From contig NZ_VBWP01000002.1 of NCBI RefSeq assembly GCF_005771635.1, forward strand, positions 62,001-126,000: 64,000 nucleotides of DNA, read 5' to 3'. Position 1 is the stretch's first letter; each line of letters begins with the position of its first letter. Made by a program: the position numbers and the translations under genes. The stretch is from Culicoidibacter larvae (GTDB lineage: Bacteria > Bacillota_I > Bacilli_A > Culicoidibacterales > Culicoidibacteraceae). This document shows, piece by piece, positions 1-64,000 of this stretch. The notes under the pieces were generated by a model. That model was not told the DNA's origin, ran no database searches, and saw only the letters and a program-made list of their open reading frames with translations.

Positions 1-31
1 TGATATACTAATTATAAAGGAGCTGATTGCT

Positions 32-424
32 ATGATAAAACGATTACCTACCCATGTTAAAGATGATACTTGTGCAGCTGCGGTTATTGCCGGTGATTTC
101 ATTTTCCTGGCGCACCATAGCGGTAGCATTGCTTCTGCTGAAGCAGAGCAGTATGATGGCAAAAAAGGCTATCAACCGGATATCGTCCAGCAAACTAGAG
201 TTTGCTTTGATCACTTACGCATTACTCTGGAGAATGCAGGTGCCAGCCTTGACGATGTTGTCCAACTCAATTACTATATTCGCAACAAAGATGATTTTCG
301 TACCGGTGCTGATGTATTCGCAGAGTACTTTACTGATGGCGCCCCCGCTCGGATGACGGTTATCACCGATTTTATTGACGAAGAATGTCTATGTCAGATT
401 GATGGCGTAGCCTATAAAGGATAA
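32..424 (+). CDS. RidA/YjgF/YER057c-family protein
   Basis: This 130-residue protein fits the Rid family, trimeric cytosolic proteins whose archetype hydrolyses reactive enamine/imine intermediates from PLP enzymes. The C-terminal block PARMTVITDF keeps the family arginine that binds the substrate carboxylate. The acidic residue near the end is Asp (QIDGVA) where the archetype has Glu, so the exact subfamily is open. The start is the ATG preceded by AAAGGAG at 17-23. A TATACT hexamer at 4-9 may be the -10 box, but its -35 lies outside the window. A strong terminator follows at once, so the gene looks monocistronic. Confidence 0.85.
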   Translation: MIKRLPTHVKDDTCAAAVIAGDFIFLAHHSGSIASAEAEQYDGKKGYQPDIVQQTRVCFDHLRITLENAGASLDDVVQLNYYIRNKDDFRTGADVFAEYFTDGAPARMTVITDFIDEECLCQIDGVAYKG

Positions 425-425
425 G

Positions 426-454
426 AAAAAGTCGGCATTGCTGCCGACTTTTTT
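426..454 (+). terminator. Intrinsic terminator after the RidA gene
   Basis: A 12-bp stem with arms at 426-437 and 442-453, a TTGC loop and a T run. On the other strand the A tract lets it also serve the convergent PTS gene. Confidence 0.85.
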
Positions 455-483
455 CGCGAAAGGAAAGTTTAATTCATTTTTTT

Positions 484-1944
484 CTATTCTTCTTTTGTTT
501 TCGTTTCTTTCATTAACTTTTTAATATCATCAGCAACAAACTGCACATCTACACCAATAATAACTTGGGCTGCAGTTTTTGATGTCTTCATAACTCCTGC
601 TGCTCCGGCAGACTTGATCTTCTTTTCATCAATAATGTCAGCATCTTTTACATCTAAACGTAAACGAGTTGAACAGTTATCAATGGTAACAATATTATCT
701 TTACCGCCAAGTCCTTCAAGAATTCGAGCTGCTTTTGAACTTTCGACAGCAATAGTATCATCGATTTCTTGTTCATTCGTTTCAAAATCATCTTCGCGTC
801 CAGGTGTTTTTAAATTGAAAGCTTTGATGACGAAATAGAAAATAAAGAAGTATACAAAGAAGAAAGCAACTCCCATAATTAGCAAGCCAATCGGATTGGT
901 TGCTAAACCAAAGTTAAGTACATAGTCAAATAATCCTGCTGAAAAGCCGAACCCATGCAAGAAGCCAAAAATGTTAGCCAAGAATAAAGATAATCCGGTT
1001 AACGCTGCATGGATAACATACAGTACCGGTGCAGCAAACATGAATAAAAATTCAATTGGCTCAGTAATCCCGGTTAAGAATGCAACTGCCGCTACCGAAA
1101 TAACTGCCGATAAAATTTCTTTACGGTTTTCTTTTTTAGCTGTTGCTGCCATGGCAAACCCAGCTCCCGGAAGACCAAACATCATAACTGGGAAGAATCC
1201 TGCTTGATAAATTCCGGCAGTTGGATCTCCAGCTAAGAAACGGAAAATATCTCCATAAACCGGAACTCCGGCTCCGGCCCCAACTGTTGGTATAAATTCA
1301 CCAAAGTTAAACCAGAAGATTGAATTAAGTACGTGGTGTAAGCCAAGCGGAATTAATAAACGGTTGAAGAAACCGAATAATCCTGCGCCAATTGCACCAA
1401 GTGAAATCAACCAATCGCCAAATGCTGAAATTCCTGTCCAAACAAATGGCCAAACAAAGAATAAAATTGCTGCTAAAATCAATGAGAAAATCGATGTTAG
1501 AATTGGCACTAAACGGCGTCCTGAGAAAAAGCCAATCCAAGCCGGCAACTTAGTCTCACTAAAACGATTATAAGTCACCGAGGCAATGATACCGACCAGA
1601 ACCCCAATTAAGACGTTATTAGACACTTTACCAAATGCTGCTAACGCCATCTCGTCAGTAACGCCATACGATTCAACTGCTGCTGGTGCCAATACCCCAA
1701 TAACAACATAAAAACCGATTAATCCGGCTAGTGCCGCAGCACCATGATTGTCTTTTGACATCCCGAAAGCAATACTAATCGCAAACAATGCTGCCATATG
1801 GTCCATAATTGCACCACCGGCAAGACTAATAAATGGAATGTCTAATACATCCGCAGCTCCAATACGAAGTAAAATTGCTGCCGCCGGCAACGCTGCTACC
1901 GGGAGCATCAACGATTTTCCAATTCGTTGTAAATACTTTAACAT
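484..1944 (-). CDS. nagE: PTS N-acetylglucosamine-type permease, EIICB
   Basis: This is a membrane phosphotransferase permease that takes up and phosphorylates an amino sugar, most likely N-acetylglucosamine. About 390 residues of hydrophobic EIIC precede a C-terminal EIIB domain of about 75 residues. The phosphorylated Cys lies in DNCSTRLRL. The EIIC sequence, for example GRRLVPI, NRLLIPLGLHHVLN and FGLPGAGFAMA, matches NagE-type better than glucose-type permeases. No EIIA domain is present, as in Bacillus NagP, so a shared EIIA encoded elsewhere would be needed. The chosen ATG has GGAGGAT seven bases upstream; the upstream extension of the open frame has no such signal. A promoter and a palindrome lie upstream. 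Confidence 0.87.
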   Translation of the reverse strand: MLKYLQRIGKSLMLPVAALPAAAILLRIGAADVLDIPFISLAGGAIMDHMAALFAISIAFGMSKDNHGAAALAGLIGFYVVIGVLAPAAVESYGVTDEMALAAFGKVSNNVLIGVLVGIIASVTYNRFSETKLPAWIGFFSGRRLVPILTSIFSLILAAILFFVWPFVWTGISAFGDWLISLGAIGAGLFGFFNRLLIPLGLHHVLNSIFWFNFGEFIPTVGAGAGVPVYGDIFRFLAGDPTAGIYQAGFFPVMMFGLPGAGFAMAATAKKENRKEILSAVISVAAVAFLTGITEPIEFLFMFAAPVLYVIHAALTGLSLFLANIFGFLHGFGFSAGLFDYVLNFGLATNPIGLLIMGVAFFFVYFFIFYFVIKAFNLKTPGREDDFETNEQEIDDTIAVESSKAARILEGLGGKDNIVTIDNCSTRLRLDVKDADIIDEKKIKSAGAAGVMKTSKTAAQVIIGVDVQFVADDIKKLMKETKTKEE

Positions 1945-1975
1945 ATATATATCCTCCTTCTTTCCTCTCGTCTTA

Positions 1976-2015
1976 ATTATAAGAAAAAAACAACCAATGT
2001 AAATCTGTATATACA
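1976..2015 (-). promoter_or_regulatory. nagE promoter with a GntR-like palindrome
   Basis: On the minus strand, -35 TTTACA (1998-2003) and -10 TATAAT (1976-1981) are separated by 16 bp. A perfect 10-bp palindrome TGTATATACA (2006-2015) lies just upstream of the -35 box. It resembles operators of GntR/HutC-type sugar regulators. No such regulator is encoded in the window. Confidence 0.5.
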
Positions 2016-2066
2016 ACTTCACAAAATAATTCATTTTATGCGTCTTTTTCCCATGTTTTGAAAGTT

Positions 2067-2099
2067 AAAAAGAACAGTGATTTAATCACTGTTCTTTTT
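2067..2099 (-). terminator. Intrinsic terminator of the MerR/GyrI operon
   Basis: A 15-bp perfect stem with arms 2067-2081 and 2085-2099 and a three-base loop, just after the 2103 gene. The T run is on the minus strand. Confidence 0.88.
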
Positions 2100-2102
2100 C
2101 AA

Positions 2103-2735
2103 TTATTTGTATGCAACCGGTACCCGTAAAATCGTTTTTAGCTTTTCCGGAGCACTGCGATTTGGATCTGATAAATAGAGTTCATGATGCTTACGCTCAT
2201 TGGCAGTTTGGTTAATCAATCCATTGGCTTCGATAAATGCATCAATAACTGCCATCGTTTCTGGCTCATCAGCATATGGACCAACATGTAGCATCTGGAC
2301 ACATAAACCCTCTTCAAAAGTTTCTAATCGAACCTTGCTGTAATCAAAATCAGGATTCTTCTTTGCTGCTTCAAGCTTCGCCCACGCTAATACTTCTTGT
2401 GTGACAAAATCCGGCTGACGAATCATTGAAATCCACAGCCAATTATCCCGCTCAGTCAAACTAAAAGTATCACCATCAACATACCAAAGCCCTTCAAGTG
2501 GTGGCATTACATAATCGAAATAATCTTTAGGCTGCTCACCCTTCATCTTGCTCATTTTTATTGTATAGGCAATGCTATACAAACTACCAACTGCTTGTTT
2601 ATAAATAGCACTATTGGGATCACCGTAACCATCATACATTAAAAACGATATTGCCGGCACCTCAACAAGCTTCGGTTTCTTGCTTGAAGCCCCATATAAA
2701 TCTCTATATTCTTTTTTAAAATCAAAATTACTCAT
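2103..2735 (-). CDS. GyrI-like small-molecule-binding domain protein
   Basis: This 210-residue soluble protein resembles the stand-alone GyrI-like ligand-binding family, related to the effector domain of BmrR/Rob regulators. I see conserved tracts such as PAISFLMYDGYGDPN near the N-terminus and MLHVGPYADEPETM in the second half. The start is the ATG with AAGGAG upstream. It overlaps the stop of the upstream MerR gene by 8 bases, which suggests translational coupling. A ligand-binding or ligand-degrading partner of the regulator is plausible, but the ligand cannot be read from the sequence. Confidence 0.75.
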   Translation of the reverse strand: MSNFDFKKEYRDLYGASSKKPKLVEVPAISFLMYDGYGDPNSAIYKQAVGSLYSIAYTIKMSKMKGEQPKDYFDYVMPPLEGLWYVDGDTFSLTERDNWLWISMIRQPDFVTQEVLAWAKLEAAKKNPDFDYSKVRLETFEEGLCVQMLHVGPYADEPETMAVIDAFIEANGLINQTANERKHHELYLSDPNRSAPEKLKTILRVPVAYK

Positions 2736-3546
2736 TGTTATTAGCTCCTTCACGTTCAACTAATATAATTACTTCAGTCTGATAATTATTAGGATTACCT
2801 TTAAAGAACATTCCCGGACCACGATGATACACTTCCCGAGAAGGAATCTGAGCAATCAAGTTATGTTCAAAAATATAGGTAAATAATGCTTTATATGCAA
2901 ACTGCAATAAATCATAACCACCATAATGCATTGTACTGATTGCTGATCCACCGGCTAGTACTCGTGTTGTCACTTTCGAATCATTCAACTCTCTACTAAT
3001 AGGCGCGCATATCTCAATATTTGCTGCTTCCTGATAACTATCATCATGTAAACAAATAAAAACCGGTCCGGCAGCCTTACCCTTTACCGCCTTAAACAAT
3101 TGACCAATATGTTTACCAACCTCGTCATAGCGGCCCTGATAACTAACACTAGCTATCAACATTGCTGGTATATCCAACTCATTAATCTGATAACTAGTCT
3201 GTCTTCGCTCATCTTGCTTATCGCCCAGCTGCGCCTCAATTTCACGAATCAACTGTTGCTTCCGTTCAACCTCAAAATTAAGTTGTTCACGCTTCTCATC
3301 AAGAAAGTATTGTAATTCCTCACCGCTATCAATCGCCACTAACACTTCCTTAAGTTCAGCAATTGAGAAATCAAACTGTTTTAGCCTGATAATCATCTCA
3401 GCACGCGCAAAATCCTCATCATTATAAAAGCGATAGCCACTCTGTTGATCACGATAAGACGGCGTTAAAATCCCCTCGTTATCATAATACCGTAAAGTCT
3501 GAATCGTCAACCGGGTAATCTTAGAAAACTCACCAATCTGATACAT
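2728..3546 (-). CDS. MerR-family regulator with GyrI-like effector domain (BmrR-like)
   Basis: This 272-residue protein has an N-terminal MerR winged helix (MYQIGEFSKITRLTIQTLRYYDNEG), a coiled-coil linker at about residues 75-120 and a C-terminal GyrI-like effector domain. The layout matches multidrug-sensing activators such as BmrR. The start at 3546 has AGGAGGTG upstream; the longer open frame would run back through the promoter. Its own promoter has the long spacer typical of MerR-controlled promoters, so autoregulation is likely. It forms a two-gene operon with the GyrI-like protein. Confidence 0.85.
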   Translation of the reverse strand: MYQIGEFSKITRLTIQTLRYYDNEGILTPSYRDQQSGYRFYNDEDFARAEMIIRLKQFDFSIAELKEVLVAIDSGEELQYFLDEKREQLNFEVERKQQLIREIEAQLGDKQDERRQTSYQINELDIPAMLIASVSYQGRYDEVGKHIGQLFKAVKGKAAGPVFICLHDDSYQEAANIEICAPISRELNDSKVTTRVLAGGSAISTMHYGGYDLLQFAYKALFTYIFEHNLIAQIPSREVYHRGPGMFFKGNPNNYQTEVIILVEREGANNNE

Positions 3547-3565
3547 CGCAACACCTCCTAAAACA

Positions 3566-3597
3566 AGTATAAACCCTCCTCCATACAAGAGAGTCAA
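3566..3597 (-). promoter_or_regulatory. MerR-type promoter/operator
   Basis: On the minus strand, -35 TTGACT (3592-3597) is followed after 19-20 bp by -10 TATACT/TTATAC (3566-3572). The GACTCTC...GGAGGAGGGT content of the spacer resembles the Bacillus bmr operator recognised by BmrR. A long spacer is the hallmark of promoters activated by DNA distortion by MerR proteins. Confidence 0.65.
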
Positions 3598-3633
3598 GTA
3601 ATATCTTCATTTTAGCACATTTTGAGGAAAAGA

Positions 3634-3666
3634 AAAAAAGCTGATTGCTCAACAATCAGCTTTTTC
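3634..3666 (-). terminator. Intrinsic terminator after the 3668 gene
   Basis: A perfect stem around GCTGATTG/CAATCAGC with a CTCAA loop. The T run is on the minus strand. Confidence 0.85.
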
Positions 3667-3667
3667 A

Positions 3668-4675
3668 TTATTTCACTTGATCTACAATCATCGCTAAATA
3701 ATTGCTAGCCTGGGCCTTAATAAAACTTTCAAAATTTACATTAAAGCTTTTAAACTGCGAATTATCAAGCATATTATGCATAGCAATAAAGTCTTCATCA
3801 ATTACAACATCATTATCAACCACATGATCAGCAATAAATGCCAGACAATCATATAATGTCTGCAAGGTTTCGCTCGCCAATTCCGCTCGCTCCACATTCG
3901 CTAAACGACCTCTAATTAGTCCATATGTTCCTCGAACAATCGGGCTATATGCTTTTAATAAGTTACGGGTAGTATCTTCGAAGAAGCCTTCGGCAAAATT
4001 GTTATCATCGCGATAGTCTATTTTACCAATTTCTCGATTATGCTCATCATAAATTGTAAAAGCAATTGACTGATTAAGTAACGCTATTTCAGTTGCCATT
4101 ATTTTAGCCGCATGAACATCTTCAACGCCATATGTATCAAGCAGATGATTACTATGTTCACAACGGTATACATTGTTTTCAATCATAAGACCATCAACCC
4201 AAGTACCATCACTCCAAACCTCACCCGCTTGATTATATGTTTTAAATATAACGGTGTCACCTTCATCACCTGAATAAAAAGCTTTTTCAGTAAGTTCCCC
4301 GGATTGATTCCATTCAGTCACTTCACCAACATAAGCATGCAGATCATTCTTTGTTCCTAAAACCCAGATTGAATCTTTATTATCAAAGAAAACTCCACTT
4401 GGAATTGTATTCGGACGTTTTCGCTCGGCAAACTTCTCGGTAAGCAGCACATCAATTTTTTCAAAACTATACTCATACTCTTCGCTAATATATGTTCTGC
4501 CCTCATCAGGAATAGCGTCAATCAATTGTTTGGCTATTTCTAATTCCCCTAATTCTTTGGCAATAAATGCAATACGCAATTGCGCATAATAATACTCCAA
4601 GTTTTGATTGGGAATTTGCTGCCAAAAATGCAGTTCATCTAAAACTGTTTCATTTGACCAAAGCGCAGAGTTCAC
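3668..4675 (-). CDS. Hypothetical helical-repeat protein, C-terminal partner of the 4672 gene
   Basis: I do not recognise this protein of about 335 residues. The first 80 residues look like paired amphipathic helices of a TPR-like solenoid. A central part rich in Trp, Gly and Asp (about 95-165) looks like short beta hairpins, and the rest is helical. There is no signal peptide or membrane span. The best start is the GTG at 4675, which overlaps the upstream stop as GTGA. An ATG at 4717 lies deeper inside the upstream gene and has no clear ribosome binding site. The alternative is that this and the upstream frame are one gene split by a -1 frameshift. Confidence 0.6.
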   Translation of the reverse strand: MNSALWSNETVLDELHFWQQIPNQNLEYYYAQLRIAFIAKELGELEIAKQLIDAIPDEGRTYISEEYEYSFEKIDVLLTEKFAERKRPNTIPSGVFFDNKDSIWVLGTKNDLHAYVGEVTEWNQSGELTEKAFYSGDEGDTVIFKTYNQAGEVWSDGTWVDGLMIENNVYRCEHSNHLLDTYGVEDVHAAKIMATEIALLNQSIAFTIYDEHNREIGKIDYRDDNNFAEGFFEDTTRNLLKAYSPIVRGTYGLIRGRLANVERAELASETLQTLYDCLAFIADHVVDNDVVIDEDFIAMHNMLDNSQFKSFNVNFESFIKAQASNYLAMIVDQVK

Positions 4676-5439
4676 TTTACCATCAGTTGCCCAATTTTTT
4701 CCAGCACATGTTTCCATTTCTGGTATTTACCAGCTTGCTGCTCATCCTCTAATAAACGATAAATAGCGGCATACTCATCTAAAGCCTCCAAGTACTCCAA
4801 TACTAATGGTGGCATCTTCGCCAGTACTGCCAGCGCTTCCGAGTATTGTTGTTGCTCCTTCAAAAACTTAGCATAACGAATAATTACACTTGGGTAACTT
4901 ACATCTTCTGAATAATGCTGTTCAGCCAAATCAAACTTTTCTTTAACCAAGTCTGTATTTTCCATACGTGTATAAACAACGAGATACCAATTCAATACAT
5001 TGGCATAGTTTTCTATTTTAGTAGCATCAATCTCATCTAAACAATCTAGTGCTGACTGATACTCCTCAATATCAACATAAATACGCGCCTTAGCAAATAA
5101 AACATTGTCTTTTGCTGCACCATTAGCAATTGCTTCATCTAAAACCTTGAACGCACCCTCATAATTCTCATAACCATAACGCTCAATATCTGAAAGCACA
5201 ATACATGACTGACCATAAAACGCATTATCATGCTGAATCTTTAACAACAAAGCCTTAGCAATATCATACTCCCCTAATCCATGCATAAAATGCTGGGCAA
5301 TAATATACAATTGCTCCGCATCATCAATTTCTAATTGCAATAATTCCTGCTTATATTTCTCATGCTCCTCCTCGTCACAATTATATCCGGCCTCAGAAAT
5401 ATTATTATAGGCCTCAACCAAGCGCTCATCTAATTCCAT
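4672..5439 (-). CDS. TPR-like repeat protein
   Basis: This 255-residue soluble acidic protein is built of repeated helix pairs (for example EEYQSALDCLDEI and QQYSEALAVLAKM), typical of tetratricopeptide-like scaffolds. No catalytic motif is seen. The start at 5439 has AAGGAG upstream. It ends in a GTGA overlap with the next gene, whose first helices seem to continue the same solenoid. A partner-binding role is an inference from the fold only. Confidence 0.7.
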   Translation of the reverse strand: MELDERLVEAYNNISEAGYNCDEEEHEKYKQELLQLEIDDAEQLYIIAQHFMHGLGEYDIAKALLLKIQHDNAFYGQSCIVLSDIERYGYENYEGAFKVLDEAIANGAAKDNVLFAKARIYVDIEEYQSALDCLDEIDATKIENYANVLNWYLVVYTRMENTDLVKEKFDLAEQHYSEDVSYPSVIIRYAKFLKEQQQYSEALAVLAKMPPLVLEYLEALDEYAAIYRLLEDEQQAGKYQKWKHVLEKIGQLMVK

Positions 5440-5512
5440 GAAATAACTCTCCTTAAAACTACATATTGTAGTTTAATAATATCACTACCTGTATTATTTG
5501 GCAAGAAAAAAT

Positions 5513-5544
5513 AAAAAAGCTGGTTGCTAAAGCAACCAGCTTTT
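5513..5544 (-). terminator. Intrinsic terminator after mtaB
   Basis: A stem of about 14 bp (AAAGCTGGTTGCT/AGCAACCAGCTTT) with a two-base loop. Confidence 0.87.
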
Positions 5545-5549
5545 CCCAT

Positions 5550-6854
5550 TTAACCTAAAGTTCCTATATTCAACGGATAACCAGCCTTAGCAATCTTCAC
5601 TGGCAATATCTGCCCCAAACAACTATCATCAGCAAGTACCTCAACCCGCAAATAATTAGTTGTATGACCAACATAATAACCAGCGTCAATTTTGCTTGCC
5701 TCTTCAAAAAGCACTGGCAGCGTACTACCCTCAAAGCTGCTGGCGTACTCTTTTGCCATCTGGTCATTTAAAGCAATCAACTGACTGACCCGCGCCGTTT
5801 TAATCAACTCCGGCACTTGATTTTCCATCTTAGCTGCCGGCGTTCCATTACGAATCGAATAAGGGAATACATGCATTTCGCTGAATTGCATCTCCTTGCA
5901 AAACTCATATGTTTCTAAAAACTCTTTCTCGGTTTCACCGGGGAACCCAACAATAACATCGGTAGTGATTGCAAGATCACTAAACACTTCCCGCAATTGC
6001 TGAATTTTCAAACGATAGAAATTGGTTAAGTAATTCCGCTTCATTCGTTTAAGCACGCCATCACTGCCGGCCTGTAGAGGAATATGTAAGTGGTTGACAA
6101 TCTTGGTTGAATTTTTCAGTACTTCGATAACTTCATCAGTTACCTGACTTGCTTCAATTGAAGAAATACGAATCCGCTCCAAACCGGGAACATTTTGATC
6201 TATGTCACGTAGTAAATCAGCAAATGAATACTCCTCAAAATCTTCACCATAACCAGCAGTATGGATACCGGTCAAGACAACTTCTTTATATCCTTGCTCA
6301 ACCAATAGCTGAGTCTGCTCTAAAACATTTTTCGGATCACGTGAGCGAATCAGTCCGCGAGCCCAGGGAATGATACAGAATGTACAAAAATTATTGCACC
6401 CTTCCTGAATCTTTAAAAAAGCTCTGGTATTTTCAGCAAATCCTTCTACATCCAATGCCTCAAATTCAGTTTGTTTCATAATATTGGTAACTGCGAGGGT
6501 AGGCTGCCGTTCTTCTTGATATTGCTTGACATAGTCAAGCAATTTCTCGCGCCCTTGGGTCCCGACAACAATATCGACACCTTCAATATCCATAATCTCT
6601 TTCGGTTTTAACTGCGCATAACAGCCCATTACCACAATAACTGCTTCTGGATTGCGGCGAATTGCCCGGCGAATCACCTGGCGACTTTTACGATCGCCGG
6701 TATTAGTTACTGTACAAGTATTAATAACATACACATCGGCTTCACTTTTAAAATCAACCCGTTCATAGCTTTCATTTTTAAAAAGATTCCAAACCGATTC
6801 AGTTTCATATGTATTTACTTTACATCCCAAAGTGTGAAATGCAACTGTTGGCAT
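5550..6854 (-). CDS. mtaB: tRNA (t6A37)-methylthiotransferase MtaB
   Basis: This radical-SAM enzyme converts t6A37 to ms2t6A37 in tRNAs reading ANN codons. It has 434 residues. The N-terminal methylthiotransferase domain has its three cluster cysteines in LGCKVN, NTCTVTN and GCYAQ. The radical SAM domain has CNNFCTFC, and the C-terminus is a TRAM-like domain. The start at 6854 has AGGTGA upstream and lies 22 bases after rsmE. The rsmE-mtaB pair follows dnaJ in Bacillus; here it is about 17 kb away from dnaJ. Confidence 0.93.
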   Translation of the reverse strand: MPTVAFHTLGCKVNTYETESVWNLFKNESYERVDFKSEADVYVINTCTVTNTGDRKSRQVIRRAIRRNPEAVIVVMGCYAQLKPKEIMDIEGVDIVVGTQGREKLLDYVKQYQEERQPTLAVTNIMKQTEFEALDVEGFAENTRAFLKIQEGCNNFCTFCIIPWARGLIRSRDPKNVLEQTQLLVEQGYKEVVLTGIHTAGYGEDFEEYSFADLLRDIDQNVPGLERIRISSIEASQVTDEVIEVLKNSTKIVNHLHIPLQAGSDGVLKRMKRNYLTNFYRLKIQQLREVFSDLAITTDVIVGFPGETEKEFLETYEFCKEMQFSEMHVFPYSIRNGTPAAKMENQVPELIKTARVSQLIALNDQMAKEYASSFEGSTLPVLFEEASKIDAGYYVGHTTNYLRVEVLADDSCLGQILPVKIAKAGYPLNIGTLG

Positions 6855-6876
6855 AAATATTTCACCTATTCCTTTA

Positions 6877-7620
6877 TTATTCGTTTTCCAGATAATAACC
6901 GGCAATACTTAGAGCATAAAGTGCCGCTGTCTCTGTTCGTAGTATTCGTTTCCCTAATTGAATTGCCTGAGCACCAGCAGCTTGCAATGCAGCAAACTCC
7001 TTAGCACTAATACCGCCTTCTGGGCCGATGACAATCACAACTGTTGTACCCGGCAAAAGCTTTGCCGCCCAATGCTCCATCGCCACACCATCATGAGTCA
7101 ATTCCTCATAAGCTACCAAAAGCAAATCGGCATGCTCAAACTGCACCATCAACTGTGCGGTTGTCTGCGGCATTTCAACCGTCGGCACCATCACCCGGTG
7201 CGCCTGCTCCGCTGCCTCTTTAGCAATCGCTTGCCAGCGTTGCTGCTTCTTAGGTGCCTTCTTCTCATCCAGCTTCACGATCGCTCGCTCAGATGCCCAG
7301 GGAATGATGGTATCCACCCCAAGCTCAGTTGCTTTCTGGACAATAAATTCAAACTTATCACCTTTAGGTAAACCCTGAACTAAAATAATACGTGCCGGCA
7401 ATTCAGTCTCGGCAATAAGTTCTTCACCAAGAGTCGCAATAACTACATCATGAGTGACATCTGTAAGCACAGCTAAAAACGCTTGTTGCTCTTGGTTACA
7501 AACAATAATCTGCTGTTCCGGCTGCATCCGCATAACCCGACTGATATGATGGGCATCACTACCATTAATTGTTACTACCCGGTCAATAATCTGCTCATTA
7601 TTCACAAAATATCGTTGCAT
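6877..7620 (-). CDS. rsmE: 16S rRNA m3U1498 methyltransferase RsmE
   Basis: This 247-residue SPOUT-class enzyme methylates N3 of U1498 in 16S rRNA, using SAM. The C-terminal knot is clear: VIGPEGGISAKEF followed by LGKRILRTETAALYAL. The N-terminal PUA-like domain includes the motif DAHHISRVMRM. It is the first gene of a pair with mtaB. A weak promoter (TTGATA, 17 bp, CAGAAT) may lie upstream. Confidence 0.93.
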   Translation of the reverse strand: MQRYFVNNEQIIDRVVTINGSDAHHISRVMRMQPEQQIIVCNQEQQAFLAVLTDVTHDVVIATLGEELIAETELPARIILVQGLPKGDKFEFIVQKATELGVDTIIPWASERAIVKLDEKKAPKKQQRWQAIAKEAAEQAHRVMVPTVEMPQTTAQLMVQFEHADLLLVAYEELTHDGVAMEHWAAKLLPGTTVVIVIGPEGGISAKEFAALQAAGAQAIQLGKRILRTETAALYALSIAGYYLENE

Positions 7621-7734
7621 TACTTTCAGTCCCTTGCATAAAAGTCTTCTTCCCTATTCTGCCATAAAATGTGTTCTTTATCAAATAAATCTGTTTGTTG
7701 ACAATAAGAATTTATGTTTAGTTCCAAACTATCT

Positions 7735-7744
7735 ATGCTATAAT
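7735..7744 (+). promoter_or_regulatory. Extended -10 promoter of the ChbG-like gene
   Basis: ATGCTATAAT (7735-7744) carries TGC directly before a consensus -10 box, with only a weak -35. Extended -10 promoters tolerate this. A nearby TTGACA at 7698 is too far away to be its partner. Confidence 0.55.
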
Positions 7745-7771
7745 CAAAATAACTGAACAAGGAGTGATTTG

Positions 7772-8554
7772 ATGCAAAAAATAATTATTAATGCTGATGA
7801 TTTTGGATTATCAGAAGCAATTAACTATGGTATTATCAAAGCCTTGAGCGAAGGTATTGCCAGTTCAACTCTGCTTATGCCTAACTTACCAACCGCTGCA
7901 CATGCCGTTAAGCTTGCCGCTCAGTTACCGGATTTGTTTATCGGCCAACATACTAATTTTCTTCTTGGTAAACCCTGTGCTGATGCCGCACTTCTACCCT
8001 CAATGGTTGATAGCGACGGTAATTTTCATCGTTCGTCATACTACCGGACACAAAAAAGAAACTTCGTTTATGAAGAAGTTCGGATTGAAACCATAGCGCA
8101 AATGGAACGCTTCAAATCACTACTTGGTTATTACCCGCAACACATTGACTGCCATGCTATTGGTGATGAAACTGTTGACCAAGTCTTCTATGACTTAGCT
8201 CAAGAATACCACATCCACACCACATTAAAATATAGTGGCGACAAGATTTGGCCTAGTTTACCTGGCTACATTGAAACCGGCGCTCTGATTGAAGTGAACG
8301 GACTTTCCTTTATCAATGAGGGCACTCATGTTCATCACTTTCTTGACGATGCCTTCAATCTTTTAAACCAAGACAAAAATAAAGTCATTGAAATGCATTT
8401 TGATGTTGGCTTCCTTGACCAATTTATTCTCGATAATTCATCACTCACCTATCCACGTTGCCGCGAACTTGACACCCTATGTGATCCACGAGTAGCACAA
8501 TGGTTTACCGACAATCAATTCGAACTGATTAGTTTCGGTGATTTAAAACGCTAA
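7772..8554 (+). CDS. ChbG/YdjC-like carbohydrate deacetylase
   Basis: This 260-residue cytosolic protein belongs to the YdjC/ChbG family. Family members remove an acetyl group from N-acetylated sugars such as chitooligosaccharides. The N-terminal NADDFG holds the metal-binding Asp pair. Histidines in GQHTNF and DCHAIG fit the remaining metal ligands. The start is the ATG at 7772, five bases after AAGGAGTG. With the GlcNAc-type permease about 6 kb away, an amino-sugar substrate is plausible but not shown. Confidence 0.85.
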   Translation: MQKIIINADDFGLSEAINYGIIKALSEGIASSTLLMPNLPTAAHAVKLAAQLPDLFIGQHTNFLLGKPCADAALLPSMVDSDGNFHRSSYYRTQKRNFVYEEVRIETIAQMERFKSLLGYYPQHIDCHAIGDETVDQVFYDLAQEYHIHTTLKYSGDKIWPSLPGYIETGALIEVNGLSFINEGTHVHHFLDDAFNLLNQDKNKVIEMHFDVGFLDQFILDNSSLTYPRCRELDTLCDPRVAQWFTDNQFELISFGDLKR

Positions 8555-8587
8555 TACTAGTTTGCTTATCAAGCTATATATTAAAAG

Positions 8588-8619
8588 AAAAAGGTTGCAG
8601 GACGAGTCCTGCAACCTTT
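8588..8619. terminator. Bidirectional terminator
   Basis: A 15-bp perfect stem (8588-8602 with 8605-8619) lies between the convergent deacetylase and thioredoxin-like genes. Both sides have A/T tracts. Confidence 0.9.
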
Positions 8620-9140
8620 TAATTATTATTCGTCGAAATATTCGTTGAACTTCCAGAAGCATCACTGGCAACGATAAAATCATTGCGAAGCAACCATGCA
8701 TCAACCAATGATTCCGGGAAATCATCAACAGCTGTCCACTCAATCATATCAACCATGACACCATTATCTATAAAAGCTAGTGTTGGTGTATGGGCAATAC
8801 CATACTGTGCTTTAAAAGCATTCCATTCACTATCGTTTGCCTGTAAATCTTTGATATCCATATAATAGATATAATTTGCAATCTTATCATTCTGCTCAAC
8901 ATAGTTTGGAATAAACCATGATTCGAAGAAATCTGAATCACCACAATTCGGGCGGCCAACATACACATAGAAGCTTTCATTGTTAGCGACTTTATTTTCA
9001 AACTCAGCCACAGTCATTGAAGGCAGTTTCCCTTCAATTGGGCTGACGTTGTCTTGGTACCAGCCATATCCGTAATAACCACCGATGACTGCACCAGCTA
9101 AAACAATACCAATAACAACCATCAAAATATTTTTCTTCAT
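8619..9140 (-). CDS. Membrane-anchored thioredoxin-like protein with an altered CxxC
   Basis: This 173-residue protein has an N-terminal signal anchor (about residues 4-28) and an extracytoplasmic thioredoxin-like domain. It resembles the bacteriocin-accessory PedC/BrcD type. The usual CxxC is replaced by GRPNCGDS, so only one cysteine remains. The cis-Pro loop (AHTPTLAF) is kept. It follows a second, CxxC-bearing thioredoxin-like gene by 13 bases. A single-cysteine protein could act as an isomerase-like or holdase partner of that neighbour; this is inference. Confidence 0.75.
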   Translation of the reverse strand: MKKNILMVVIGIVLAGAVIGGYYGYGWYQDNVSPIEGKLPSMTVAEFENKVANNESFYVYVGRPNCGDSDFFESWFIPNYVEQNDKIANYIYYMDIKDLQANDSEWNAFKAQYGIAHTPTLAFIDNGVMVDMIEWTAVDDFPESLVDAWLLRNDFIVASDASGSSTNISTNNN

Positions 9141-9153
9141 ATTGCCAACACCC

Positions 9154-9564
9154 CTATTGAATGCCTAAGAACGAGGCATCCTTTTTTAAAAACTTCATTG
9201 TTGTATCATTATCTTTATAACCAACCTGACGGCTTGTTTCAACGCCATTTTCGTAAACAATCAAAGCCGGTGTCCCGTCTTTTAACATAGCTTCATCGCG
9301 ATTCTCAGTTTTACTAGAATCAATTGCATAAATAGTAACATTATTATCATTAATAATGCCATTTAATACCGGTTTGAATTTTGTACAATATGAACACGTT
9401 GGTGAATAAACATATAAAACAAAATCTTCCTTGTTATCAATTTTTTCTTGCACTTGTGCTAAACTTACATCTGTATAAGCATTTTGGTTACTGAAAAATA
9501 TAAAAGCAAAGAATGCTCCGATAATCAAAACAAAAGTTGCTAATAAAATAAGTAGTTTCTTCAT
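9154..9564 (-). CDS. Membrane-anchored thioredoxin-family protein (CSYC)
   Basis: This 136-residue protein has one N-terminal membrane segment (about residues 3-24) and an outward-facing thioredoxin fold. The active site SPTCSYCTKF and the cis-Pro GTPAL are intact. The start at 9564 has AGGAGG upstream; the longer frame has none. A role in disulfide exchange outside the membrane is likely. It is the first gene of a two-gene unit with the altered-motif paralogue. Confidence 0.82.
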   Translation of the reverse strand: MKKLLILLATFVLIIGAFFAFIFFSNQNAYTDVSLAQVQEKIDNKEDFVLYVYSPTCSYCTKFKPVLNGIINDNNVTIYAIDSSKTENRDEAMLKDGTPALIVYENGVETSRQVGYKDNDTTMKFLKKDASFLGIQ

Positions 9565-9641
9565 GCCCAGCCTCCTAATTTTTACTTCCTGCCTATTATA
9601 ACATAGGCTAAAACCAGACGCAAACAAAGCAATTCTTCCTT

Positions 9642-9670
9642 TTTACTTTCATGCACCGATTTGATATAAT
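9642..9670 (+). promoter_or_regulatory. yidD promoter
   Basis: -35 TTTACT (9642-9647), 17-bp spacer, -10 TATAAT (9665-9670). The ribosome binding site AAAGGAG follows before the start. Confidence 0.65.
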
Positions 9671-9695
9671 ATGATTTGAAACAGAAAGGAGCGTT

Positions 9696-9923
9696 ATGAT
9701 GAAACGCTTGCTAATTGGTATGGTGCATATGTATCAAAAATATATTTCACCATTAAAAAAGAGTCCAACATGCCGCTTCACCCCGACATGTTCTGAATAT
9801 ATGATTGAAGCAATAGAGATTCACGGATCCATAAGAGGCCTTGGCCTCGGACTTTGGCGTATCCTGCGCTGCAACCCCTTCAATAAACATTTCGGTATCG
9901 ATCCGGTGCCGCCTAAAAAATAG
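9696..9923 (+). CDS. yidD: Membrane protein insertion efficiency factor YidD
   Basis: This 75-residue protein carries the YidD signature: [17 protein letters not shown] and RCNPF. YidD is a small inner-leaflet protein that helps YidC-mediated insertion. ATG codons at 9696 and 9699 are both possible; 9696 is best spaced from AAAGGAG. The 3' end overlaps the convergent 9913 gene by 11 bases. Confidence 0.93.
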
Positions 9924-11076
9924 GAGTTGCGATATCCACTTCTTCAGCACCTAAATATTGAACAAATTGGTGTAAGCATTGCTCGAATGCTTGCATCATT
10001 TTTTTATCCCCAATATTCACCCCTGGCTCGAACCACCAATCAATAATTCGCAACACCCGATCCTTGCGATCGTATTTCGCCTCCATACGTGCCACAAAAC
10101 GATCTTGATATAACACCGGCAAGACATAGTAACCATACTGACGTTGTGCCGCCGGCTTGTACACTTCCCAGCGGTAATAGAATCCAAATACATCTTCAAT
10201 CAACTGCCGGTCCCAAATCATATTATCAAGTGGTCCTAACCATACCATGCTTTGATCAAGCACAGCATCCTTGAATAGTTTTTTAAAAACCTTAGGATAA
10301 TAATAGGTTTGCGGCAAATCTGCGATTTGCAGTTCACCAATTATTTCTTGTTCCAATAATTCTTGGTAACCCTGATTACGTTGCGCTGCTTTCAAACCAC
10401 GAATCCCCAGTAAAGCATCATTATTTCCTGAAGCCATTAAACCAACTGATTCAACCCGGCGTTGCAGTTGCCAACGATAAAAATCATTATCATCAAGAAA
10501 TGGTTCACTTTGTGTTAATAATTCCGGAGCTAAATGATTTTCAATTAAATCATAGGTACGGTGCGTCCCCTTACGTGTATAAATAACCACTTTACCAGAG
10601 CGATATAAATGTTCCAGTGCCAAACTGGAAACCTTCATCGAGTTGCCCCAATCACCAATTACCCGCTCATTTAAATCAATCTGCTTAGCATCCAACGGAC
10701 CCAGTTCACGGAACAACTGCAAAACATGCGGTAACACATGGTCAACTTTTTCGCCATAATGTTGTTCAGCATGTTGACGATAACGAGCAAAATATGGCCA
10801 GTCAACTGTCTGATAAATTCCCATATTCTTATCCCAGCCATCAATCAAAAGCCGGTCACTATATAATAACTGATGTAATAGTTCGGGAGTAAAATTGCCA
10901 ACCCGGGCCTGGAGCACCAGTTCCGGATTGGTGCCGACAGGATTTAGCGGATCATATTGAATCGTGTGCACCCGATCAAAATATTGCAATATCCCCGCTT
11001 TACCACTTAATGCAGCACCATGAATAAAATGATAATTCAATAGGAATTTTCGTGCTTCTGGCTTGGAAATTTTCAC
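9913..11076 (-). CDS. YcaQ-type winged-helix DNA glycosylase-like protein
   Basis: This 387-residue cytosolic protein resembles the HTH_42 family, whose E. coli YcaQ and Streptomyces AlkZ members unhook DNA interstrand crosslinks. Family-typical tracts include IQYDPLNPV near the N-terminus, [15 protein letters not shown] in the middle and [10 protein letters not shown] with WEVYKP near the end. The start is the GTG at 11076 six bases after GAGGTG; the GTG at 11085 overlaps that site. I did not assign individual catalytic residues. Confidence 0.8.
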
Positions 11077-11170
11077 AAATAACACCTCATTTAGCTATAT
11101 TATAGCAAATATTATGCTATAACACTTGTACTATTCCACTATTTAACGTATACTGTTACTTATAAAATAG

Positions 11171-11308
11171 AATAAGCATAAGGGAGTAGCCAGCAGGATT
11201 CCTGGTGCAAAATCAACACTAACCGATTAATTGAATTAATCTGGTTTTGTATGAAACGGCAAGACTTATGCATAGACCAAGCTGAAACGTTGTCTATGTA
11301 TAGGTCTT
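11171..11308 (+). promoter_or_regulatory. yybP-ykoY manganese riboswitch with overlapping terminator
   Basis: The conserved halves AAGGGAGTAGC (11180-11190) and CAAGAC (11260-11265) are present. P1 forms between GCATAAG (11176-11182) and CTTATGC (11265-11271). Internal helices enclose CAGG/CCTG and ACCGATTAA/TTAATCTGGT. A 17-bp stem of 11261-11277 with 11292-11308 (two G-U pairs) followed by a T run reuses the 3' half of the aptamer. Ligand-bound P1 should therefore block termination, giving an ON switch for the ATPase. Known members sense Mn2+ and control Mn2+ exporters, including a P-type ATPase in Lactococcus. Confidence 0.88.
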
Positions 11309-11347
11309 TTTTTACAGCTTAGTCTCAATTTTAGGAGGAATTTACCC

Positions 11348-13957
11348 ATGTGGTCAAAGAAAAATGTTGATGAAGTATTAACAGAATTAGGCACAGACAT
11401 CGAAACCGGACTGACACAGTCCACGTACGAGCAATCACTGGCCAAAAACGGTCCTAACAAATTACCTGAAGAAGGTCGGAAAAGTCCGATTGTTATCTTC
11501 TTCAAAAACTTTTTAGAACCGTTAGTAATTGTATTGCTACTTGCGGCAGCAATTTCGCTCTTCGTTGGCGAAGCCAAAGAAGCAATTGTTATTGTTATCA
11601 TTGTTGTTATCAATGCCATCATCGGAACTGTCCAAGAAGTTCGTTCACAGAAATCATTAGATGCCTTAAAACAGCTTTCTACCCCACAAGTAACTGTTCG
11701 CCGTAATGGTGAAACCGTTGAAGTTGATTCAACCAGTCTTGTTCCCGGAGATATCGTTGTTCTTGATGCCGGAAAATTTATTCCCGCCGATTTACGGATT
11801 GTTGAATCTGCGCAACTACAAATTGATGAGTCAGCATTAACCGGTGAATCAGTGCCGGTTAATAAAAAGTCAGCTGCTATCACCGACGAAGGCAACATTG
11901 CCTTAGGCGATCAGATTAATATGGCTTTTATGTCGACATTCATTACTAATGGCCGTGCTGTTGGTGTGGTTATTGGCACCGGATTAAACACCGAAATCGG
12001 TAAAATCGCTTCAATGATTAGCGAAGCTCCGGATACCAAAACCCCACTCCAGGAAAAATTGGCGCAATTAACAAAGGTCGTTTCAATTCTCGCCTTTGTT
12101 CTTGGTGGTATTATTCTTGCCTTAGAAATATTTATGGGCAATGTCGTTGGTGAGGCACTTATATCTGCTATAACTTTAGCAGTTGCCGTGATTCCTGAAA
12201 GCTTACCGGTTATTGTCTCTATTGTTTTGGCAATCAGCGTCAGCCGAATGGTAAAACATCACGCGATTATTAAAAAACTGCCGGCAGTTGAAACTTTGGG
12301 TGCAGTGAATGTTATTTGTTCTGATAAAACCGGAACCTTAACCCAAAATAAAATGACAGTTGTTAAATATCTTTTAAATAATAAAACTTTTGAACCGGAT
12401 AACTTTGATTTAAATGATAATACTCATGAAATCTTTCTACGCAGTTTAGAGCTTTGTAATGACTCATTCTTTAATGATGACAACCAACCTATTGGTGACC
12501 CAACTGAGGTTGCCCTCACCGCTTTTGCCGGTTTGCAAGGCTGGAATGAATTTACTATCCGCAAGGAGTTTCCGCGGGTTGATGAACAACCATTTGATTC
12601 TGACCGGAAATTAATGACCACTGTCAATCAACATAAAGAGCAGTTTGTTGTTTATACTAAGGGTGCTACTGACCAATTACTGGAACGATGCAGTAAAATT
12701 ATTTTAGACGGTACAGTAGTATCAATGACAGATGGTTTTAAGGCTGAAATTATGGCCCAAGCAAACGAAATGTCAGAAGATGCGCTTCGGGTTCTTGGTT
12801 TTGCCTATAAAGAAATTGCTGAATTAGACCCGGAAAATGATTACGAATACAACCTTACTTTTATTGGTTGTGTCGGTATGATTGACCCGGCTCGTCCTGA
12901 AGCTGCAAGTGCAATCGCGCGTGCAACCAAAGCTTCAATTGAAACTGTAATGATTACCGGTGACCATCGCGTTACTGCCTTCGCTATTGCAAAAAATCTC
13001 GGTATTGTTGATGACGAAGCTGAAGTTATCAGCGGCAGCGAGCTTGATGAAATGGATGACGAGCAGTTAGCTAAAGTTATTCGTAACTATCATGTATTTG
13101 CCCGGGTAAGCCCTGAACATAAAGTTCGTATTGTAAAAGCATTGCAATCTCATGGCTTAATCGTTTCAATGACCGGTGACGGTGTGAACGATGCACCTAG
13201 TTTACAAACTGCTGACATCGGTGTTGCAATGGGTATTACCGGAACCGACGTTTCTAAAGAAGCAGCGGATATGATTTTAACTGATGATAACTTTGCAACT
13301 ATTGTTGGTGCCGTTGAAGAAGGTCGGAACATCTATAAAAAAATCCGCCGGGCAATTGCTTTTGTTCTTTCAACTAACCTTGGTGAAGTACTGGCAGTAT
13401 TCATTGCTGTCATCGTTAGTGGTTATCAACCATTATCAGCAGTACATATTCTCTGGGTCAACTTAATCGTTGAATCAATTATTGCGATACCAATGGGCAT
13501 GGATGTTAATGACCCTGATGTTATGAATGATAAACCACGGCCACGTAATGAATCACTGTTCACCAATATGGTTTTCCGCATTCTCTTCGTTGCCTTCACA
13601 ACTATGGCTGCAGTACTTACTGCCTACTTCATCGGATTACAAGATCCAAATGATACCATTGCTAACGCACAAACGATGGCATTCTTAGTTATGGCAACTG
13701 CACCAATGCTTACCTCATTAAGTATGCGTTCTGAAAAATGGGTATTCTTCACTAAAAAAATGTTTGCTAATCGCAACTTGATTATTGCTATTATTGCTGG
13801 TATTACGCTCAACTTCCTGGCAGTATTTACCCCGCTTTCAGCATTCTTAGGATTAGTACCACTTGAAATAAATGAGACCATTATAACCATTAGCCTCATG
13901 ATTATACCAGCTTTATTGCTTGAATTAAGCAAAATTGTTGTAAAACAAAAACGATAA
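11348..13957 (+). CDS. P-type cation ATPase, probable Mn2+/Ca2+ exporter
   Basis: This 869-residue P2-type ATPase has, in order, an actuator loop (ALTGESVPV), M4 with IPESLP, the phosphorylated Asp in CSDKTGTLTQ (about residue 326) and a hinge TGDGVNDAPS. Three membrane hairpins follow to the end. The M6 segment reads WVNLIVES, with Glu where SERCA-type pumps have the ion-binding Asp of NLVTD. The riboswitch upstream argues for manganese efflux, with calcium as the alternative. The start has GGAGGAA upstream. A bidirectional terminator follows. Confidence 0.88.
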   Translation: MWSKKNVDEVLTELGTDIETGLTQSTYEQSLAKNGPNKLPEEGRKSPIVIFFKNFLEPLVIVLLLAAAISLFVGEAKEAIVIVIIVVINAIIGTVQEVRSQKSLDALKQLSTPQVTVRRNGETVEVDSTSLVPGDIVVLDAGKFIPADLRIVESAQLQIDESALTGESVPVNKKSAAITDEGNIALGDQINMAFMSTFITNGRAVGVVIGTGLNTEIGKIASMISEAPDTKTPLQEKLAQLTKVVSILAFVLGGIILALEIFMGNVVGEALISAITLAVAVIPESLPVIVSIVLAISVSRMVKHHAIIKKLPAVETLGAVNVICSDKTGTLTQNKMTVVKYLLNNKTFEPDNFDLNDNTHEIFLRSLELCNDSFFNDDNQPIGDPTEVALTAFAGLQGWNEFTIRKEFPRVDEQPFDSDRKLMTTVNQHKEQFVVYTKGATDQLLERCSKIILDGTVVSMTDGFKAEIMAQANEMSEDALRVLGFAYKEIAELDPENDYEYNLTFIGCVGMIDPARPEAASAIARATKASIETVMITGDHRVTAFAIAKNLGIVDDEAEVISGSELDEMDDEQLAKVIRNYHVFARVSPEHKVRIVKALQSHGLIVSMTGDGVNDAPSLQTADIGVAMGITGTDVSKEAADMILTDDNFATIVGAVEEGRNIYKKIRRAIAFVLSTNLGEVLAVFIAVIVSGYQPLSAVHILWVNLIVESIIAIPMGMDVNDPDVMNDKPRPRNESLFTNMVFRILFVAFTTMAAVLTAYFIGLQDPNDTIANAQTMAFLVMATAPMLTSLSMRSEKWVFFTKKMFANRNLIIAIIAGITLNFLAVFTPLSAFLGLVPLEINETIITISLMIIPALLLELSKIVVKQKR

Positions 13958-13971
13958 TTATGAGGAATATT

Positions 13972-14004
13972 AAAAGGAGTCAAGGTTTAGCCTTGACTCC
14001 TTTT
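13972..14004. terminator. Bidirectional terminator
   Basis: A 14-bp perfect stem (13972-13985 with 13991-14004) with a TTTAG loop, between convergent genes. Confidence 0.9.
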
Positions 14005-14023
14005 TCTTTTCTCTAAAAAACAA

Positions 14024-14533
14024 CTAGTCTAAATTCATATATAAAAGTCGATATATTAAAATACTTGAGGCTACTTCATTCACATAAGTATCGTTATTTT
14101 TAGTTGCGTCATTTCGTTTTAAAAACTCAGCGATCTGCTTCTTAGTATCATTACCAACATTTTGTTTAGCGGTTGCCAGAATATAACCTGCCAGTTCAAT
14201 ACTTACCTTCGGATCAGCAATATCAGCTGGTTTATTCAAAATAATACCGGCTTTATTGGCCCAATCCTGAGCAGCTGTATCAGTTAAATTAATTGCTCCA
14301 TTATACGTTTCTGTTGGCGAATAACTCTCCATAACTTCTTTATTAAAAGCTGATTCTTTAGCAACAAGCGCCATCAATAAATATGGATCAACATCATACT
14401 TCTTGCTCACTTCTTGAATAACATCGGTATGAGCAACCCGGAATAACACATTTCTGCCAATATAGTAACCACAGACAGCAAGGCTGCTGAGAATTAAAAC
14501 TGTTGCGATGAAACCGAAAACTAATTTCTTCAT
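14024..14533 (-). CDS. Membrane-anchored lytic-transglycosylase-like (SLT) protein
   Basis: This 169-residue protein has an N-terminal signal anchor and an SLT/goose-lysozyme-like domain. The likely catalytic Glu is in LMALVAKESAFN. The usual GxMQ motif after it is replaced by GAINLTDTAAQDW, so glycan binding may differ. The later motif PADIADPKVSIELAGYIL is family-like. The ATG at 14533 is better spaced from AAAGGG than the GTG three codons earlier. A role in peptidoglycan cleavage is likely but activity is uncertain. Confidence 0.72.
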   Translation of the reverse strand: MKKLVFGFIATVLILSSLAVCGYYIGRNVLFRVAHTDVIQEVSKKYDVDPYLLMALVAKESAFNKEVMESYSPTETYNGAINLTDTAAQDWANKAGIILNKPADIADPKVSIELAGYILATAKQNVGNDTKKQIAEFLKRNDATKNNDTYVNEVASSILIYRLLYMNLD

Positions 14534-14635
14534 TGCGTCCACGCCCTTTCTTCTATATTAAGTATACCCAATACCAATACACGCTGCCATGGACTGCTCT
14601 TACATTTCTGCCGCATCAACTTACAAAATCGTCAG

Positions 14636-14668
14636 AAAAAGCGTCAGGATGATACCCTGACGCTTTTT
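14636..14668 (-). terminator. Intrinsic terminator after the M20 gene
   Basis: A 13-bp stem around AAGCGTCAGG/CCTGACGCTT. The T run is on the minus strand. Confidence 0.87.
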
Positions 14669-14669
14669 T

Positions 14670-15842
14670 CTAGTATATATCGACTGCTTCGGTAAAGCAG
14701 CCGCCATTTGCTGCTATCGCAACAAATGCCTCAACACCTTTAACCAGAATCTCTGAATTAAAATCAAACTTACTATTATGCAGTGGTGCCGTATTCCCAA
14801 GTGCCACATTGCCAACACCAAGGAAAAAGAACACTCCGGGAACTTCTTGCTGATAGAAAGCAAAATCCTCTGCCGGCATAAATGGCGTATCAAACTCTAC
14901 AAACGGTAAATGAAACTTAGCAAAAGCTTGCTCCACGGTTTTAAATAAAGTTGTATCATTTATTACCGGCGGATAACCAGCAGGCATTCGCCATTCAATT
15001 TTGCAACCATAAGCAATCTCAGCAGCTCGATGAATATTTTCGATTTGCTTTTTAATTAAATAAAAAGCCTCATCAGAAAACACGCGAACTGTTCCTTGAA
15101 ACTCAACTCGCTCAGCAACAATATTAGCTGCATCACCACCATTAATTTTACCAATATTAATAACTGCCGGAAACATCGGTGAAATTTGACGCGAAAGTAT
15201 TGTTTGGTACTGCTGAATAATATCAGTTGCTACTACAATAGCATCAACACCGTCATGTGGCATTGCACCATGAGCGCTTTTCCCATGAACAACAACCTCT
15301 AGCTCACCATTCTGTGCCAATAACGGCCCTGGTTTTGAACCAAAAATACCTTCGGTCAATTCCGGCCAAACATGCAAGCCATAAACAGCCTTTACCTTGT
15401 ATTTTGTAAACGCACCGCTATCAATAATTGCCTTTGCTCCACCCGGACCTTCTTCTGCCGGCTGAAAAATCAATAAAATGTTCTTCATCAGCAAAGGTTT
15501 GTGCAACGCCAAGAAATTAGCAAAGCCAAGCATTGTTGCCGTATGTCCATCATGACCGCACGCGTGCATCATTCCGGCATACTGCGATTGAAATTCACTG
15601 CCAGTCTCCTCGGCAATCTGCAAACCATCAATATCAGCGCGGAAAGCCAACGTTTCCTCGCTGCCGGCATCTAAAAACACTAATGTACCAGTTCCGCACA
15701 CGGTTTCATACACTAAACCCATAGTATTCAGTTGCTCACGAATAAACGCAGCGGTTTTTTCTTCTTTAAAACCTAACTCCGGAATCTGATGCAGATTCCG
15801 GCGCCAAAAAACGACTTTCTCTTGTAGCTGTTTAAAATTCAT
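14670..15842 (-). CDS. M20D-family amidohydrolase (N-acyl-amino acid / N-acetyl-diaminopimelate deacetylase-like)
   Basis: This 390-residue cytosolic metallo-amidohydrolase has the M20D metal ligands in MHACGHDGHTATML, FQPAEEGPGGA, GLHVWPEL and LHNSKFDF. Family members cleave N-acyl amino acids, including hippurate and N-acetyl-L,L-diaminopimelate. It lies 21 bases downstream of a DapA-superfamily gene, so a lysine/diaminopimelate role is attractive. That neighbour has lost the DapA catalytic lysine, so a different acyl-amino acid pathway is equally possible. Confidence 0.82.
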   Translation of the reverse strand: MNFKQLQEKVVFWRRNLHQIPELGFKEEKTAAFIREQLNTMGLVYETVCGTGTLVFLDAGSEETLAFRADIDGLQIAEETGSEFQSQYAGMMHACGHDGHTATMLGFANFLALHKPLLMKNILLIFQPAEEGPGGAKAIIDSGAFTKYKVKAVYGLHVWPELTEGIFGSKPGPLLAQNGELEVVVHGKSAHGAMPHDGVDAIVVATDIIQQYQTILSRQISPMFPAVINIGKINGGDAANIVAERVEFQGTVRVFSDEAFYLIKKQIENIHRAAEIAYGCKIEWRMPAGYPPVINDTTLFKTVEQAFAKFHLPFVEFDTPFMPAEDFAFYQQEVPGVFFFLGVGNVALGNTAPLHNSKFDFNSEILVKGVEAFVAIAANGGCFTEAVDIY

Positions 15843-15863
15843 TTAGTTTCATCCTTTTTCTGT

Positions 15864-16754
15864 TTAATCTGTCGGAAATAAAGCATCAGCTTCAATTTCT
15901 TCTAATAAATCTTTGATATAGCGAGTCACCTCTGTAGGTTTTTTAGTCAGCGGCAAACGTACATCACCGACACTGATACCGGTAATATTCAAAGCCGCCT
16001 TAATCCCGGCAACATCACTTAAAGCTTCATTTAATAAAAAAATTGTTCGTGCTTGCGAACGTAGTGCTGCATAATCCTCTTGCTCAGCCAAACTCGCTAA
16101 TTGTTGCACTACTTTAGGATATAAATTAGCTACACTGCTAAACACACCAGCAAAGCCCATTGCCATATAAGGCACCAATAAATGCTCATCACTGCTATAA
16201 AAGGCACACGACTCCGGCAATAAATTCACTAAATTATTTACATACTCCAGATCAACATTAGTAACATTAACTCCGCTCACACGCGGTAATTCTACCAATG
16301 GGAGAAAATCCAATGCATCATAGTCATAACTATGCTGCATTCCGTCAAAATGCAAAATAATCGGCATATTAGTATGATCCACTACATATTCAACATACTG
16401 GCGGGCTCCAGAAGCATCACTCAAAAAGACATCCGGCATTGATAGTAGAATCGCATCAACTCCACTTATCTCAGCATCAATAATAAATTGTGCAGCAGTA
16501 GCAACATGGCCCTCATCTAAAGCAACAATCACTTTTGCGCGGCCTTGAGCCACACTCACCACACTGCTAATAACTTCCTGTAACTCCTCATCCTGCAAGC
16601 TTCGTGCTTCAGCTGTAATACTATTCAACAAGAAAGTTTCAATCCCTTCATGAATATGCCATTCAACTAATTGTTGCAGCCTTTTACTGTCAACCTCACC
16701 GAGTGTATTGAACGGCGTAACCAAAGCTACTGCAATACGATTAAAAACACCCAT
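15864..16754 (-). CDS. DapA-superfamily (DHDPS/NAL) protein lacking the Schiff-base lysine
   Basis: This 296-residue protein is a TIM-barrel homologue of dihydrodipicolinate synthase (N-terminal VALVTPFN). Catalytic positions are changed. The GTTGE loop reads SITAE (45-49). The Tyr133 site reads ILHFDG with His135. The Lys161 site reads GVNVTN with Asn163. It therefore should not form the enzyme-substrate imine, and is either a pseudoenzyme or uses another chemistry. The start at 16754 follows GAAGGGG. It is the first gene of a pair with the M20 amidohydrolase. Confidence 0.8.
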   Translation of the reverse strand: MGVFNRIAVALVTPFNTLGEVDSKRLQQLVEWHIHEGIETFLLNSITAEARSLQDEELQEVISSVVSVAQGRAKVIVALDEGHVATAAQFIIDAEISGVDAILLSMPDVFLSDASGARQYVEYVVDHTNMPIILHFDGMQHSYDYDALDFLPLVELPRVSGVNVTNVDLEYVNNLVNLLPESCAFYSSDEHLLVPYMAMGFAGVFSSVANLYPKVVQQLASLAEQEDYAALRSQARTIFLLNEALSDVAGIKAALNITGISVGDVRLPLTKKPTEVTRYIKDLLEEIEADALFPTD

Positions 16755-16814
16755 ATTTACCCCTTCTTTCATAGTAACAATTATACCATGTTTTCATTTC
16801 ACTAACTGATATTT

Positions 16815-16844
16815 TTGCTTTCAATAAAACCTTTGTGCTATAAT
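16815..16844 (+). promoter_or_regulatory. Promoter of the 33-residue peptide gene
   Basis: -35 TTGCTT (16815-16820), 18-bp spacer, and -10 TATAAT (16839-16844) preceded by TGC as in extended -10 promoters. Confidence 0.65.
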
Positions 16845-16871
16845 CAAATTAATCTCTAGGAGGCAAGACTC

Positions 16872-16973
16872 ATGAAAAAACGCACAGTGATTATTATTCT
16901 TATCATTATTTTAGTGCTAACCATCCTAGCCGCATTCGCGCTTGGCTTCTTTATCCTTAACTTACTTCAATAA
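16872..16973 (+). CDS. 33-residue single-span membrane peptide
   Basis: A basic start (MKKR) is followed by one hydrophobic helix of about 28 residues and no further domain. It has a promoter, AGGAGG eight bases upstream and its own strong terminator, so it looks like a real monocistronic small gene. Its function is unknown. Small membrane peptides of this shape can be regulators of membrane complexes or type I toxins. No antisense RNA gene is obvious beside it. Confidence 0.65.
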   Translation: MKKRTVIIILIIILVLTILAAFALGFFILNLLQ

Positions 16974-16984
16974 TAATTATTAAC

Positions 16985-17017
16985 AAACCCCGCACGGCCT
17001 TGGCCATGCGGGGTTTT
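16985..17017. terminator. Bidirectional GC-rich terminator
   Basis: AAACCCCGCA...GGCC pairs with GGCCATGCGGGGTTT (arms 16985-16999 and 17002-17016, one mismatch). It serves the small peptide gene and the convergent ABC operon. Confidence 0.88.
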
Positions 17018-17026
17018 ATTTTTCCC

Positions 17027-18136
17027 CTAATAAGTCTGCATTTGTTTACGATTACGTAACAACATTGCTAAAAGCGATAACAATATAATGAATAAAATTA
17101 GTACACCTATCGATAAAAAGTTCGGCAACCCGGTTTTTACCGTCTCAGTTATTGCTGAAGTATACCAATAACCCGGCAAGAAATATCCGACCGTACGAAT
17201 CGCCTCCGGCAACATTTTATATGGTACAAAGAAACCACCGGCAATTGCAATCAATAATGAAGCTGTTTGTACAAATATCATACTTGATAAACCATCTTTG
17301 CTGATACTTCCGGCAGCAAGTCCTAAGGCCATAAACACATAGGATAACAACAACAAGTAAATAAACAACCAAAAATTGAGTGGTATACCAATAATTAGAT
17401 TTGCCGCTAATAATGTTAAGGCAGTAATAATAACCCCAACAATAACATAGCCAATCATGATGCCGCTTATATATCCTCGTGCTGTTGTCGCCGTCAGTTT
17501 AATCCGATCATCAATCCCGCTCTTGCGTTGTTCAACCAAAAAGTTCATCACAAAGCCAATGAATGCGGCACTAAAGGCATAACCGATAATCGGAAATGCG
17601 GTTGCTGCCTTCTCCATACCATCATTAACTGCTAGAGAAGTACTGCTCACTTGTACTGCCCCTTCGTGACTGGCGGTAACAATTTGAGCAAGCTCTTCGG
17701 GCGTCGATGCTAAGGACAGCGATGCCTTGGCACGATTGATAAATTGATTAATAGCGGTATCAATAATTACTGTTGAATTAGTACCATCAATCTTAGTCGT
17801 TACAACCTTCGGTGTACTCTCAATAATTGCAGCCGTAAAACCTTGAGGAATTTCAATAATATATTGGATTTTTCCGCTTAACAGCTGTTTCTGCAACTGA
17901 TCTTCAGACCCGGTTTCAACAACTGTTGCTTGTGTACTGATTTCATCAATCAGAACAGCAGTAATAGCTGTTTGATCTAAATCATGTACAACGACATTTA
18001 GTTGATTACTATCACCACTGCCGCTAAAAGATAACATAACCACCAAGAAGGCAAAGGCGACAAATGCAACTAACATAATAACCTGGCTGATTTGTTTAAA
18101 ACAATACTTGATAACAAAGTTTATACATCCGCGCAT
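17027..18136 (-). CDS. ABC-2 type export permease (second permease)
   Basis: This 369-residue membrane protein has an N-terminal span, an extracytoplasmic loop of about 150 residues and five to six C-terminal spans. This is the layout of YhgE/ABC-2 exporter permeases. Its ATG shares a base with the upstream stop (TAATG), so it is translationally coupled. With its sister permease and the ATPase it should form a heterodimeric exporter. The substrate is unknown; neighbours suggest an antimicrobial or lipid-related compound. Confidence 0.85.
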   Translation of the reverse strand: MRGCINFVIKYCFKQISQVIMLVAFVAFAFLVVMLSFSGSGDSNQLNVVVHDLDQTAITAVLIDEISTQATVVETGSEDQLQKQLLSGKIQYIIEIPQGFTAAIIESTPKVVTTKIDGTNSTVIIDTAINQFINRAKASLSLASTPEELAQIVTASHEGAVQVSSTSLAVNDGMEKAATAFPIIGYAFSAAFIGFVMNFLVEQRKSGIDDRIKLTATTARGYISGIMIGYVIVGVIITALTLLAANLIIGIPLNFWLFIYLLLLSYVFMALGLAAGSISKDGLSSMIFVQTASLLIAIAGGFFVPYKMLPEAIRTVGYFLPGYWYTSAITETVKTGLPNFLSIGVLILFIILLSLLAMLLRNRKQMQTY

Positions 18137-19278
18137 TATAGTTTCCTCCTAGCTAAAGTTATTCCTAAAGTCAAAGCTGCAACTGCCATAACTGCAAGAA
18201 TACCTAAATTCTGCCAGTAAACAGCGATATTTTCAAAAAATATTGCTTCAAACAGTGCATTTTGCGCTAGAAAGCTTGGCAATATATATTCTAAGAATGG
18301 TGCAACACTCAGCAATACATTCTCAATACCGGCAACATATCCACCTGCTAAAAAAGTAAGTAATATCAATGTCGTTCTTAGCACGTTGAGTCTTGAAGCC
18401 ATAGTCATACTGCGAATTGCTGCAAACATTGACCCAATACCAAGTCCCAAAAGTGCGGTTACCAACAACAACAAAGCTACCAAGCCAATATTCGTCCCCA
18501 CATATGCACCTAAAACGAAATGTGCAAACAAGACAATTATGCCCATCTGTACCAATATAACAAGTAAGGCGGCACTTAACTGCCCCATAATATTCATCCA
18601 CATCGGTATTGGCGTCGTCCGCAGACGCACGCCGATACCTTGAGAGATTTCATTATCCTCAAGAATATTTAAGGCATAAAATGCGGCAAATAAGGCTGTC
18701 ATTACCAAATTAGTCACCATATAATACTCATAAGCATTCGGCACTTTTTTCTGCCATGCAAGGGTCTCATTGGCAATATAGCTATCCTGGAAAGTGCTGG
18801 TGTCAACTATGCCACCATTCATGTAAACCTGCATAACTGCATTGCTCATTGAAGCGAAACTGCCAAAGATGCTCTGAGAAATTTTGCCAATCATACCAGT
18901 AGGTTCTGCCGTCTGCACATCAATTGTTAATCCATTTTCTACACTTTTTACAACAACAATACCGCTGACTTTCCCGCTTTGATATGCTGCTTTTGCTTCG
19001 TCATAGTTATCGTAATCTGAAAATGTCAGCATCTCGGTAATTTCCCGGTTTTGAAGGAAATCAGCAAACTCGGTTTCTAAAACCGAATTTGTTTTGTTCT
19101 CATACACAACTGCAAATGGCTCAGCAACTAACAGTGAATTCGGTGACATGATATCATTAAGCATCATCCCTAAACCGGTAATCAATATCAGCGGAAAAAT
19201 AAGCATAAAGAATATATTACTGCGGTCACGTAACAGTAATAGTAAGCGATAGTAAAAAATACTAATAAACATACTCAT
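18136..19278 (-). CDS. ABC-2 type export permease (first permease)
   Basis: This membrane protein of about 380 residues has the same layout as its neighbour: one N-terminal span, a long outside loop, then a bundle of spans from about residue 180. The start is ATG 19278 or ATG 19272; both follow AAGG-containing sequence within the short gap after the ATPase gene. It is the middle gene of a three-gene exporter operon. Confidence 0.84.
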   Translation of the reverse strand: MSMFISIFYYRLLLLLRDRSNIFFMLIFPLILITGLGMMLNDIMSPNSLLVAEPFAVVYENKTNSVLETEFADFLQNREITEMLTFSDYDNYDEAKAAYQSGKVSGIVVVKSVENGLTIDVQTAEPTGMIGKISQSIFGSFASMSNAVMQVYMNGGIVDTSTFQDSYIANETLAWQKKVPNAYEYYMVTNLVMTALFAAFYALNILEDNEISQGIGVRLRTTPIPMWMNIMGQLSAALLVILVQMGIIVLFAHFVLGAYVGTNIGLVALLLLVTALLGLGIGSMFAAIRSMTMASRLNVLRTTLILLTFLAGGYVAGIENVLLSVAPFLEYILPSFLAQNALFEAIFFENIAVYWQNLGILAVMAVAALTLGITLARRKL

Positions 19279-19287
19279 CACCCAGCC

Positions 19288-20226
19288 TTAATCCCGTAAT
19301 TGTTTGCCGGTTAATGTCAAAAATACAGTATTCAGCGTTGGCGTCTCAACATTAATTGAATGAATTTCAACACCGTGGGCCTGTAATATTGTAATTACTT
19401 TGTTCAACACATCAGCATTTTTCTGAATTGAAATAGTTAAAACTTCGGCTTCATGGGTAACATCCTCTACTAAGGCCAGCAACCTTAATTCCTTAAATAC
19501 CGTTTCATTCAAGTTATCGGCAATAATACGAATAGCTTCTTTATCTGAAACCATATCTTTTAATGCTTCTTTACTTCCTTGTGCGATAATATATCCATTA
19601 TCAACAATCGCAATATAATCACAAATCGCTTCAACTTCTTCCATATAGTGTGAAGTATAAACAATCGTTGCACCTTCATCCCGCAACCGAATAATGCCTT
19701 CCAAAATGCTATTCCGTGATTGCGGATCGATTGCAACAGTTGGTTCATCCATAAAAATAAGTCTCGGCTTATGAACAATACCGCAAGCAATATTTAGTCG
19801 CCGCTGCAAACCACCTGACAATTCCTTGGCGCGTTTTTTACTATATGCCTCTAAACCAGTAAAAGCAATTGCATCGGCAACATACTGTTTTCTATTACTA
19901 GCAGCAACCTTATAAAGTTGTGCAAAAAAATCAATATTTTCTTGTACCGTTAAATCACGAAAAACTGCAACCTGCTGGGGAATAACACCTACTTGCTTTT
20001 TTATTGCCGCTTCATTGCCCTTCAGTTCTTTATCAAAAATCTTAATTGACCCGGAATCAATTGACAATAAACCCAAAATTGCATTAATTGCTGTCGTTTT
20101 TCCGGCACCGTTTGGCCCAAGCAAACCATAAATTTCACCTTCCCGAACCTGAATTGAAAATTTCTTCAAAGCTGCTACATTGTTATAACGCTTTACAACC
20201 CCATCTACATCAACAATTACTTTCAT
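19288..20226 (-). CDS. ABC transporter ATP-binding protein
   Basis: This 312-residue ATPase has Walker A GPNGAGKTT, a Q loop (GVIPQQ), signature LSGGLQRR, Walker B LIFMDEPT and the H-loop TSHYMEE. A C-terminal tail of about 85 residues is typical of drug and antibiotic exporters. The start has GAGGAG upstream. The operon is divergent from a DesK/DesR-like two-component system, as in the Bacillus yvfRS-yvfTU arrangement, which suggests control by that system. Confidence 0.92.
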   Translation of the reverse strand: MKVIVDVDGVVKRYNNVAALKKFSIQVREGEIYGLLGPNGAGKTTAINAILGLLSIDSGSIKIFDKELKGNEAAIKKQVGVIPQQVAVFRDLTVQENIDFFAQLYKVAASNRKQYVADAIAFTGLEAYSKKRAKELSGGLQRRLNIACGIVHKPRLIFMDEPTVAIDPQSRNSILEGIIRLRDEGATIVYTSHYMEEVEAICDYIAIVDNGYIIAQGSKEALKDMVSDKEAIRIIADNLNETVFKELRLLALVEDVTHEAEVLTISIQKNADVLNKVITILQAHGVEIHSINVETPTLNTVFLTLTGKQLRD

Positions 20227-20255
20227 AAATAGCCACTCCTCTGTATCTTGCTTTT

Positions 20256-20342
20256 ATTATATATAATCATCTCTGCAGCCACTAGTGACATTTGTCATAA
20301 CTTATAATTTTTCGTATATTTTAGCCATATATTAGTTATAAT
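20256..20342. promoter_or_regulatory. Divergent promoters with a shared palindromic operator
   Basis: Minus strand: -10 TATAAT at 20256-20261 for the ABC operon, with no good -35. Plus strand: -10 TATAAT at 20337-20342 for the kinase gene. Between them lies TGACATTTGTCA (20286-20297), with two 5-bp arms around TT. Its centre is about 42 bp upstream of the predicted ABC transcription start, a classical site for a NarL-type activator. The adjacent response regulator is the obvious candidate. Confidence 0.6.
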
Positions 20343-20361
20343 AAACATAGAGGTGAAAAAA

Positions 20362-21399
20362 ATGCTGTTTTATAAAATCATTCTGTTACTCATAAGCATC
20401 ATCAGTTATTATCAAATTTATCCGTTAGCGCCAACACAAGATGTGCTGATCTTACTGATTATTCTGATTATTTCAATAATCGTTCAACTGCTGCCAAACA
20501 GATTTTTGCGCATAAGTATTTTTATTCTTACCATTATCGCAAGTTTCATCTTCCCGCAAGCTGCATTCCTGGCACCACTCATCCTCATCCATGATGAATT
20601 TTATATATTTACCCTAATTGCCCTCGTTCTGAGCTACCTAAATACTCAATCAGTGCTTATTTTAATCCCCTACGCCACTACCTTATTTTTCTGCTTTCAA
20701 TTTTATCGGCAAAAACTGATGAAAAAGCAGTATCACGAGCTTCAAGAAGCACATGATACTCTCGAATTGCAATTAAGTAAGCAAAATGAAGCACTTTTGC
20801 TAGCTACAAGCCAAGCAGCTAATTCCGCCAAAAACCAAGAACGTAACCGCATAGCACGTGATATTCACGACCATGTCGGCCACCTTGTTGCCCGCAGTTT
20901 GATGATGGTCGGTGCAATTGTTGATACCAGCATGCCTGATAATCCACAACTGCCAATGCTGCAAACTGTTCATGATAGTTTGACCAATGCTTTGGATGAT
21001 ATTAGAAAAACCGTACACAATTTACATGACAGTCAAAAAAATAACTATCAGACTTTCATTGATATGCTCACTGATTTTTACTTTTGTAAGCTGAATTATG
21101 ATTTATATGATGATACGCAACAACTAGATGATGCTATTCTGGAAACATTAATTATGACAACTAAAGAATCACTTACTAATGTCATTAAACATTCCAATGC
21201 TACTACTGTTGATATTAAACTTGAACAATTTCCAACCTTCATCCGTTATCAAATCCATGATAACGGAACAAACATTCACGATAATCATCCTGGATTAGGA
21301 CTGGCAAGCATTAGTGAGCGTGTAGAAAACCAGAACGGATACGCTAGTTTCTCACAAAATGATGGCTTCCTTACCGTAATCACCCTACCATTCAAATAA
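20362..21399 (+). CDS. Sensor histidine kinase, DesK/LiaS-like (HisKA_3)
   Basis: This 345-residue kinase has about five N-terminal membrane spans (to residue 115), a coiled coil, and the dimerisation/phosphoacceptor motif RNRIARDIHDHVGH. The HATPase domain has the N box KESLTNVIKHS and G box GLGLASISERV. It lacks a large outside domain, so it probably senses the membrane or its partner transporter. The start is ATG 20362 after AGAGGTG; the GTG inside that site is less likely. The cognate regulator starts 13 bases downstream. Confidence 0.9.
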   Translation: MLFYKIILLLISIISYYQIYPLAPTQDVLILLIILIISIIVQLLPNRFLRISIFILTIIASFIFPQAAFLAPLILIHDEFYIFTLIALVLSYLNTQSVLILIPYATTLFFCFQFYRQKLMKKQYHELQEAHDTLELQLSKQNEALLLATSQAANSAKNQERNRIARDIHDHVGHLVARSLMMVGAIVDTSMPDNPQLPMLQTVHDSLTNALDDIRKTVHNLHDSQKNNYQTFIDMLTDFYFCKLNYDLYDDTQQLDDAILETLIMTTKESLTNVIKHSNATTVDIKLEQFPTFIRYQIHDNGTNIHDNHPGLGLASISERVENQNGYASFSQNDGFLTVITLPFK

Positions 21400-21412
21400 A
21401 GGAGTTGTACAT

Positions 21413-22036
21413 ATGCAAGTAATACTTATTGATGACGACCAATTTATTATTGATGCTCTCACATTAATGCTGAAAAATCATGACGATATTGAAGTTGTCG
21501 GTACCGGCAATGATGGTGCTGCCGCCATTGAACTCGCAGCCACCCTCAATCCTGATGCCATCCTTATGGATGTCCGTATGCCAAAAATCAATGGCATTGA
21601 AGCAACCAAAGTAATTACCAGCAAAAATCCTAAGCAAAAAGTACTCATCCTCACCACCTTCTATGATGACGAATACATCATTCAAGCTCTCAAAAGCGGC
21701 GCTTCCGGCTACATGCTCAAACAATCTAATAGCGAACTAATCGCCAACAACCTCCGTGCCATCCACCGTGGCCAGATGGTCTTCGGTGAAGACATCGGTG
21801 CCAAACTGCCGTCCCTACTCAACCAAAAGCCAACCGTTAATTTCACCCAGCATAACCTCACTGAACGCGAGCTTGCTGTTCTTGAACAAATTAGCTTTGG
21901 CCACTCCAACAAAGAAATCGCCGCCGCCCTCTTCTTAAGCGAGGGCACCGTCCGCAACTACATCAGTATCCTACTCGACAAACTTGAGCTGCGTGACCGC
22001 ACCCAACTTGCTATTTTCTATTTGCAAAATCAATAA
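21413..22036 (+). CDS. NarL/FixJ-family response regulator
   Basis: This 207-residue regulator has a receiver domain (acidic pocket DDD at 7-9, phospho-acceptor Asp53 in LMDVRMP, Lys in LKSGASGYMLK) and a C-terminal LuxR-type helix-turn-helix (LTERELAVLEQI, NKEIAAALFLSEGTVRNY). It pairs with the kinase upstream. The likely target is the divergent ABC exporter through the TGACA-TT-TGTCA palindrome. Confidence 0.93.
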   Translation: MQVILIDDDQFIIDALTLMLKNHDDIEVVGTGNDGAAAIELAATLNPDAILMDVRMPKINGIEATKVITSKNPKQKVLILTTFYDDEYIIQALKSGASGYMLKQSNSELIANNLRAIHRGQMVFGEDIGAKLPSLLNQKPTVNFTQHNLTERELAVLEQISFGHSNKEIAAALFLSEGTVRNYISILLDKLELRDRTQLAIFYLQNQ

Positions 22037-22037
22037 A

Positions 22038-22071
22038 AAAACGACCGCGAGGCTGCCCTCGCGGTCGTTTT
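22038..22071. terminator. Bidirectional terminator
   Basis: A 15-bp stem (AAAACGACCGCGAGG, 22038-22052, with its complement 22057-22071) between the convergent regulator and coaBC genes. Confidence 0.9.
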
Positions 22072-22080
22072 CTTCTTCAA

Positions 22081-23244
22081 TCAAATCACGGTTTCTATTA
22101 TTTTTTTAGCGATTACAGCTTTTGCTGCCTGCTTCACCTCAACAATATTATTTTGCTGATCAATAATCTTCACCGCATTCTCGTCACTACCAAAATTACT
22201 TAAATCATTTAATACAATATAATCTAAATTTTTCTTAGAAAGCTTGTTCTGTGCATGTTCTTCATGATTATTGTCTTCTGCTGCAAATCCAATTAACTTT
22301 TGGGTCGTTTTTTTACTACCCAAATCTTTTAAGATATCGATTGAGCGCGCCAATTCAAGCTGCAACTCATCATCGCTCTTTTTAATTTTAATATCTGAAA
22401 CCTCTTTAGGTTTATAATCAGAAACAGCAGCGCTCATAAACACATAATCACTATCGGCAAATGCAGCAAGCATTGCCTGGTGCATTTGCTCAGGAGTTTC
22501 TACATCAACATAATTAATTCCATATATTTTGGGCATCTGATTAGGACCATTCACCAAAGTGACATCTGCTCCCATCAGTTTCGCTTGACGCGCTAACTCA
22601 TAACCCATTTTACCACTGGAAGTATTAGCAATATAACGGATTGGATCAAGATAAACCCGGGTTGTACCACTGCTAACCAGTACTTTCTTCCCTTTTAATC
22701 GCTCACCGGCATGCAAATACAGCTCAATGCCGTACACCAGTTCATCAAGAGGTGCCAATTTACCAATACCCTCATAACCACAAGCAAGCATTCCTGTTGC
22801 CGGATAAATAAAACCAACCTCTTCTTCATATAAAGCCCGCATCGAGTGTTGCAATACCGGTTTCTGATACATAAACGTATTCATTGCCGGAGCAATCACC
22901 ATCTGAACCGTTCTGGCTGCAACAACTGAACCAAGCAAATCATCAGCAATCCCCAGCGCATACTTATTGATACTATTGTAAGTCGCCGGAACAATTGCCA
23001 GCAAATCCACTTCTTGAGCTAAATAAATATGGGTAATTGCATCCGTTGCCTCATCGGTAATATGATAATCATAGAAATGTTCGTTACCTACAAGTGACTC
23101 AATCTCATCATTAAAACCAAAAGCACCGGCCGCCTCAGTCATCACCACAAAAATCTCATGCCCACGCTCTTGCAACAAACGAATCAACTGCGGAATTTTT
23201 TGAACTGCCACCGAACCAGTTACTCCTAATGTTATCTTTGCCAT
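22081..23244 (-). CDS. coaBC: Bifunctional phosphopantothenoylcysteine decarboxylase/synthetase CoaBC
   Basis: This 387-residue coenzyme A enzyme has an N-terminal FMN decarboxylase (GVTGSVAVQKIP, APAMNTFMY, active-site Cys in GMLACGYEGIGKL). The C-terminal CTP-dependent ligase has SSGTTRVYLDPIRYIANTSS and the KIKK loop. The PAT-N motif reads VPATYNSINK, somewhat divergent from APATANT. The start at 23244 has AGGAGGT upstream. It follows exoA by 10 bases. Confidence 0.92.
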   Translation of the reverse strand: MAKITLGVTGSVAVQKIPQLIRLLQERGHEIFVVMTEAAGAFGFNDEIESLVGNEHFYDYHITDEATDAITHIYLAQEVDLLAIVPATYNSINKYALGIADDLLGSVVAARTVQMVIAPAMNTFMYQKPVLQHSMRALYEEEVGFIYPATGMLACGYEGIGKLAPLDELVYGIELYLHAGERLKGKKVLVSSGTTRVYLDPIRYIANTSSGKMGYELARQAKLMGADVTLVNGPNQMPKIYGINYVDVETPEQMHQAMLAAFADSDYVFMSAAVSDYKPKEVSDIKIKKSDDELQLELARSIDILKDLGSKKTTQKLIGFAAEDNNHEEHAQNKLSKKNLDYIVLNDLSNFGSDENAVKIIDQQNNIVEVKQAAKAVIAKKIIETVI

Positions 23245-23254
23245 AAAAGACCTC

Positions 23255-24010
23255 CTATAATTCGATATCAAGCTCGACCGGACAATGGTCTGAACCATAA
23301 ACATCAGCATGGATTGCCGCGCCGCTTAAGCGGTCAGCAATCCGCTCCGAAAGACAGAAATAATCAATCCGCCAGCCAATATTACGTTCGCGTGCATTGG
23401 CACGATAAGACCACCAAGAATAAGCATCACTTAAGTCAGGATACAAATATCGGAATGAATCAACAAATCCACTAGCCAAAAATTCAGAAAATTTACCGCG
23501 CTCTTGATCGGTAAATCCTGGATTCAAACGATTTGGTCCCGGATTTTTCAAATCAATTTCCTGATGTGCCACATTTAAGTCACCGCACATTATCACTGGC
23601 TTTTGATGATCCAATGCCTGTAAATGAGCCAAGAAACTATCTTCCCAATTCATCCGATAATCCAAACGCTTCAACTCATGTTGAGAGTTTGGCGTATAGA
23701 CCGTCACTAAATAAAATTCAGGATACTCTAATGTGATTACCCGACCTTCAGTATCATGCTCTTCAATGCCAATACCATATTGTACTGATAATGGTTCATG
23801 CTTAGTAAAAATTGCCGTTCCCGAATAACCCTTTTTTACAGCATAATTCCAATACATCTTATACTCCGGTAATTCTAACTCAATCTGTCCTGCCTGTAAT
23901 TTTGTTTCCTGAAGACAAAAGAAATCAGCATCAATTGCCGAAAAATATTCTAAAAAACCCTTTTTAACTGCTGCTCTTAATCCATTAACATTCCACGAAA
24001 TAAACTTCAA
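23255..24010 (-). CDS. exoA: Exodeoxyribonuclease III / AP endonuclease
   Basis: This 251-residue metal-dependent enzyme belongs to the endonuclease/exonuclease/phosphatase family. It cleaves DNA at abasic sites during base excision repair. Motifs in order are WNVNGLRA, LQETK, GYSGTAIF, GDLNVAH, NIGWRIDYF and GSDHCPVEL, all intact. Length is normal. Its product would act with the endonuclease III encoded near 42.9 kb. Confidence 0.94.
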   Translation of the reverse strand: MKFISWNVNGLRAAVKKGFLEYFSAIDADFFCLQETKLQAGQIELELPEYKMYWNYAVKKGYSGTAIFTKHEPLSVQYGIGIEEHDTEGRVITLEYPEFYLVTVYTPNSQHELKRLDYRMNWEDSFLAHLQALDHQKPVIMCGDLNVAHQEIDLKNPGPNRLNPGFTDQERGKFSEFLASGFVDSFRYLYPDLSDAYSWWSYRANARERNIGWRIDYFCLSERIADRLSGAAIHADVYGSDHCPVELDIEL

Positions 24011-24052
24011 TGTACGCTCACCCTTCTAGCCATAATATCCTTATTATACCAT

Positions 24053-24081
24053 AAAAGACTGGCCATACCGACCAGTCTTTT
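24053..24081 (-). terminator. Intrinsic terminator after the 24087 gene
   Basis: A 10-bp stem AAAAGACTGG/CCAGTCTTTT with a nine-base loop. The T run is on the minus strand. Confidence 0.8.
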
Positions 24082-24086
24082 ACTTT

Positions 24087-24446
24087 TTATTTCTCATCAT
24101 CTTTTGAGAATTTATCTTTTACATGTTCTGCAGCTTCTTTAACCGCATCAACAGCTTCACCGGCTTTATTTTTTACAGCCGTTCCTGCCGCTTTCACATT
24201 ATCGGCAGCATGTTCGAAACCGTCCTGTACTGAGTCTTTAACATCATGTAGTTTTTCTTTTGCCTCATCGCTTTTTTCCTGTGCCTGATCCTCAGCATAT
24301 TTTTTGATAATTTTGTCTTCCATTTTCACCCGCGTTTTCGCGTATGTTGATTCGACAGAATCACCAACTTTGTCCGCTGTGTCTTTAACAGCATCCGCAG
24401 CATCTTCTGCTGCTCGTTTTACTTTCTTTTCAACCTTATTAGTCAT
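24087..24446 (-). CDS. LEA/YtxH-like amphipathic helical protein
   Basis: This 119-residue protein is very rich in Ala, Lys, Asp and Glu. It is made of repeated 11-residue-like amphipathic helices (AADAVKDTADKVGDS, KNKAGEAVDAVKEAAEHVKD). There is no signal peptide or catalytic motif. Such proteins are usually stress-linked and partly disordered. The start is the ATG with AGGAGGTC upstream. It stands alone between terminators. Confidence 0.75.
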   Translation of the reverse strand: MTNKVEKKVKRAAEDAADAVKDTADKVGDSVESTYAKTRVKMEDKIIKKYAEDQAQEKSDEAKEKLHDVKDSVQDGFEHAADNVKAAGTAVKNKAGEAVDAVKEAAEHVKDKFSKDDEK

Positions 24447-24511
24447 AGTAATGACCTCCTCTACCACTTAATTATATCACTAATGTGCTTTTTTATGGCT
24501 ACGGACACACT

Positions 24512-24542
24512 AAAACCCTGTGAGCCAAGCTCACAGGGTTTT
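24512..24542 (-). terminator. Intrinsic terminator after dnaJ
   Basis: A 14-bp stem (AAAACCCTGTGAGC and its complement) with a three-base loop. Confidence 0.9.
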
Positions 24543-24547
24543 AAAAC

Positions 24548-25666
24548 TTAAGAAAATAGTTTTTTAAATTTCTCGAACAGCGTTCCTTTTTCGTTCTCGC
24601 TCTCAAGTATTGAATCCATTTCTTTAATAACTTCTTTTTGGCGTTTATTAATATGTTTAGGAACAACAATGTGTACCTGAACATATTGATCACCTTTACG
24701 ATTTGCATTCACTGCAGTAATTCCTTTTGATTTCAAACGGAACTCAGTGCCATTTTGGGTTCCTTCAGGAATTTTCAGTTTCACTTTACCGTCAACTGTC
24801 GGAACTTCAATATCATCACCTAAAGTCGCCTGTGCAAAAGTTATCGGCATTTTAAGATAGATATTGCTTCCCTCACGTTCAAAGAACTCATGTTTTAAGA
24901 TATGGAAACTAATATATAAATCACCGGTTGGTCCGCCATTGCTGCCGGCCTCACCCTGATTGCTGACACGAATTTGTTGTCCCTCATCAATTCCGGCTGG
25001 AATTGTTACATCAATTGTCCGGCGCACATGTTCAGTGCCGCTACCATTACATTGAGTACATTTATGAGTAACAATTTTACCGCGGCCTTGGCATTCAGGA
25101 CAAACCGTTTGGTTTACTATTCGTCCAAATGGCGTATTTTGTGCCACAGTAACATATCCTGAGCCGTTACAACGACCACAAGTTTCTACATCTTCCGGCT
25201 TATCTGCGCCGGTTCCATGACATTTTGAACATGTCTCGTCGCGTGATACCTCAACTGACTTCTTAGCACCAAAGATAGCTTCTTCAAAGCTAAGCGTCAT
25301 TGTCATTGCTAAATCTGAACCACGACGAGGTCCGTTTTGGTTACGGCTGCCGCCGCCAAATCCACCAAAACCAAAATTACCAAAAATGTCTCCAAAAATA
25401 TCTGAAAAATCAAATCCTGAGAAATCATAACCACCGCCATTTTGATTAAAGGCGTTATGACCATACTGATCATATTGTGATCGTTTTTCATCATCAGAAA
25501 GAACTGCATAAGCTTCCTGAATCTCCTTGAATTTCTCCTCAGCACCAGATTCCTTATTCACATCCGGGTGATACTTTCGAGCAAGTTGGCGAAACGCTTT
25601 TTTGATTTCTTCTTTTGAAGCCCCTTTTTCAAGTCCAAGAACCTCATAATAATCGCGTTGTGCCAT
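24548..25666 (-). CDS. dnaJ: Chaperone protein DnaJ
   Basis: This 372-residue Hsp40 co-chaperone stimulates DnaK ATPase. The J domain with HPD is at residues 5-70, followed by a Gly/Phe-rich linker and four zinc repeats ([32 protein letters not shown]). C-terminal substrate domains complete the protein. The start at 25666 follows AGGTGA. Unlike the usual operon, dnaJ is cut off from dnaK by marR and azoR. It has its own CIRCE-controlled promoter. Confidence 0.97.
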
Positions 25667-25762
25667 ATTTTTATTCACCTCTGTCTTTCAAGTTACTATT
25701 AATATTTTATCACATATATACAAAAATAGCATTTGTTTTTTATGTGAAGATTTACCTCTCTT

Positions 25763-25805
25763 ATTATATCACAACTAATTAGCACTTTCAATATTCAAGT
25801 GCCAA
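25763..25805 (-). promoter_or_regulatory. dnaJ promoter with CIRCE operator
   Basis: The CIRCE-like repeat TTAGCACTT-N9-AAGTGCCAA (25779-25805) differs from consensus at both inner bases and one outer base. On the minus strand, -35 TTGAAA (25786-25791), a 17-bp spacer and -10 TATAAT (25763-25768, preceded by TGA) form a good SigA promoter. CIRCE covers the -35, so HrcA should repress dnaJ separately from the hrcA operon. Confidence 0.85.
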
Positions 25806-25810
25806 AAATA

Positions 25811-25840
25811 AAAGAAATATAGTCTCCTATATTTCTTTTT
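25811..25840 (-). terminator. Intrinsic terminator after marR
   Basis: A 12-bp perfect stem (AAAGAAATATAG and its complement) with a TCTC loop. It separates marR from the dnaJ promoter. Confidence 0.85.
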
Positions 25841-25846
25841 CCTATT

Positions 25847-26257
25847 TTATTCATCAATAATCGTATACAACAACTCACTTAAGTCAGCCTGTTGTTGCGG
25901 CGATAACTTATTAAAGATATCATCCATTGCTTTATAATATCCGGCAAAACAATTTTCAATATACGCCTGTCCGGAATCAGTCAGTGAAGCATAATAAACC
26001 CGGTGATCATTCGTACAATTTTTACGAACAATATATGACTTCTCTTCCAATTTATTTACCGTATAAGTCATTGTTCCGCTTGTTAATCCTAAGCAATTAC
26101 CAATTTGTTGAATTGGTTGGCTGCCATTTTTACGCAACATTTCTAAAACGCTAAACTCTGATAAAGTTAATTCCGAATAAGAAAGCGCCTTATCCAGCTT
26201 AGCGTTCAACGTACGATGGGCTTTTAAAAACAGGAGCCAGGTATCGACACACGCCAT
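25847..26257 (-). CDS. MarR-family transcriptional regulator
   Basis: This 136-residue winged-helix repressor has a helix-turn-helix at about 50-75 (QPIQQIGNCLGLTSGTMTYTVNKLEEK) and wing DHRVYYASLTDSG. The Cys in GNCLGL and the Cys in KNCTNDHR could give thiol sensing, as in YodB/OhrR-like proteins; this is speculation. It starts one base after the azoR stop, so it is co-transcribed with azoR. The inverted repeat in the azoR promoter is its likely operator. Confidence 0.88.
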   Translation of the reverse strand: MACVDTWLLFLKAHRTLNAKLDKALSYSELTLSEFSVLEMLRKNGSQPIQQIGNCLGLTSGTMTYTVNKLEEKSYIVRKNCTNDHRVYYASLTDSGQAYIENCFAGYYKAMDDIFNKLSPQQQADLSELLYTIIDE

Positions 26258-26258
26258 A

Positions 26259-26852
26259 TTAAACAGCAGCTACCGCTTTTTTAATTTGATCATTGTTTGC
26301 TGCTACCGCATCAGCTACTGGCAATTGCTCAATTGCCGTTCCTTGGATAACAACACTATCCACAACATCAATACCTAAGAAACTAAGTACTTGAGTGATA
26401 TGTGGTACAACTAAATCATTTTTGGTTCCGGTATGAATTCCGCCCATCGCATTGACAAGGATTGCTTTTTTACCTTTCATCATGCCTACAAGTTCTCCGG
26501 TTTCAGTATAGCCAAAAGTTTCTTTAGCAATAAATACATTGTCAAAATATTTATGTAATTCTGCTGGGAATGACAAGTTCCACATTGGCGCTGCAACAAC
26601 AAATAAATCTGCAGATTTAAATTGAGTTAACAACTCAGCTTGTTTTGCAGTTGCTTCATTTTGTTCTCCTTTACCCCAAGCTGGCATTAAATCATGTGCC
26701 AAACTTGGTACATTTGCTGCAAAAACATTTACTGTTTCAACAGTTGCATCTGGATATTTTGCTTGTAATTGTTTAATAACTTCATCAGCTGCTCCCATAG
26801 AGTATGATTTATCAGCAGTATTAAGATTAGCATCAATTCGTAAAATTTTCAT
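26259..26852 (-). CDS. azoR: FMN-dependent NADH-azoreductase
   Basis: This 197-residue flavodoxin-like quinone/azo reductase has the FMN phosphate loop near residues 9-18 (NLNTADKSYSM), AAPMWNLSFPAELHKYFDN and NAMGGIH. Family members reduce quinones and azo compounds with two electrons from NADH and protect against electrophile stress. AAGGAG precedes the ATG. It leads a two-gene operon with marR, inserted between dnaK and dnaJ. Confidence 0.9.
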   Translation of the reverse strand: MKILRIDANLNTADKSYSMGAADEVIKQLQAKYPDATVETVNVFAANVPSLAHDLMPAWGKGEQNEATAKQAELLTQFKSADLFVVAAPMWNLSFPAELHKYFDNVFIAKETFGYTETGELVGMMKGKKAILVNAMGGIHTGTKNDLVVPHITQVLSFLGIDVVDSVVIQGTAIEQLPVADAVAANNDQIKKAVAAV

Positions 26853-26870
26853 GTTTAAAAAACTCCTTTA

Positions 26871-26917
26871 ATTTGCGTTTACTTAAATAGTATATCAAAC
26901 GCAAATCTTTATATCAA
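26871..26917 (-). promoter_or_regulatory. azoR-marR promoter flanked by a perfect inverted repeat
   Basis: Minus strand: -35 TTGATA (26912-26917), 17-bp spacer, -10 TATACT (26889-26894). The 10-bp arms ATTTGCGTTT (26871-26880) and AAACGCAAAT (26897-26906) lie on either side of the -10 box. A repressor bound there would block RNA polymerase. MarR encoded in the operon is the natural candidate. Confidence 0.75.
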
Positions 26918-26946
26918 GATAAGTACTCCATATTGTTAAAAAACAA

Positions 26947-26976
26947 AAAATCACTGGCGAAACCGCCAGTGATTTT
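26947..26976 (-). terminator. Intrinsic terminator after dnaK
   Basis: A 13-bp perfect stem (AAAATCACTGGCG and its complement) with a four-base loop. It ends the hrcA-grpE-dnaK unit. Confidence 0.9.
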
Positions 26977-26983
26977 ACTCTCA

Positions 26984-28819
<1,836 letters not shown>

Positions 28820-28860
28820 TTATTAATTTATATAAATTTCGATATTAAAGCATAGTCAAG

Positions 28861-29409
28861 CTATTCTTTAATATTCACTTTCACCATACTTGCGCGAAGC
28901 ACACGGTCTTTTAACCGATAACCTCGTTGTAATTCCTCAAGAATGATATTATTATCCTTATCCGGATGATTCTCTTGCATAATAGCTTGATGCATATGTG
29001 GATCAAATTCACCATCAATAGGAATAATTTCAAGTCCTTCCTTCGCTAAAGCAGTAAACAATTGATTATAAATCATCTCAAACCCTTTAACAAAGCCGGC
29101 ATTTGCTTCGTCAGTCTCTTCAGTTGCGAGCGCCCGGTCAAAGCTATCTAAAACCGGTAAAAGCTCAGTAATCAAAGATTGTGACGCATATTTCAATGTT
29201 GTTTCAACATCAGTACGCGTGCGGCGCTTGAAGTTTTCAACTTCTGCGCGTTCACGCAATAATAATTCTTTTAATTTGTCCACTTCAACTTGAACTTCCG
29301 CTAAGGTGTCTTCAACCGTAGCTTCCGCCGTATCAGTTTCTTCAATATTTTCTTCTACTAATTCTTCTTCAAGAACTTCATCTTTTTTATTATCTTTTTT
29401 TGACGACAT
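28861..29409 (-). CDS. grpE: Nucleotide exchange factor GrpE
   Basis: This 182-residue protein has an acidic N-terminal tail, a long helix (ERAEVENFKRRTRTD) and the C-terminal beta domain GYRLKDRVLRASMVKVN. It releases ADP from DnaK. It lies between hrcA and dnaK in the standard order. Confidence 0.96.
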   Translation of the reverse strand: MSSKKDNKKDEVLEEELVEENIEETDTAEATVEDTLAEVQVEVDKLKELLLRERAEVENFKRRTRTDVETTLKYASQSLITELLPVLDSFDRALATEETDEANAGFVKGFEMIYNQLFTALAKEGLEIIPIDGEFDPHMHQAIMQENHPDKDNNIILEELQRGYRLKDRVLRASMVKVNIKE

Positions 29410-29425
29410 TAGTTCGCACCTCCAT

Positions 29426-30445
29426 TTATATTGTAATAGTTTTCCCTACTATATTCAGTAATTCAGCAACTTTTTGATAGTCTAAGCGAATTGGTCCCAA
29501 TATAGCAATTGTTCCGTGACCACGAATTGGCATTCGGAATGTAGTACTAATTAATGCGCACTCTTCAAAGCAAACATCACCAATCTCACTACCGATACGA
29601 ATATCAATTCCGGGTTCGTTCTGTTTAAGGCTGCTAAGTCGTGCATCATCTTCTAAAAATTCAAACATTGCTTTTATAGTATTGCGTTCAAATTCTGACT
29701 GCAATAATAAATTGGCTTGCCCGCTGAAATAAGTAATTGATGTATTCATTGCACTGAAAAATTGTAAAATCGCATCATGAATCTGATCATAATGATCGAT
29801 ATATTCTTCAAGCAATGGTTTGATATCATTTTCTAACTTATCAAACACTTCATTTAACGGTACACCATTTAACATTTGATTCAAAAATTTAATAGTATTA
29901 TCTAACATTTCAAACTCGTACATTGTAGCCAATTGAAACAACCTAGTTTCAATCTGGCCTTGATCAGTAACAACCAGTACGGCAGCCTGATTAGCTGATA
30001 CCCGTAACATTCGTACTTGTACAATCGTATTTCTGCGAGCCGAAGGACCGATAAAAATAGCTGTTAGGCCGGTTTCATCTGATAATACTCTCAACAACAA
30101 TTGAATCTTCTCATCAAAAGCAATATCGCGGCGCATTACAATACGTTCAATCTGTTCAGCAGCATCCATATCATCATCAGTCACTTCCTGAACATCATCT
30201 GCGATATCCAAAAAATGATTAATATAGAAACGATAGCCACTCAACGAAGGAACACGCCCCGAAGAGGTATGTGTTTTTTCTAACAAGCCTAGTTCTTCAA
30301 GCATTGCCATCTCATTACGGATAGTTGCCGAACTATAAGGCATATCATATTTTTGGATCAATAACTTTGATCCGACCGGATGAGCGGTATGAATAAATTC
30401 ATCAATAATTGCTTTTAAAACAATTGACCTCCGAGTAGTTAACAC
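29426..30445 (-). CDS. hrcA: Heat-inducible transcription repressor HrcA
   Basis: This 339-residue repressor has an N-terminal winged helix (SSATIRNEMAMLEELGLLEK, HTSSGRVPS) and a C-terminal GAF-like domain. It binds CIRCE and is kept active by GroEL. The start is the GTG at 30445, six bases after AGAGGTG; the longer open frame would run into the operator. Its own promoter and the distant dnaJ promoter carry CIRCE. Confidence 0.95.
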   Translation of the reverse strand: MLTTRRSIVLKAIIDEFIHTAHPVGSKLLIQKYDMPYSSATIRNEMAMLEELGLLEKTHTSSGRVPSLSGYRFYINHFLDIADDVQEVTDDDMDAAEQIERIVMRRDIAFDEKIQLLLRVLSDETGLTAIFIGPSARRNTIVQVRMLRVSANQAAVLVVTDQGQIETRLFQLATMYEFEMLDNTIKFLNQMLNGVPLNEVFDKLENDIKPLLEEYIDHYDQIHDAILQFFSAMNTSITYFSGQANLLLQSEFERNTIKAMFEFLEDDARLSSLKQNEPGIDIRIGSEIGDVCFEECALISTTFRMPIRGHGTIAILGPIRLDYQKVAELLNIVGKTITI

Positions 30446-30459
30446 TATAATCACCTCTT

Positions 30460-30519
30460 TTAGCACCCTGTTATCTCAAGTGCTAAAACCATTATACCCG
30501 ATTGCTTTGGCACTGTCAA
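30460..30519 (-). promoter_or_regulatory. hrcA operon SigA promoter with CIRCE
   Basis: Consensus -35 TTGACA (30514-30519), 17-bp spacer and -10 TATAAT (30491-30496) on the minus strand. CIRCE TTAGCACCC-N9-AAGTGCTAA (30460-30486) covers the predicted transcription start. Confidence 0.93.
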
Positions 30520-30529
30520 GACAAATGTG

Positions 30530-31654
30530 CTAATCAAGCAAAAAAGCTTGTAAAACCTCATTTGACACAAAAATTCCCTCCTGTGCCAAACGAATATAGC
30601 CGCCAACTACCTCCAGCTTTTCGGTCGCAATGAAGCGAGCAACTATATCTCCGTAAATCTCCTCAAATGGGGTATTGAAACGGCGCCCGAATTCCGCCGG
30701 GTCAATACCCTCACGCTTTCTTAAACCAAGAAAAACAAACTCCTCCATCTGAGCTTGCTGGCTTAATCGCTCTTCAGCCACAAGCGGACGTTCTCCCTGT
30801 TCAAGCATAGCTATATACTTATTAATCGAACGAGTATTACCATAACGCACTCCAGCAATATAACCATGCGCACCTAAACCTATACCGTAATATTCATCTG
30901 CATTCCAATATGTTAAATTATGCCGGCTCTCAAACCCAGGTTTTGCAAAATTACTCACTTCATAATGCTCATAACCAGCTTCCTGCAAAGCTTCCTGGAC
31001 ATAAGAATACATCACAAACTGCAATTCCTCATCAGTCTCACTAAACCAGCCCTGCTTCGCACCAATACCAAACACCGTATGTGGTTCAACAATTAACGCA
31101 TAAGTAGAAATATGGGTCACTTCCAAATCAAGAAAATGGCTGATATCTTTTTGCAAATCCGCCAAAGTCTGCTTAGGTAAAGCATAAATAAAGTCAATAT
31201 TAATATTAGTAAAACCTGCACGCTTAGCATCGCTAATACACCGTTCAACATCAGATCGACTATGTGTACGCCCTAACAACTGCAGGCGCTCCTCATCAAA
31301 AGTCTGCACCCCAATACTCAATCGATTCACTCCGGCCTGTCTTAAGAATTCCAGCTTCGCAAAGGTAAGCGATTCAGGATTGGCTTCAAAAGTACATTCC
31401 GTGTTTTCACCAATAAAAGGATTTATTGCTGAAAATAAATACTCCAGTTCTTCCAAATCCATACTTGATGGCGTTCCGCCACCAAAATACACCGTACGCA
31501 ATGGTCTCGCCTCCGGAAGCAGCAATGCTAGTTCACGATGCAGCTGCGTAATATATTCATGCCGTGCCTGATTGGCATAATAAATTTTGGAAAAATCACA
31601 GTATGTGCAAATTTGATTACAAAATGGAATATGGATATATAAAGCATCAATCAC
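30530..31654 (-). CDS. hemW: Radical SAM heme chaperone HemW
   Basis: This 374-residue protein has the N-terminal cluster motif CNQICTYCDF and YFGGGTPSSM. It has the HemW-type C-terminal domain rather than that of oxygen-independent coproporphyrinogen oxidase. Family members bind heme and deliver it to respiratory enzymes. It sits directly upstream of hrcA, as in Bacillus. No heme biosynthesis genes are seen in the window. Confidence 0.9.
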   Translation of the reverse strand: MIDALYIHIPFCNQICTYCDFSKIYYANQARHEYITQLHRELALLLPEARPLRTVYFGGGTPSSMDLEELEYLFSAINPFIGENTECTFEANPESLTFAKLEFLRQAGVNRLSIGVQTFDEERLQLLGRTHSRSDVERCISDAKRAGFTNINIDFIYALPKQTLADLQKDISHFLDLEVTHISTYALIVEPHTVFGIGAKQGWFSETDEELQFVMYSYVQEALQEAGYEHYEVSNFAKPGFESRHNLTYWNADEYYGIGLGAHGYIAGVRYGNTRSINKYIAMLEQGERPLVAEERLSQQAQMEEFVFLGLRKREGIDPAEFGRRFNTPFEEIYGDIVARFIATEKLEVVGGYIRLAQEGIFVSNEVLQAFLLD

Positions 31655-31752
31655 TTGATTTACCTCCGATATAATTCTCTTATCAACAAAGCTACACTTG
31701 CCTTGCTGATGATCAGGTTTAATTATATCACATATATAAAGACTGGTGAAAA

Positions 31753-32000
31753 TAAAAAAAAGCTATTGGCGAGGTAAGCCAATAGCTGGAAAACGTTACA
31801 AACGTAACCGTTTTTTATAAGAGGATATATATGAAAAAGTTTTTTTATTTAAAGGGGTGTTTTGGAAAGAATCATTCAAATCTGTTTGGGTTAAATTTGG
31901 ATGAAATACCGCCTTTATTTTTACCAAACAAGTTGGGTCGCTCACTTGGTATGCTTTTATTATAGGACAATAACATGTGCTTTGGTTGTTCTGTATGTGT
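31753..32000. repeat. Tandem structured element, copy 1 (candidate small RNA gene)
   Basis: Hairpin A has 10-bp arms 31761-31770/31778-31787 and loop GAGGTAA. On the minus strand a T run follows, so it can end a minus-strand transcript with loop UUACCUC. Hairpin B follows, with GTTAC/GTAAC (31795-31799/31804-31808) and outer AAAAC/GTTTT pairs. Then comes the conserved block ATAAGAGGATATATATG and, at 31959-31964, a minus-strand TATAAT. A plus-strand frame of 44 codons (31831-31965) is not conserved in copy 2 beyond six residues. Its strand and function are unknown. Confidence 0.6.
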
Positions 32001-32035
32001 AGTTTATGTGAAGTTTAGAAATTTGCTTTAAAACA

Positions 32036-32310
32036 ATAAAAAACTACCGGGGAGGTAACCCGGTAGCTCAAAACGTTGCAACTGCAACTGTTTTTATATA
32101 TATAAGAGGATATATATGAAAAAGTTTTTTTATTTTTTAAGGATTTATATTATTAAAAAGTTTTTATTTTTTTATCATATTTGTTCTGCTCGCTCGTATC
32201 GAACCACCTCCTCCAAGATATTAAATTCTGTCTTACTTGTTGTCTTTATCTTGGTATGCTTTTAGTATACAGGTCTGATATGTTGTTCAATTGTTCACTA
32301 TGTGTTCTTT
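32036..32310. repeat. Tandem structured element, copy 2 (candidate small RNA gene)
   Basis: This has the same order as copy 1. Hairpin A has arms 32044-32051/32059-32066 (CTACCGGG) and the identical GAGGTAA loop. Hairpin B has GTTGC/GCAAC (32075-32079/32084-32088), then the ATAAGAGGATATATATG block. A minus-strand TATACT is at 32264-32269. Stem bases differ from copy 1 but pairing is kept (GTTAC/GTAAC against GTTGC/GCAAC), which indicates selection on RNA structure. The offset between copies is about 285 bp in the first half and 305 bp in the second. Confidence 0.6.
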
Positions 32311-32362
32311 ATATGGAGATAAACTTACAACATTGTCAGTTCATATTTTTGGAGAAAAAAAT

Positions 32363-32394
32363 AAAGCCAAGTCTGACAAGCAGACTTGGCTTTT
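32363..32394 (-). terminator. Intrinsic terminator after rny
   Basis: A stem of about 13 bp (AAAGCCAAGTCTG and its complement) with an ACAAG loop. The T run is on the minus strand. Confidence 0.88.
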
Positions 32395-32397
32395 CCT

Positions 32398-33960
32398 TTA
32401 CTTAGCAACTTCAGAAACCCTTACCTCACGGATAACAGTAACTTTAATTACCCCTGGATATTGTAGTTCGTTTTCAATTCGTTCTTTAATTTTTCCGGCA
32501 ATTACATGTGCGCTAACATCATCCACTTGCTCTGGGTAAACAATAACCCGAATTTCACGACCAGCTTGAATAGCAAATGATTTTTCCACACCATCAAATG
32601 ATGTTGAAATTTCTTCAAGTGCCTCAAGACGTTTTACATAGTTTTCAATTGATTCGCTGCGAGCACCAGGACGACCAGCACTTAATGAATCAGCTGCAGC
32701 AACTAATGTTGCAATGACGCTGGTTGCTTCCTTATCACCATGATGTGATTCGATAGCATTAATAACAACGGCATTTTCTTTATACTTCTTAGCAACTTCA
32801 GCACCTAAAGTGACATGACTGCCTTCAACTTCATAATCAACTGCTTTTCCAATATCGTGCAGTAATCCAGCGCGGCGAGCTAGAGTGACATCCTCACCTA
32901 ATTCTCCGGCCATCAATCCGGTTAAATAAGCAACTTCAACAGAATGTTTAAGCACATTTTGCCCATAGCTTGTCCGGAAATGTAAACGACCTAATAATTT
33001 CACCAGTTCCGGATGCATATTACCGACAACTGTTTCAAATACTGCCTGTTCACCAGCTTCTTTAATCATTTGGTTAACATCACGAGATGCTTTTTCAAAT
33101 AACTCTTCAATTCGTCCCGGATGGATACGTCCATCCTCAACTAATGCTTCAACCGTTTGCTTAGCAACTTGCCGGCGTACCGGATCAAAGCAAGAAAGTA
33201 CAACTGCTTCTGGTGTATCATCAATAATTAAATCTACACCGGTTAATGATTCAATAGTTCGAATATTTCGACCTTCACGACCGATTAAACGACCTTTCAT
33301 ATCATCACTTGGCAAGTTCACAACCGATACAGTTCTTTCAGTTGTTACTTCAGCAGCATAACGCTGAATTGCAAGTGATAAAACATTTCTGGCATTCTTG
33401 TCAGCATTTTCTTTTGCTTCCAATTCCATCTGACGAACATAACTTCCCAACTCATGCGAAATTTGTTCCTCGGTTCTTTTAAAAATCTCTTCTTTAGCTT
33501 CATTGCTGGTAAACCCTGCAATGTGTTCAAGTTTTTCGGTTTGTTGTGATATCAGATTCTCGATTTTTACTCGTTCTGTATCTAAATCACTGTTTTTCTT
33601 TTGTAATGTGTTTTCACGATCCTCGATTGCTTTTTCACGTTTTTCAACTGCTGTTTGGCGCGACTCAAAATTCTCCTCACGCATCAACAGTAACTTTTCA
33701 CGTTCATTTACCTCACTTTTACGTTCGCGAATTTCTTGTTCATTATCCATTTTAAGTATATGAACTTCTTCTTTAGCTTCCAATAATAATTCTTTTTTTC
33801 GAGCTGCCGCTTCTTTTTCGGCCTCTACTAACATTCCTTCAACTGTTTTACCAGCTTTTTTAAAATTATTAATAACAGCTTTACGACTAAAAAATGCTGC
33901 TAAAAGCGCAGTGGCAAGCAATACGGGGATGAAAATCAATATCAAAACTTCTGTTGACAT
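32398..33960 (-). CDS. rny: Ribonuclease Y
   Basis: This 520-residue membrane-tethered endoribonuclease starts mRNA decay in many Firmicutes. It has one N-terminal span (about residues 4-24), a long charged coiled coil to about residue 200, a KH domain ([16 protein letters not shown]) and an HD domain with the catalytic LLHDIGKA. Its length matches the family. It lies downstream of recA as in Bacillus. Confidence 0.97.
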
Positions 33961-34096
33961 TCATACACCTCCATATGATTCCTTTTTTCTGTCATGTGCT
34001 TTCTATTATTTCATAGTATAGAATTCACTTCTATACCTCTTTAATTATAGAGCTTTTTATACCCGATAGTCAACCAGAAAACTACATTATAAAAAA

Positions 34097-34134
34097 AGAA
34101 AAGTAGCGTTTTCACAAAACACCTACTTTTCTCT
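34097..34134 (-). terminator. Terminator-like hairpin after recA
   Basis: AGAAAAGTAG pairs with CTACTTTTCT. A TTTT/AAAA inner part extends the stem imperfectly. Confidence 0.6.
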
Positions 34135-34137
34135 TAA

Positions 34138-35172
34138 TTATTCATCATCTTCGTTTGTTGCCACTGTCTCTTCAATCTCTTCTTCAACAATAGCGTAATG
34201 GTCACGGATAAGTCCTTCAATTTCATCGGCGATTTCTGGATTGTTTTGAAGGAAAATTTTAGAATTTTCACGACCTTGACCAATCTTTTCACCTTTGTAT
34301 GAGAACCATGCCCCAGCTTTATCAACAATATCAAGAGCAACTCCCATATCAACCAATTCACCGGTTTTAGAGATTCCCTCTCCGTACATAATATCAACTT
34401 CAGCTAGTTTAAATGGCGGAGCCATTTTATTTTTTACAACTTTAATTCTGGTTTTGTTCCCTTTAATCTCAATACCATCCTTAATTGCTTCACCTTTACG
34501 AATGTCTAAGCGAACAGAAGAATAGAACTTCAATGCCCGACCACCGGGAGTTACTTCCGGACTACCGAACATAACACCAACTTTTTCACGTAATTGGTTA
34601 ATAAAGATAACTATTGTATTTGATTTATTAACAATACCAGCAAGTTTACGTAAAGCTTGTGACATCAGACGTGCTTGTAACCCAACATGTGAATCACCCA
34701 TCTCACCTTCAATCTCCGCTTTCGGCACTAATGCTGCAACTGAATCGACAACAAGTACATCAACAGCACCACTTCGTACCAATGCTTCAGTAATCTCCAA
34801 AGCTTGTTCACCAGTATCTGGTTGCGAAACTAATAGTTCATCAATATTAACGCCAAGTTTCTTAGCATAAACCGGATCCATAGCATGTTCCGCATCAATA
34901 AATGCTGCTTGACCACCAGCTTTTTGTGCTTCCGCAACAGTATGTAAAGCGATTGTCGTTTTCCCTGAACTTTCTGGTCCATAAACTTCAATAATTCTTC
35001 CGCGTGGATATCCGCCAATCCCTAATGCGATGTCCAATCCAATTGATCCAGAAGAAACAGTTTCAATTTTTACATTAGGTTTTTCACCTAATTTCATAAC
35101 AGCACCTTTACCAAATTGTTTCTCAATTTGTTTCATTGCTTCATCAAGTGCTTTTTGTCTTTCTGTGCTCAT
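34138..35172 (-). CDS. recA: Recombinase RecA
   Basis: This 344-residue recombinase has Walker [10 protein letters not shown], the DNA-binding loops around [19 protein letters not shown] and [15 protein letters not shown], and an acidic C-terminal tail. It drives strand exchange and SOS induction. AGGAGG precedes the ATG. It follows the PgsA-like gene by 33 bases; the usual cinA between them is absent. I did not find a clear LexA box in the short gap. Confidence 0.98.
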
Positions 35173-35205
35173 AATAAACCTCCTCGTGTTTATCTATTCG
35201 TAATT

Positions 35206-35814
35206 TTACTTACTTTCTCTCAATAATTTTTGCATATTCAAATATGTTAATGCCAATGATAAGATTGATACTACTGCTGCAACAATCAAGCAGATATCTT
35301 GCACCGGAATATTCCATAATTCAAATGGTTGATTCCCTAATACCGAAATAAGCATTGCGATAAAAAAGAAGAAGCGTTGAATTCCGGATATTTGCTCACT
35401 TAATGCACCATTACCAGCGTAAGCATATTGCAAACGCAGACCATACATAACCAACTCACGAATAATAAAGACTAATGCAATATAAGTTGGAATATAGAAG
35501 TTCCCCAGTAAAAGAACTACCAATACAAGTGCAAAAAAGATATGAGCCTGTTCATCAGCAGGACGTAATAATTGATCAAGGTTACGTGCCTTATTGATGC
35601 GCATGTGCACAAATGTAAAATATTCCAAGATTCCAATGGCAATTATAATAACTGCAGTCAGGAAATGTGAAAACGGCAAAATAGCTCCATCAAAGAAGAA
35701 TTGAATGCTTCCGCCAAAGTTCGGAATATAGAAAATAGCAATCATTCCGACTGTTAAAAGCAATCGTACTGCTATCGTTAAATAATCACGTCTAAAAATA
35801 CTTGTCTGATTCAC
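35206..35814 (-). CDS. PgsA homologue lacking the CDP-alcohol phosphotransferase signature
   Basis: This 202-residue membrane protein has about six spans. It aligns along its length with phosphatidylglycerophosphate synthase, including the RE...GLRL block (IIRELVMYGLRLQ). It also occupies the usual pgsA place before recA. The family signature DxxDGxxAR...GxxxDxxxD is lost: aligned positions read E64, T67, F68, M71, R72, Q81, P85 and Q89. It is probably not a synthase. The start is the GTG at 35814 after AAGGTGA; the longer open frame runs into RNase P RNA. Confidence 0.8.
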   Translation of the reverse strand: MNQTSIFRRDYLTIAVRLLLTVGMIAIFYIPNFGGSIQFFFDGAILPFSHFLTAVIIIAIGILEYFTFVHMRINKARNLDQLLRPADEQAHIFFALVLVVLLLGNFYIPTYIALVFIIRELVMYGLRLQYAYAGNGALSEQISGIQRFFFFIAMLISVLGNQPFELWNIPVQDICLIVAAVVSILSLALTYLNMQKLLRESK

Positions 35815-35851
35815 GTTTTCACCTTCATTTTCGAAATTTAATATCCCAGAA

Positions 35852-36241
35852 ATATACTCTGTAAGCCATGTTCTGTGTTTTTGTACGCAAACAGCCCTAA
35901 GGCCTTGTACAAAACAGTAATCATTTATCTGTGCACGAAGCACCCCGAACTTTGTTCATTTCCATCGTTCAGGCTCCCCTACCAAATTTGGGTTTCTCGC
36001 TCGCGGGGTTTACCAACGTTTCACCAGCAAAGTTTCCAATGCAGATTCGTCTCTGTGGCACTTTTAAAGATGACCTATCATATTGCAAGCAACTTAGATA
36101 AATCATGCAGCCGTACGGCTCTGGGAAGCCGTCTATCGCTTATTTTTTCGCAATACACGAACACTACAAACATCGCAGTCTGTGCGAGCATGGACTTTCC
36201 TCAACAATAATAAATTATTGCAGCGATTACTCGAGTATAAT
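35852..36241 (-). ncRNA. rnpB: RNase P RNA, class B
   Basis: On the minus strand, the 5' part has GAGTAATCGC and GAGGAAAGTCCATGCTCGCA. The middle has AAAGTGCCACAGAGACGA, GGTAAACCCC and GCGAGAAACCCAAATT. The 3' end has ACATGGCTTACAGAGTATA. All match the conserved regions of Bacillus-type RNase P RNA. P1 is formed by TATACTC (36239-36233) and GAGTATA (35859-35853). The ends are set from P1 and may be off by several bases. Location next to gpsB is as in Bacillus. Confidence 0.95.
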
Positions 36242-36260
36242 ACTGTCGATGCAAAATATT

Positions 36261-36310
36261 GAGACAGGCACTTAGAGCAAACACAAAAGCGTATTTACAA
36301 AGCCTGTCTC
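36261..36310 (-). repeat. Inverted repeat between gpsB and rnpB
   Basis: Perfect 9-bp arms GAGACAGGC (36261-36269) and GCCTGTCTC (36302-36310) enclose 32 bases, with weak outer pairing of GATGC/GCATC. There is no T run, so it is not a standard terminator. It may be a processing stem for the RNase P RNA precursor. Confidence 0.4.
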
Positions 36311-36333
36311 CAGCATCAATATTAACCTAATAA

Positions 36334-36690
36334 TTATTCTTCGTTAGCTGAACGAATGACACGAATAATTTCTGCCATTTGTTTTTCCAGCAAACTGATA
36401 CGACGAATTAAGTCGTAATTAGTCGCTTGAGCTGGTTGTCCGGCATCAGTGTCACTGGCAACTGATGCACTTGACGCGCTCTCTTTTGTTGCTTGAGCTG
36501 ATTTCAAATAATTTTTCAATTCCTCATTTTCAGTTGTTAAACGGTTGATTTCTTTTTGTAGCGCTTCATAGTCATGAATAACTTCATCTAAAAAATCATC
36601 AACTTCATTTTGACTATAACCGCGAATTTCATTACGAAACTCTTTTTCAAGAATATCCTGTACAGAAAGCTGTGATACTTGCTTCATCAT
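36334..36690 (-). CDS. gpsB: Cell division regulator GpsB
   Basis: This 118-residue DivIVA-like coiled-coil protein has the N-terminal membrane/partner-binding motif EKEFRNEIRGYSQNEVDDFLDEV. A Ser/Ala-rich linker and a C-terminal trimerisation helix follow. GpsB links class A PBPs to the septum, and two such PBPs are encoded just across the divergent gap. ATG 36690 and ATG 36687 are both possible after AGGAGG. Confidence 0.94.
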   Translation of the reverse strand: MMKQVSQLSVQDILEKEFRNEIRGYSQNEVDDFLDEVIHDYEALQKEINRLTTENEELKNYLKSAQATKESASSASVASDTDAGQPAQATNYDLIRRISLLEKQMAEIIRVIRSANEE

Positions 36691-36853
36691 TGTACCTCCT
36701 AAATTTATTCATCCCTATTGTAGCAAAACTTAACTCACAAATCAATAAAGAATACCGCTTTCCGTATGACAATAATGCGACACAAAAGCGACAGCGACAT
36801 CCCTGTCGGCCAATTATTAGCCACTTTTAATGTTATCTTGGGAGAAATTTTTG

Positions 36854-36888
36854 GAAAGGGGATTGTCCCGGCGATACAATTCCCTTTC
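36854..36888. repeat. Unassigned hairpin in the gpsB-recU gap
   Basis: The divergent gap 36691-37036 holds the recU promoter and a 12-bp stem of 36854-36865 with 36877-36888 (one G-U pair) and an 11-base loop. No T run follows on either strand. A smaller hairpin CGACAG/CTGTCG lies near 36800. I can assign neither to a known family. Confidence 0.4.
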
Positions 36889-36985
36889 TTCCCTATATAT
36901 AATACTCAACTTTTATCATAGTTTCACAATCAAAAAAATTCAGAATATGACTTACAAAAATGTTACTTCGCGCTTCCAGAAAAAA

Positions 36986-37015
36986 TTGTACTTTCAAGAG
37001 TTAATATAGTATAAT
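36986..37015 (+). promoter_or_regulatory. recU-pbp promoter
   Basis: -35 TTGTAC (36986-36991), 18-bp spacer, -10 TATAAT (37010-37015). The ribosome binding site AAGGTGA and the recU ATG follow. Confidence 0.75.
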
Positions 37016-37036
37016 ATCAAAAGGTAAGGTGATTTT

Positions 37037-37627
37037 ATGGCGCTTATCGGCTATCCGACAAAAGCTAAAAAAACGACGCAGAAGAAAACCGTTATGTACA
37101 ATAATCGCGGTATGCGTCTTGAGGAAGAACTCAACACAGCAAATGAGTACTATCGTGCCTCAAACATTGCTGTTATTCATAAAAAGCCAACGCCGATTCA
37201 GATAGTAAAAGTTGACTATCCGAAACGGTCGGCAGCAAAAATTACTGAAGCATATTTCCGTACCCCTTCAACAACTGACTACAATGGTATTTACAAGGGT
37301 CGGTATATTGACTTCGAAGCAAAACAAACGAATAACAAAACTGCTTTACCTTTACAAAATTTCTATGAACATCAAATTGAGCATATGCAGGCAGTACTGC
37401 TTGCCGGTGGTATTTGTTTCATTATCATTCACTTTACTCAACATAATGAAACTTTCCTTATAGATGCTCAGCATGTTATTGAAATTTGGCAACAAAGCAA
37501 ATCAGACGGGCGGAAATCAATTTCGTATCAGTTCTCACAAATGCACGGACATAAAATTGATACTACGACATTTCCTACCCTCAATTATATTGATATAATC
37601 GATAAATTTTATTTAGGTGGTGAATAG
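37037..37627 (+). CDS. recU: Holliday junction resolvase RecU
   Basis: This 196-residue PD-(D/E)xK nuclease resolves recombination junctions. The metal site is in STTDYNGIYKGRYIDFEAKQT-like sequence (Asp in TTDYNG, Glu and Lys in DFEAKQ). The N-terminal MYNNRGMRLEEELN motif is typical. It is followed by class A PBP genes, the conserved recU-ponA pairing. Confidence 0.95.
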   Translation: MALIGYPTKAKKTTQKKTVMYNNRGMRLEEELNTANEYYRASNIAVIHKKPTPIQIVKVDYPKRSAAKITEAYFRTPSTTDYNGIYKGRYIDFEAKQTNNKTALPLQNFYEHQIEHMQAVLLAGGICFIIIHFTQHNETFLIDAQHVIEIWQQSKSDGRKSISYQFSQMHGHKIDTTTFPTLNYIDIIDKFYLGGE

Positions 37628-37631
37628 ACGC

Positions 37632-40163
37632 ATGACTACTCGAAGAAGCCAGCGTAGATCCAATAATACAACTAGTAATACAACCACAAATCGAAGAAAA
37701 TACCAAAATCCAGATCATTCAAACAAACAAGATAAGAAAAAAGCAGACAAAGGCAACAAAAAGAAAATGACGCCAAAACGTTTTGGCTGGATTGTTCTTA
37801 ATGTTATTTTTGTCTTATTTTTAGTTGGTACACTTGCCGGCGGTGCAATCGGAACCTTTGTTCTCGGTTCAGCACTTTCTGACTTGCCGGAACTTAATTT
37901 AGATACAATCAGATCACCGCAAAGAACCATGGTTTATGATAAAGATGGTAATCCCGTTGAATACTTATCTGAAGATGAATATAAAGCGGTCAAATATGAA
38001 GACATCCCTGATGTTGTCATAGATGCCTTTGTCGCAGTTGAAGATGCCCGTTTCTTCAGCCATCGCGGTTACGACCCTAAGCGGATGGTTGGTGCGGTTA
38101 TTGGTAACTTCACTTCTGGCGATATCGTCAGTGGTGCCAGTACCATTACGCAGCAGTTAATCCAAAATACAGTTATTGTAGAACGTCTCTATCAAGACCC
38201 TACTTATACAAACAGTATTAAACGGAAAGTGCAAGAGATTATTTTGGCAGCTGAATTAGAAACCAAAATGTCTAAAGAAGAAATTATGGAGTCATATTTA
38301 AATACGATTTCATTTGGCCGCTACAGCGGTATTGGTACAGCAGCAAAACGTTATTTCAATAAGGATATTTCAGAAATAACTCTTGCCGAAGCGGTTATCT
38401 TGGCAGGTATTCCGCAGAATCCTGCAGAAAATAATCCTTATGAGAATATTGAATCAGCAAATGTTCGTCGTAATACCGTACTTGATTTAATGGTTCGTCA
38501 TGGGTTCATTTCTGATCAAGAAGCTAACGCAGCCAGAGGTATTCCTATTTCTGATTTACTTGCAAAAGACGCCAGCGAGTTCCTAAATACTTACTATGCA
38601 TACTTTACTGGCGTTCGACAAGAGCTTAGTACTATTCCTGCCCTTGAAGGTATTACTGACTATAACTCAGGTTACAAGATTTATACTAACCTTGATGTTG
38701 ATATGCAAAAATATGCAAATGATCTTTTAGATAACGCCGAAGATTTATCATACTTCCCAGAGAATGATCCGGACTATAACGCAGCTTTTGCGGTTGTTCA
38801 GACAACAACCGGGAAAGTTCCTGCTATCGGTGGCGGACGTAATATCAACTATACAAACGAAGGTACCGGAGGTTTCAACATCGGTGTTAATGGCGGTATT
38901 GAACCTGGCTCTTCAATCAAACCAGTTATCGACTACGCGCTTGCTGTCGATCAAAATCACTGGTCAACTGCCGAGGAACAAAAAGACCAGGCTACTACTT
39001 ACACCGGCGGTGGTTCAATTTACAACTACAACCAAGGTGGTTATTCAGGTAGCGTCACTTTGAAATATGCAATTGCTCAGAGTTTAAACACAACTGCCCT
39101 GCAAGCATATCAAAGTGTTGGTTCTGAAAAGATTACTGAATATATGAAGACTTTGAATTTCCGTTATTTTGATTCATATGATGCGGTTGAGCCAAATGCT
39201 TTAGGTGGTTCGATGCAAATCAGCCCGCTTGAATTAGCCGGTGCCTACACTGTATTTGGTAATGATGGTAAATTTATTCAACCATATTTTATTACTAAAA
39301 TTACTGATGTAAATGATAATGTTATTTACGAACATCAAGATAATGCGCAACAAGTTATTTCACCGGAAGCTGCATATATTATGACAAAAACACTTGAATA
39401 TACTGCACAGACCGGTACTGCTGCCCGTGGTAATATTGGCGGAATGGCAGTTGCCGCAAAAACCGGTACTTCATCATATTCTCCGGAAGAACGTGAAGAA
39501 TTCGGTATCTCGCTTTATGATGAAAAAGATCACTGGTATGTTGGCTATACACCAGAATACTCTCTGGCTGCTTGGAGCGGCTATACCAAACCTTATGAAG
39601 CTGCAGCAAACGGAAAATTCGGTAAAAACGAATACAAATACGTTTCCGCTGATATCTTCCAAAAATTCTTAACCAAATATGGAACTTACGGTACTTCATT
39701 CAATGCCCCAAGTGGTGTTGTAAGTGCAACGGTTATGGCCGGGGTCTTCCCTGCTCAAGTTCCGCCAAACGGTTATAATGGCGAAACCTCAACTGATTAC
39801 TTCTTTAGTGATCGTAAACCAGTTGATATCGGCAGTTATAACATTTCTATTCCAGCTGTGAATGCTTCAATAAATGAATCTTCGCAAACAGTTATCTGGA
39901 GTGCACCAACGCCTGCATATGGCGAAGCACCTGATAGTGTCAAAAAAGCGTTTGGTAATATTGTTTATGATGTTTATGTTATTGACAAATCTGGTAAATC
40001 TACTCAAGTTGCTAATGGTGTTTCGAGTACATCCTTCAACTATTCAGCATATAAAACATACTCTTCTGTTGAAGTGGTTGCTCGCTTCTCAAATTACTCA
40101 ATCAGCAGTAAGGCAACTCGTGTAAACTTGCCAGCAATTGAAGAAGAGACTTCAGAAAACTAA
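37632..40163 (+). CDS. Class A penicillin-binding protein (PBP1a-type), first copy
   Basis: This bifunctional peptidoglycan synthase has about 843 residues. A basic Asn/Thr/Lys-rich cytosolic tail of about 50 residues precedes one membrane span. The glycosyltransferase has EDARFFSHRGYDPK and GASTITQQL. The transpeptidase has PGSSIKP, SLN and AAKTGTSS. The C-terminal 110 residues look like a fibronectin-III-type domain ending in acidic residues. ATG 37632 follows AGGTGGTG; two upstream GTG codons overlap that site. It overlaps no gene but lies 4 bases after recU. Confidence 0.93.
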   Translation: MTTRRSQRRSNNTTSNTTTNRRKYQNPDHSNKQDKKKADKGNKKKMTPKRFGWIVLNVIFVLFLVGTLAGGAIGTFVLGSALSDLPELNLDTIRSPQRTMVYDKDGNPVEYLSEDEYKAVKYEDIPDVVIDAFVAVEDARFFSHRGYDPKRMVGAVIGNFTSGDIVSGASTITQQLIQNTVIVERLYQDPTYTNSIKRKVQEIILAAELETKMSKEEIMESYLNTISFGRYSGIGTAAKRYFNKDISEITLAEAVILAGIPQNPAENNPYENIESANVRRNTVLDLMVRHGFISDQEANAARGIPISDLLAKDASEFLNTYYAYFTGVRQELSTIPALEGITDYNSGYKIYTNLDVDMQKYANDLLDNAEDLSYFPENDPDYNAAFAVVQTTTGKVPAIGGGRNINYTNEGTGGFNIGVNGGIEPGSSIKPVIDYALAVDQNHWSTAEEQKDQATTYTGGGSIYNYNQGGYSGSVTLKYAIAQSLNTTALQAYQSVGSEKITEYMKTLNFRYFDSYDAVEPNALGGSMQISPLELAGAYTVFGNDGKFIQPYFITKITDVNDNVIYEHQDNAQQVISPEAAYIMTKTLEYTAQTGTAARGNIGGMAVAAKTGTSSYSPEEREEFGISLYDEKDHWYVGYTPEYSLAAWSGYTKPYEAAANGKFGKNEYKYVSADIFQKFLTKYGTYGTSFNAPSGVVSATVMAGVFPAQVPPNGYNGETSTDYFFSDRKPVDIGSYNISIPAVNASINESSQTVIWSAPTPAYGEAPDSVKKAFGNIVYDVYVIDKSGKSTQVANGVSSTSFNYSAYKTYSSVEVVARFSNYSISSKATRVNLPAIEEETSEN

Positions 40164-40194
40164 ACAATTAATATATCTCAGGTGGTGAAATTAA

Positions 40195-42588
40195 ATGGCA
40201 AAAAGAAAGCAAAAGACAGGAGCTTCTAAAAAAACAAATGCCAAAGAAACAAATGGAACGATAGATAATAAAGCAGCAGTAGCTTCTAAAAAGAAAACAA
40301 CTACGAAACAGACTGCCACTGCTAAAAAGTCAGCTACTAATACTACAAAAACAGCTAGCAACAAAGCAACCAAATCAAAATCTGTTGCGGCCTCAAGCAG
40401 TTCGCCGAAAACGGCAAAACAAGGCGGCGCTAAAAAGACTAACAACTTTACACTTAATAATAAAGTATATGTTGAAGGAAAATATGAAAAGCGCAGTCCA
40501 ATACGCAAGGTGCTATGGACAGCACTTAATTTAGTGTTTGCCCTTGCAATCATCGGTACTATAGCTACCGGATTTGTTGGTGTAAAAATATTAAGTGATG
40601 TTTTATCTGATATGCCAGCTTTCGATGTAGCTTTACTGGAACCTAGCGAACCTTTAACTCAAGTGTATGACAAAGATGGTAACTACATTGATGAGCTAGG
40701 CGAAGATACTTATATTGAGGTCACTTATGATCAAATCCCTGACGTAGTCATTGATGCTTTTGTAGCTGTTGAAGACGCGCGGTTCTTTACCCACCGCGGC
40801 TACGATCCTAAACGGATGGTTGGTGCAGTTTTCGATAACTTCGCTGCCAGCGGTATTACCAGTGGTGCCAGTACTCTTACACAACAATTAGTAAAAAATA
40901 CTATTCTGGCTAGCCGCATTAATAGTGATGCTGAATATGCCAACTCAATGCGCCGGAAAATCCAAGAAATTTTCTTAGCAATGGAAGTTGAGCAACATTT
41001 AAGCAAAGAGGAAATATTTACTCAATATGTTAACACTGCCCTCTTTGGTAACTATCAGGGAATTGGTACTGCAGCAAAACGTTTATTTAACAAAAATGTT
41101 AGCGAATTAACCCTTGCAGAAGCCTCTCTGTTAGCCGGTATCCCAAAATATCCTAATGAATTCAATCCATTTCAGGATATTGCCAAGTCAACCGAACGTC
41201 GGAATTATGTACTTGATATGATGGTACGTCATGGCTTTACAAATGAAGCAGCAGCAAATGCGGTAAAATCATTACCGGTTTCTGACCTTCTGGCTAAAGA
41301 TCCAGAGGATTACCTTTATCAAAATTATGCATACTTCTCTGCAATCAGCCAAGAACTTAATGAAATTCTTCCCGATGCCCAAACAAACCGCGGTCTTAAA
41401 ATATATTCGAACATGAATACAGCAATGCAAAATTATTCTAACGAACTTTTAGATAACCCCGCATTCTTAGAGCAAGAAACAGGATTATCCTTCCCGGATG
41501 AGTATTATCAAACTGCCTTTGCAGTGGTTGATACTCAAACTGGAAAAGTTTCTGCTTTAGGAGCCGGTCGAAACATTAACTACACCACTGAAGGCGGCGG
41601 TGGTGGCGGATATAACTTCGCAATTAGTGGTGGTCATGAACCTGGTTCATCAATTAAACCAATCATTGACTATGCTCCGGCTGTGGAACAATTCGGTTGG
41701 GGACCATATACCATGCTTCAAGATATTCCTACAACATATACCGGTGGTATAAAGATTTCTAACTATAATGGCGAAGCAAACGAAGGTAGCTTAACAATGC
41801 AATCTGCGATAGCTAAATCTAAAAATACCACTGCCCTCCGCGCTTTGCAAAAAGCCGGTACTGAATATGCTCAAGAATTCACCGAACGGTTAGGTATTAC
41901 TTATGGCGAAGATGGCTTACAAGAAGCTAACGCCTTAGGTGGAAGCATGACAGTCACACCATTACAAATGGCCGGCGCATATGCTTCACTAGGTAATAAT
42001 GGACGCTATACTGACCCTTACTTCATTAGTAAAATTACTGATATGAATGATAATGTCATTTACGAACATCCATCAAGTGCGACTATTCAAGCAATGTCAC
42101 CATCTACTGCTCGCTCAATGACTGAAGCGCTTATGTATTCAAGTTACGCTGGAACGCCAAGCCGTGGTAATGTCAGCGGTATGAATATGGCGGCTAAAAC
42201 CGGAACATCATCTTATGATACAACTATTCGTAACCAATATGGTATTCCTTATGGCGCAGAAAAAGACCACTGGCATGTTGGCTATACACCACAATACTCA
42301 ATTGCTGTATGGAGTGGTTATGATGCTCCTACCGCTGCAGCCGAAAAAGGAATTTATGGTGTTAACAACAATAAATGGATACCGTCATTAATTTACAAAC
42401 AATTATTCTTAAAATTTGGGGAATACGGCTGGGAATATAACTTTGAAGGTGACAGCAACGGCAGTAATGGTAGTGAGCCACTAGTTGGCGCAGATGGTAA
42501 TGTACCAAAACCGGACCCAACTCAAAATAACAACAATAATAACAACAATAACAACAACAATAATAATACCAATAACAACGGCAATTAA
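40195..42588 (+). CDS. Class A penicillin-binding protein (PBP1a-type), second copy with poly-Asn tail
   Basis: This 797-residue protein is a tandem paralogue of the previous gene. It has a longer Lys/Thr/Ala-rich cytosolic tail (about 95 residues), one span, an intact glycosyltransferase (EDARFFTHRGYDPK, GASTLTQQL) and transpeptidase (PGSSIKP, SKN, AAKTGTSS). Instead of the C-terminal domain of its neighbour it ends in a poly-Asn stretch. AGGTGGTGA precedes the ATG. Two class A PBPs in tandem suggest duplication and specialisation. Confidence 0.93.
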   Translation: MAKRKQKTGASKKTNAKETNGTIDNKAAVASKKKTTTKQTATAKKSATNTTKTASNKATKSKSVAASSSSPKTAKQGGAKKTNNFTLNNKVYVEGKYEKRSPIRKVLWTALNLVFALAIIGTIATGFVGVKILSDVLSDMPAFDVALLEPSEPLTQVYDKDGNYIDELGEDTYIEVTYDQIPDVVIDAFVAVEDARFFTHRGYDPKRMVGAVFDNFAASGITSGASTLTQQLVKNTILASRINSDAEYANSMRRKIQEIFLAMEVEQHLSKEEIFTQYVNTALFGNYQGIGTAAKRLFNKNVSELTLAEASLLAGIPKYPNEFNPFQDIAKSTERRNYVLDMMVRHGFTNEAAANAVKSLPVSDLLAKDPEDYLYQNYAYFSAISQELNEILPDAQTNRGLKIYSNMNTAMQNYSNELLDNPAFLEQETGLSFPDEYYQTAFAVVDTQTGKVSALGAGRNINYTTEGGGGGGYNFAISGGHEPGSSIKPIIDYAPAVEQFGWGPYTMLQDIPTTYTGGIKISNYNGEANEGSLTMQSAIAKSKNTTALRALQKAGTEYAQEFTERLGITYGEDGLQEANALGGSMTVTPLQMAGAYASLGNNGRYTDPYFISKITDMNDNVIYEHPSSATIQAMSPSTARSMTEALMYSSYAGTPSRGNVSGMNMAAKTGTSSYDTTIRNQYGIPYGAEKDHWHVGYTPQYSIAVWSGYDAPTAAAEKGIYGVNNNKWIPSLIYKQLFLKFGEYGWEYNFEGDSNGSNGSEPLVGADGNVPKPDPTQNNNNNNNNNNNNNNTNNNGN
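42526..42582 (+). repeat. AAY trinucleotide repeat encoding poly-Asn
   Basis: A run of AAC/AAT codons at the 3' end of the second PBP gene encodes about 14 Asn, then Thr and more Asn. Such tracts can vary in length by slippage, although the mixed AAC/AAT codons would limit this. Confidence 0.85.
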
Positions 42589-42595
42589 GGAAACT

Positions 42596-42629
42596 AAAAA
42601 AAGCATTCACTTTATGTAAATGCTTTTTA
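42596..42629. terminator. Bidirectional terminator between pbp and nth
   Basis: AAGCATTCAC pairs with GTAAATGCTT (one mismatch), with A and T tracts on the two sides. It overlaps the nth stop codon. Confidence 0.82.
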
Positions 42630-43262
42630 CTTTTTCTTATAATACGTACAAATATTCTGGAAAGGACAAACCGCACAATTTGGTCGCTGCGCTTTACAAA
42701 GATAACGACCAAAGAAAATGAACTGATGATGTAACCTAATCCAGCTATCTCGCGGAAATTTTTTGCAAAGCGCCGCTTCAGTCTCCTTAACATCAGCGGT
42801 TTCTTTCACAAGCCCCAAACGCTTCGACACGCGGTGAACATGGGTATCAACCGCAAAAGCCGGTATACCAAACCCTACTGATTGCACAACATTTGCAGTC
42901 TTCTGGCCAACGCCTGGTAAAGCAACTAACGCTTTATGATCCGAAGGTACAACATTATGGTACTGTTCAACAATAATCTTCGCTGTCTTTTGCAAGTTAG
43001 CTGATTTATTTCGATATAAGCCAATAGAACGCAAATCATTTTCCAATTCATCCAGAGGAACCAGCAAATAACTTTCTGCATCTGGATATTTCTTAAATAA
43101 ATGCTTTGTAACTGAATTAACATGTTTATCAGTCGTTTGTGCCGATAACATAACAGCCACTAATAACTCCCATGTGTTCGTGAAATTTAATTCACAATCC
43201 GCATCAGGAAAAAGAATTTCCAGTTCATCCATAATAAATTGTGCTTTCTTACTTACTCGCAT
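42627..43262 (-). CDS. nth: Endonuclease III
   Basis: This 211-residue DNA glycosylase/AP lyase removes oxidised pyrimidines. The helix-hairpin-helix has the catalytic Lys in LPGVGQKTANVV and Asp in FAVDTHVHRV. The C-terminal 4Fe-4S ligands are in CKAQRPNCAVCPFQNIC. It follows dnaD, as in Bacillus, and appears to be the last gene of the rimM-to-nth transcription unit. Confidence 0.96.
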   Translation of the reverse strand: MRVSKKAQFIMDELEILFPDADCELNFTNTWELLVAVMLSAQTTDKHVNSVTKHLFKKYPDAESYLLVPLDELENDLRSIGLYRNKSANLQKTAKIIVEQYHNVVPSDHKALVALPGVGQKTANVVQSVGFGIPAFAVDTHVHRVSKRLGLVKETADVKETEAALCKKFPRDSWIRLHHQFIFFGRYLCKAQRPNCAVCPFQNICTYYKKK

Positions 43263-43275
43263 AGTTTACCTCATC

Positions 43276-43989
43276 TTACTTATTTTCTTTTAACCAATCA
43301 TATACAAAAAAATCAGCCTCTGCTCCCTGAACCTCATTTTCCGGTAAGGGATTATTTTTTTGTTGATGATCACGGAAATGCTGTCGCTGCCTCTGTGCTT
43401 CCTCAACAGAGGTAACCCCTTGTTTTTGCCACTCAAACAAAATACGCTCCATATAACGAATATTGCGCACATCATTTAAAATTGCCTCATCTAAAGCCTC
43501 CAGAATTAATCCTTCGCTATAATTATCTTCATTCATCCAACGAGCAACAGTTTCAAGCTCAATTGGTGCCAAAGGACGACCAAAAGCCTCCTCAACATTT
43601 TGAAAAATTGAACCTGCACTTGCCTCTTTCTCGGCATTCTGCTTAGCAATAAAAACCCGTTGTTGTAACAACGCCAAACGTTCAATCAACAAATCAAAAC
43701 GATATCGCTCAATAATTGCATCTTCCTTCTGTATAGCATCAATTTCAACAAGGCGCTTACTAATAAGCCCAAGCACAGACATCCGGCATTGTTCTTCATC
43801 CATCTGCATATGGGCAATCAATTGACTATTACTGGGAAAATTATTTTTTTTAATATTTAAACGCAAGAGATGAAGCAACACGAGTGTTTCTTCATCACTC
43901 AATTCAAGTTCGCGTTCAAATTGAAGTACGTAATTGAGTACTAAGTTAGGATTATCTGCAATTGTCTTTTTAAACAGCATATCAAACAT
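43276..43989 (-). CDS. dnaD: DnaD-family replication protein
   Basis: This 237-residue helicase-loading protein has an N-terminal winged-helix domain (about 1-100) and a C-terminal DnaD/DnaB2 domain (about 125-200) with the motif LIL...EAILNDVRNIRYMERIL..W. It helps load the replicative helicase at oriC and at restart sites. AAAGGAGG precedes the start. The pairing with nth matches Bacillus. Confidence 0.9.
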   Translation of the reverse strand: MFDMLFKKTIADNPNLVLNYVLQFERELELSDEETLVLLHLLRLNIKKNNFPSNSQLIAHMQMDEEQCRMSVLGLISKRLVEIDAIQKEDAIIERYRFDLLIERLALLQQRVFIAKQNAEKEASAGSIFQNVEEAFGRPLAPIELETVARWMNEDNYSEGLILEALDEAILNDVRNIRYMERILFEWQKQGVTSVEEAQRQRQHFRDHQQKNNPLPENEVQGAEADFFVYDWLKENK

Positions 43990-44009
43990 GACATGCCTCC
44001 TTTATATAA

Positions 44010-44711
44010 TTAATCACGATTATTGCCGCCAAAACGGAAAATGTAATATAGCAATTGCAACAATGACGCAATTGCTGCCGCTACATACGTAAACGCCGCA
44101 GCCTGCAATACTCGTTTTGCTCCGCCATACTCATCTGTCGAAAGCAAATTCAATTCTTTAATTTGCCCCAGAGCACGACTCGACGCATTAAACTCAACCG
44201 GCAACGTTACTACTTGGAATAAAAGCGCTAAGGCAAACATAATAATTGCCGCCCAAGTTAACCAAAAAAGGTTAAATAGAATTCCGACAATAAGTAAAAT
44301 CATACCACCTTGAGAACCAAGTTGTGCCAATGGAAATATAAGACTGCGAAACTTCAGAAATGCATAATTATGAGCATCCTGAATAGCATGGCCAACCTCA
44401 TGAGCCGCCACTGCAGTCGCGCTCACTGATTTTCCGTAAAATATATCTTGCGAAAGAAATACCGCTTTTTTACGTGGATCATAGTGATCGCTTAAGACCC
44501 CATGCGTAGAAAAAATCGGAATATCCTGCAACCCGTTACGATCTAGGATTTCACGGGCAACTTGTTGCCCTGAAAGTCCGGTGCGCACATCTACAGCACT
44601 ATATTTCGCATATGTTGATGTAATCATTCTCTGAGGAATTATTGATAATAGGATTCCGGCTATCAAAACCAGCATATAAAGTGGATCCATATAATATAAT
44701 GGAAAATACAT
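44010..44711 (-). CDS. yugP: Membrane zinc metallopeptidase, YugP family
   Basis: This 233-residue membrane protein has an N-terminal span, a cytosolic-type catalytic segment with AAHEVGHAIQ (HExxH) and three further spans in the second half. Family members are uncharacterised neutral zinc metallopeptidases. The ATG overlaps the upstream stop as TAATG, with GGAGG before it, so it is coupled to the TPR gene. Confidence 0.9.
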   Translation of the reverse strand: MYFPLYYMDPLYMLVLIAGILLSIIPQRMITSTYAKYSAVDVRTGLSGQQVAREILDRNGLQDIPIFSTHGVLSDHYDPRKKAVFLSQDIFYGKSVSATAVAAHEVGHAIQDAHNYAFLKFRSLIFPLAQLGSQGGMILLIVGILFNLFWLTWAAIIMFALALLFQVVTLPVEFNASSRALGQIKELNLLSTDEYGGAKRVLQAAAFTYVAAAIASLLQLLYYIFRFGGNNRD

Positions 44712-45961
44712 TAGTCATCTGCCTCCAATTCATTTTCTTCCTTCACTTTTAATTCTTCAATTCTTGCTTCCACACGTTCTAGTGTATCATAATCATCGTA
44801 ATTTTCCAAAAAATGCTTATAAGATTCTAAGAAATCTAATGAATCATTTAAGAAATAAAATGCCTCAAAAAAAGCGTCATTGGCACGTTCATCTTCATCA
44901 ACTGCTAAATAACATTGTGCCTTATACCATATAAATTTAGGCTCGAAATCACCTTGTTCTTCTAAATCATCAATACGCATCAAAGCAGCCTCATACGCTC
45001 CTGAGCGAATGCAAAGATCTAAATAATAATCATTGATTGCATAAGCATCAGGATTCCCTTGAATTAACTCATGTAAAATCTTTAATGCCTCATCACTTTT
45101 CCCTAAATGATCAAAAACAATAGCCTGTAAGAAATAAAGCTGTTCTGAAAACTCGTTATGACTTAAACCCTGAGCAATTAACTTTTCAGCGCGTTCAAAT
45201 AACTCTTCCTGAATCAAAAGTTCAATATAATAATTCAAGATTGAGGTCTGCTCAGGAAAATTCTTAATAATTTCCTCAAAAGTAGAAAATGACTTCTCCC
45301 GTTCACCTGCTTGGTAGAGTGCATAAGCATATTCATTCAAAAACTCCAGCAAATCAGATGCCTTGCCAGAAGCTTTTTCAAAATATGGTAAAGCTTCCAA
45401 ATAAGCGCCAACCTTACTATACGATAGCGCCAGCCGTTCATCAATTGAAAATGGCAAATCAACAACATTCTTACTCTTTAAAAGTAAATACTGATCAATT
45501 GCTTCGTCGAAATCCTCCATAAGGAAGAGTTGTTCCGCAAGCAGCCCGGTAATAATCGTTTGCTCAATATCAGAGATATTTTGCAAACTCTGCAATTTTC
45601 GATATGCCACATCACTAAGTCCTTGGGCATTATAAATCTCTGCAAGCAATATCTGTCCTTGAACATAAAATGCAGCATCCCTCGGAATTGAATCCAGTAG
45701 CAAGATACTTTTATCATCATCACCAAGCTGAAAATAAATATCAGCCAAATAGTAGCTCAATTCATCATCAGCTTCAACTGCCAAGTATTTTTCAAATGCA
45801 ATTGCCGCTTTATCAAAAAAGCCTTGTTGGTATAAAAAGTAGCCAATCTCGGCATATTCCTCAATATCATGTTCTTCTGCAAACCAATGTTCTAAGGTTG
45901 CTAAATTTTCATCAGTAAATCCACTTTCACCAAGTAGTGCCAAAATATCTAAATATGTCAT
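44711..45961 (-). CDS. TPR-repeat protein, YpiA-like
   Basis: This 416-residue acidic solenoid of about ten tetratricopeptide-like helix pairs (for example GFFDKAAIAFEKYLAVEADDE) has no membrane span. It lies directly downstream of aroA with an ATGA overlap, the same place as ypiA downstream of the EPSP synthase gene in Bacillus. The function of YpiA is poorly known; a protein-binding scaffold is the safest description. Confidence 0.82.
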   Translation of the reverse strand: MTYLDILALLGESGFTDENLATLEHWFAEEHDIEEYAEIGYFLYQQGFFDKAAIAFEKYLAVEADDELSYYLADIYFQLGDDDKSILLLDSIPRDAAFYVQGQILLAEIYNAQGLSDVAYRKLQSLQNISDIEQTIITGLLAEQLFLMEDFDEAIDQYLLLKSKNVVDLPFSIDERLALSYSKVGAYLEALPYFEKASGKASDLLEFLNEYAYALYQAGEREKSFSTFEEIIKNFPEQTSILNYYIELLIQEELFERAEKLIAQGLSHNEFSEQLYFLQAIVFDHLGKSDEALKILHELIQGNPDAYAINDYYLDLCIRSGAYEAALMRIDDLEEQGDFEPKFIWYKAQCYLAVDEDERANDAFFEAFYFLNDSLDFLESYKHFLENYDDYDTLERVEARIEELKVKEENELEADD

Positions 45962-47232
45962 TTTATCACTCGGCTCCCTTCATTAATCTGTCTCAAATGC
46001 TCGAAAAAATTCGGATATGAAACAGCAATACAATTAACGTCATCAATATCAAAATCAGCATCAATCAATATGGCTGCAATTTCTGCACACATAGCAATAC
46101 GATGGTCATGATATGTATGTATTATACCACCATGCCATACCTTTGCACCAGTTATATGTAAATCATTACCATCAATATTATTAGTAACACCAATTGTTTT
46201 TAAAAGCTCAGTAATCGCTTCAAGGCGATTACTCTCCTTCACCCGTAACTCCTCCACCGCATTAAAACAAGTCTCGCCATCAGCGAATCCTGCCGCAAGC
46301 GCCAAGATTGGAATCTCATCAATAATGTCAGCAATACTTTCTGCCGACACAGTAATACCATGTAGCTTACTACTCCTAACCATGATACTACCAATTCGTT
46401 CAGTCTTATTTGCCGAGTTTTTGCTTGCAGTAACAATGTCTGCACCCATTTCTTTTAAAACCTGAACATAACTCAGGCGGCTAGGATTTAGACCAACATT
46501 ATCTAATTCCAAAATTACGCCATCAGCCAAACTAGCCCAAACTACCCAGTATGCCGCGCTTGACGCATCACCAGGAATACTATATTCATTAGCAAATTGA
46601 TATTCTGCCTGCGGATTAAACCATGTAGTAATTCCAACCTGTTCAATTTCCGCACCTACCGTACTTAAAAATAACTCCGTATGATTACGCGTGCGTGCCG
46701 GCTCATGTACGATTATTGAAACACCGCCAACAAAAGCCGCCAGCAATAAAGCTGACTTTAATTGCGCACTGGCGACCGGCAACTTATAGTCAATACTATG
46801 AAGTTTCTGCCCCAGAATAACCGCCGGCAAACAACCATCATTACTCAAAGTAATGTCTGCACCCATCAAAATTAATGGCTCAGCTACTCGTCGCATTGGC
46901 CGTTTGCTCAACGATGCGTCACCACTTATCGTTACCTTAAACGGCAACGCTGCGCAAATACCCATTAACAACCTCGCAGTAGTCCCCGAGTTTCCGGCAT
47001 CAAGTGCCTCCCGTGGCTCAACAAACTGCTGCCAACCACGGCTCTCAACAATAATTTCAGTGTCGTGTACCGTAATTGCCACCCCAAAGGCCTTAAAACA
47101 ACGAATTGTTGAAAGAACATCCTCACCAAAATGGCTGCCATGCAACACCCGGCGTCCAGGCAACAATGATGCAAAAATAAGTGCTCGATGACTAATTGAT
47201 TTATCACTAGGCAAATCTGTTATCCTAATCAT
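45958..47232 (-). CDS. aroA: 3-phosphoshikimate 1-carboxyvinyltransferase (EPSP synthase)
   Basis: This 424-residue shikimate enzyme transfers enolpyruvate from PEP to shikimate 3-phosphate. Motifs are SDKSISHRA, GNSGTTARL, KRPMRRV, SAQLKSA, RTRNHTE and RVKESNR. The SAQxK and RNHTE motifs match class II enzymes, but the GDK motif reads SDK and NxTR reads NPSR. The ATG at 47232 overlaps the aroB stop (ATGA). It begins very close to the first motif, so the N-terminus is short for the family. Confidence 0.93.
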   Translation of the reverse strand: MIRITDLPSDKSISHRALIFASLLPGRRVLHGSHFGEDVLSTIRCFKAFGVAITVHDTEIIVESRGWQQFVEPREALDAGNSGTTARLLMGICAALPFKVTISGDASLSKRPMRRVAEPLILMGADITLSNDGCLPAVILGQKLHSIDYKLPVASAQLKSALLLAAFVGGVSIIVHEPARTRNHTELFLSTVGAEIEQVGITTWFNPQAEYQFANEYSIPGDASSAAYWVVWASLADGVILELDNVGLNPSRLSYVQVLKEMGADIVTASKNSANKTERIGSIMVRSSKLHGITVSAESIADIIDEIPILALAAGFADGETCFNAVEELRVKESNRLEAITELLKTIGVTNNIDGNDLHITGAKVWHGGIIHTYHDHRIAMCAEIAAILIDADFDIDDVNCIAVSYPNFFEHLRQINEGSRVIK

Positions 47233-48257
47233 ACTAAATACTCCATACGCCAATTATCAAATGCCTCACGCAACTCACTTTCACCAACAACCTGCGCGTA
47301 TGGATGACCAATAACATCCATTAAAACAAACTGAATAGCGCCACTAACGCTCTTCTTATCATTTTTCATCAGGTTATATACAGTATCAAAATCAACATCC
47401 AATTGCAATGGAGTCAATAAACCATAATTAATTAACATCTCACGAATGCCGATTGGTGTTGCTAAATACTCAGCAAAAGCCATACCGTAAGCAACTGCTG
47501 CACCATGACTCAAGCTATAATTAGAAATTTGTTCAAGAGCATGCCCAAAAGTATGACCGAAATTCAAATACTTACGAACATCATTTTCATAAGGATCCTC
47601 CTCAACAAACTTCTGTTTTACCTGCATCGAGTGTAATAATATCGTCTCAATATTTTCCTCAGCAACTGCTAAATCAGGAAATGCCTGCATAAAATCATAA
47701 AAATGCTTATCTAAAAACATATGCTTACAAATTTCACCGAAACCGGAAAGCACCTCACGCTCAGGTAATGTTGCCAAAAATTGCGTATCATAATATACCG
47801 TAGTCGGCTGATGAAAAGCACCAATACTATTTTTAGCAACATCAGTATTAATTGCAACCTTGCCACCAATAGCACTATCATGCGCTAAAATTGTCGTTGG
47901 CACTTGAATAAAATCGATTCCACGCATATACGTTGCCGCACAAAAGCCAGCTAAATCACCGACAACACCACCGCCTATTGCAATAATTACCCCTTTTCTA
48001 TCAATATGATTTTTTAGTAAATGCTCAATAATCACTTGATATTTATCAAGTGATTTACTCTTTTCTCCACTGGGAATAACAATAACTGTCATATCCTTAA
48101 TAACATCTCGAATATATTGCTCATGCGATTGCCAAACCCGTTCATCAACACAACAAATCGCCTGACTATACTTTTTAACTGAAAGTTCAGCAAACACACC
48201 ATCACCAACATGAATCATATACGGCGGTATCGCGTGTATCAAAAAACTATTCGTCAT
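47229..48257 (-). CDS. aroB: 3-dehydroquinate synthase
   Basis: This 342-residue NAD- and metal-dependent enzyme makes dehydroquinate from DAHP. It has SGEKSKS, GGGVVGDLAGFCAATYMRG, ILAHDSAIGGKVAIN and the metal-site histidine in NFGHTFGHALE. It overlaps aroC by 11 bases and aroA by 4, so the three aro genes are translationally linked. Confidence 0.95.
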   Translation of the reverse strand: MTNSFLIHAIPPYMIHVGDGVFAELSVKKYSQAICCVDERVWQSHEQYIRDVIKDMTVIVIPSGEKSKSLDKYQVIIEHLLKNHIDRKGVIIAIGGGVVGDLAGFCAATYMRGIDFIQVPTTILAHDSAIGGKVAINTDVAKNSIGAFHQPTTVYYDTQFLATLPEREVLSGFGEICKHMFLDKHFYDFMQAFPDLAVAEENIETILLHSMQVKQKFVEEDPYENDVRKYLNFGHTFGHALEQISNYSLSHGAAVAYGMAFAEYLATPIGIREMLINYGLLTPLQLDVDFDTVYNLMKNDKKSVSGAIQFVLMDVIGHPYAQVVGESELREAFDNWRMEYLV

Positions 48258-49344
48258 CTCTATTCATCCCTTTCAGTTCCTCAAAAATGTTTACTAACTG
48301 CACCAAAGTATCACTCTGATATTGTTCACAGATAATCTCTGCCAAAACAATAGCCAGCATTGAACGAGCAATCACCGCATACGCTTCAAGTACACTCACA
48401 TCACTCCGCTCAACAAAAGCAGTTGCAGCTTCATTGCTGTTCAAATCAATACTATTCAACGGTTGCATCAAGGTTGGAATCGGCTTGCTTGTTAAACTAA
48501 CAACAATATCCTCGCCATTACTAACGCCGCCTTCAATCCCACCGGCATTATTGCTTTTTCGAAAAACATTACCGGCTTCATCCAAAAATAGTTCGTCATG
48601 CAATTCACTGCCACGCAGCGTTGCCGCCTGAACCCCGGCCCCAATCTCAACAGCCTTTGTTGTCGGGATACTCATCATAGCTGAAGCAATCCGCGCATCC
48701 AGCTTTTGTGACCACTGGCTATAGTTACCCAAACCTATTGGGAGTCCGCTGGCACGCACAATAACCTTACCGCCAATCGTATCCTTAGCATGACGAACTG
48801 ACTCAATAATTTCTGCATACTCAGTATCACTGAGGCCAGTAATTAATTTATCACCTATTTGTAAAACCTCGGCATGTACTTCAATACCTAATTCTCTCAA
48901 CAGAATCTCAGCTAAACTACCGGCAGCAACATATGCAACACTGCTTCTCGCACTTGCCCGCTCTAAAACATTGCGAACATCACGTTGATGACCAAATTTA
49001 AGGGCTCCTGCATAATCAGCATGCCCGGGACGAACAGTTGTTCGTCCCTTATCACTATCAACTGCATCGCCCTGACTCGCCATATCATCCTGCCAATTTG
49101 CATAATCACGATTACGCACAAAAAGCGTAATCGGACTGCCAATTGATTTACCAAACCGTATACCGCTCAAAATTTCAACCTGATCATTTTCAATTGCCAT
49201 CCGAGCACCGCGACCCGGCCCCTTCATTCGGGCTTGCAGCGCAGCATTAATAATCTCAATATCAATATTGACTCTACTTGGATAACCATCAATAATAACC
49301 GTCATTCCCGGTCCATGCGATTCACCACTTGTCATAATCCTCAT
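48247..49344 (-). CDS. aroC: Chorismate synthase
   Basis: This 365-residue enzyme forms chorismate from EPSP with reduced FMN. It has the N-terminal TSGESHGPGM, RGARM, RPGHADYAGALKFG and GGIEGGVSNGEDI. A well-spaced AGGAGG precedes the ATG. It heads the aro block, 14 bases downstream of trmD. Confidence 0.96.
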   Translation of the reverse strand: MRIMTSGESHGPGMTVIIDGYPSRVNIDIEIINAALQARMKGPGRGARMAIENDQVEILSGIRFGKSIGSPITLFVRNRDYANWQDDMASQGDAVDSDKGRTTVRPGHADYAGALKFGHQRDVRNVLERASARSSVAYVAAGSLAEILLRELGIEVHAEVLQIGDKLITGLSDTEYAEIIESVRHAKDTIGGKVIVRASGLPIGLGNYSQWSQKLDARIASAMMSIPTTKAVEIGAGVQAATLRGSELHDELFLDEAGNVFRKSNNAGGIEGGVSNGEDIVVSLTSKPIPTLMQPLNSIDLNSNEAATAFVERSDVSVLEAYAVIARSMLAIVLAEIICEQYQSDTLVQLVNIFEELKGMNRDDE

Positions 49345-49358
49345 CGCAGCTCAGCCTC

Positions 49359-50084
49359 CTATTTTAAATATGGTTCAATGAACTGTTTTTCTTCATCACT
49401 CAATTCAACATTTAGTAATAAATCCGGACGTTTCATTGCTGTACGAATTAATGCCTGCTCACGCCGCCACTTCTCAATATTTAAATGATGACCACTTAAA
49501 AGCACGTCAGGTACCTTCATCCCATTAAAATCAGCAGGCCGCGTATATTGCGGATACTCAAGTAATCCGTGGGCAAAGGAATCATCATCATGCGAATCAT
49601 GTTCAATAACTTCCGGCAACAATCGTACTACGCTATCAACTACAACCATTGACGCTAACTCCCCACCGGTAAGTACATAATCACCGATTGAAACTTCCTC
49701 ATCAACCAAATACTCACGTATTCGTTCATCAAAACCTTCGTAATGACCACAAAGTAAAATCAAATGCTCATGCGTACCAAGTTCTACCGCCTTCTGGTGT
49801 GTATATGGCGCTCCCTGCGGCGACATTAACACTACATGAGACTTCTTACCAGAAGCTTGCTTCAACGCCTCAACAGCAGCAAAAAGTGGTTCAGGCTTCA
49901 ATAACATTCCTGCTCCGCCGCCAAAAGGATAGTCATCAACATTTTTATGTTTATTATCAGCATACTCACGAAAATCAGTAACTGCAATCGTAACTGCACC
50001 GCGTTCTTGTGCCCGCTTTAAAATCGAAGTATTCAGAACACCGGTAAACATCTCCGGAAAGAGTGATAAAACATCAATATGCAT
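49359..50084 (-). CDS. trmD: tRNA (m1G37) methyltransferase TrmD
   Basis: This 241-residue SPOUT enzyme methylates G37 next to the anticodon and prevents frameshifting. It has [34 protein letters not shown] and [11 protein letters not shown]. It follows rimM by 11 bases. The ribosomal genes rpsP and rplS, usually beside rimM-trmD, are not here. Confidence 0.97.
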
Positions 50085-50095
50085 AATTTTCTCCT

Positions 50096-50602
50096 TTAAA
50101 TAAAATCTTGATACTTTTTAAGAACGACCGTTCCTGCCTCTAAATCAACATCGCCAACATATTCATCAATATATGGCACCATAATATCTTTATCGCCCTT
50201 ACGCTTAATTGTCCAAATATCAGTTGCGCCGCTATTAAAAATATCCTTAACCATGCCAACTTCCTGACCTTGCTCATCAACAGCCCGCAAACCAATAATC
50301 TGATGATGATAAAATCCATCATCAAGTGGTTTTTGCTGCGTTGCATCAATCTTCAATACCATTTGCTTAAATGCTTCCACTTGATTGATATTATGCTTAC
50401 CTTTAAATGTAAGCAAATAGAAATTTTTGTGCAATCGAACCTGCTCAATCTCAACCTGTTCAACCAACTCATTCTTATTAAAAATATACAACTTATTACC
50501 ACGAACAAAACGCTCATCGGCAAAATCAGTATCTGCTAAAACCCGGACCTCACCACGAATACCATGCGTATTAACAATTCGCCCAACAATATAATAATCC
50601 AT
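50096..50602 (-). CDS. rimM: Ribosome maturation factor RimM
   Basis: This 168-residue 30S assembly factor has the N-terminal RimM domain ([17 protein letters not shown]) and C-terminal PRC barrel ([23 protein letters not shown]). It is the first gene of the long minus-strand unit to nth. AGGTAC precedes the start. Confidence 0.95.
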
Positions 50603-50670
50603 TTATGTACCTCCAAATCGGAATAGTTATATTATACCAAATTTATCGCCAAATGAGCAGTGGAAAGAAG

Positions 50671-50713
50671 AAAAAAAGCAACGCCGGCATATGACGCGGC
50701 CGGCGTTGCTTCC
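50671..50713 (-). terminator. Intrinsic terminator after the membrane MerR gene
   Basis: A 12-bp GC-rich stem AAGCAACGCCGG/CCGGCGTTGCTT, with a T run on the minus strand. Confidence 0.87.
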
Positions 50714-50729
50714 AAATTCACCAATAAAA

Positions 50730-51428
50730 TTATCGTCTTTGTTCCAGAATAGCATCAACATGTTGTTGAAAGGCAGTATTATTGTGGTCAATATCACTCA
50801 ATAACTGTTTAATACTTACTCGGAAAACTGCAATAATTGTGACAACTAACGCAACAATAAACACAATTAACATAACTATTGGATTTATCAATGTATCTTG
50901 CGCAAAAGCAATTACTTGAATATTATAAATAATACCCACAATAGAAAACAACATAAAAAATACATTGATTGGTTTTAGAAACATTGCAGTTATCGTCTGT
51001 AACACCCGATATAAATCATTATCTTTGTTCATGCTACCATTCACCTCCTCACTTGCTTCCGGAAGTTTAGCAAAGAGCTGTTGCCAATTCTCACTCGTGA
51101 GAATTGGCTCATCAGTCATTGCCTGACGAACAGACTCCTGCACATCTTTAATACGCCGTAATTCAACTTCAAGAAAAGCTAGCTGGCTTTCCAGCATAAT
51201 TGGAATTTCCTGCTTATGAGTCAGCATATACTTAATTTGCTCTAAACTAAAACCAAGCTGCTTCAAATAACTAATTTGCTGTAACTTAATAAGTTCAGCC
51301 TCGCCATATAATCGGTAACCGCTCGAAGAATGGGCGGCCGGTTGCAATAAACCGATTTTGTCATAATAATGCAGTGTTCGCGGACTGATTTTAGCTGCTT
51401 TTGCTAACTCCTTAACGGTAATTTGCAT
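50730..51428 (-). CDS. MerR-family regulator with two C-terminal membrane spans
   Basis: This 232-residue protein has an N-terminal MerR winged helix (TVKELAKAAKISPRTLHYYDKIGLL), a dimerisation coiled coil (about 75-115) and two hydrophobic segments (about 150-170 and 178-200). The tail is charged. A membrane-tethered MerR activator is uncommon and suggests it senses membrane state or a membrane ligand. ATG 51428 or GTG 51431 could start it after AAGGAG. It is probably autoregulated from a long-spacer promoter. Confidence 0.82.
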   Translation of the reverse strand: MQITVKELAKAAKISPRTLHYYDKIGLLQPAAHSSSGYRLYGEAELIKLQQISYLKQLGFSLEQIKYMLTHKQEIPIMLESQLAFLEVELRRIKDVQESVRQAMTDEPILTSENWQQLFAKLPEASEEVNGSMNKDNDLYRVLQTITAMFLKPINVFFMLFSIVGIIYNIQVIAFAQDTLINPIVMLIVFIVALVVTIIAVFRVSIKQLLSDIDHNNTAFQQHVDAILEQRR

Positions 51429-51452
51429 CACACATCATCTCCTTCACATTTT

Positions 51453-51483
51453 ATGATAAACTATGACGCAGTTGTAGGGTCAA
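51453..51483 (-). promoter_or_regulatory. MerR-type promoter with 19-bp spacer
   Basis: Minus strand: -35 TTGACC (51478-51483) and -10 TATCAT (51453-51458) are 19 bp apart. The spacer CTACAACTGCGTCATAG has a weak dyad. The layout matches MerR-activated promoters. Confidence 0.65.
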
Positions 51484-51493
51484 GCATTTTAGC

Positions 51494-51525
51494 AAAAAAA
51501 GATCGTCTAAAACGATCTTTTTTTA
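51494..51525 (-). terminator. Intrinsic terminator after the 51523 gene
   Basis: AAAAAAAGATCGT pairs with ACGATCTTTTTT. The T run is on the minus strand. Confidence 0.85.
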
Positions 51526-51954
51526 TAAACGCTTATATTCTACTTCATCAATTTGTCGTAAATAATAATGATTTTTTCTTAGTGAAAAGAAAATTCCAGC
51601 AATCAATAACACAATAAAGACAAGCCATAAAAATAATTGTTGACTCCCAAATAATAAGATAAATGGTGCAACTGAGAAAACCGTAAGCAAACTGGCAATA
51701 TAGAGCGCGAATGTAGCCCATAAATTGACCCCTGTGCTTAAATATAAAGGTTGTTCTTCAGATACAGTAAATTGTTTTTGTGCCGAGCTAATCCCAAAAG
51801 TAGCAATCTGTACCAGATGGGTTCCGGCTTCAACATCAATAACAATTTTCTGTCCATTTAGAATGCGATGTTCTTCAACATTATCTAGTTTAATGATAAA
51901 TGCACTTCCTGATGAAACAAATGAATTATTTCGGTGAATATGTATTTCCGCCAT
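51523..51954 (-). CDS. Hypothetical protein with a beta domain and two membrane spans
   Basis: I do not recognise this 143-residue protein. The first 70 residues look like a small beta sandwich, perhaps PEGA-like (AGTHLVQIATFG). Two spans follow at about 75-97 and 103-125, then a charged tail. It lies 20 bases downstream of the CvpA-like gene and so is probably the last gene of a unit of small membrane proteins. Confidence 0.7.
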   Translation of the reverse strand: MAEIHIHRNNSFVSSGSAFIIKLDNVEEHRILNGQKIVIDVEAGTHLVQIATFGISSAQKQFTVSEEQPLYLSTGVNLWATFALYIASLLTVFSVAPFILLFGSQQLFLWLVFIVLLIAGIFFSLRKNHYYLRQIDEVEYKRL

Positions 51955-51974
51955 AATAAATTACTCCTCTTTTG

Positions 51975-52466
51975 CTACCACATAAATTGTAGCATAAATT
52001 GAATAATAATTGAAGGCTCAAGATATTCCTGAAAGAAGCTAAATGCGAAGATACGAATGATAAAGACAACAAAGAAGATAATAATGTACCAAATCGCAAC
52101 ATTCAAGAAGATACCGCCAACTCTTGAAAGCCAGCCAACAATAATCCAATCCTCGAAGTTAATGCCTTTTACCAGACGACCAAGAATTACTGCAACAACA
52201 ATAAAGATAACAATAAATGAAATTGATTGCCATATCGTTGTTCCAGTTATTAATCCAAGTGACATCGTGCCGATTTTAATCAGCCAGTCTTCAGGAATAA
52301 CAAAGATTGATGACAAAAAGCCGCCAACAATACCTGCTGCCATTTGAGCAACAATAAATGCCACAACATACTTACCTAATTGCAAAACTCGTGAAACAAG
52401 CCCTTTACGATAACCAAAGTATGCCGCCAACAATAAAGTAATGATAATAATAATATCAGTAATCAT
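51975..52466 (-). CDS. CvpA-family membrane protein
   Basis: This 163-residue protein has four or so membrane spans and resembles the CvpA (colicin V production) family. Typical features are the N-terminal DIIIIITLLLAAYFGYRKG and VLQLGKYVVAF. Its role in Gram-positives is not established. The start at 52466 follows AAGGCGG; the longer frame would overlap the rhomboid-like gene. Confidence 0.75.
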   Translation of the reverse strand: MITDIIIIITLLLAAYFGYRKGLVSRVLQLGKYVVAFIVAQMAAGIVGGFLSSIFVIPEDWLIKIGTMSLGLITGTTIWQSISFIVIFIVVAVILGRLVKGINFEDWIIVGWLSRVGGIFLNVAIWYIIIFFVVFIIRIFAFSFFQEYLEPSIIIQFMLQFMW

Positions 52467-52480
52467 TCTGTTCCGCCTTT

Positions 52481-53062
52481 CTATTTTGGTGGAGAAATAT
52501 TGCAAATTAATCCGGCAATCAGGAAGCCACCTAAAAAACCACCTAATTGCGATAATAAATTACCATACGAGAAAATAATTGTCCAAGCGGCAATTACCCC
52601 TACACTGGTTAAAATCGGCGGCAATAAATACATGTAGCGATCACGATAAAGCATGAACAATGCTACTGCAGAACCGCCTATTCCAAAAATAACTCCGCCG
52701 GCCCCGCCGCTTACACCGTAACCGCCCCAAAAGCGGTATCCTAAAAACACAATTAAATTCGATACAACTGCCGATGCAATAACAATCAGCAAGTACCGCC
52801 AGCGACCAAAAATATTTTCTGTACGATAGCCAATCCAAAACAACATTAAAGCATTCAATGCCAGACCAACAATTGTTCCCTGGTTCAAGAAACCAGTCAA
52901 TAATCGCCACCATTGTCCCTGCTCAACAAGGGCACCAACCATGGTCAACGACGTCATATCAACAAAATATGATGCTATCGTCACTACTGCCATTAAAATA
53001 ATCAAAATAATGGTAATACTTGACGCTTTCAATTTAGTAAAATAATATGAACTATTTTTCAT
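52481..53062 (-). CDS. Rhomboid-like membrane protein with altered catalytic dyad
   Basis: This 193-residue protein has six predicted spans in rhomboid order. WWRLLTGFLNQGT and the Asn of ALNALML match the family. The TM4 motif GASGxIFG reads GAGGVIFG (120-127), so the nucleophile position is Gly122, although GVSG lies just before it at 116-119. The TM6 histidine of the HLGG motif is Gln172 (SQLGGFLGG). It is probably a pseudoprotease. Confidence 0.75.
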   Translation of the reverse strand: MKNSSYYFTKLKASSITIILIILMAVVTIASYFVDMTSLTMVGALVEQGQWWRLLTGFLNQGTIVGLALNALMLFWIGYRTENIFGRWRYLLIVIASAVVSNLIVFLGYRFWGGYGVSGGAGGVIFGIGGSAVALFMLYRDRYMYLLPPILTSVGVIAAWTIIFSYGNLLSQLGGFLGGFLIAGLICNISPPK

Positions 53063-53073
53063 CTCTACACTCC

Positions 53074-54009
53074 TTACTTCATGGACTCCCCTAAAGAAAA
53101 CTCCAATTTATCTATAATAATCTGTAACGCCTCCGGCAGTGGGGAAGAAAACTCCATATAATCGCCGGTTATCGGGTGAATAAACCCAATAACCGCAGCA
53201 TGTAAGAATTGCCCTTCCAAACCGAATTCGTTCTTAGATTTGCCATACACATAATCACCTACCAATGGATGACCAATATATTTCAAATGCACCCGTATCT
53301 GATGGGTACGTCCGGTTTCAAGCTGACATTCAATTAATGTATACTTGCCGAAACGGTGTAGTACCCGAAAATGGGTAATTGCATCCTTACCATTGGTATC
53401 CACAACTGCCATCTTCTTACGGTCACGTGGATCGCGACCGATTGGCGCGTCGATCATGCCTTTGTCATGTACCACATTACCATCCACAAGGGCAATATAC
53501 ACACGCTTAGTTGTCTTAGCCTTTAACTGCGCAGCCAACGACTTATGGGCTGCATCATTTCGGGCAATCATTAGTAAACCGGAAGTATCTTTATCAATAC
53601 GATGCACAATCCCTGGACGCAATACCCCGGAAATTGTTGATAATTCCGGGCTGTAGCCCATTAAGGCGTTCACTAATGTACCGCTGCTGTGTCCAGCAGC
53701 CGGATGGACAACCATGCCACGTGGCTTATTCACTACAATTACATTATCATCTTGATAAACAATGTCTAAATCAATCTGTTCTGCTGCAATATCTGCTTCA
53801 ACTGCCTCAATTGATAATATATCAATCTGGTCATGCTTCTGCAGCAAATATCTTGGTGTAACTGAAGTTCCATTAACCATTATCAATCCGTTGGCAATTA
53901 ATTTTTGTACATAAGTACGTGAAAATGCTTCAATATGCTCGGCAACAAACTTATCCAAACGCATGCCAGCATCTTCTTCTTCTACAAATATCGTATTCGT
54001 TGTTTGCAT
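53074..54009 (-). CDS. rluD: Pseudouridine synthase, RluD type
   Basis: This 311-residue enzyme has an N-terminal S4 RNA-binding domain and an RluA-type catalytic domain. The catalytic Asp is in GIVHRIDKDTSGLL. Later motifs are ETGRTHQIRVH and GHPLVGD. Its position after lspA matches ylyB of Bacillus. The exact rRNA target is inferred from RluD homologues. Confidence 0.92.
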   Translation of the reverse strand: MQTTNTIFVEEEDAGMRLDKFVAEHIEAFSRTYVQKLIANGLIMVNGTSVTPRYLLQKHDQIDILSIEAVEADIAAEQIDLDIVYQDDNVIVVNKPRGMVVHPAAGHSSGTLVNALMGYSPELSTISGVLRPGIVHRIDKDTSGLLMIARNDAAHKSLAAQLKAKTTKRVYIALVDGNVVHDKGMIDAPIGRDPRDRKKMAVVDTNGKDAITHFRVLHRFGKYTLIECQLETGRTHQIRVHLKYIGHPLVGDYVYGKSKNEFGLEGQFLHAAVIGFIHPITGDYMEFSSPLPEALQIIIDKLEFSLGESMK

Positions 54010-54034
54010 AACTCCGTCGCCTCCTTTGAATTAT

Positions 54035-54066
54035 CAAACCCTTGCATCCGATAATGCAAGGGTTTT
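54035..54066 (-). terminator. Hairpin between lspA and rluD
   Basis: A 12-bp stem AAACCCTTGCAT/ATGCAAGGGTTT with a five-base loop. On the transcribed minus strand only three T follow, so termination may be partial. The longer T run is on the plus strand. Confidence 0.55.
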
Positions 54067-54069
54067 TCT

Positions 54070-54549
54070 CTATTCTGCTACTGTCTTTTTTTTCTTCATT
54101 TCACTCACAATTAATCCAATGACAACCAGCCCGATACCGACGGTCAGCCCAATATCTGCTACATTAAATATAGCAAAGTTATATCCACCAAAAACGAACT
54201 TAAAGAAATCAACTACGGAACCAAATAACAGACGATCAATAAAATTACCGAACATACCGCCAACAGCCATTCCTAAACCAATCCCAGTCCAGATGTTTAA
54301 ATCACCAATTTCCTTGATGAAATAAACAAACAAACAAAGTGCTATTACCGTTGTCAGATAAAAGAACCACTGCGCACCTTCAAATAAACTGAAAGCTGCT
54401 CCGGTATTACGGATGAAAAACAGTGAGAAAAAATTAGGAATAACTACGATTTGTTGTTGAATCTGCATTGTGCTGACAACAATAAACTTTGTAATCTGAT
54501 CAATAACAACAACAATTGCTGCTAATACAATTATTTTCCAGGTTTTCAT
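54070..54549 (-). CDS. lspA: Lipoprotein signal peptidase LspA
   Basis: This 159-residue membrane aspartyl protease has four spans and removes signal peptides from prolipoproteins. Motifs are VIDQITKF, RNTGAAFS, and the catalytic pair in GNFIDRL and SVVDFF. Its GGAGG site lies inside the last codons of ileS, seven bases before the ATG at 54549, so it is coupled to ileS. Confidence 0.95.
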   Translation of the reverse strand: MKTWKIIVLAAIVVVIDQITKFIVVSTMQIQQQIVVIPNFFSLFFIRNTGAAFSLFEGAQWFFYLTTVIALCLFVYFIKEIGDLNIWTGIGLGMAVGGMFGNFIDRLLFGSVVDFFKFVFGGYNFAIFNVADIGLTVGIGLVVIGLIVSEMKKKKTVAE

Positions 54550-54551
54550 GC

Positions 54552-57299
54552 TTATGCCTCCGCTTGATCGGCAACCATTGCATTCGCACACCGTTCACAA
54601 ATTTCATCATTATGCATGCTGCTTGCTTCATAGCGATTCCAGCAACGCTCACAAGTCACACCGTCAAACTCACTAACTGCAATTGCTGCAGTAGCAAAAT
54701 CTTCCATGTCCGTTTGCTTTTGTTCATGTACTGTTACTCCGGAAACCATAAGTAATTGACGGAAATCATTTACTTCAGAAATAATTAATTCACGTACATC
54801 CTCATGTAAGTAAACATCAAGTTGAGCCTCTAATGATTTACCAATAACTTTTTGATTTCGTGCTTCTTCCAATGCTTTCAAAACATCTTCACGGAAATTC
54901 AGGAAAGTTTCCCACTTCGTAACAATCTGTTCTTGATTAGCGAAACTTTGATACTCATCATTAGTTGCCAAAAACACACTTTCTTCTTCAACACCATCAA
55001 TATATTGCCACAATTCATCAGTTGTATGGGCAAGAATTGGTGCTAGTAATTTAGTAATTGATACTAAAATTGTATATAAAACTGTCTGTACTGCACGACG
55101 GCGAGAATCATTCTTGGCTTCAATATATAAAATATCCTTAGTAAAATCAAGATAGAAAGAAGAAAGTTCATTACTCATAAAGTGTAACACACGTTTATAC
55201 ACTGATGCAAAATCGTAAGTTTCATACCCCTTACGAACATCCTGCAACAATCGATTATAAACAGTAAGCATATATACATCTACTTCTGCTAAATCATCAA
55301 TGGCTACCATATCAGTTACTGAATTGAAATCATGAACATTACCTACTAAGAATCGCAGTGTGTTACGAATTTTACGATAACTCTCAGCAACTTGTTTAAT
55401 AATTTCATCAGAAATCCGTACATCAGCTTGATAATCAACCGACGCAACCCACAAACGTAAGATATCAGCACCATATTGTTTAATTAGCTTAGCCGGCTCA
55501 ATTGTATTACCTAATGATTTACTCATTTTACGGCCTTTACCATCAAGAACGAACCCATGACTGGCAACTGCTTTATACGGCGCTTGACCATGTGTGGCTA
55601 CTCCAGTAATAAGTGATGAATTAAACCAGCCGCGATACTGATCGCTACCTTCTAAATAAATATCTGCAGGATAACTTAAACCGGCGCGTTCAATAACATT
55701 ATATGAAGTCCCTGAATCGAACCAAACATCCATAATATCTGTTTCTTTAGTAAACACTCCATTCGGACTATCCGGATGAGTATATCCTTCCGGCAATAAA
55801 TCTTTTGCCTCCCGTTCAAACCAAACATTTGATCCATGTTGACGGAATAATTCAGCAATATGATTCATAAGCTCTGCATCCAAGATTGGTTGTTTATTTT
55901 CTGCATAGAAAATTGGAATTGGTACACCCCATACACGCTGCCGCGAAATACACCAATCACCACGACCCTCAATCATATTATATAAACGAACGCGTCCCCA
56001 TGGAATAATCCAATCTGTATTATCAATCGCATCCAGCAAATCACTGCGGATTGACTCAATTGATGCAAACCATTGATCAGTTGCCCGGAAAATGATTGGT
56101 TTCTTGGTACGCCAGTCATGTGGATATGAATGTTCAATCATTTCTAACTTTAATAAAGCTCCGGCAGCCTCTAATGCATCGGTAATCGCAGTATTAGATT
56201 TCTCATAATATTGACCTGCAAACGGCCCGGTTGCTTCAGTCATGATTCCCTTATCATCAGTTGCTGAAACTATTTCAAGACCATATTTTTGACCAACGAT
56301 AAAGTCATCCTCACCATGTGCTGGTGCCATATGAACAATACCGGTTCCTGCCTCACGGGTAACATGAGTACTATTAGTAACTAATGATACTCTATCAAAC
56401 AATGGATGAGTTGCCTCTAAGCGGTCTAGTTCTTTACCATTAATTGTTTGCAGAATTTTCACTTCATTCCAGCCAAGCTCAGTAGTTAACTGGTCCACAA
56501 ATGATGCTTCAAAAACATATTTAACACCATCACATTCAGCCACAACATAATCAAAGTCAGGATGAACAGCAATCCCCATATTTACTGGAATTGTCCAAGG
56601 AGTTGTTGTCCAGATAATGAATTTTTCATCACCAGATAACACACCTTTACCATCACGAACTGCAAAAGCAACATAAATTGATGGTGATAATTTGTCATAA
56701 TATTCAATTTCTGCCTCAGCCAACGCCGATTCACTGGATGGTGACCAATATACCGGTTTTAATCCTTTATAGATTAATCCATTTTGTACCATCTTGGCAA
56801 ACACCTTAATCTGCTCAGCCTCATATTCTTTTTGTAAAGTTAAATATGCATGCTCATAATCTCCCCAGACACCTAAACGTTTAAACTGCTCCATTTGGTT
56901 AGCAACTTGCTTTTCAGCATACTCTTCACAAATTTTACGGAACTCCGCAACAGTTTTCTCTTTACGATTCACACCGCTATTTGTAACTGCCTGCTCAATC
57001 GGCAAGCCATGAGTATCCCATCCTGGAATATACACGGCATTAAATCCAGACATTGCACGATAACGAGTGATAAAATCTTTCAAAATTTTATTCATCGCAT
57101 GTCCGGTATGTAAATTCCCATTCGCATATGGCGGGCCATCATGTAAAATGAAGGTTGGCTTATCAGCATTCTTAGCTACAACCGCATTATATAAATCTAA
57201 ATCATTCCAACGTTGTTGTAACCCTGGTTCATTTTGCGGTAAATTTCCTCGCATCGGGAAATCCGTCTTCATCATATGTAGTGTATCTTTATAATCCAT
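54552..57299 (-). CDS. ileS: Isoleucyl-tRNA synthetase
   Basis: This 915-residue class I synthetase has the HIGH-equivalent in [12 protein letters not shown], an editing domain with [13 protein letters not shown] in [10 protein letters not shown] and a C-terminal zinc site ([15 protein letters not shown]). It charges tRNA-Ile and edits Val. A T-box leader controls it. The type with the C-terminal zinc finger is the common bacterial form. Confidence 0.97.
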
Positions 57300-57318
57300 T
57301 CGTCTTTCACTCCTAAAT

Positions 57319-57545
57319 AAAAAAGTCGTCCATTACAAAATAAAATTTGTAAAGGACGACTGTGTATCTACAATCGTGGTACCACCTTTATTCGTGTTTC
57401 CACCTCATTTTGTTGATAACGGAGAACAGCTCCGATTTTACCTAAACATATGTAGTCTTCAGTAAAATAACTCCTGAGTGATTTCAATACTGATTTCATA
57501 ATAAGGCTCACACCATCCCTTACTCGCTCTTTATAAAAGATTCAA
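57319..57545 (-). promoter_or_regulatory. T-box riboswitch (tRNA-Ile) with terminator
   Basis: On the minus strand, stem I starts near AGAGCGAGTAAGG (from about 57532) and has GATGGTGTGAGCC. The candidate specifier ATC (57480-57482) in GAAATCACTC is an Ile codon. A CGGAG/CTCCG stem follows. The T-box TAAAGGTGGTACCACG (57375-57390) contains TGGT, able to pair with tRNA-ACCA. The terminator is GTCGTCC...GGACGAC (57325-57360) plus a T run. Uncharged tRNA-Ile should allow read-through into ileS. Confidence 0.93.
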
Positions 57546-57573
57546 TATCTACTTGTCTCAATCAATGCTTTTA

Positions 57574-58179
57574 TTATTGTTCATCGTCAAGAATTAATGG
57601 CGGCAATTCAGGTTCGGTTTGGCCACCAGTTTGTTGCTGATTTAAGAAATCATCAAATGCACCAATACTAAAATCAGAAGTATTTTCTTGCGGTGCAGGT
57701 TCTAAAACATCCGGACTTTCATAACCGTCTAAACTACTGACAACTTCTCGCCAAACATCATCGTCGGTTAACTCAAGCTGTGCTTCAAGCAACAATTTTA
57801 AGCGTTGTTTAAAGACATCAACATCTTTTTTCATACGCTCAATTGCAGTTAAAGCATCTTTAGCCTGAACTAAAGCCTCTTCCACAATGCGATCAGCATT
57901 TACTGCTGCGTCATCAATAATTTGTTGCGCTTCCTGTTCAACAATTTTCTGCAAATCAGTTGCTGCTTCTTCAGCAACCATGAGAGCTCTTTTCAAAGTG
58001 TCTTCCATATTGCGGTAATTTTGCAAATCAGTTTCAAGTTGACTGCAACGATCCATTAAGTCTTTATTCTTTTTTTGCAATTCAAACTGTTCAGTAGTTA
58101 TTGATTCTAATAATGAATCAACATCTTGTTTCTTATATCCGCCAAACATAGTTTTACGTATTGCAGTTGATGTTGACAT
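57574..58179 (-). CDS. divIVA: DivIVA-family protein
   Basis: This 201-residue coiled-coil protein has an N-terminal lipid-binding module (FGGYKKQDVDSLLESI), a divergent form of the GYxxxEVDxFL motif. A long coiled coil to about residue 145 and an acidic, Gln-rich tail follow. DivIVA marks curved membrane at poles and septum. Gene order sepF-ylmH-divIVA-ileS is standard. ylmG, usually between sepF and ylmH, is missing. Confidence 0.9.
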   Translation of the reverse strand: MSTSTAIRKTMFGGYKKQDVDSLLESITTEQFELQKKNKDLMDRCSQLETDLQNYRNMEDTLKRALMVAEEAATDLQKIVEQEAQQIIDDAAVNADRIVEEALVQAKDALTAIERMKKDVDVFKQRLKLLLEAQLELTDDDVWREVVSSLDGYESPDVLEPAPQENTSDFSIGAFDDFLNQQQTGGQTEPELPPLILDDEQ

Positions 58180-58226
58180 ATGAATCCACTCCCTAATCTA
58201 TAATTTCTAGAAAATTGTTAACCTTT

Positions 58227-59009
58227 TTAGGCATGCGCCTTTACATTTAAAACATAATTATCTTTCTTGGTTCTGCCCTTTACCTGTTCCAGATAAAAAC
58301 GGCCAAAACGACGAATTGATAATATGTCCGTGTCCTTGACTACAGCATGACTCTGCTCAATAACTTGCCAGTTTACTTGAACAAAACCACGTTCAATCAT
58401 TAGTTTCGCCTTAGTACGATTTACATTACATAGTTTAGCCACTAAAGTATCTAACCGTAACGAAGAAACAATTATCTCATACTCATTGAACGTATTTTCC
58501 AATACAATATATTCATCAGCTGGCACAATTCGTTCAAAAACAACGTGTGCCCGCCCGATTTGAGTCAATTCTTGCTCCAAATACGGAAAAAATGACTGCT
58601 CCATCGCAATCTGAATTTTATTATCGCGAATACGAATATCGCCAATATTACGACGTTCAATACCCTTCGCTAATATTGCACCCAATACATCACGATGATC
58701 AATATCATAATATTTTTCTTGAAATATAAGCTCACCAACCACAATACTAAATTGTGGATCAGTTTGTTCAAAAGGAGTTATCAGCACCCGTTTACGCTCA
58801 CTATCTATAAACGCTCCATCCGCATACACATAAACTTCTTTTGAACAAAGGATCTCAATGATTTCAAGTTCTCGCACCGACATAAATGATAATAATTGTG
58901 GTCGGCTTCGATCTAAGACTGATTCTCTTACTGAAACAATACGCTGTACAAATTCCTGCTCACTGGCATGAAAATGCTGCAAAATTGCTGCAGCACGTTT
59001 ATTTTTCAT
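58227..59009 (-). CDS. ylmH: S4-domain RNA-binding protein YlmH
   Basis: This 260-residue protein has an N-terminal YlmH domain and a C-terminal S4 domain (LDTLVAKLCNVNRTKAKLMIERGFVQVN). YlmH homologues have been linked to rescue of stalled 50S subunits and to division. Its ATG lies one base after the sepF stop, with no strong binding site, which indicates translational coupling. Confidence 0.9.
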   Translation of the reverse strand: MKNKRAAAILQHFHASEQEFVQRIVSVRESVLDRSRPQLLSFMSVRELEIIEILCSKEVYVYADGAFIDSERKRVLITPFEQTDPQFSIVVGELIFQEKYYDIDHRDVLGAILAKGIERRNIGDIRIRDNKIQIAMEQSFFPYLEQELTQIGRAHVVFERIVPADEYIVLENTFNEYEIIVSSLRLDTLVAKLCNVNRTKAKLMIERGFVQVNWQVIEQSHAVVKDTDILSIRRFGRFYLEQVKGRTKKDNYVLNVKAHA

Positions 59010-59010
59010 C

Positions 59011-59463
59011 TTAGTATACTTTTTTTGTTGAATCGTCGTCAGAAATTTTTCCTGCTACACCAAAGTTATTTGGCGCACATAAGAAAATGTTTGGACCGAT
59101 TTTTTGTAAATCGCCGGCAATAGTATATACTGCTCCGCTTAAGAAATCAACAATACGTTTTGCTTGATCTGGCGCAATACGTTGTAAATTAACGATTACT
59201 CCACGTTTTTGTAATAAATGATCAGCAATTTCTTGTGCTTCTGAATATGCTTTTGGTTCAGCCAAAATCATTTGAGCACCTTTACCGCGTAATGCTTCCA
59301 TAAGCATATCATTTTTTGAACGACGTTCTGATAATTCTTCCTCAGACTCGTTGCCACGTGCAACTACCGGAGGTACAAAATCGTCTTCTTCCATATAGTC
59401 ATCATCATCATACTCTTCATCTTCAGTAGTAAACCATTTTTTTAATTTATCATTAATTGCCAT
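59011..59463 (-). CDS. sepF: Cell division protein SepF
   Basis: This 150-residue FtsZ anchor has an N-terminal amphipathic helix (AINDKLKKWF), an acidic linker and the SepF core (VIVNLQRIAPDQAKRIVDFLSGAVY, NIFLCAPNN). It tethers FtsZ to the membrane in parallel with FtsA. The 93-base gap to ftsZ shows no clear terminator. Confidence 0.95.
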   Translation of the reverse strand: MAINDKLKKWFTTEDEEYDDDDYMEEDDFVPPVVARGNESEEELSERRSKNDMLMEALRGKGAQMILAEPKAYSEAQEIADHLLQKRGVIVNLQRIAPDQAKRIVDFLSGAVYTIAGDLQKIGPNIFLCAPNNFGVAGKISDDDSTKKVY

Positions 59464-59556
59464 TGTTTTTCCTCCTAGTACATATATCTATTTTATTATC
59501 CTATAGAATAATAAATTTAGCAACTCATTTAGATTATTTCATTATTTAAATAAATC

Positions 59557-60669
59557 TTAGAAATCTCTTTTTTTGAAGAAAACCGGCACATCAACTGAAG
59601 TATCCGTTTTGTCTCCTTCAGTTTTTTCTCCGCGACTTGATGAAAATGCACTAAAATCGCTGGTAAATGTATTATCTCCGCCAGAGAATAATAACGTTTC
59701 CTCATCTTCAAATCCAGTTGCAATAACTGTAACCACTACTTCATTATCTAACTCAGGATTAATTGCCACCCCGAAAATAATATTCACTTCAGTTGTGCTC
59801 GAAGCCTGAGCTACCGCTCTAGCCGCTTCTTGCGCCTCAACTAAACTAAAATCAATTCCGCCGGTAACATTAATAATTGCATCAGTAGCACCTTCCATAG
59901 AAATTTCAAGCAAAGGACTTGAAATTGCCATGCGTGTTGCTTCCATAACCCGGTTTTCACCAGTTGCAATACCAACACCCATTAAAGCTGCACCACGATC
60001 AAGCATAATTGATTTAACATCAGCAAAGTCAAGATTGACAACACCTGGAACAGCAATAATATCAGTTAAACCCTGAACCCCTTGCAACAATACTTTATCA
60101 GCATATTTAAATGCTTGTAAGATAGGTGTATTGCGGTCAACAACCTCAAGCAAACGATCATTAGGAATAACAATTATTGTATCTACACTTTGACGCAGCT
60201 CTTGAATACCTTCAATAGCTGACTCACCGCGGCGCCGCCCCTCAAATCCAAATGGACGAGTAACGATACCAACAGTCAAAATGCCAAGCTCACGAGCAAT
60301 TGAAGCAATAATCGGCGCCGCACCGGTTCCGGTACCTCCGCCCATTCCTGCTGTAACAAATACCATATCTGCTCCGGCCAAAGCTGCTTTTAAATCCTCA
60401 CGACTTTCTTGCGCAGCCTGACGGCCAACCTCTGGATTAGCACCAGCGCCAAGGCCTCTGGTTAAATCTTTACCAAGTTGAATCTTAATCGGTGCTTTTG
60501 AACGCTCAAGAACTTGTAAGTCGGTATTAGCTGCAATAAACTCAATACCTTTAATTCCTTCATCAATCATTCGATCAACCGCGTTATTTCCGCCGCCACC
60601 GACACCAATTACTTTTATACGTGCGAGAACTGCCTCGCTTTGAAATGCATCTAAAATCATTTGATCCAC
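59557..60669 (-). CDS. ftsZ: Cell division GTPase FtsZ
   Basis: This 370-residue tubulin homologue has [15 protein letters not shown], the signature [10 protein letters not shown] and the T7-loop [12 protein letters not shown] short linker leads to the C-terminal peptide [12 protein letters not shown], a variant of the usual DIPxFLR motif that binds FtsA and SepF. The start is the GTG at 60669, eight bases after AAGGGAG; the next ATG is too far from the site. Confidence 0.97.
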
Positions 60670-60705
60670 ATCAATTGCTCCCTTCTATATTTCGTTTATA
60701 CGAAA

Positions 60706-61962
60706 TCAGTCAAAAAAGTAGTTTGAAACTTTTGACCAAAATGTGTCATCTTTTTGAGATATGGGTTTCTTCACTTTATTTGCCACCGGTGTGACATCCA
60801 TTTTAACAGTTTTCTCTGAACGGCTGAATAGTCGTTCACGCTGTTCAACCAAAGGAATAACCCCTAATAATGCTGTTGCTTGCATATTGCTGGTACCAAC
60901 AACTTTATTTTGGTGAATACGGTATTTACCGCTGAATTCACGTTCAATAACATTTTCAATACCGATTAATCGTGTTCCACCGCCAGTGAACACCGTTGTG
61001 AATTGGCCTAAAGTTTGGAAGCTGTCCAAAACCTCGTTCAATTCATTCAGCAAATCCTGAATAGCTCCTTGGATATATGTAGCCAGTTCGCGTTCAGTAA
61101 TTGACTTTGCTGCCTCTTCACTGTTTTCACGACCATCAATATGGTAGATAACAATCTCCTGTGCGCTTATGCTATCCGCATAACCGAACTTCTCTACTAA
61201 TGCCCGTGCTTGCTTCTCGCTAATCTGATAAGCTTCACTCAACACCTCATAGACCTTGCTCATACCATTTTTAATCACTCTGGTTTTTCGCGGATAACCA
61301 TCTGCAAAAATCGAAATCGTTGTTACATCTTCGCCGATGTTAACAACATTTGCACCCTGCTCAAGTTCATATCCGTCTAAAACTTCAATTGCATCAGCAT
61401 AAAAACTTGGATAGACATCAATAATACTCAATCCCGCTTGTTCAACACAATTAATTAAATTGTAGAACAAAATCTTCGGAGCGGTTACCATGATTGCCTG
61501 CATCGTCACCGATAAAGCAATCAATCCTTTTGGATCAGCAATCCCATTGATACCGTCAACAATAAAGTCAACCGGGAAAATATTGAGTAAATCATCATGT
61601 TGCAACCGTACTTGCATTGAAGCTTTTTTAAATAATGAACGAACATCATCTAATGAAATTTCTCGCTTATCACTTTGAATATCCGTACTTACTTCAACCG
61701 GCAATAATGACGATTGAACACTTGCAAATACCAAAACAACCTCGCGCAACTGAATTCCTAAGAATTTTTCAGTCATACGAGTTACCTTACGAATATTATT
61801 CATGACCGCAGTCGGATCAACAATACAATTCGCTTTCATACCCTCGGTAGGTGTAGTTTGAGCGGATAATATGTTGGTTTTTCCAGCGATCACTTCGGCA
61901 ACAATAAGACGAATTGACGCATTTCCGATTTCCAGAATTGCATAACTATTTGCTTGCTGCAC
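60706..61962 (-). CDS. ftsA: Cell division protein FtsA
   Basis: This 418-residue actin-like protein anchors FtsZ at the membrane. It begins with AILEIGNASIRLIVAEV (phosphate 1 loop), has VVNIGEDVTTISIF and TGGGTRLIGI, and ends with a membrane-binding amphipathic helix (DDTFWSKVSNYFFD). The start is a GTG nine bases after GGAGG. The genes usually upstream (ftsQ, mur genes) are replaced by nadE. Confidence 0.94.
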   Translation of the reverse strand: MQQANSYAILEIGNASIRLIVAEVIAGKTNILSAQTTPTEGMKANCIVDPTAVMNNIRKVTRMTEKFLGIQLREVVLVFASVQSSLLPVEVSTDIQSDKREISLDDVRSLFKKASMQVRLQHDDLLNIFPVDFIVDGINGIADPKGLIALSVTMQAIMVTAPKILFYNLINCVEQAGLSIIDVYPSFYADAIEVLDGYELEQGANVVNIGEDVTTISIFADGYPRKTRVIKNGMSKVYEVLSEAYQISEKQARALVEKFGYADSISAQEIVIYHIDGRENSEEAAKSITERELATYIQGAIQDLLNELNEVLDSFQTLGQFTTVFTGGGTRLIGIENVIEREFSGKYRIHQNKVVGTSNMQATALLGVIPLVEQRERLFSRSEKTVKMDVTPVANKVKKPISQKDDTFWSKVSNYFFD

Positions 61963-62073
61963 GTTTTGCCGCCTCCTTCTTTGGATAAATCTATCTCATT
62001 CTAACATTATACTATATAAACAGTTAAAAAAACAGTATTAAATCCTCATTTCAATGATTTTTTCCATATCATT

Positions 62074-62823
62074 TTATAATGAATAATCTGGTTTTTGTTC
62101 TGGTTGCACCGCACCTGTCCGTTTGTGTGCTGACATGGTATGCAAACGTTCAACAATCAAACGCTTTTCTTCGGGAATATCCTCACCCAACAAAAGTGCA
62201 TCAATCATCGCATAACTGACACCCATCTCATCCTCATCCGTCTGATCTTCCCATAACCCCGCTGAAGGTGCTTTGTGAATCACTTGTTCCGGAACCTGCA
62301 GCGTTTGCGCCATCTGCGCAACGCCGTGCTTAGTAACATGCACCAATGGCACTAAATCAACACCGCCATCGCCAAACTTGGTAAAATAGCCAGTATACCA
62401 CTCAGCAGCATTATCAGTTCCGACCACCAAGTAACCATAACTCTGGGCAATAGCATACAAAGTCGACATCCGTAAACGTGCTCGTAAATTACCATCCACC
62501 AACTGTAAATTATCAGCATTCGGATTCATTTGCGAAGTCACGCTCAATAACATCAACTCACGCGTTGATGTTAAATCCACATATTTACGCTCAACTCCGG
62601 CAGCAGCAATCACTGCCTCAGCGTCATCTTGATCCTGCGGGTTACTATTGCAAGGCATAATAACACCCAGCGAATTATCCGGACAAGCACGCTTAATAAG
62701 ATTAGCCACGACCGCCGAATCAATGCCGCCGCTGACACCTACAATCAAACCTTTACTGCCGGTCCGCTCTACCTGTTCTTTCAACCATGTAACCAAATAA
62801 TCAATATACGCTTCAACCTTCAT
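62074..62823 (-). CDS. nadE: NH3-dependent NAD+ synthetase
   Basis: This 249-residue enzyme amidates nicotinate adenine dinucleotide to NAD+. The ATP-pyrophosphatase P-loop is GVSGGIDSAV. Later motifs are GTDNAAEWYTGYFTKFGDGGVDL and KAPSAGLWEDQTDEDEMG. No glutaminase domain is present, so free ammonia is used. The ATG at 62823 has AGGAGG upstream and is one base after the phosphoribosyltransferase stop. The longer open frame lies inside that gene. Confidence 0.95.
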   Translation of the reverse strand: MKVEAYIDYLVTWLKEQVERTGSKGLIVGVSGGIDSAVVANLIKRACPDNSLGVIMPCNSNPQDQDDAEAVIAAAGVERKYVDLTSTRELMLLSVTSQMNPNADNLQLVDGNLRARLRMSTLYAIAQSYGYLVVGTDNAAEWYTGYFTKFGDGGVDLVPLVHVTKHGVAQMAQTLQVPEQVIHKAPSAGLWEDQTDEDEMGVSYAMIDALLLGEDIPEEKRLIVERLHTMSAHKRTGAVQPEQKPDYSL

Positions 62824-62824
62824 G

Positions 62825-63925
62825 CTATTCCTCCTCGATATATATAACTGACTCAAGTCTTTCATTTGGTTTATACCCGCGCCCGGCTTTTGCCTGCGGA
62901 TGACCATCCAAAGTAACATTGTCACCGGTAAAACCAATATTCACCTTTAAAAGACTAGCTCCCACACCATACATATCAACAGGCGTCTGGATTCGCTCAA
63001 AACGCGCAATTTTTTCCGGCGTCAAACCACCGCTAGCAACAATCTTGACATGATTGAACCCTTCCTCATCCAATGCTTTACGCAAAGCAAAAATCAACTC
63101 CGGATTAACTCCGCGAGGATCAAAACTGCCCAACACATCTTGATTACGCATAAAATACTGATCAATCATTGTTCGCGATGTATCAAGCCGAACACCATAT
63201 AAATCTTTACCAAATTCCCGTGCCAAAAGCAAGGTATCAGTAATAACATCGTTATTATAGTCAACAAGAACGGTTAACCGATCTTGAGGAAAAGTCTCAT
63301 GATAAGCATGTGCCGCTGCTATAATGTCACCATCAAAAAGTTGAATCAAGGCATGGGGCATCGTCCCCATACCTTCCTTACCCCACCATTCATTCATAGC
63401 ATGAGTAGCTTGAGCACTACTGCCGCCAACATACGCGGCGTAGCCATCACCTGACTGCTGAGAAAAATGATCATCACGATCACCCATAAAAATAACTTCT
63501 TTATCTCCGGCAGCAACCACAACATCATGTACATGAGTTGCTACTGAACTGCGGCGAGCCAAAATACCATCAATAAGCCCTTCTAAAAAGCCAAAATCCT
63601 GATAATGGCCAGTAATTGTTAACACTGTTTCAAATGGTTCAGCCGCATTGCCGTCATGCAAAGCTTTTATTTCTAAATCCTGCGGATTATGAGCAAAAGT
63701 ATGCACTAAAGCAATCGCCTCATCAATACCACACAAAATAGCATTCTTACGCTGAAAAAATTGCATCGTAACGATGCTATTCGGTTTATATTTACGAGCA
63801 ATTTCCGCAGTCTTTAAAAAATAGACTGCGGAAAACCATCCGTCTTTAACGCGTTCATCAAATTTAAATGTTTTGTTCGTCAAACGAGCAATTTTACCTT
63901 GTTGTTTTAAATCAAACTCTTTCAT
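62825..63925 (-). CDS. pncB: Nicotinate phosphoribosyltransferase
   Basis: This 366-residue salvage enzyme converts nicotinate and PRPP to nicotinate mononucleotide. Features include LTITGHYQDFGFLEGLIDGILARRSSVAT-type helix sequence near residue 110, GGSSAQATHAMNEW and the barrel segments GVRLDTSR and VASGGLTPEKI. It is the shorter type seen in archaea and some Firmicutes. It is coupled to nadE, giving a two-step NAD salvage unit. Confidence 0.88.
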   Translation of the reverse strand: MKEFDLKQQGKIARLTNKTFKFDERVKDGWFSAVYFLKTAEIARKYKPNSIVTMQFFQRKNAILCGIDEAIALVHTFAHNPQDLEIKALHDGNAAEPFETVLTITGHYQDFGFLEGLIDGILARRSSVATHVHDVVVAAGDKEVIFMGDRDDHFSQQSGDGYAAYVGGSSAQATHAMNEWWGKEGMGTMPHALIQLFDGDIIAAAHAYHETFPQDRLTVLVDYNNDVITDTLLLAREFGKDLYGVRLDTSRTMIDQYFMRNQDVLGSFDPRGVNPELIFALRKALDEEGFNHVKIVASGGLTPEKIARFERIQTPVDMYGVGASLLKVNIGFTGDNVTLDGHPQAKAGRGYKPNERLESVIYIEEE

Positions 63926-63933
63926 TTACTCAC

Positions 63934-63999
63934 CTATTTACCAAGCTCTGATAAAAAGCTTGTTCCTACTGAAAACTCGCAATCAAAGTTTTCAACTAC
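63934..63999 (-). CDS. Possible 3' end of an upstream gene (partial)
   Basis: One minus-strand frame is open from the window edge for 21 codons and ends in TAG just before pncB. The other two minus frames are closed. The stop overlaps the AGGTGA site of pncB, which suggests operon coupling. The peptide (ending TSFLSELGK) is too short to identify. Confidence 0.4.
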   Translation of the reverse strand, partial: VVENFDCEFSVGTSFLSELGK

Positions 64000-64000
64000 A

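Follow-up and report, generated by a model that had tools for sequence, protein, structure and literature searches.

The 743-base gap between hemW (30530-31654, minus strand) and rny (32398-33960, minus strand) contains two members of what is very probably a set of four sibling genes for trans-acting small RNAs (sRNAs), which are predicted to be activated by a regulator and to pair with the starts of uptake genes. Positions refer to the window, the whole 64,000-nt stretch of DNA that was analysed, and both flanking genes were confirmed by NCBIfam. The original prediction had proposed a pair of sRNAs in the style of LhrC, with segments complementary to Shine-Dalgarno (SD) sequences; this is still the best reading and our results support it, except that the genome holds four siblings and not two. 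The gap and its two tandem modules are present in the sequence, and every element described for them was found: both hairpins with a GAGGTAA loop, the second hairpin of each module, the ATAAGAGGATATATATG blocks, and a -10 box at each far end. When copies 1 and 2 are aligned, the mean column identity is 78%, with the maximum in the part containing the hairpin and ATAAGAGGATATATATGAAAAAG and in the -10 box. Repetition of the module within the gap far exceeds chance, and five terminator-like sites are observed there vs 0.4 expected from shuffles.

The strand of these modules had been left unsettled. We now choose the minus strand because both copies carry intrinsic terminators with U runs there; the conserved promoter described below also reads in the minus direction only. 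The T run that follows the first hairpin had been likened to a terminator, and on the minus strand the first hairpins are of just this kind, AGCTATTGGC-TTACCTC-GCCAATAGCT followed by T8 and GAGCTACCGGG-TTACCTC-CCCGGTAGTTT followed by a T run. Hairpin 2 has an A-rich 5' arm on the minus strand, and the T run that follows it on the plus strand is the complement of this arm. On sequence grounds, the predicted sRNA genes of the gap can be assigned to the minus strand. The plus strand could instead encode a translated leader or a small protein, with hairpins, an SD (AAGAGGA), and ATG AAA AAG TTT, and would then represent an attenuator or a family of small membrane peptides. Each copy does have a perfect SD and ATG at the same place, where an open frame begins MKKF, but the resulting peptides of 44, 49, 7, and 30 aa are unrelated beyond MKKF. 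Conservation of the peptides rather than the stems had been named beforehand as evidence against an RNA element, and when checked, the plus-strand peptides proved to be unconserved. Moreover, the covarying hairpins lie upstream of the plus-strand "SD", the terminators and the promoter point the other way, and conservation ends at the start-codon region, as it would in a sequence that mimics mRNA starts in antisense. We therefore regard plus-strand translation as very improbable and describe the modules as minus-strand sRNA genes.

On that strand, a terminator belonging to rny (32363-32393, found in the terminator scan) separates the sRNA genes from rny, and hemW has its own promoter (31722-31750, minus strand; TTCACC-17-TATAAT with an extended TG) that follows the copy 1 terminator, so that the order is rny terminator, copy 2 promoter-sRNA-terminator, copy 1 promoter-sRNA-terminator, and hemW promoter. 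Copy 1 begins with the direct repeat CACATA-N5-CACATA (31994-32010, minus strand), a putative activator (response-regulator) box, followed by the -10 box TATAAT (31959-31964) and then AAAAGCAT, an arrangement that is conserved in all four copies; transcription would start near 31952. The predicted sRNA of about 200 nt (31754-31952), defined by the span from promoter to terminator, contains the anti-TIR block AAAAACUUUUUCAUAUAUAUCCUCUU (31819-31844), antisense to an SD and AUG AAA AAG; hairpin 2 (31790-31814), with one compensatory pair relative to copies 2 and 3; and a 10-bp terminator hairpin with the loop UUACCUC (31761-31787), from which the U run reaches 31754. Copy 2 is built likewise on the minus strand. 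Its putative activator box is the direct repeat CATATA-N5-CACATA (32299-32315), its -10 box is TATACT (32264-32269), again followed by AAAAGCAT, and its start is placed near 32257. The predicted sRNA of about 220 nt (32036-32257, from the same kind of span) carries a block identical in sequence to that of copy 1 (32104-32129), a hairpin 2 that covaries among the copies (32070-32094), and an 11-bp terminator hairpin with the loop UUACCUC and a following U run (32041-32069), which was identified by the terminator scan and by covariation.

A genome search located two further copies at unrelated loci, copy 3 (G000:C6, L021 5364-5601) and copy 4 (G000:C8, L022 1482-1676). Copy 3 closely resembles copy 2 in sequence, and copy 4 has the same promoter and block with a different terminator, one long hairpin whose loop is C8. 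The RNAs predicted from copies 3 and 4 are about 180 and 140 nt long. Downstream of copy 4 are an XRE-cupin regulator and an ABC operon of the spermidine/putrescine type, and the predicted start of the permease gene there has an SD with GGGGG. The "-10-like box" noted originally is real, although it belongs to a larger 46-nt promoter motif, ACACATANNNAACAN9CATN10TATAMTAAAA, which has exactly four zero-mismatch matches in the 2.5-Mb genome, one per copy. By sequence, each module is a free-standing unit running from promoter to intrinsic terminator. Pairwise identity among the copies is 63-82% in the promoter and 20-56% in the spacer between promoter and block, while the 26-nt block is 100% identical in copies 1-3 and 92% in copy 4; the conserved parts are limited to the promoter, the block, and the terminators (both terminal hairpins in copies 1-3). 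Fold z-scores of the minus-strand RNAs are -4.2 (copy 1), -3.7 (copy 2), -5.2, and -4.7.

The claim of covarying stems and a conserved RNA structure holds up. Across copies 1-3, 98.4% of cells in the stems are paired, vs 37-51% when the partners are slid, and double-sided compensatory changes occur in 4 of the 21 pairs. This covariation supports the predicted hairpins; coming from three sequences, it is no gauge of long-term conservation. Four dispersed copies, two of them in tandem and all confined to one genome, could also be explained by a MITE-like repeat, small and mobile or recombinogenic, that regulates nothing, yet the similarity is bounded by promoter and terminator, three blocks are fixed while the spacer has diverged and the stems compensate, and copy 4 combines the shared promoter and block with a terminator of its own. 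An origin as an inert repeat is barely credible to us, and the sRNA family is retained as the explanation for the four copies.

The family appears to be narrowly distributed. A covariance model, R1, detected no homologue outside this genome among 60 relatives, and in 395 genomes of the class, this one included, only copies 1-3 fell below E = 0.001, with none in the other 394. Three distant relatives gave weaker R1 matches (E 0.01-0.05), as did G000:C5:24583 (E 0.039); we discounted these, and neither of the two that were inspected has the other features. A loose pattern scan of the genome contigs yielded 12 scattered and unrelated matches, which were taken as chance. The family matches no Rfam family. 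Elsewhere in the window, Rfam models identify a class B RNase P RNA (35857-36238, minus strand, 281 bits) and a T-box leader (57349-57574, minus strand, 117 bits). As far as the genomes searched show, this predicted sibling sRNA family is limited to this species or genus.

It had been remarked that no strong -35 is visible, and we agree: no good -35 was found 16-18 nt from the -10 box in the sRNA promoters of the gap. What is conserved upstream of the -10 box is a set of direct repeats phased at 11 bp, CACATA-N5-CACATA in copy 1 and one-mismatch versions of it in copies 2-4; the autocorrelation of the four promoters is strongest at 11 bp (z = 5.3). Repeats phased in this way occur in promoters that are switched on by response regulators of the OmpR family. 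This would account for the missing -35, and by this analogy transcription is probably activator-dependent, with an OmpR/PhoB-type response regulator bound at the repeats and substituting for a -35. Searched by itself with one mismatch allowed, the repeat pattern has 17 matches vs 10 in the control, barely above it. Beyond the four copies, the two best matches to the promoter motif both precede two-component system genes, and each is weak alone. One, with three mismatches, precedes by ∼160 nt a response-regulator/kinase pair of the OmpR family (G000:C1:179820, L051); it is without the N5 repeat and we do not claim it as a link to the regulator. The other, the best extra match of sequence model R2 (E 0.0135), precedes a second pair of kinase and regulator genes (G000:C10:56872, L080); an insertion is needed to align it, chance matches in other genomes are as strong, and it is likewise not claimed.

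The block AAAAACUUUUUCAUAUAUAUCCUCUU is exactly complementary to AAGAGGAUAUAUAUGAAAAAGUUUUU, which comprises an SD, a spacer, a start codon, and codons 2-5, and by sequence the anti-SD and anti-AUG segment is present in all four copies. In the predicted folds, the mean unpaired probability is 0.74 over the CUUUUUCAUAUAUAUCCUCUU part of the copy 1 block, and the block is partly paired in copy 2 (0.36) and copy 3 (0.42), a weakness of the proposed pairing with targets. Two segments complementary to ribosome binding sites had been proposed, and their complementarity to the SD stands, but targeting probably depends mainly on the 26-nt block and not on the UUACCUC loop. A minus-strand RNA could also act mainly by titration, as a sponge for RNA or ribosomes, or through the terminator loop alone, given that UUACCUC is invariant and fully exposed in copies 1-3 and that CCUC-type sequences resemble the 16S anti-SD. 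The block, however, is also conserved opposite AUG and codons 2-5, positions for which a plain anti-SD would have no use, and copy 4 is without the UUACCUC loop yet retains the block. We consider titration or action of the loop alone improbable as the main mode, and we take the block to be the segment through which these sRNAs would pair with their targets.

The closest genomic complement of the block found outside the sRNA genes lies at the start of a gene for a MetQ-type lipoprotein (G000:C5:83632, minus strand; L064 4828-5643), where 21 contiguous pairs span the SD, the AUG, and codons up to the fifth. In a sample of 331 gene starts covering ∼14% of the genome, this start ranks first at -28.0 kcal/mol; the mean over the 331 starts is -11.4 kcal/mol (sd 3.5), and shuffled segments have means of about -8 to -9.5 kcal/mol. 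Models of this genome's start regions give an expectation of 1.6e-5 to 1.1e-4 sites of this kind genome-wide, or perhaps 1e-3 once the selection of the best 21-nt stretch is taken into account. The complementarity of the block to an mRNA encoded elsewhere, that of the MetQ-type lipoprotein, exceeds chance. A second candidate, from a pattern search, is the start of an amino-acid-binding ABC lipoprotein gene, ATTATATTTATGAAAAAGTTTA (G000:C8:62646, minus strand). Both candidate genes lie directly behind a gene for a PepV/Sapep-type dipeptidase. The two loci, fetched because they matched, have the order PepV/Sapep dipeptidase followed by ABC substrate-binding lipoprotein in common (L064 4828-7036 and L066 1842-4093). 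The N-acetylglucosamine PTS IIBC gene of the window (484-1944, minus strand), with the start GGATATATATATGTTAAAG, has the third-best pairing in the sample (-21.1 kcal/mol), and the start of a zinc-binding lipoprotein also ranks high. The predicted targets are suggestive of an enrichment in transporters. Lipoprotein genes often start with ATG AAA AAG, and some enrichment is to be expected regardless.

In the mechanism that we propose, a response regulator, probably of the OmpR/PhoB type, would bind the CACATA-N5-CACATA repeats and switch on transcription, and the RNA would then pair via AAAAACUUUUUCAUAUAUAUCCUCUU with mRNAs that start SD-N5-7-AUG AAA AAG, foremost those of the substrate-binding lipoproteins of amino-acid ABC transporters, the MetQ-like one first. 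Pairing would block ribosome loading, expose the mRNA to decay, or both, and the terminator loop, UUACCUC in copies 1-3 or C8 in copy 4, may serve as a second seed for SD sequences. A Pfam search in which the controls worked recognized no Hfq in the genome, so pairing probably rests on long complementarity.

Such a circuit has precedents. The csRNAs of Streptococcus, encoded by the ccn genes of the CiaRH regulon, number two to six siblings per genome, both tandem and distal, are 51-202 nt long, act additively, and have targets that include transporters; most have two stem-loops and some the terminator stem-loop only, and an unpaired segment between the stem-loops is antisense to the SD and AUG (PMC3091779, PMC4507080, PMC4211561). 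A CiaR box, TTTAAG-N5-TTTAAG, lies 10 nt upstream of the -10 box of csRNA genes (PMC3091779). The present family resembles the csRNAs in its several siblings, its hexamer-N5-hexamer box upstream of the -10 box, and its anti-SD/anti-AUG segment, which is present by sequence in all four copies and predicted to be only partly unpaired in copies 2 and 3; copy 4 is like those csRNAs that have a terminator stem-loop only. It differs in that the repeat is CACATA-N5-CACATA, which is not a CiaR box and ends ∼29 nt upstream of the -10 box, and none of the csRNA families in Rfam is called here. LhrC1-5 of Listeria monocytogenes are likewise multicopy sRNAs, in which a CU-rich loop and a single-stranded stretch pair with the SD of targets including the mRNA of oppA (oligopeptide-binding protein), and they are activated by the response regulator LisR (PMC5880928). 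Multiple copies and C/U-rich SD-pairing segments are shared with the present family, as would be two-component control and a binding-protein target, which we infer here, but the targeting block differs. LhrC (RF00616) is the best Rfam match for copies 2 and 3 (26.4 and 29.0 bits; 17.7 and 17.3 for the other two), and membership was rejected because the best score of 29.0 bits compares with a gathering score of 110 and unrelated loci of this genome reach 24-26 bits with the same model. RsaE/RoxS and other UCCC-motif sRNAs of Staphylococcus and Bacillus pair with the SD through C-rich segments; they are not siblings of the present kind, and RsaE/RoxS had no match in Rfam scans up to E = 10. In proteobacteria, GcvB represses many mRNAs for the binding proteins of ABC transporters. 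The same is true of AbcR1/2 (PMC4211561), and neither of these proteobacterial families tested positive here for a relation in sequence or structure. As predicted from its sequence, the present family works like csRNA and LhrC and is a member of neither.

A more specific history can be offered tentatively, as a conjecture that we think unlikely, though not far-fetched. The lineage-specific family would have been born from the antisense strand of a lipoprotein-type start (SD-ATG AAA AAG TTT TTT), would have come under a two-component regulator by promoter duplication, and would now silence the mRNAs of "MKK" lipoproteins and transporters in general, without Hfq. If true, a silencer family of antisense origin would show how such families arise convergently in Bacillota.

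On the broader reading, the four related genes probably form a real family of sibling sRNAs by which targets in amino-acid uptake would be turned down. The absence of a recognizable Hfq, together with the 21-base match to one lipoprotein mRNA, makes a direct and simple test possible. This would be the third family in Bacillota, after csRNA and LhrC, in which siblings share a regulator-type promoter and an anti-start segment for uptake genes, and because it is not recognizably homologous to either, it suggests that the same circuit evolved convergently.
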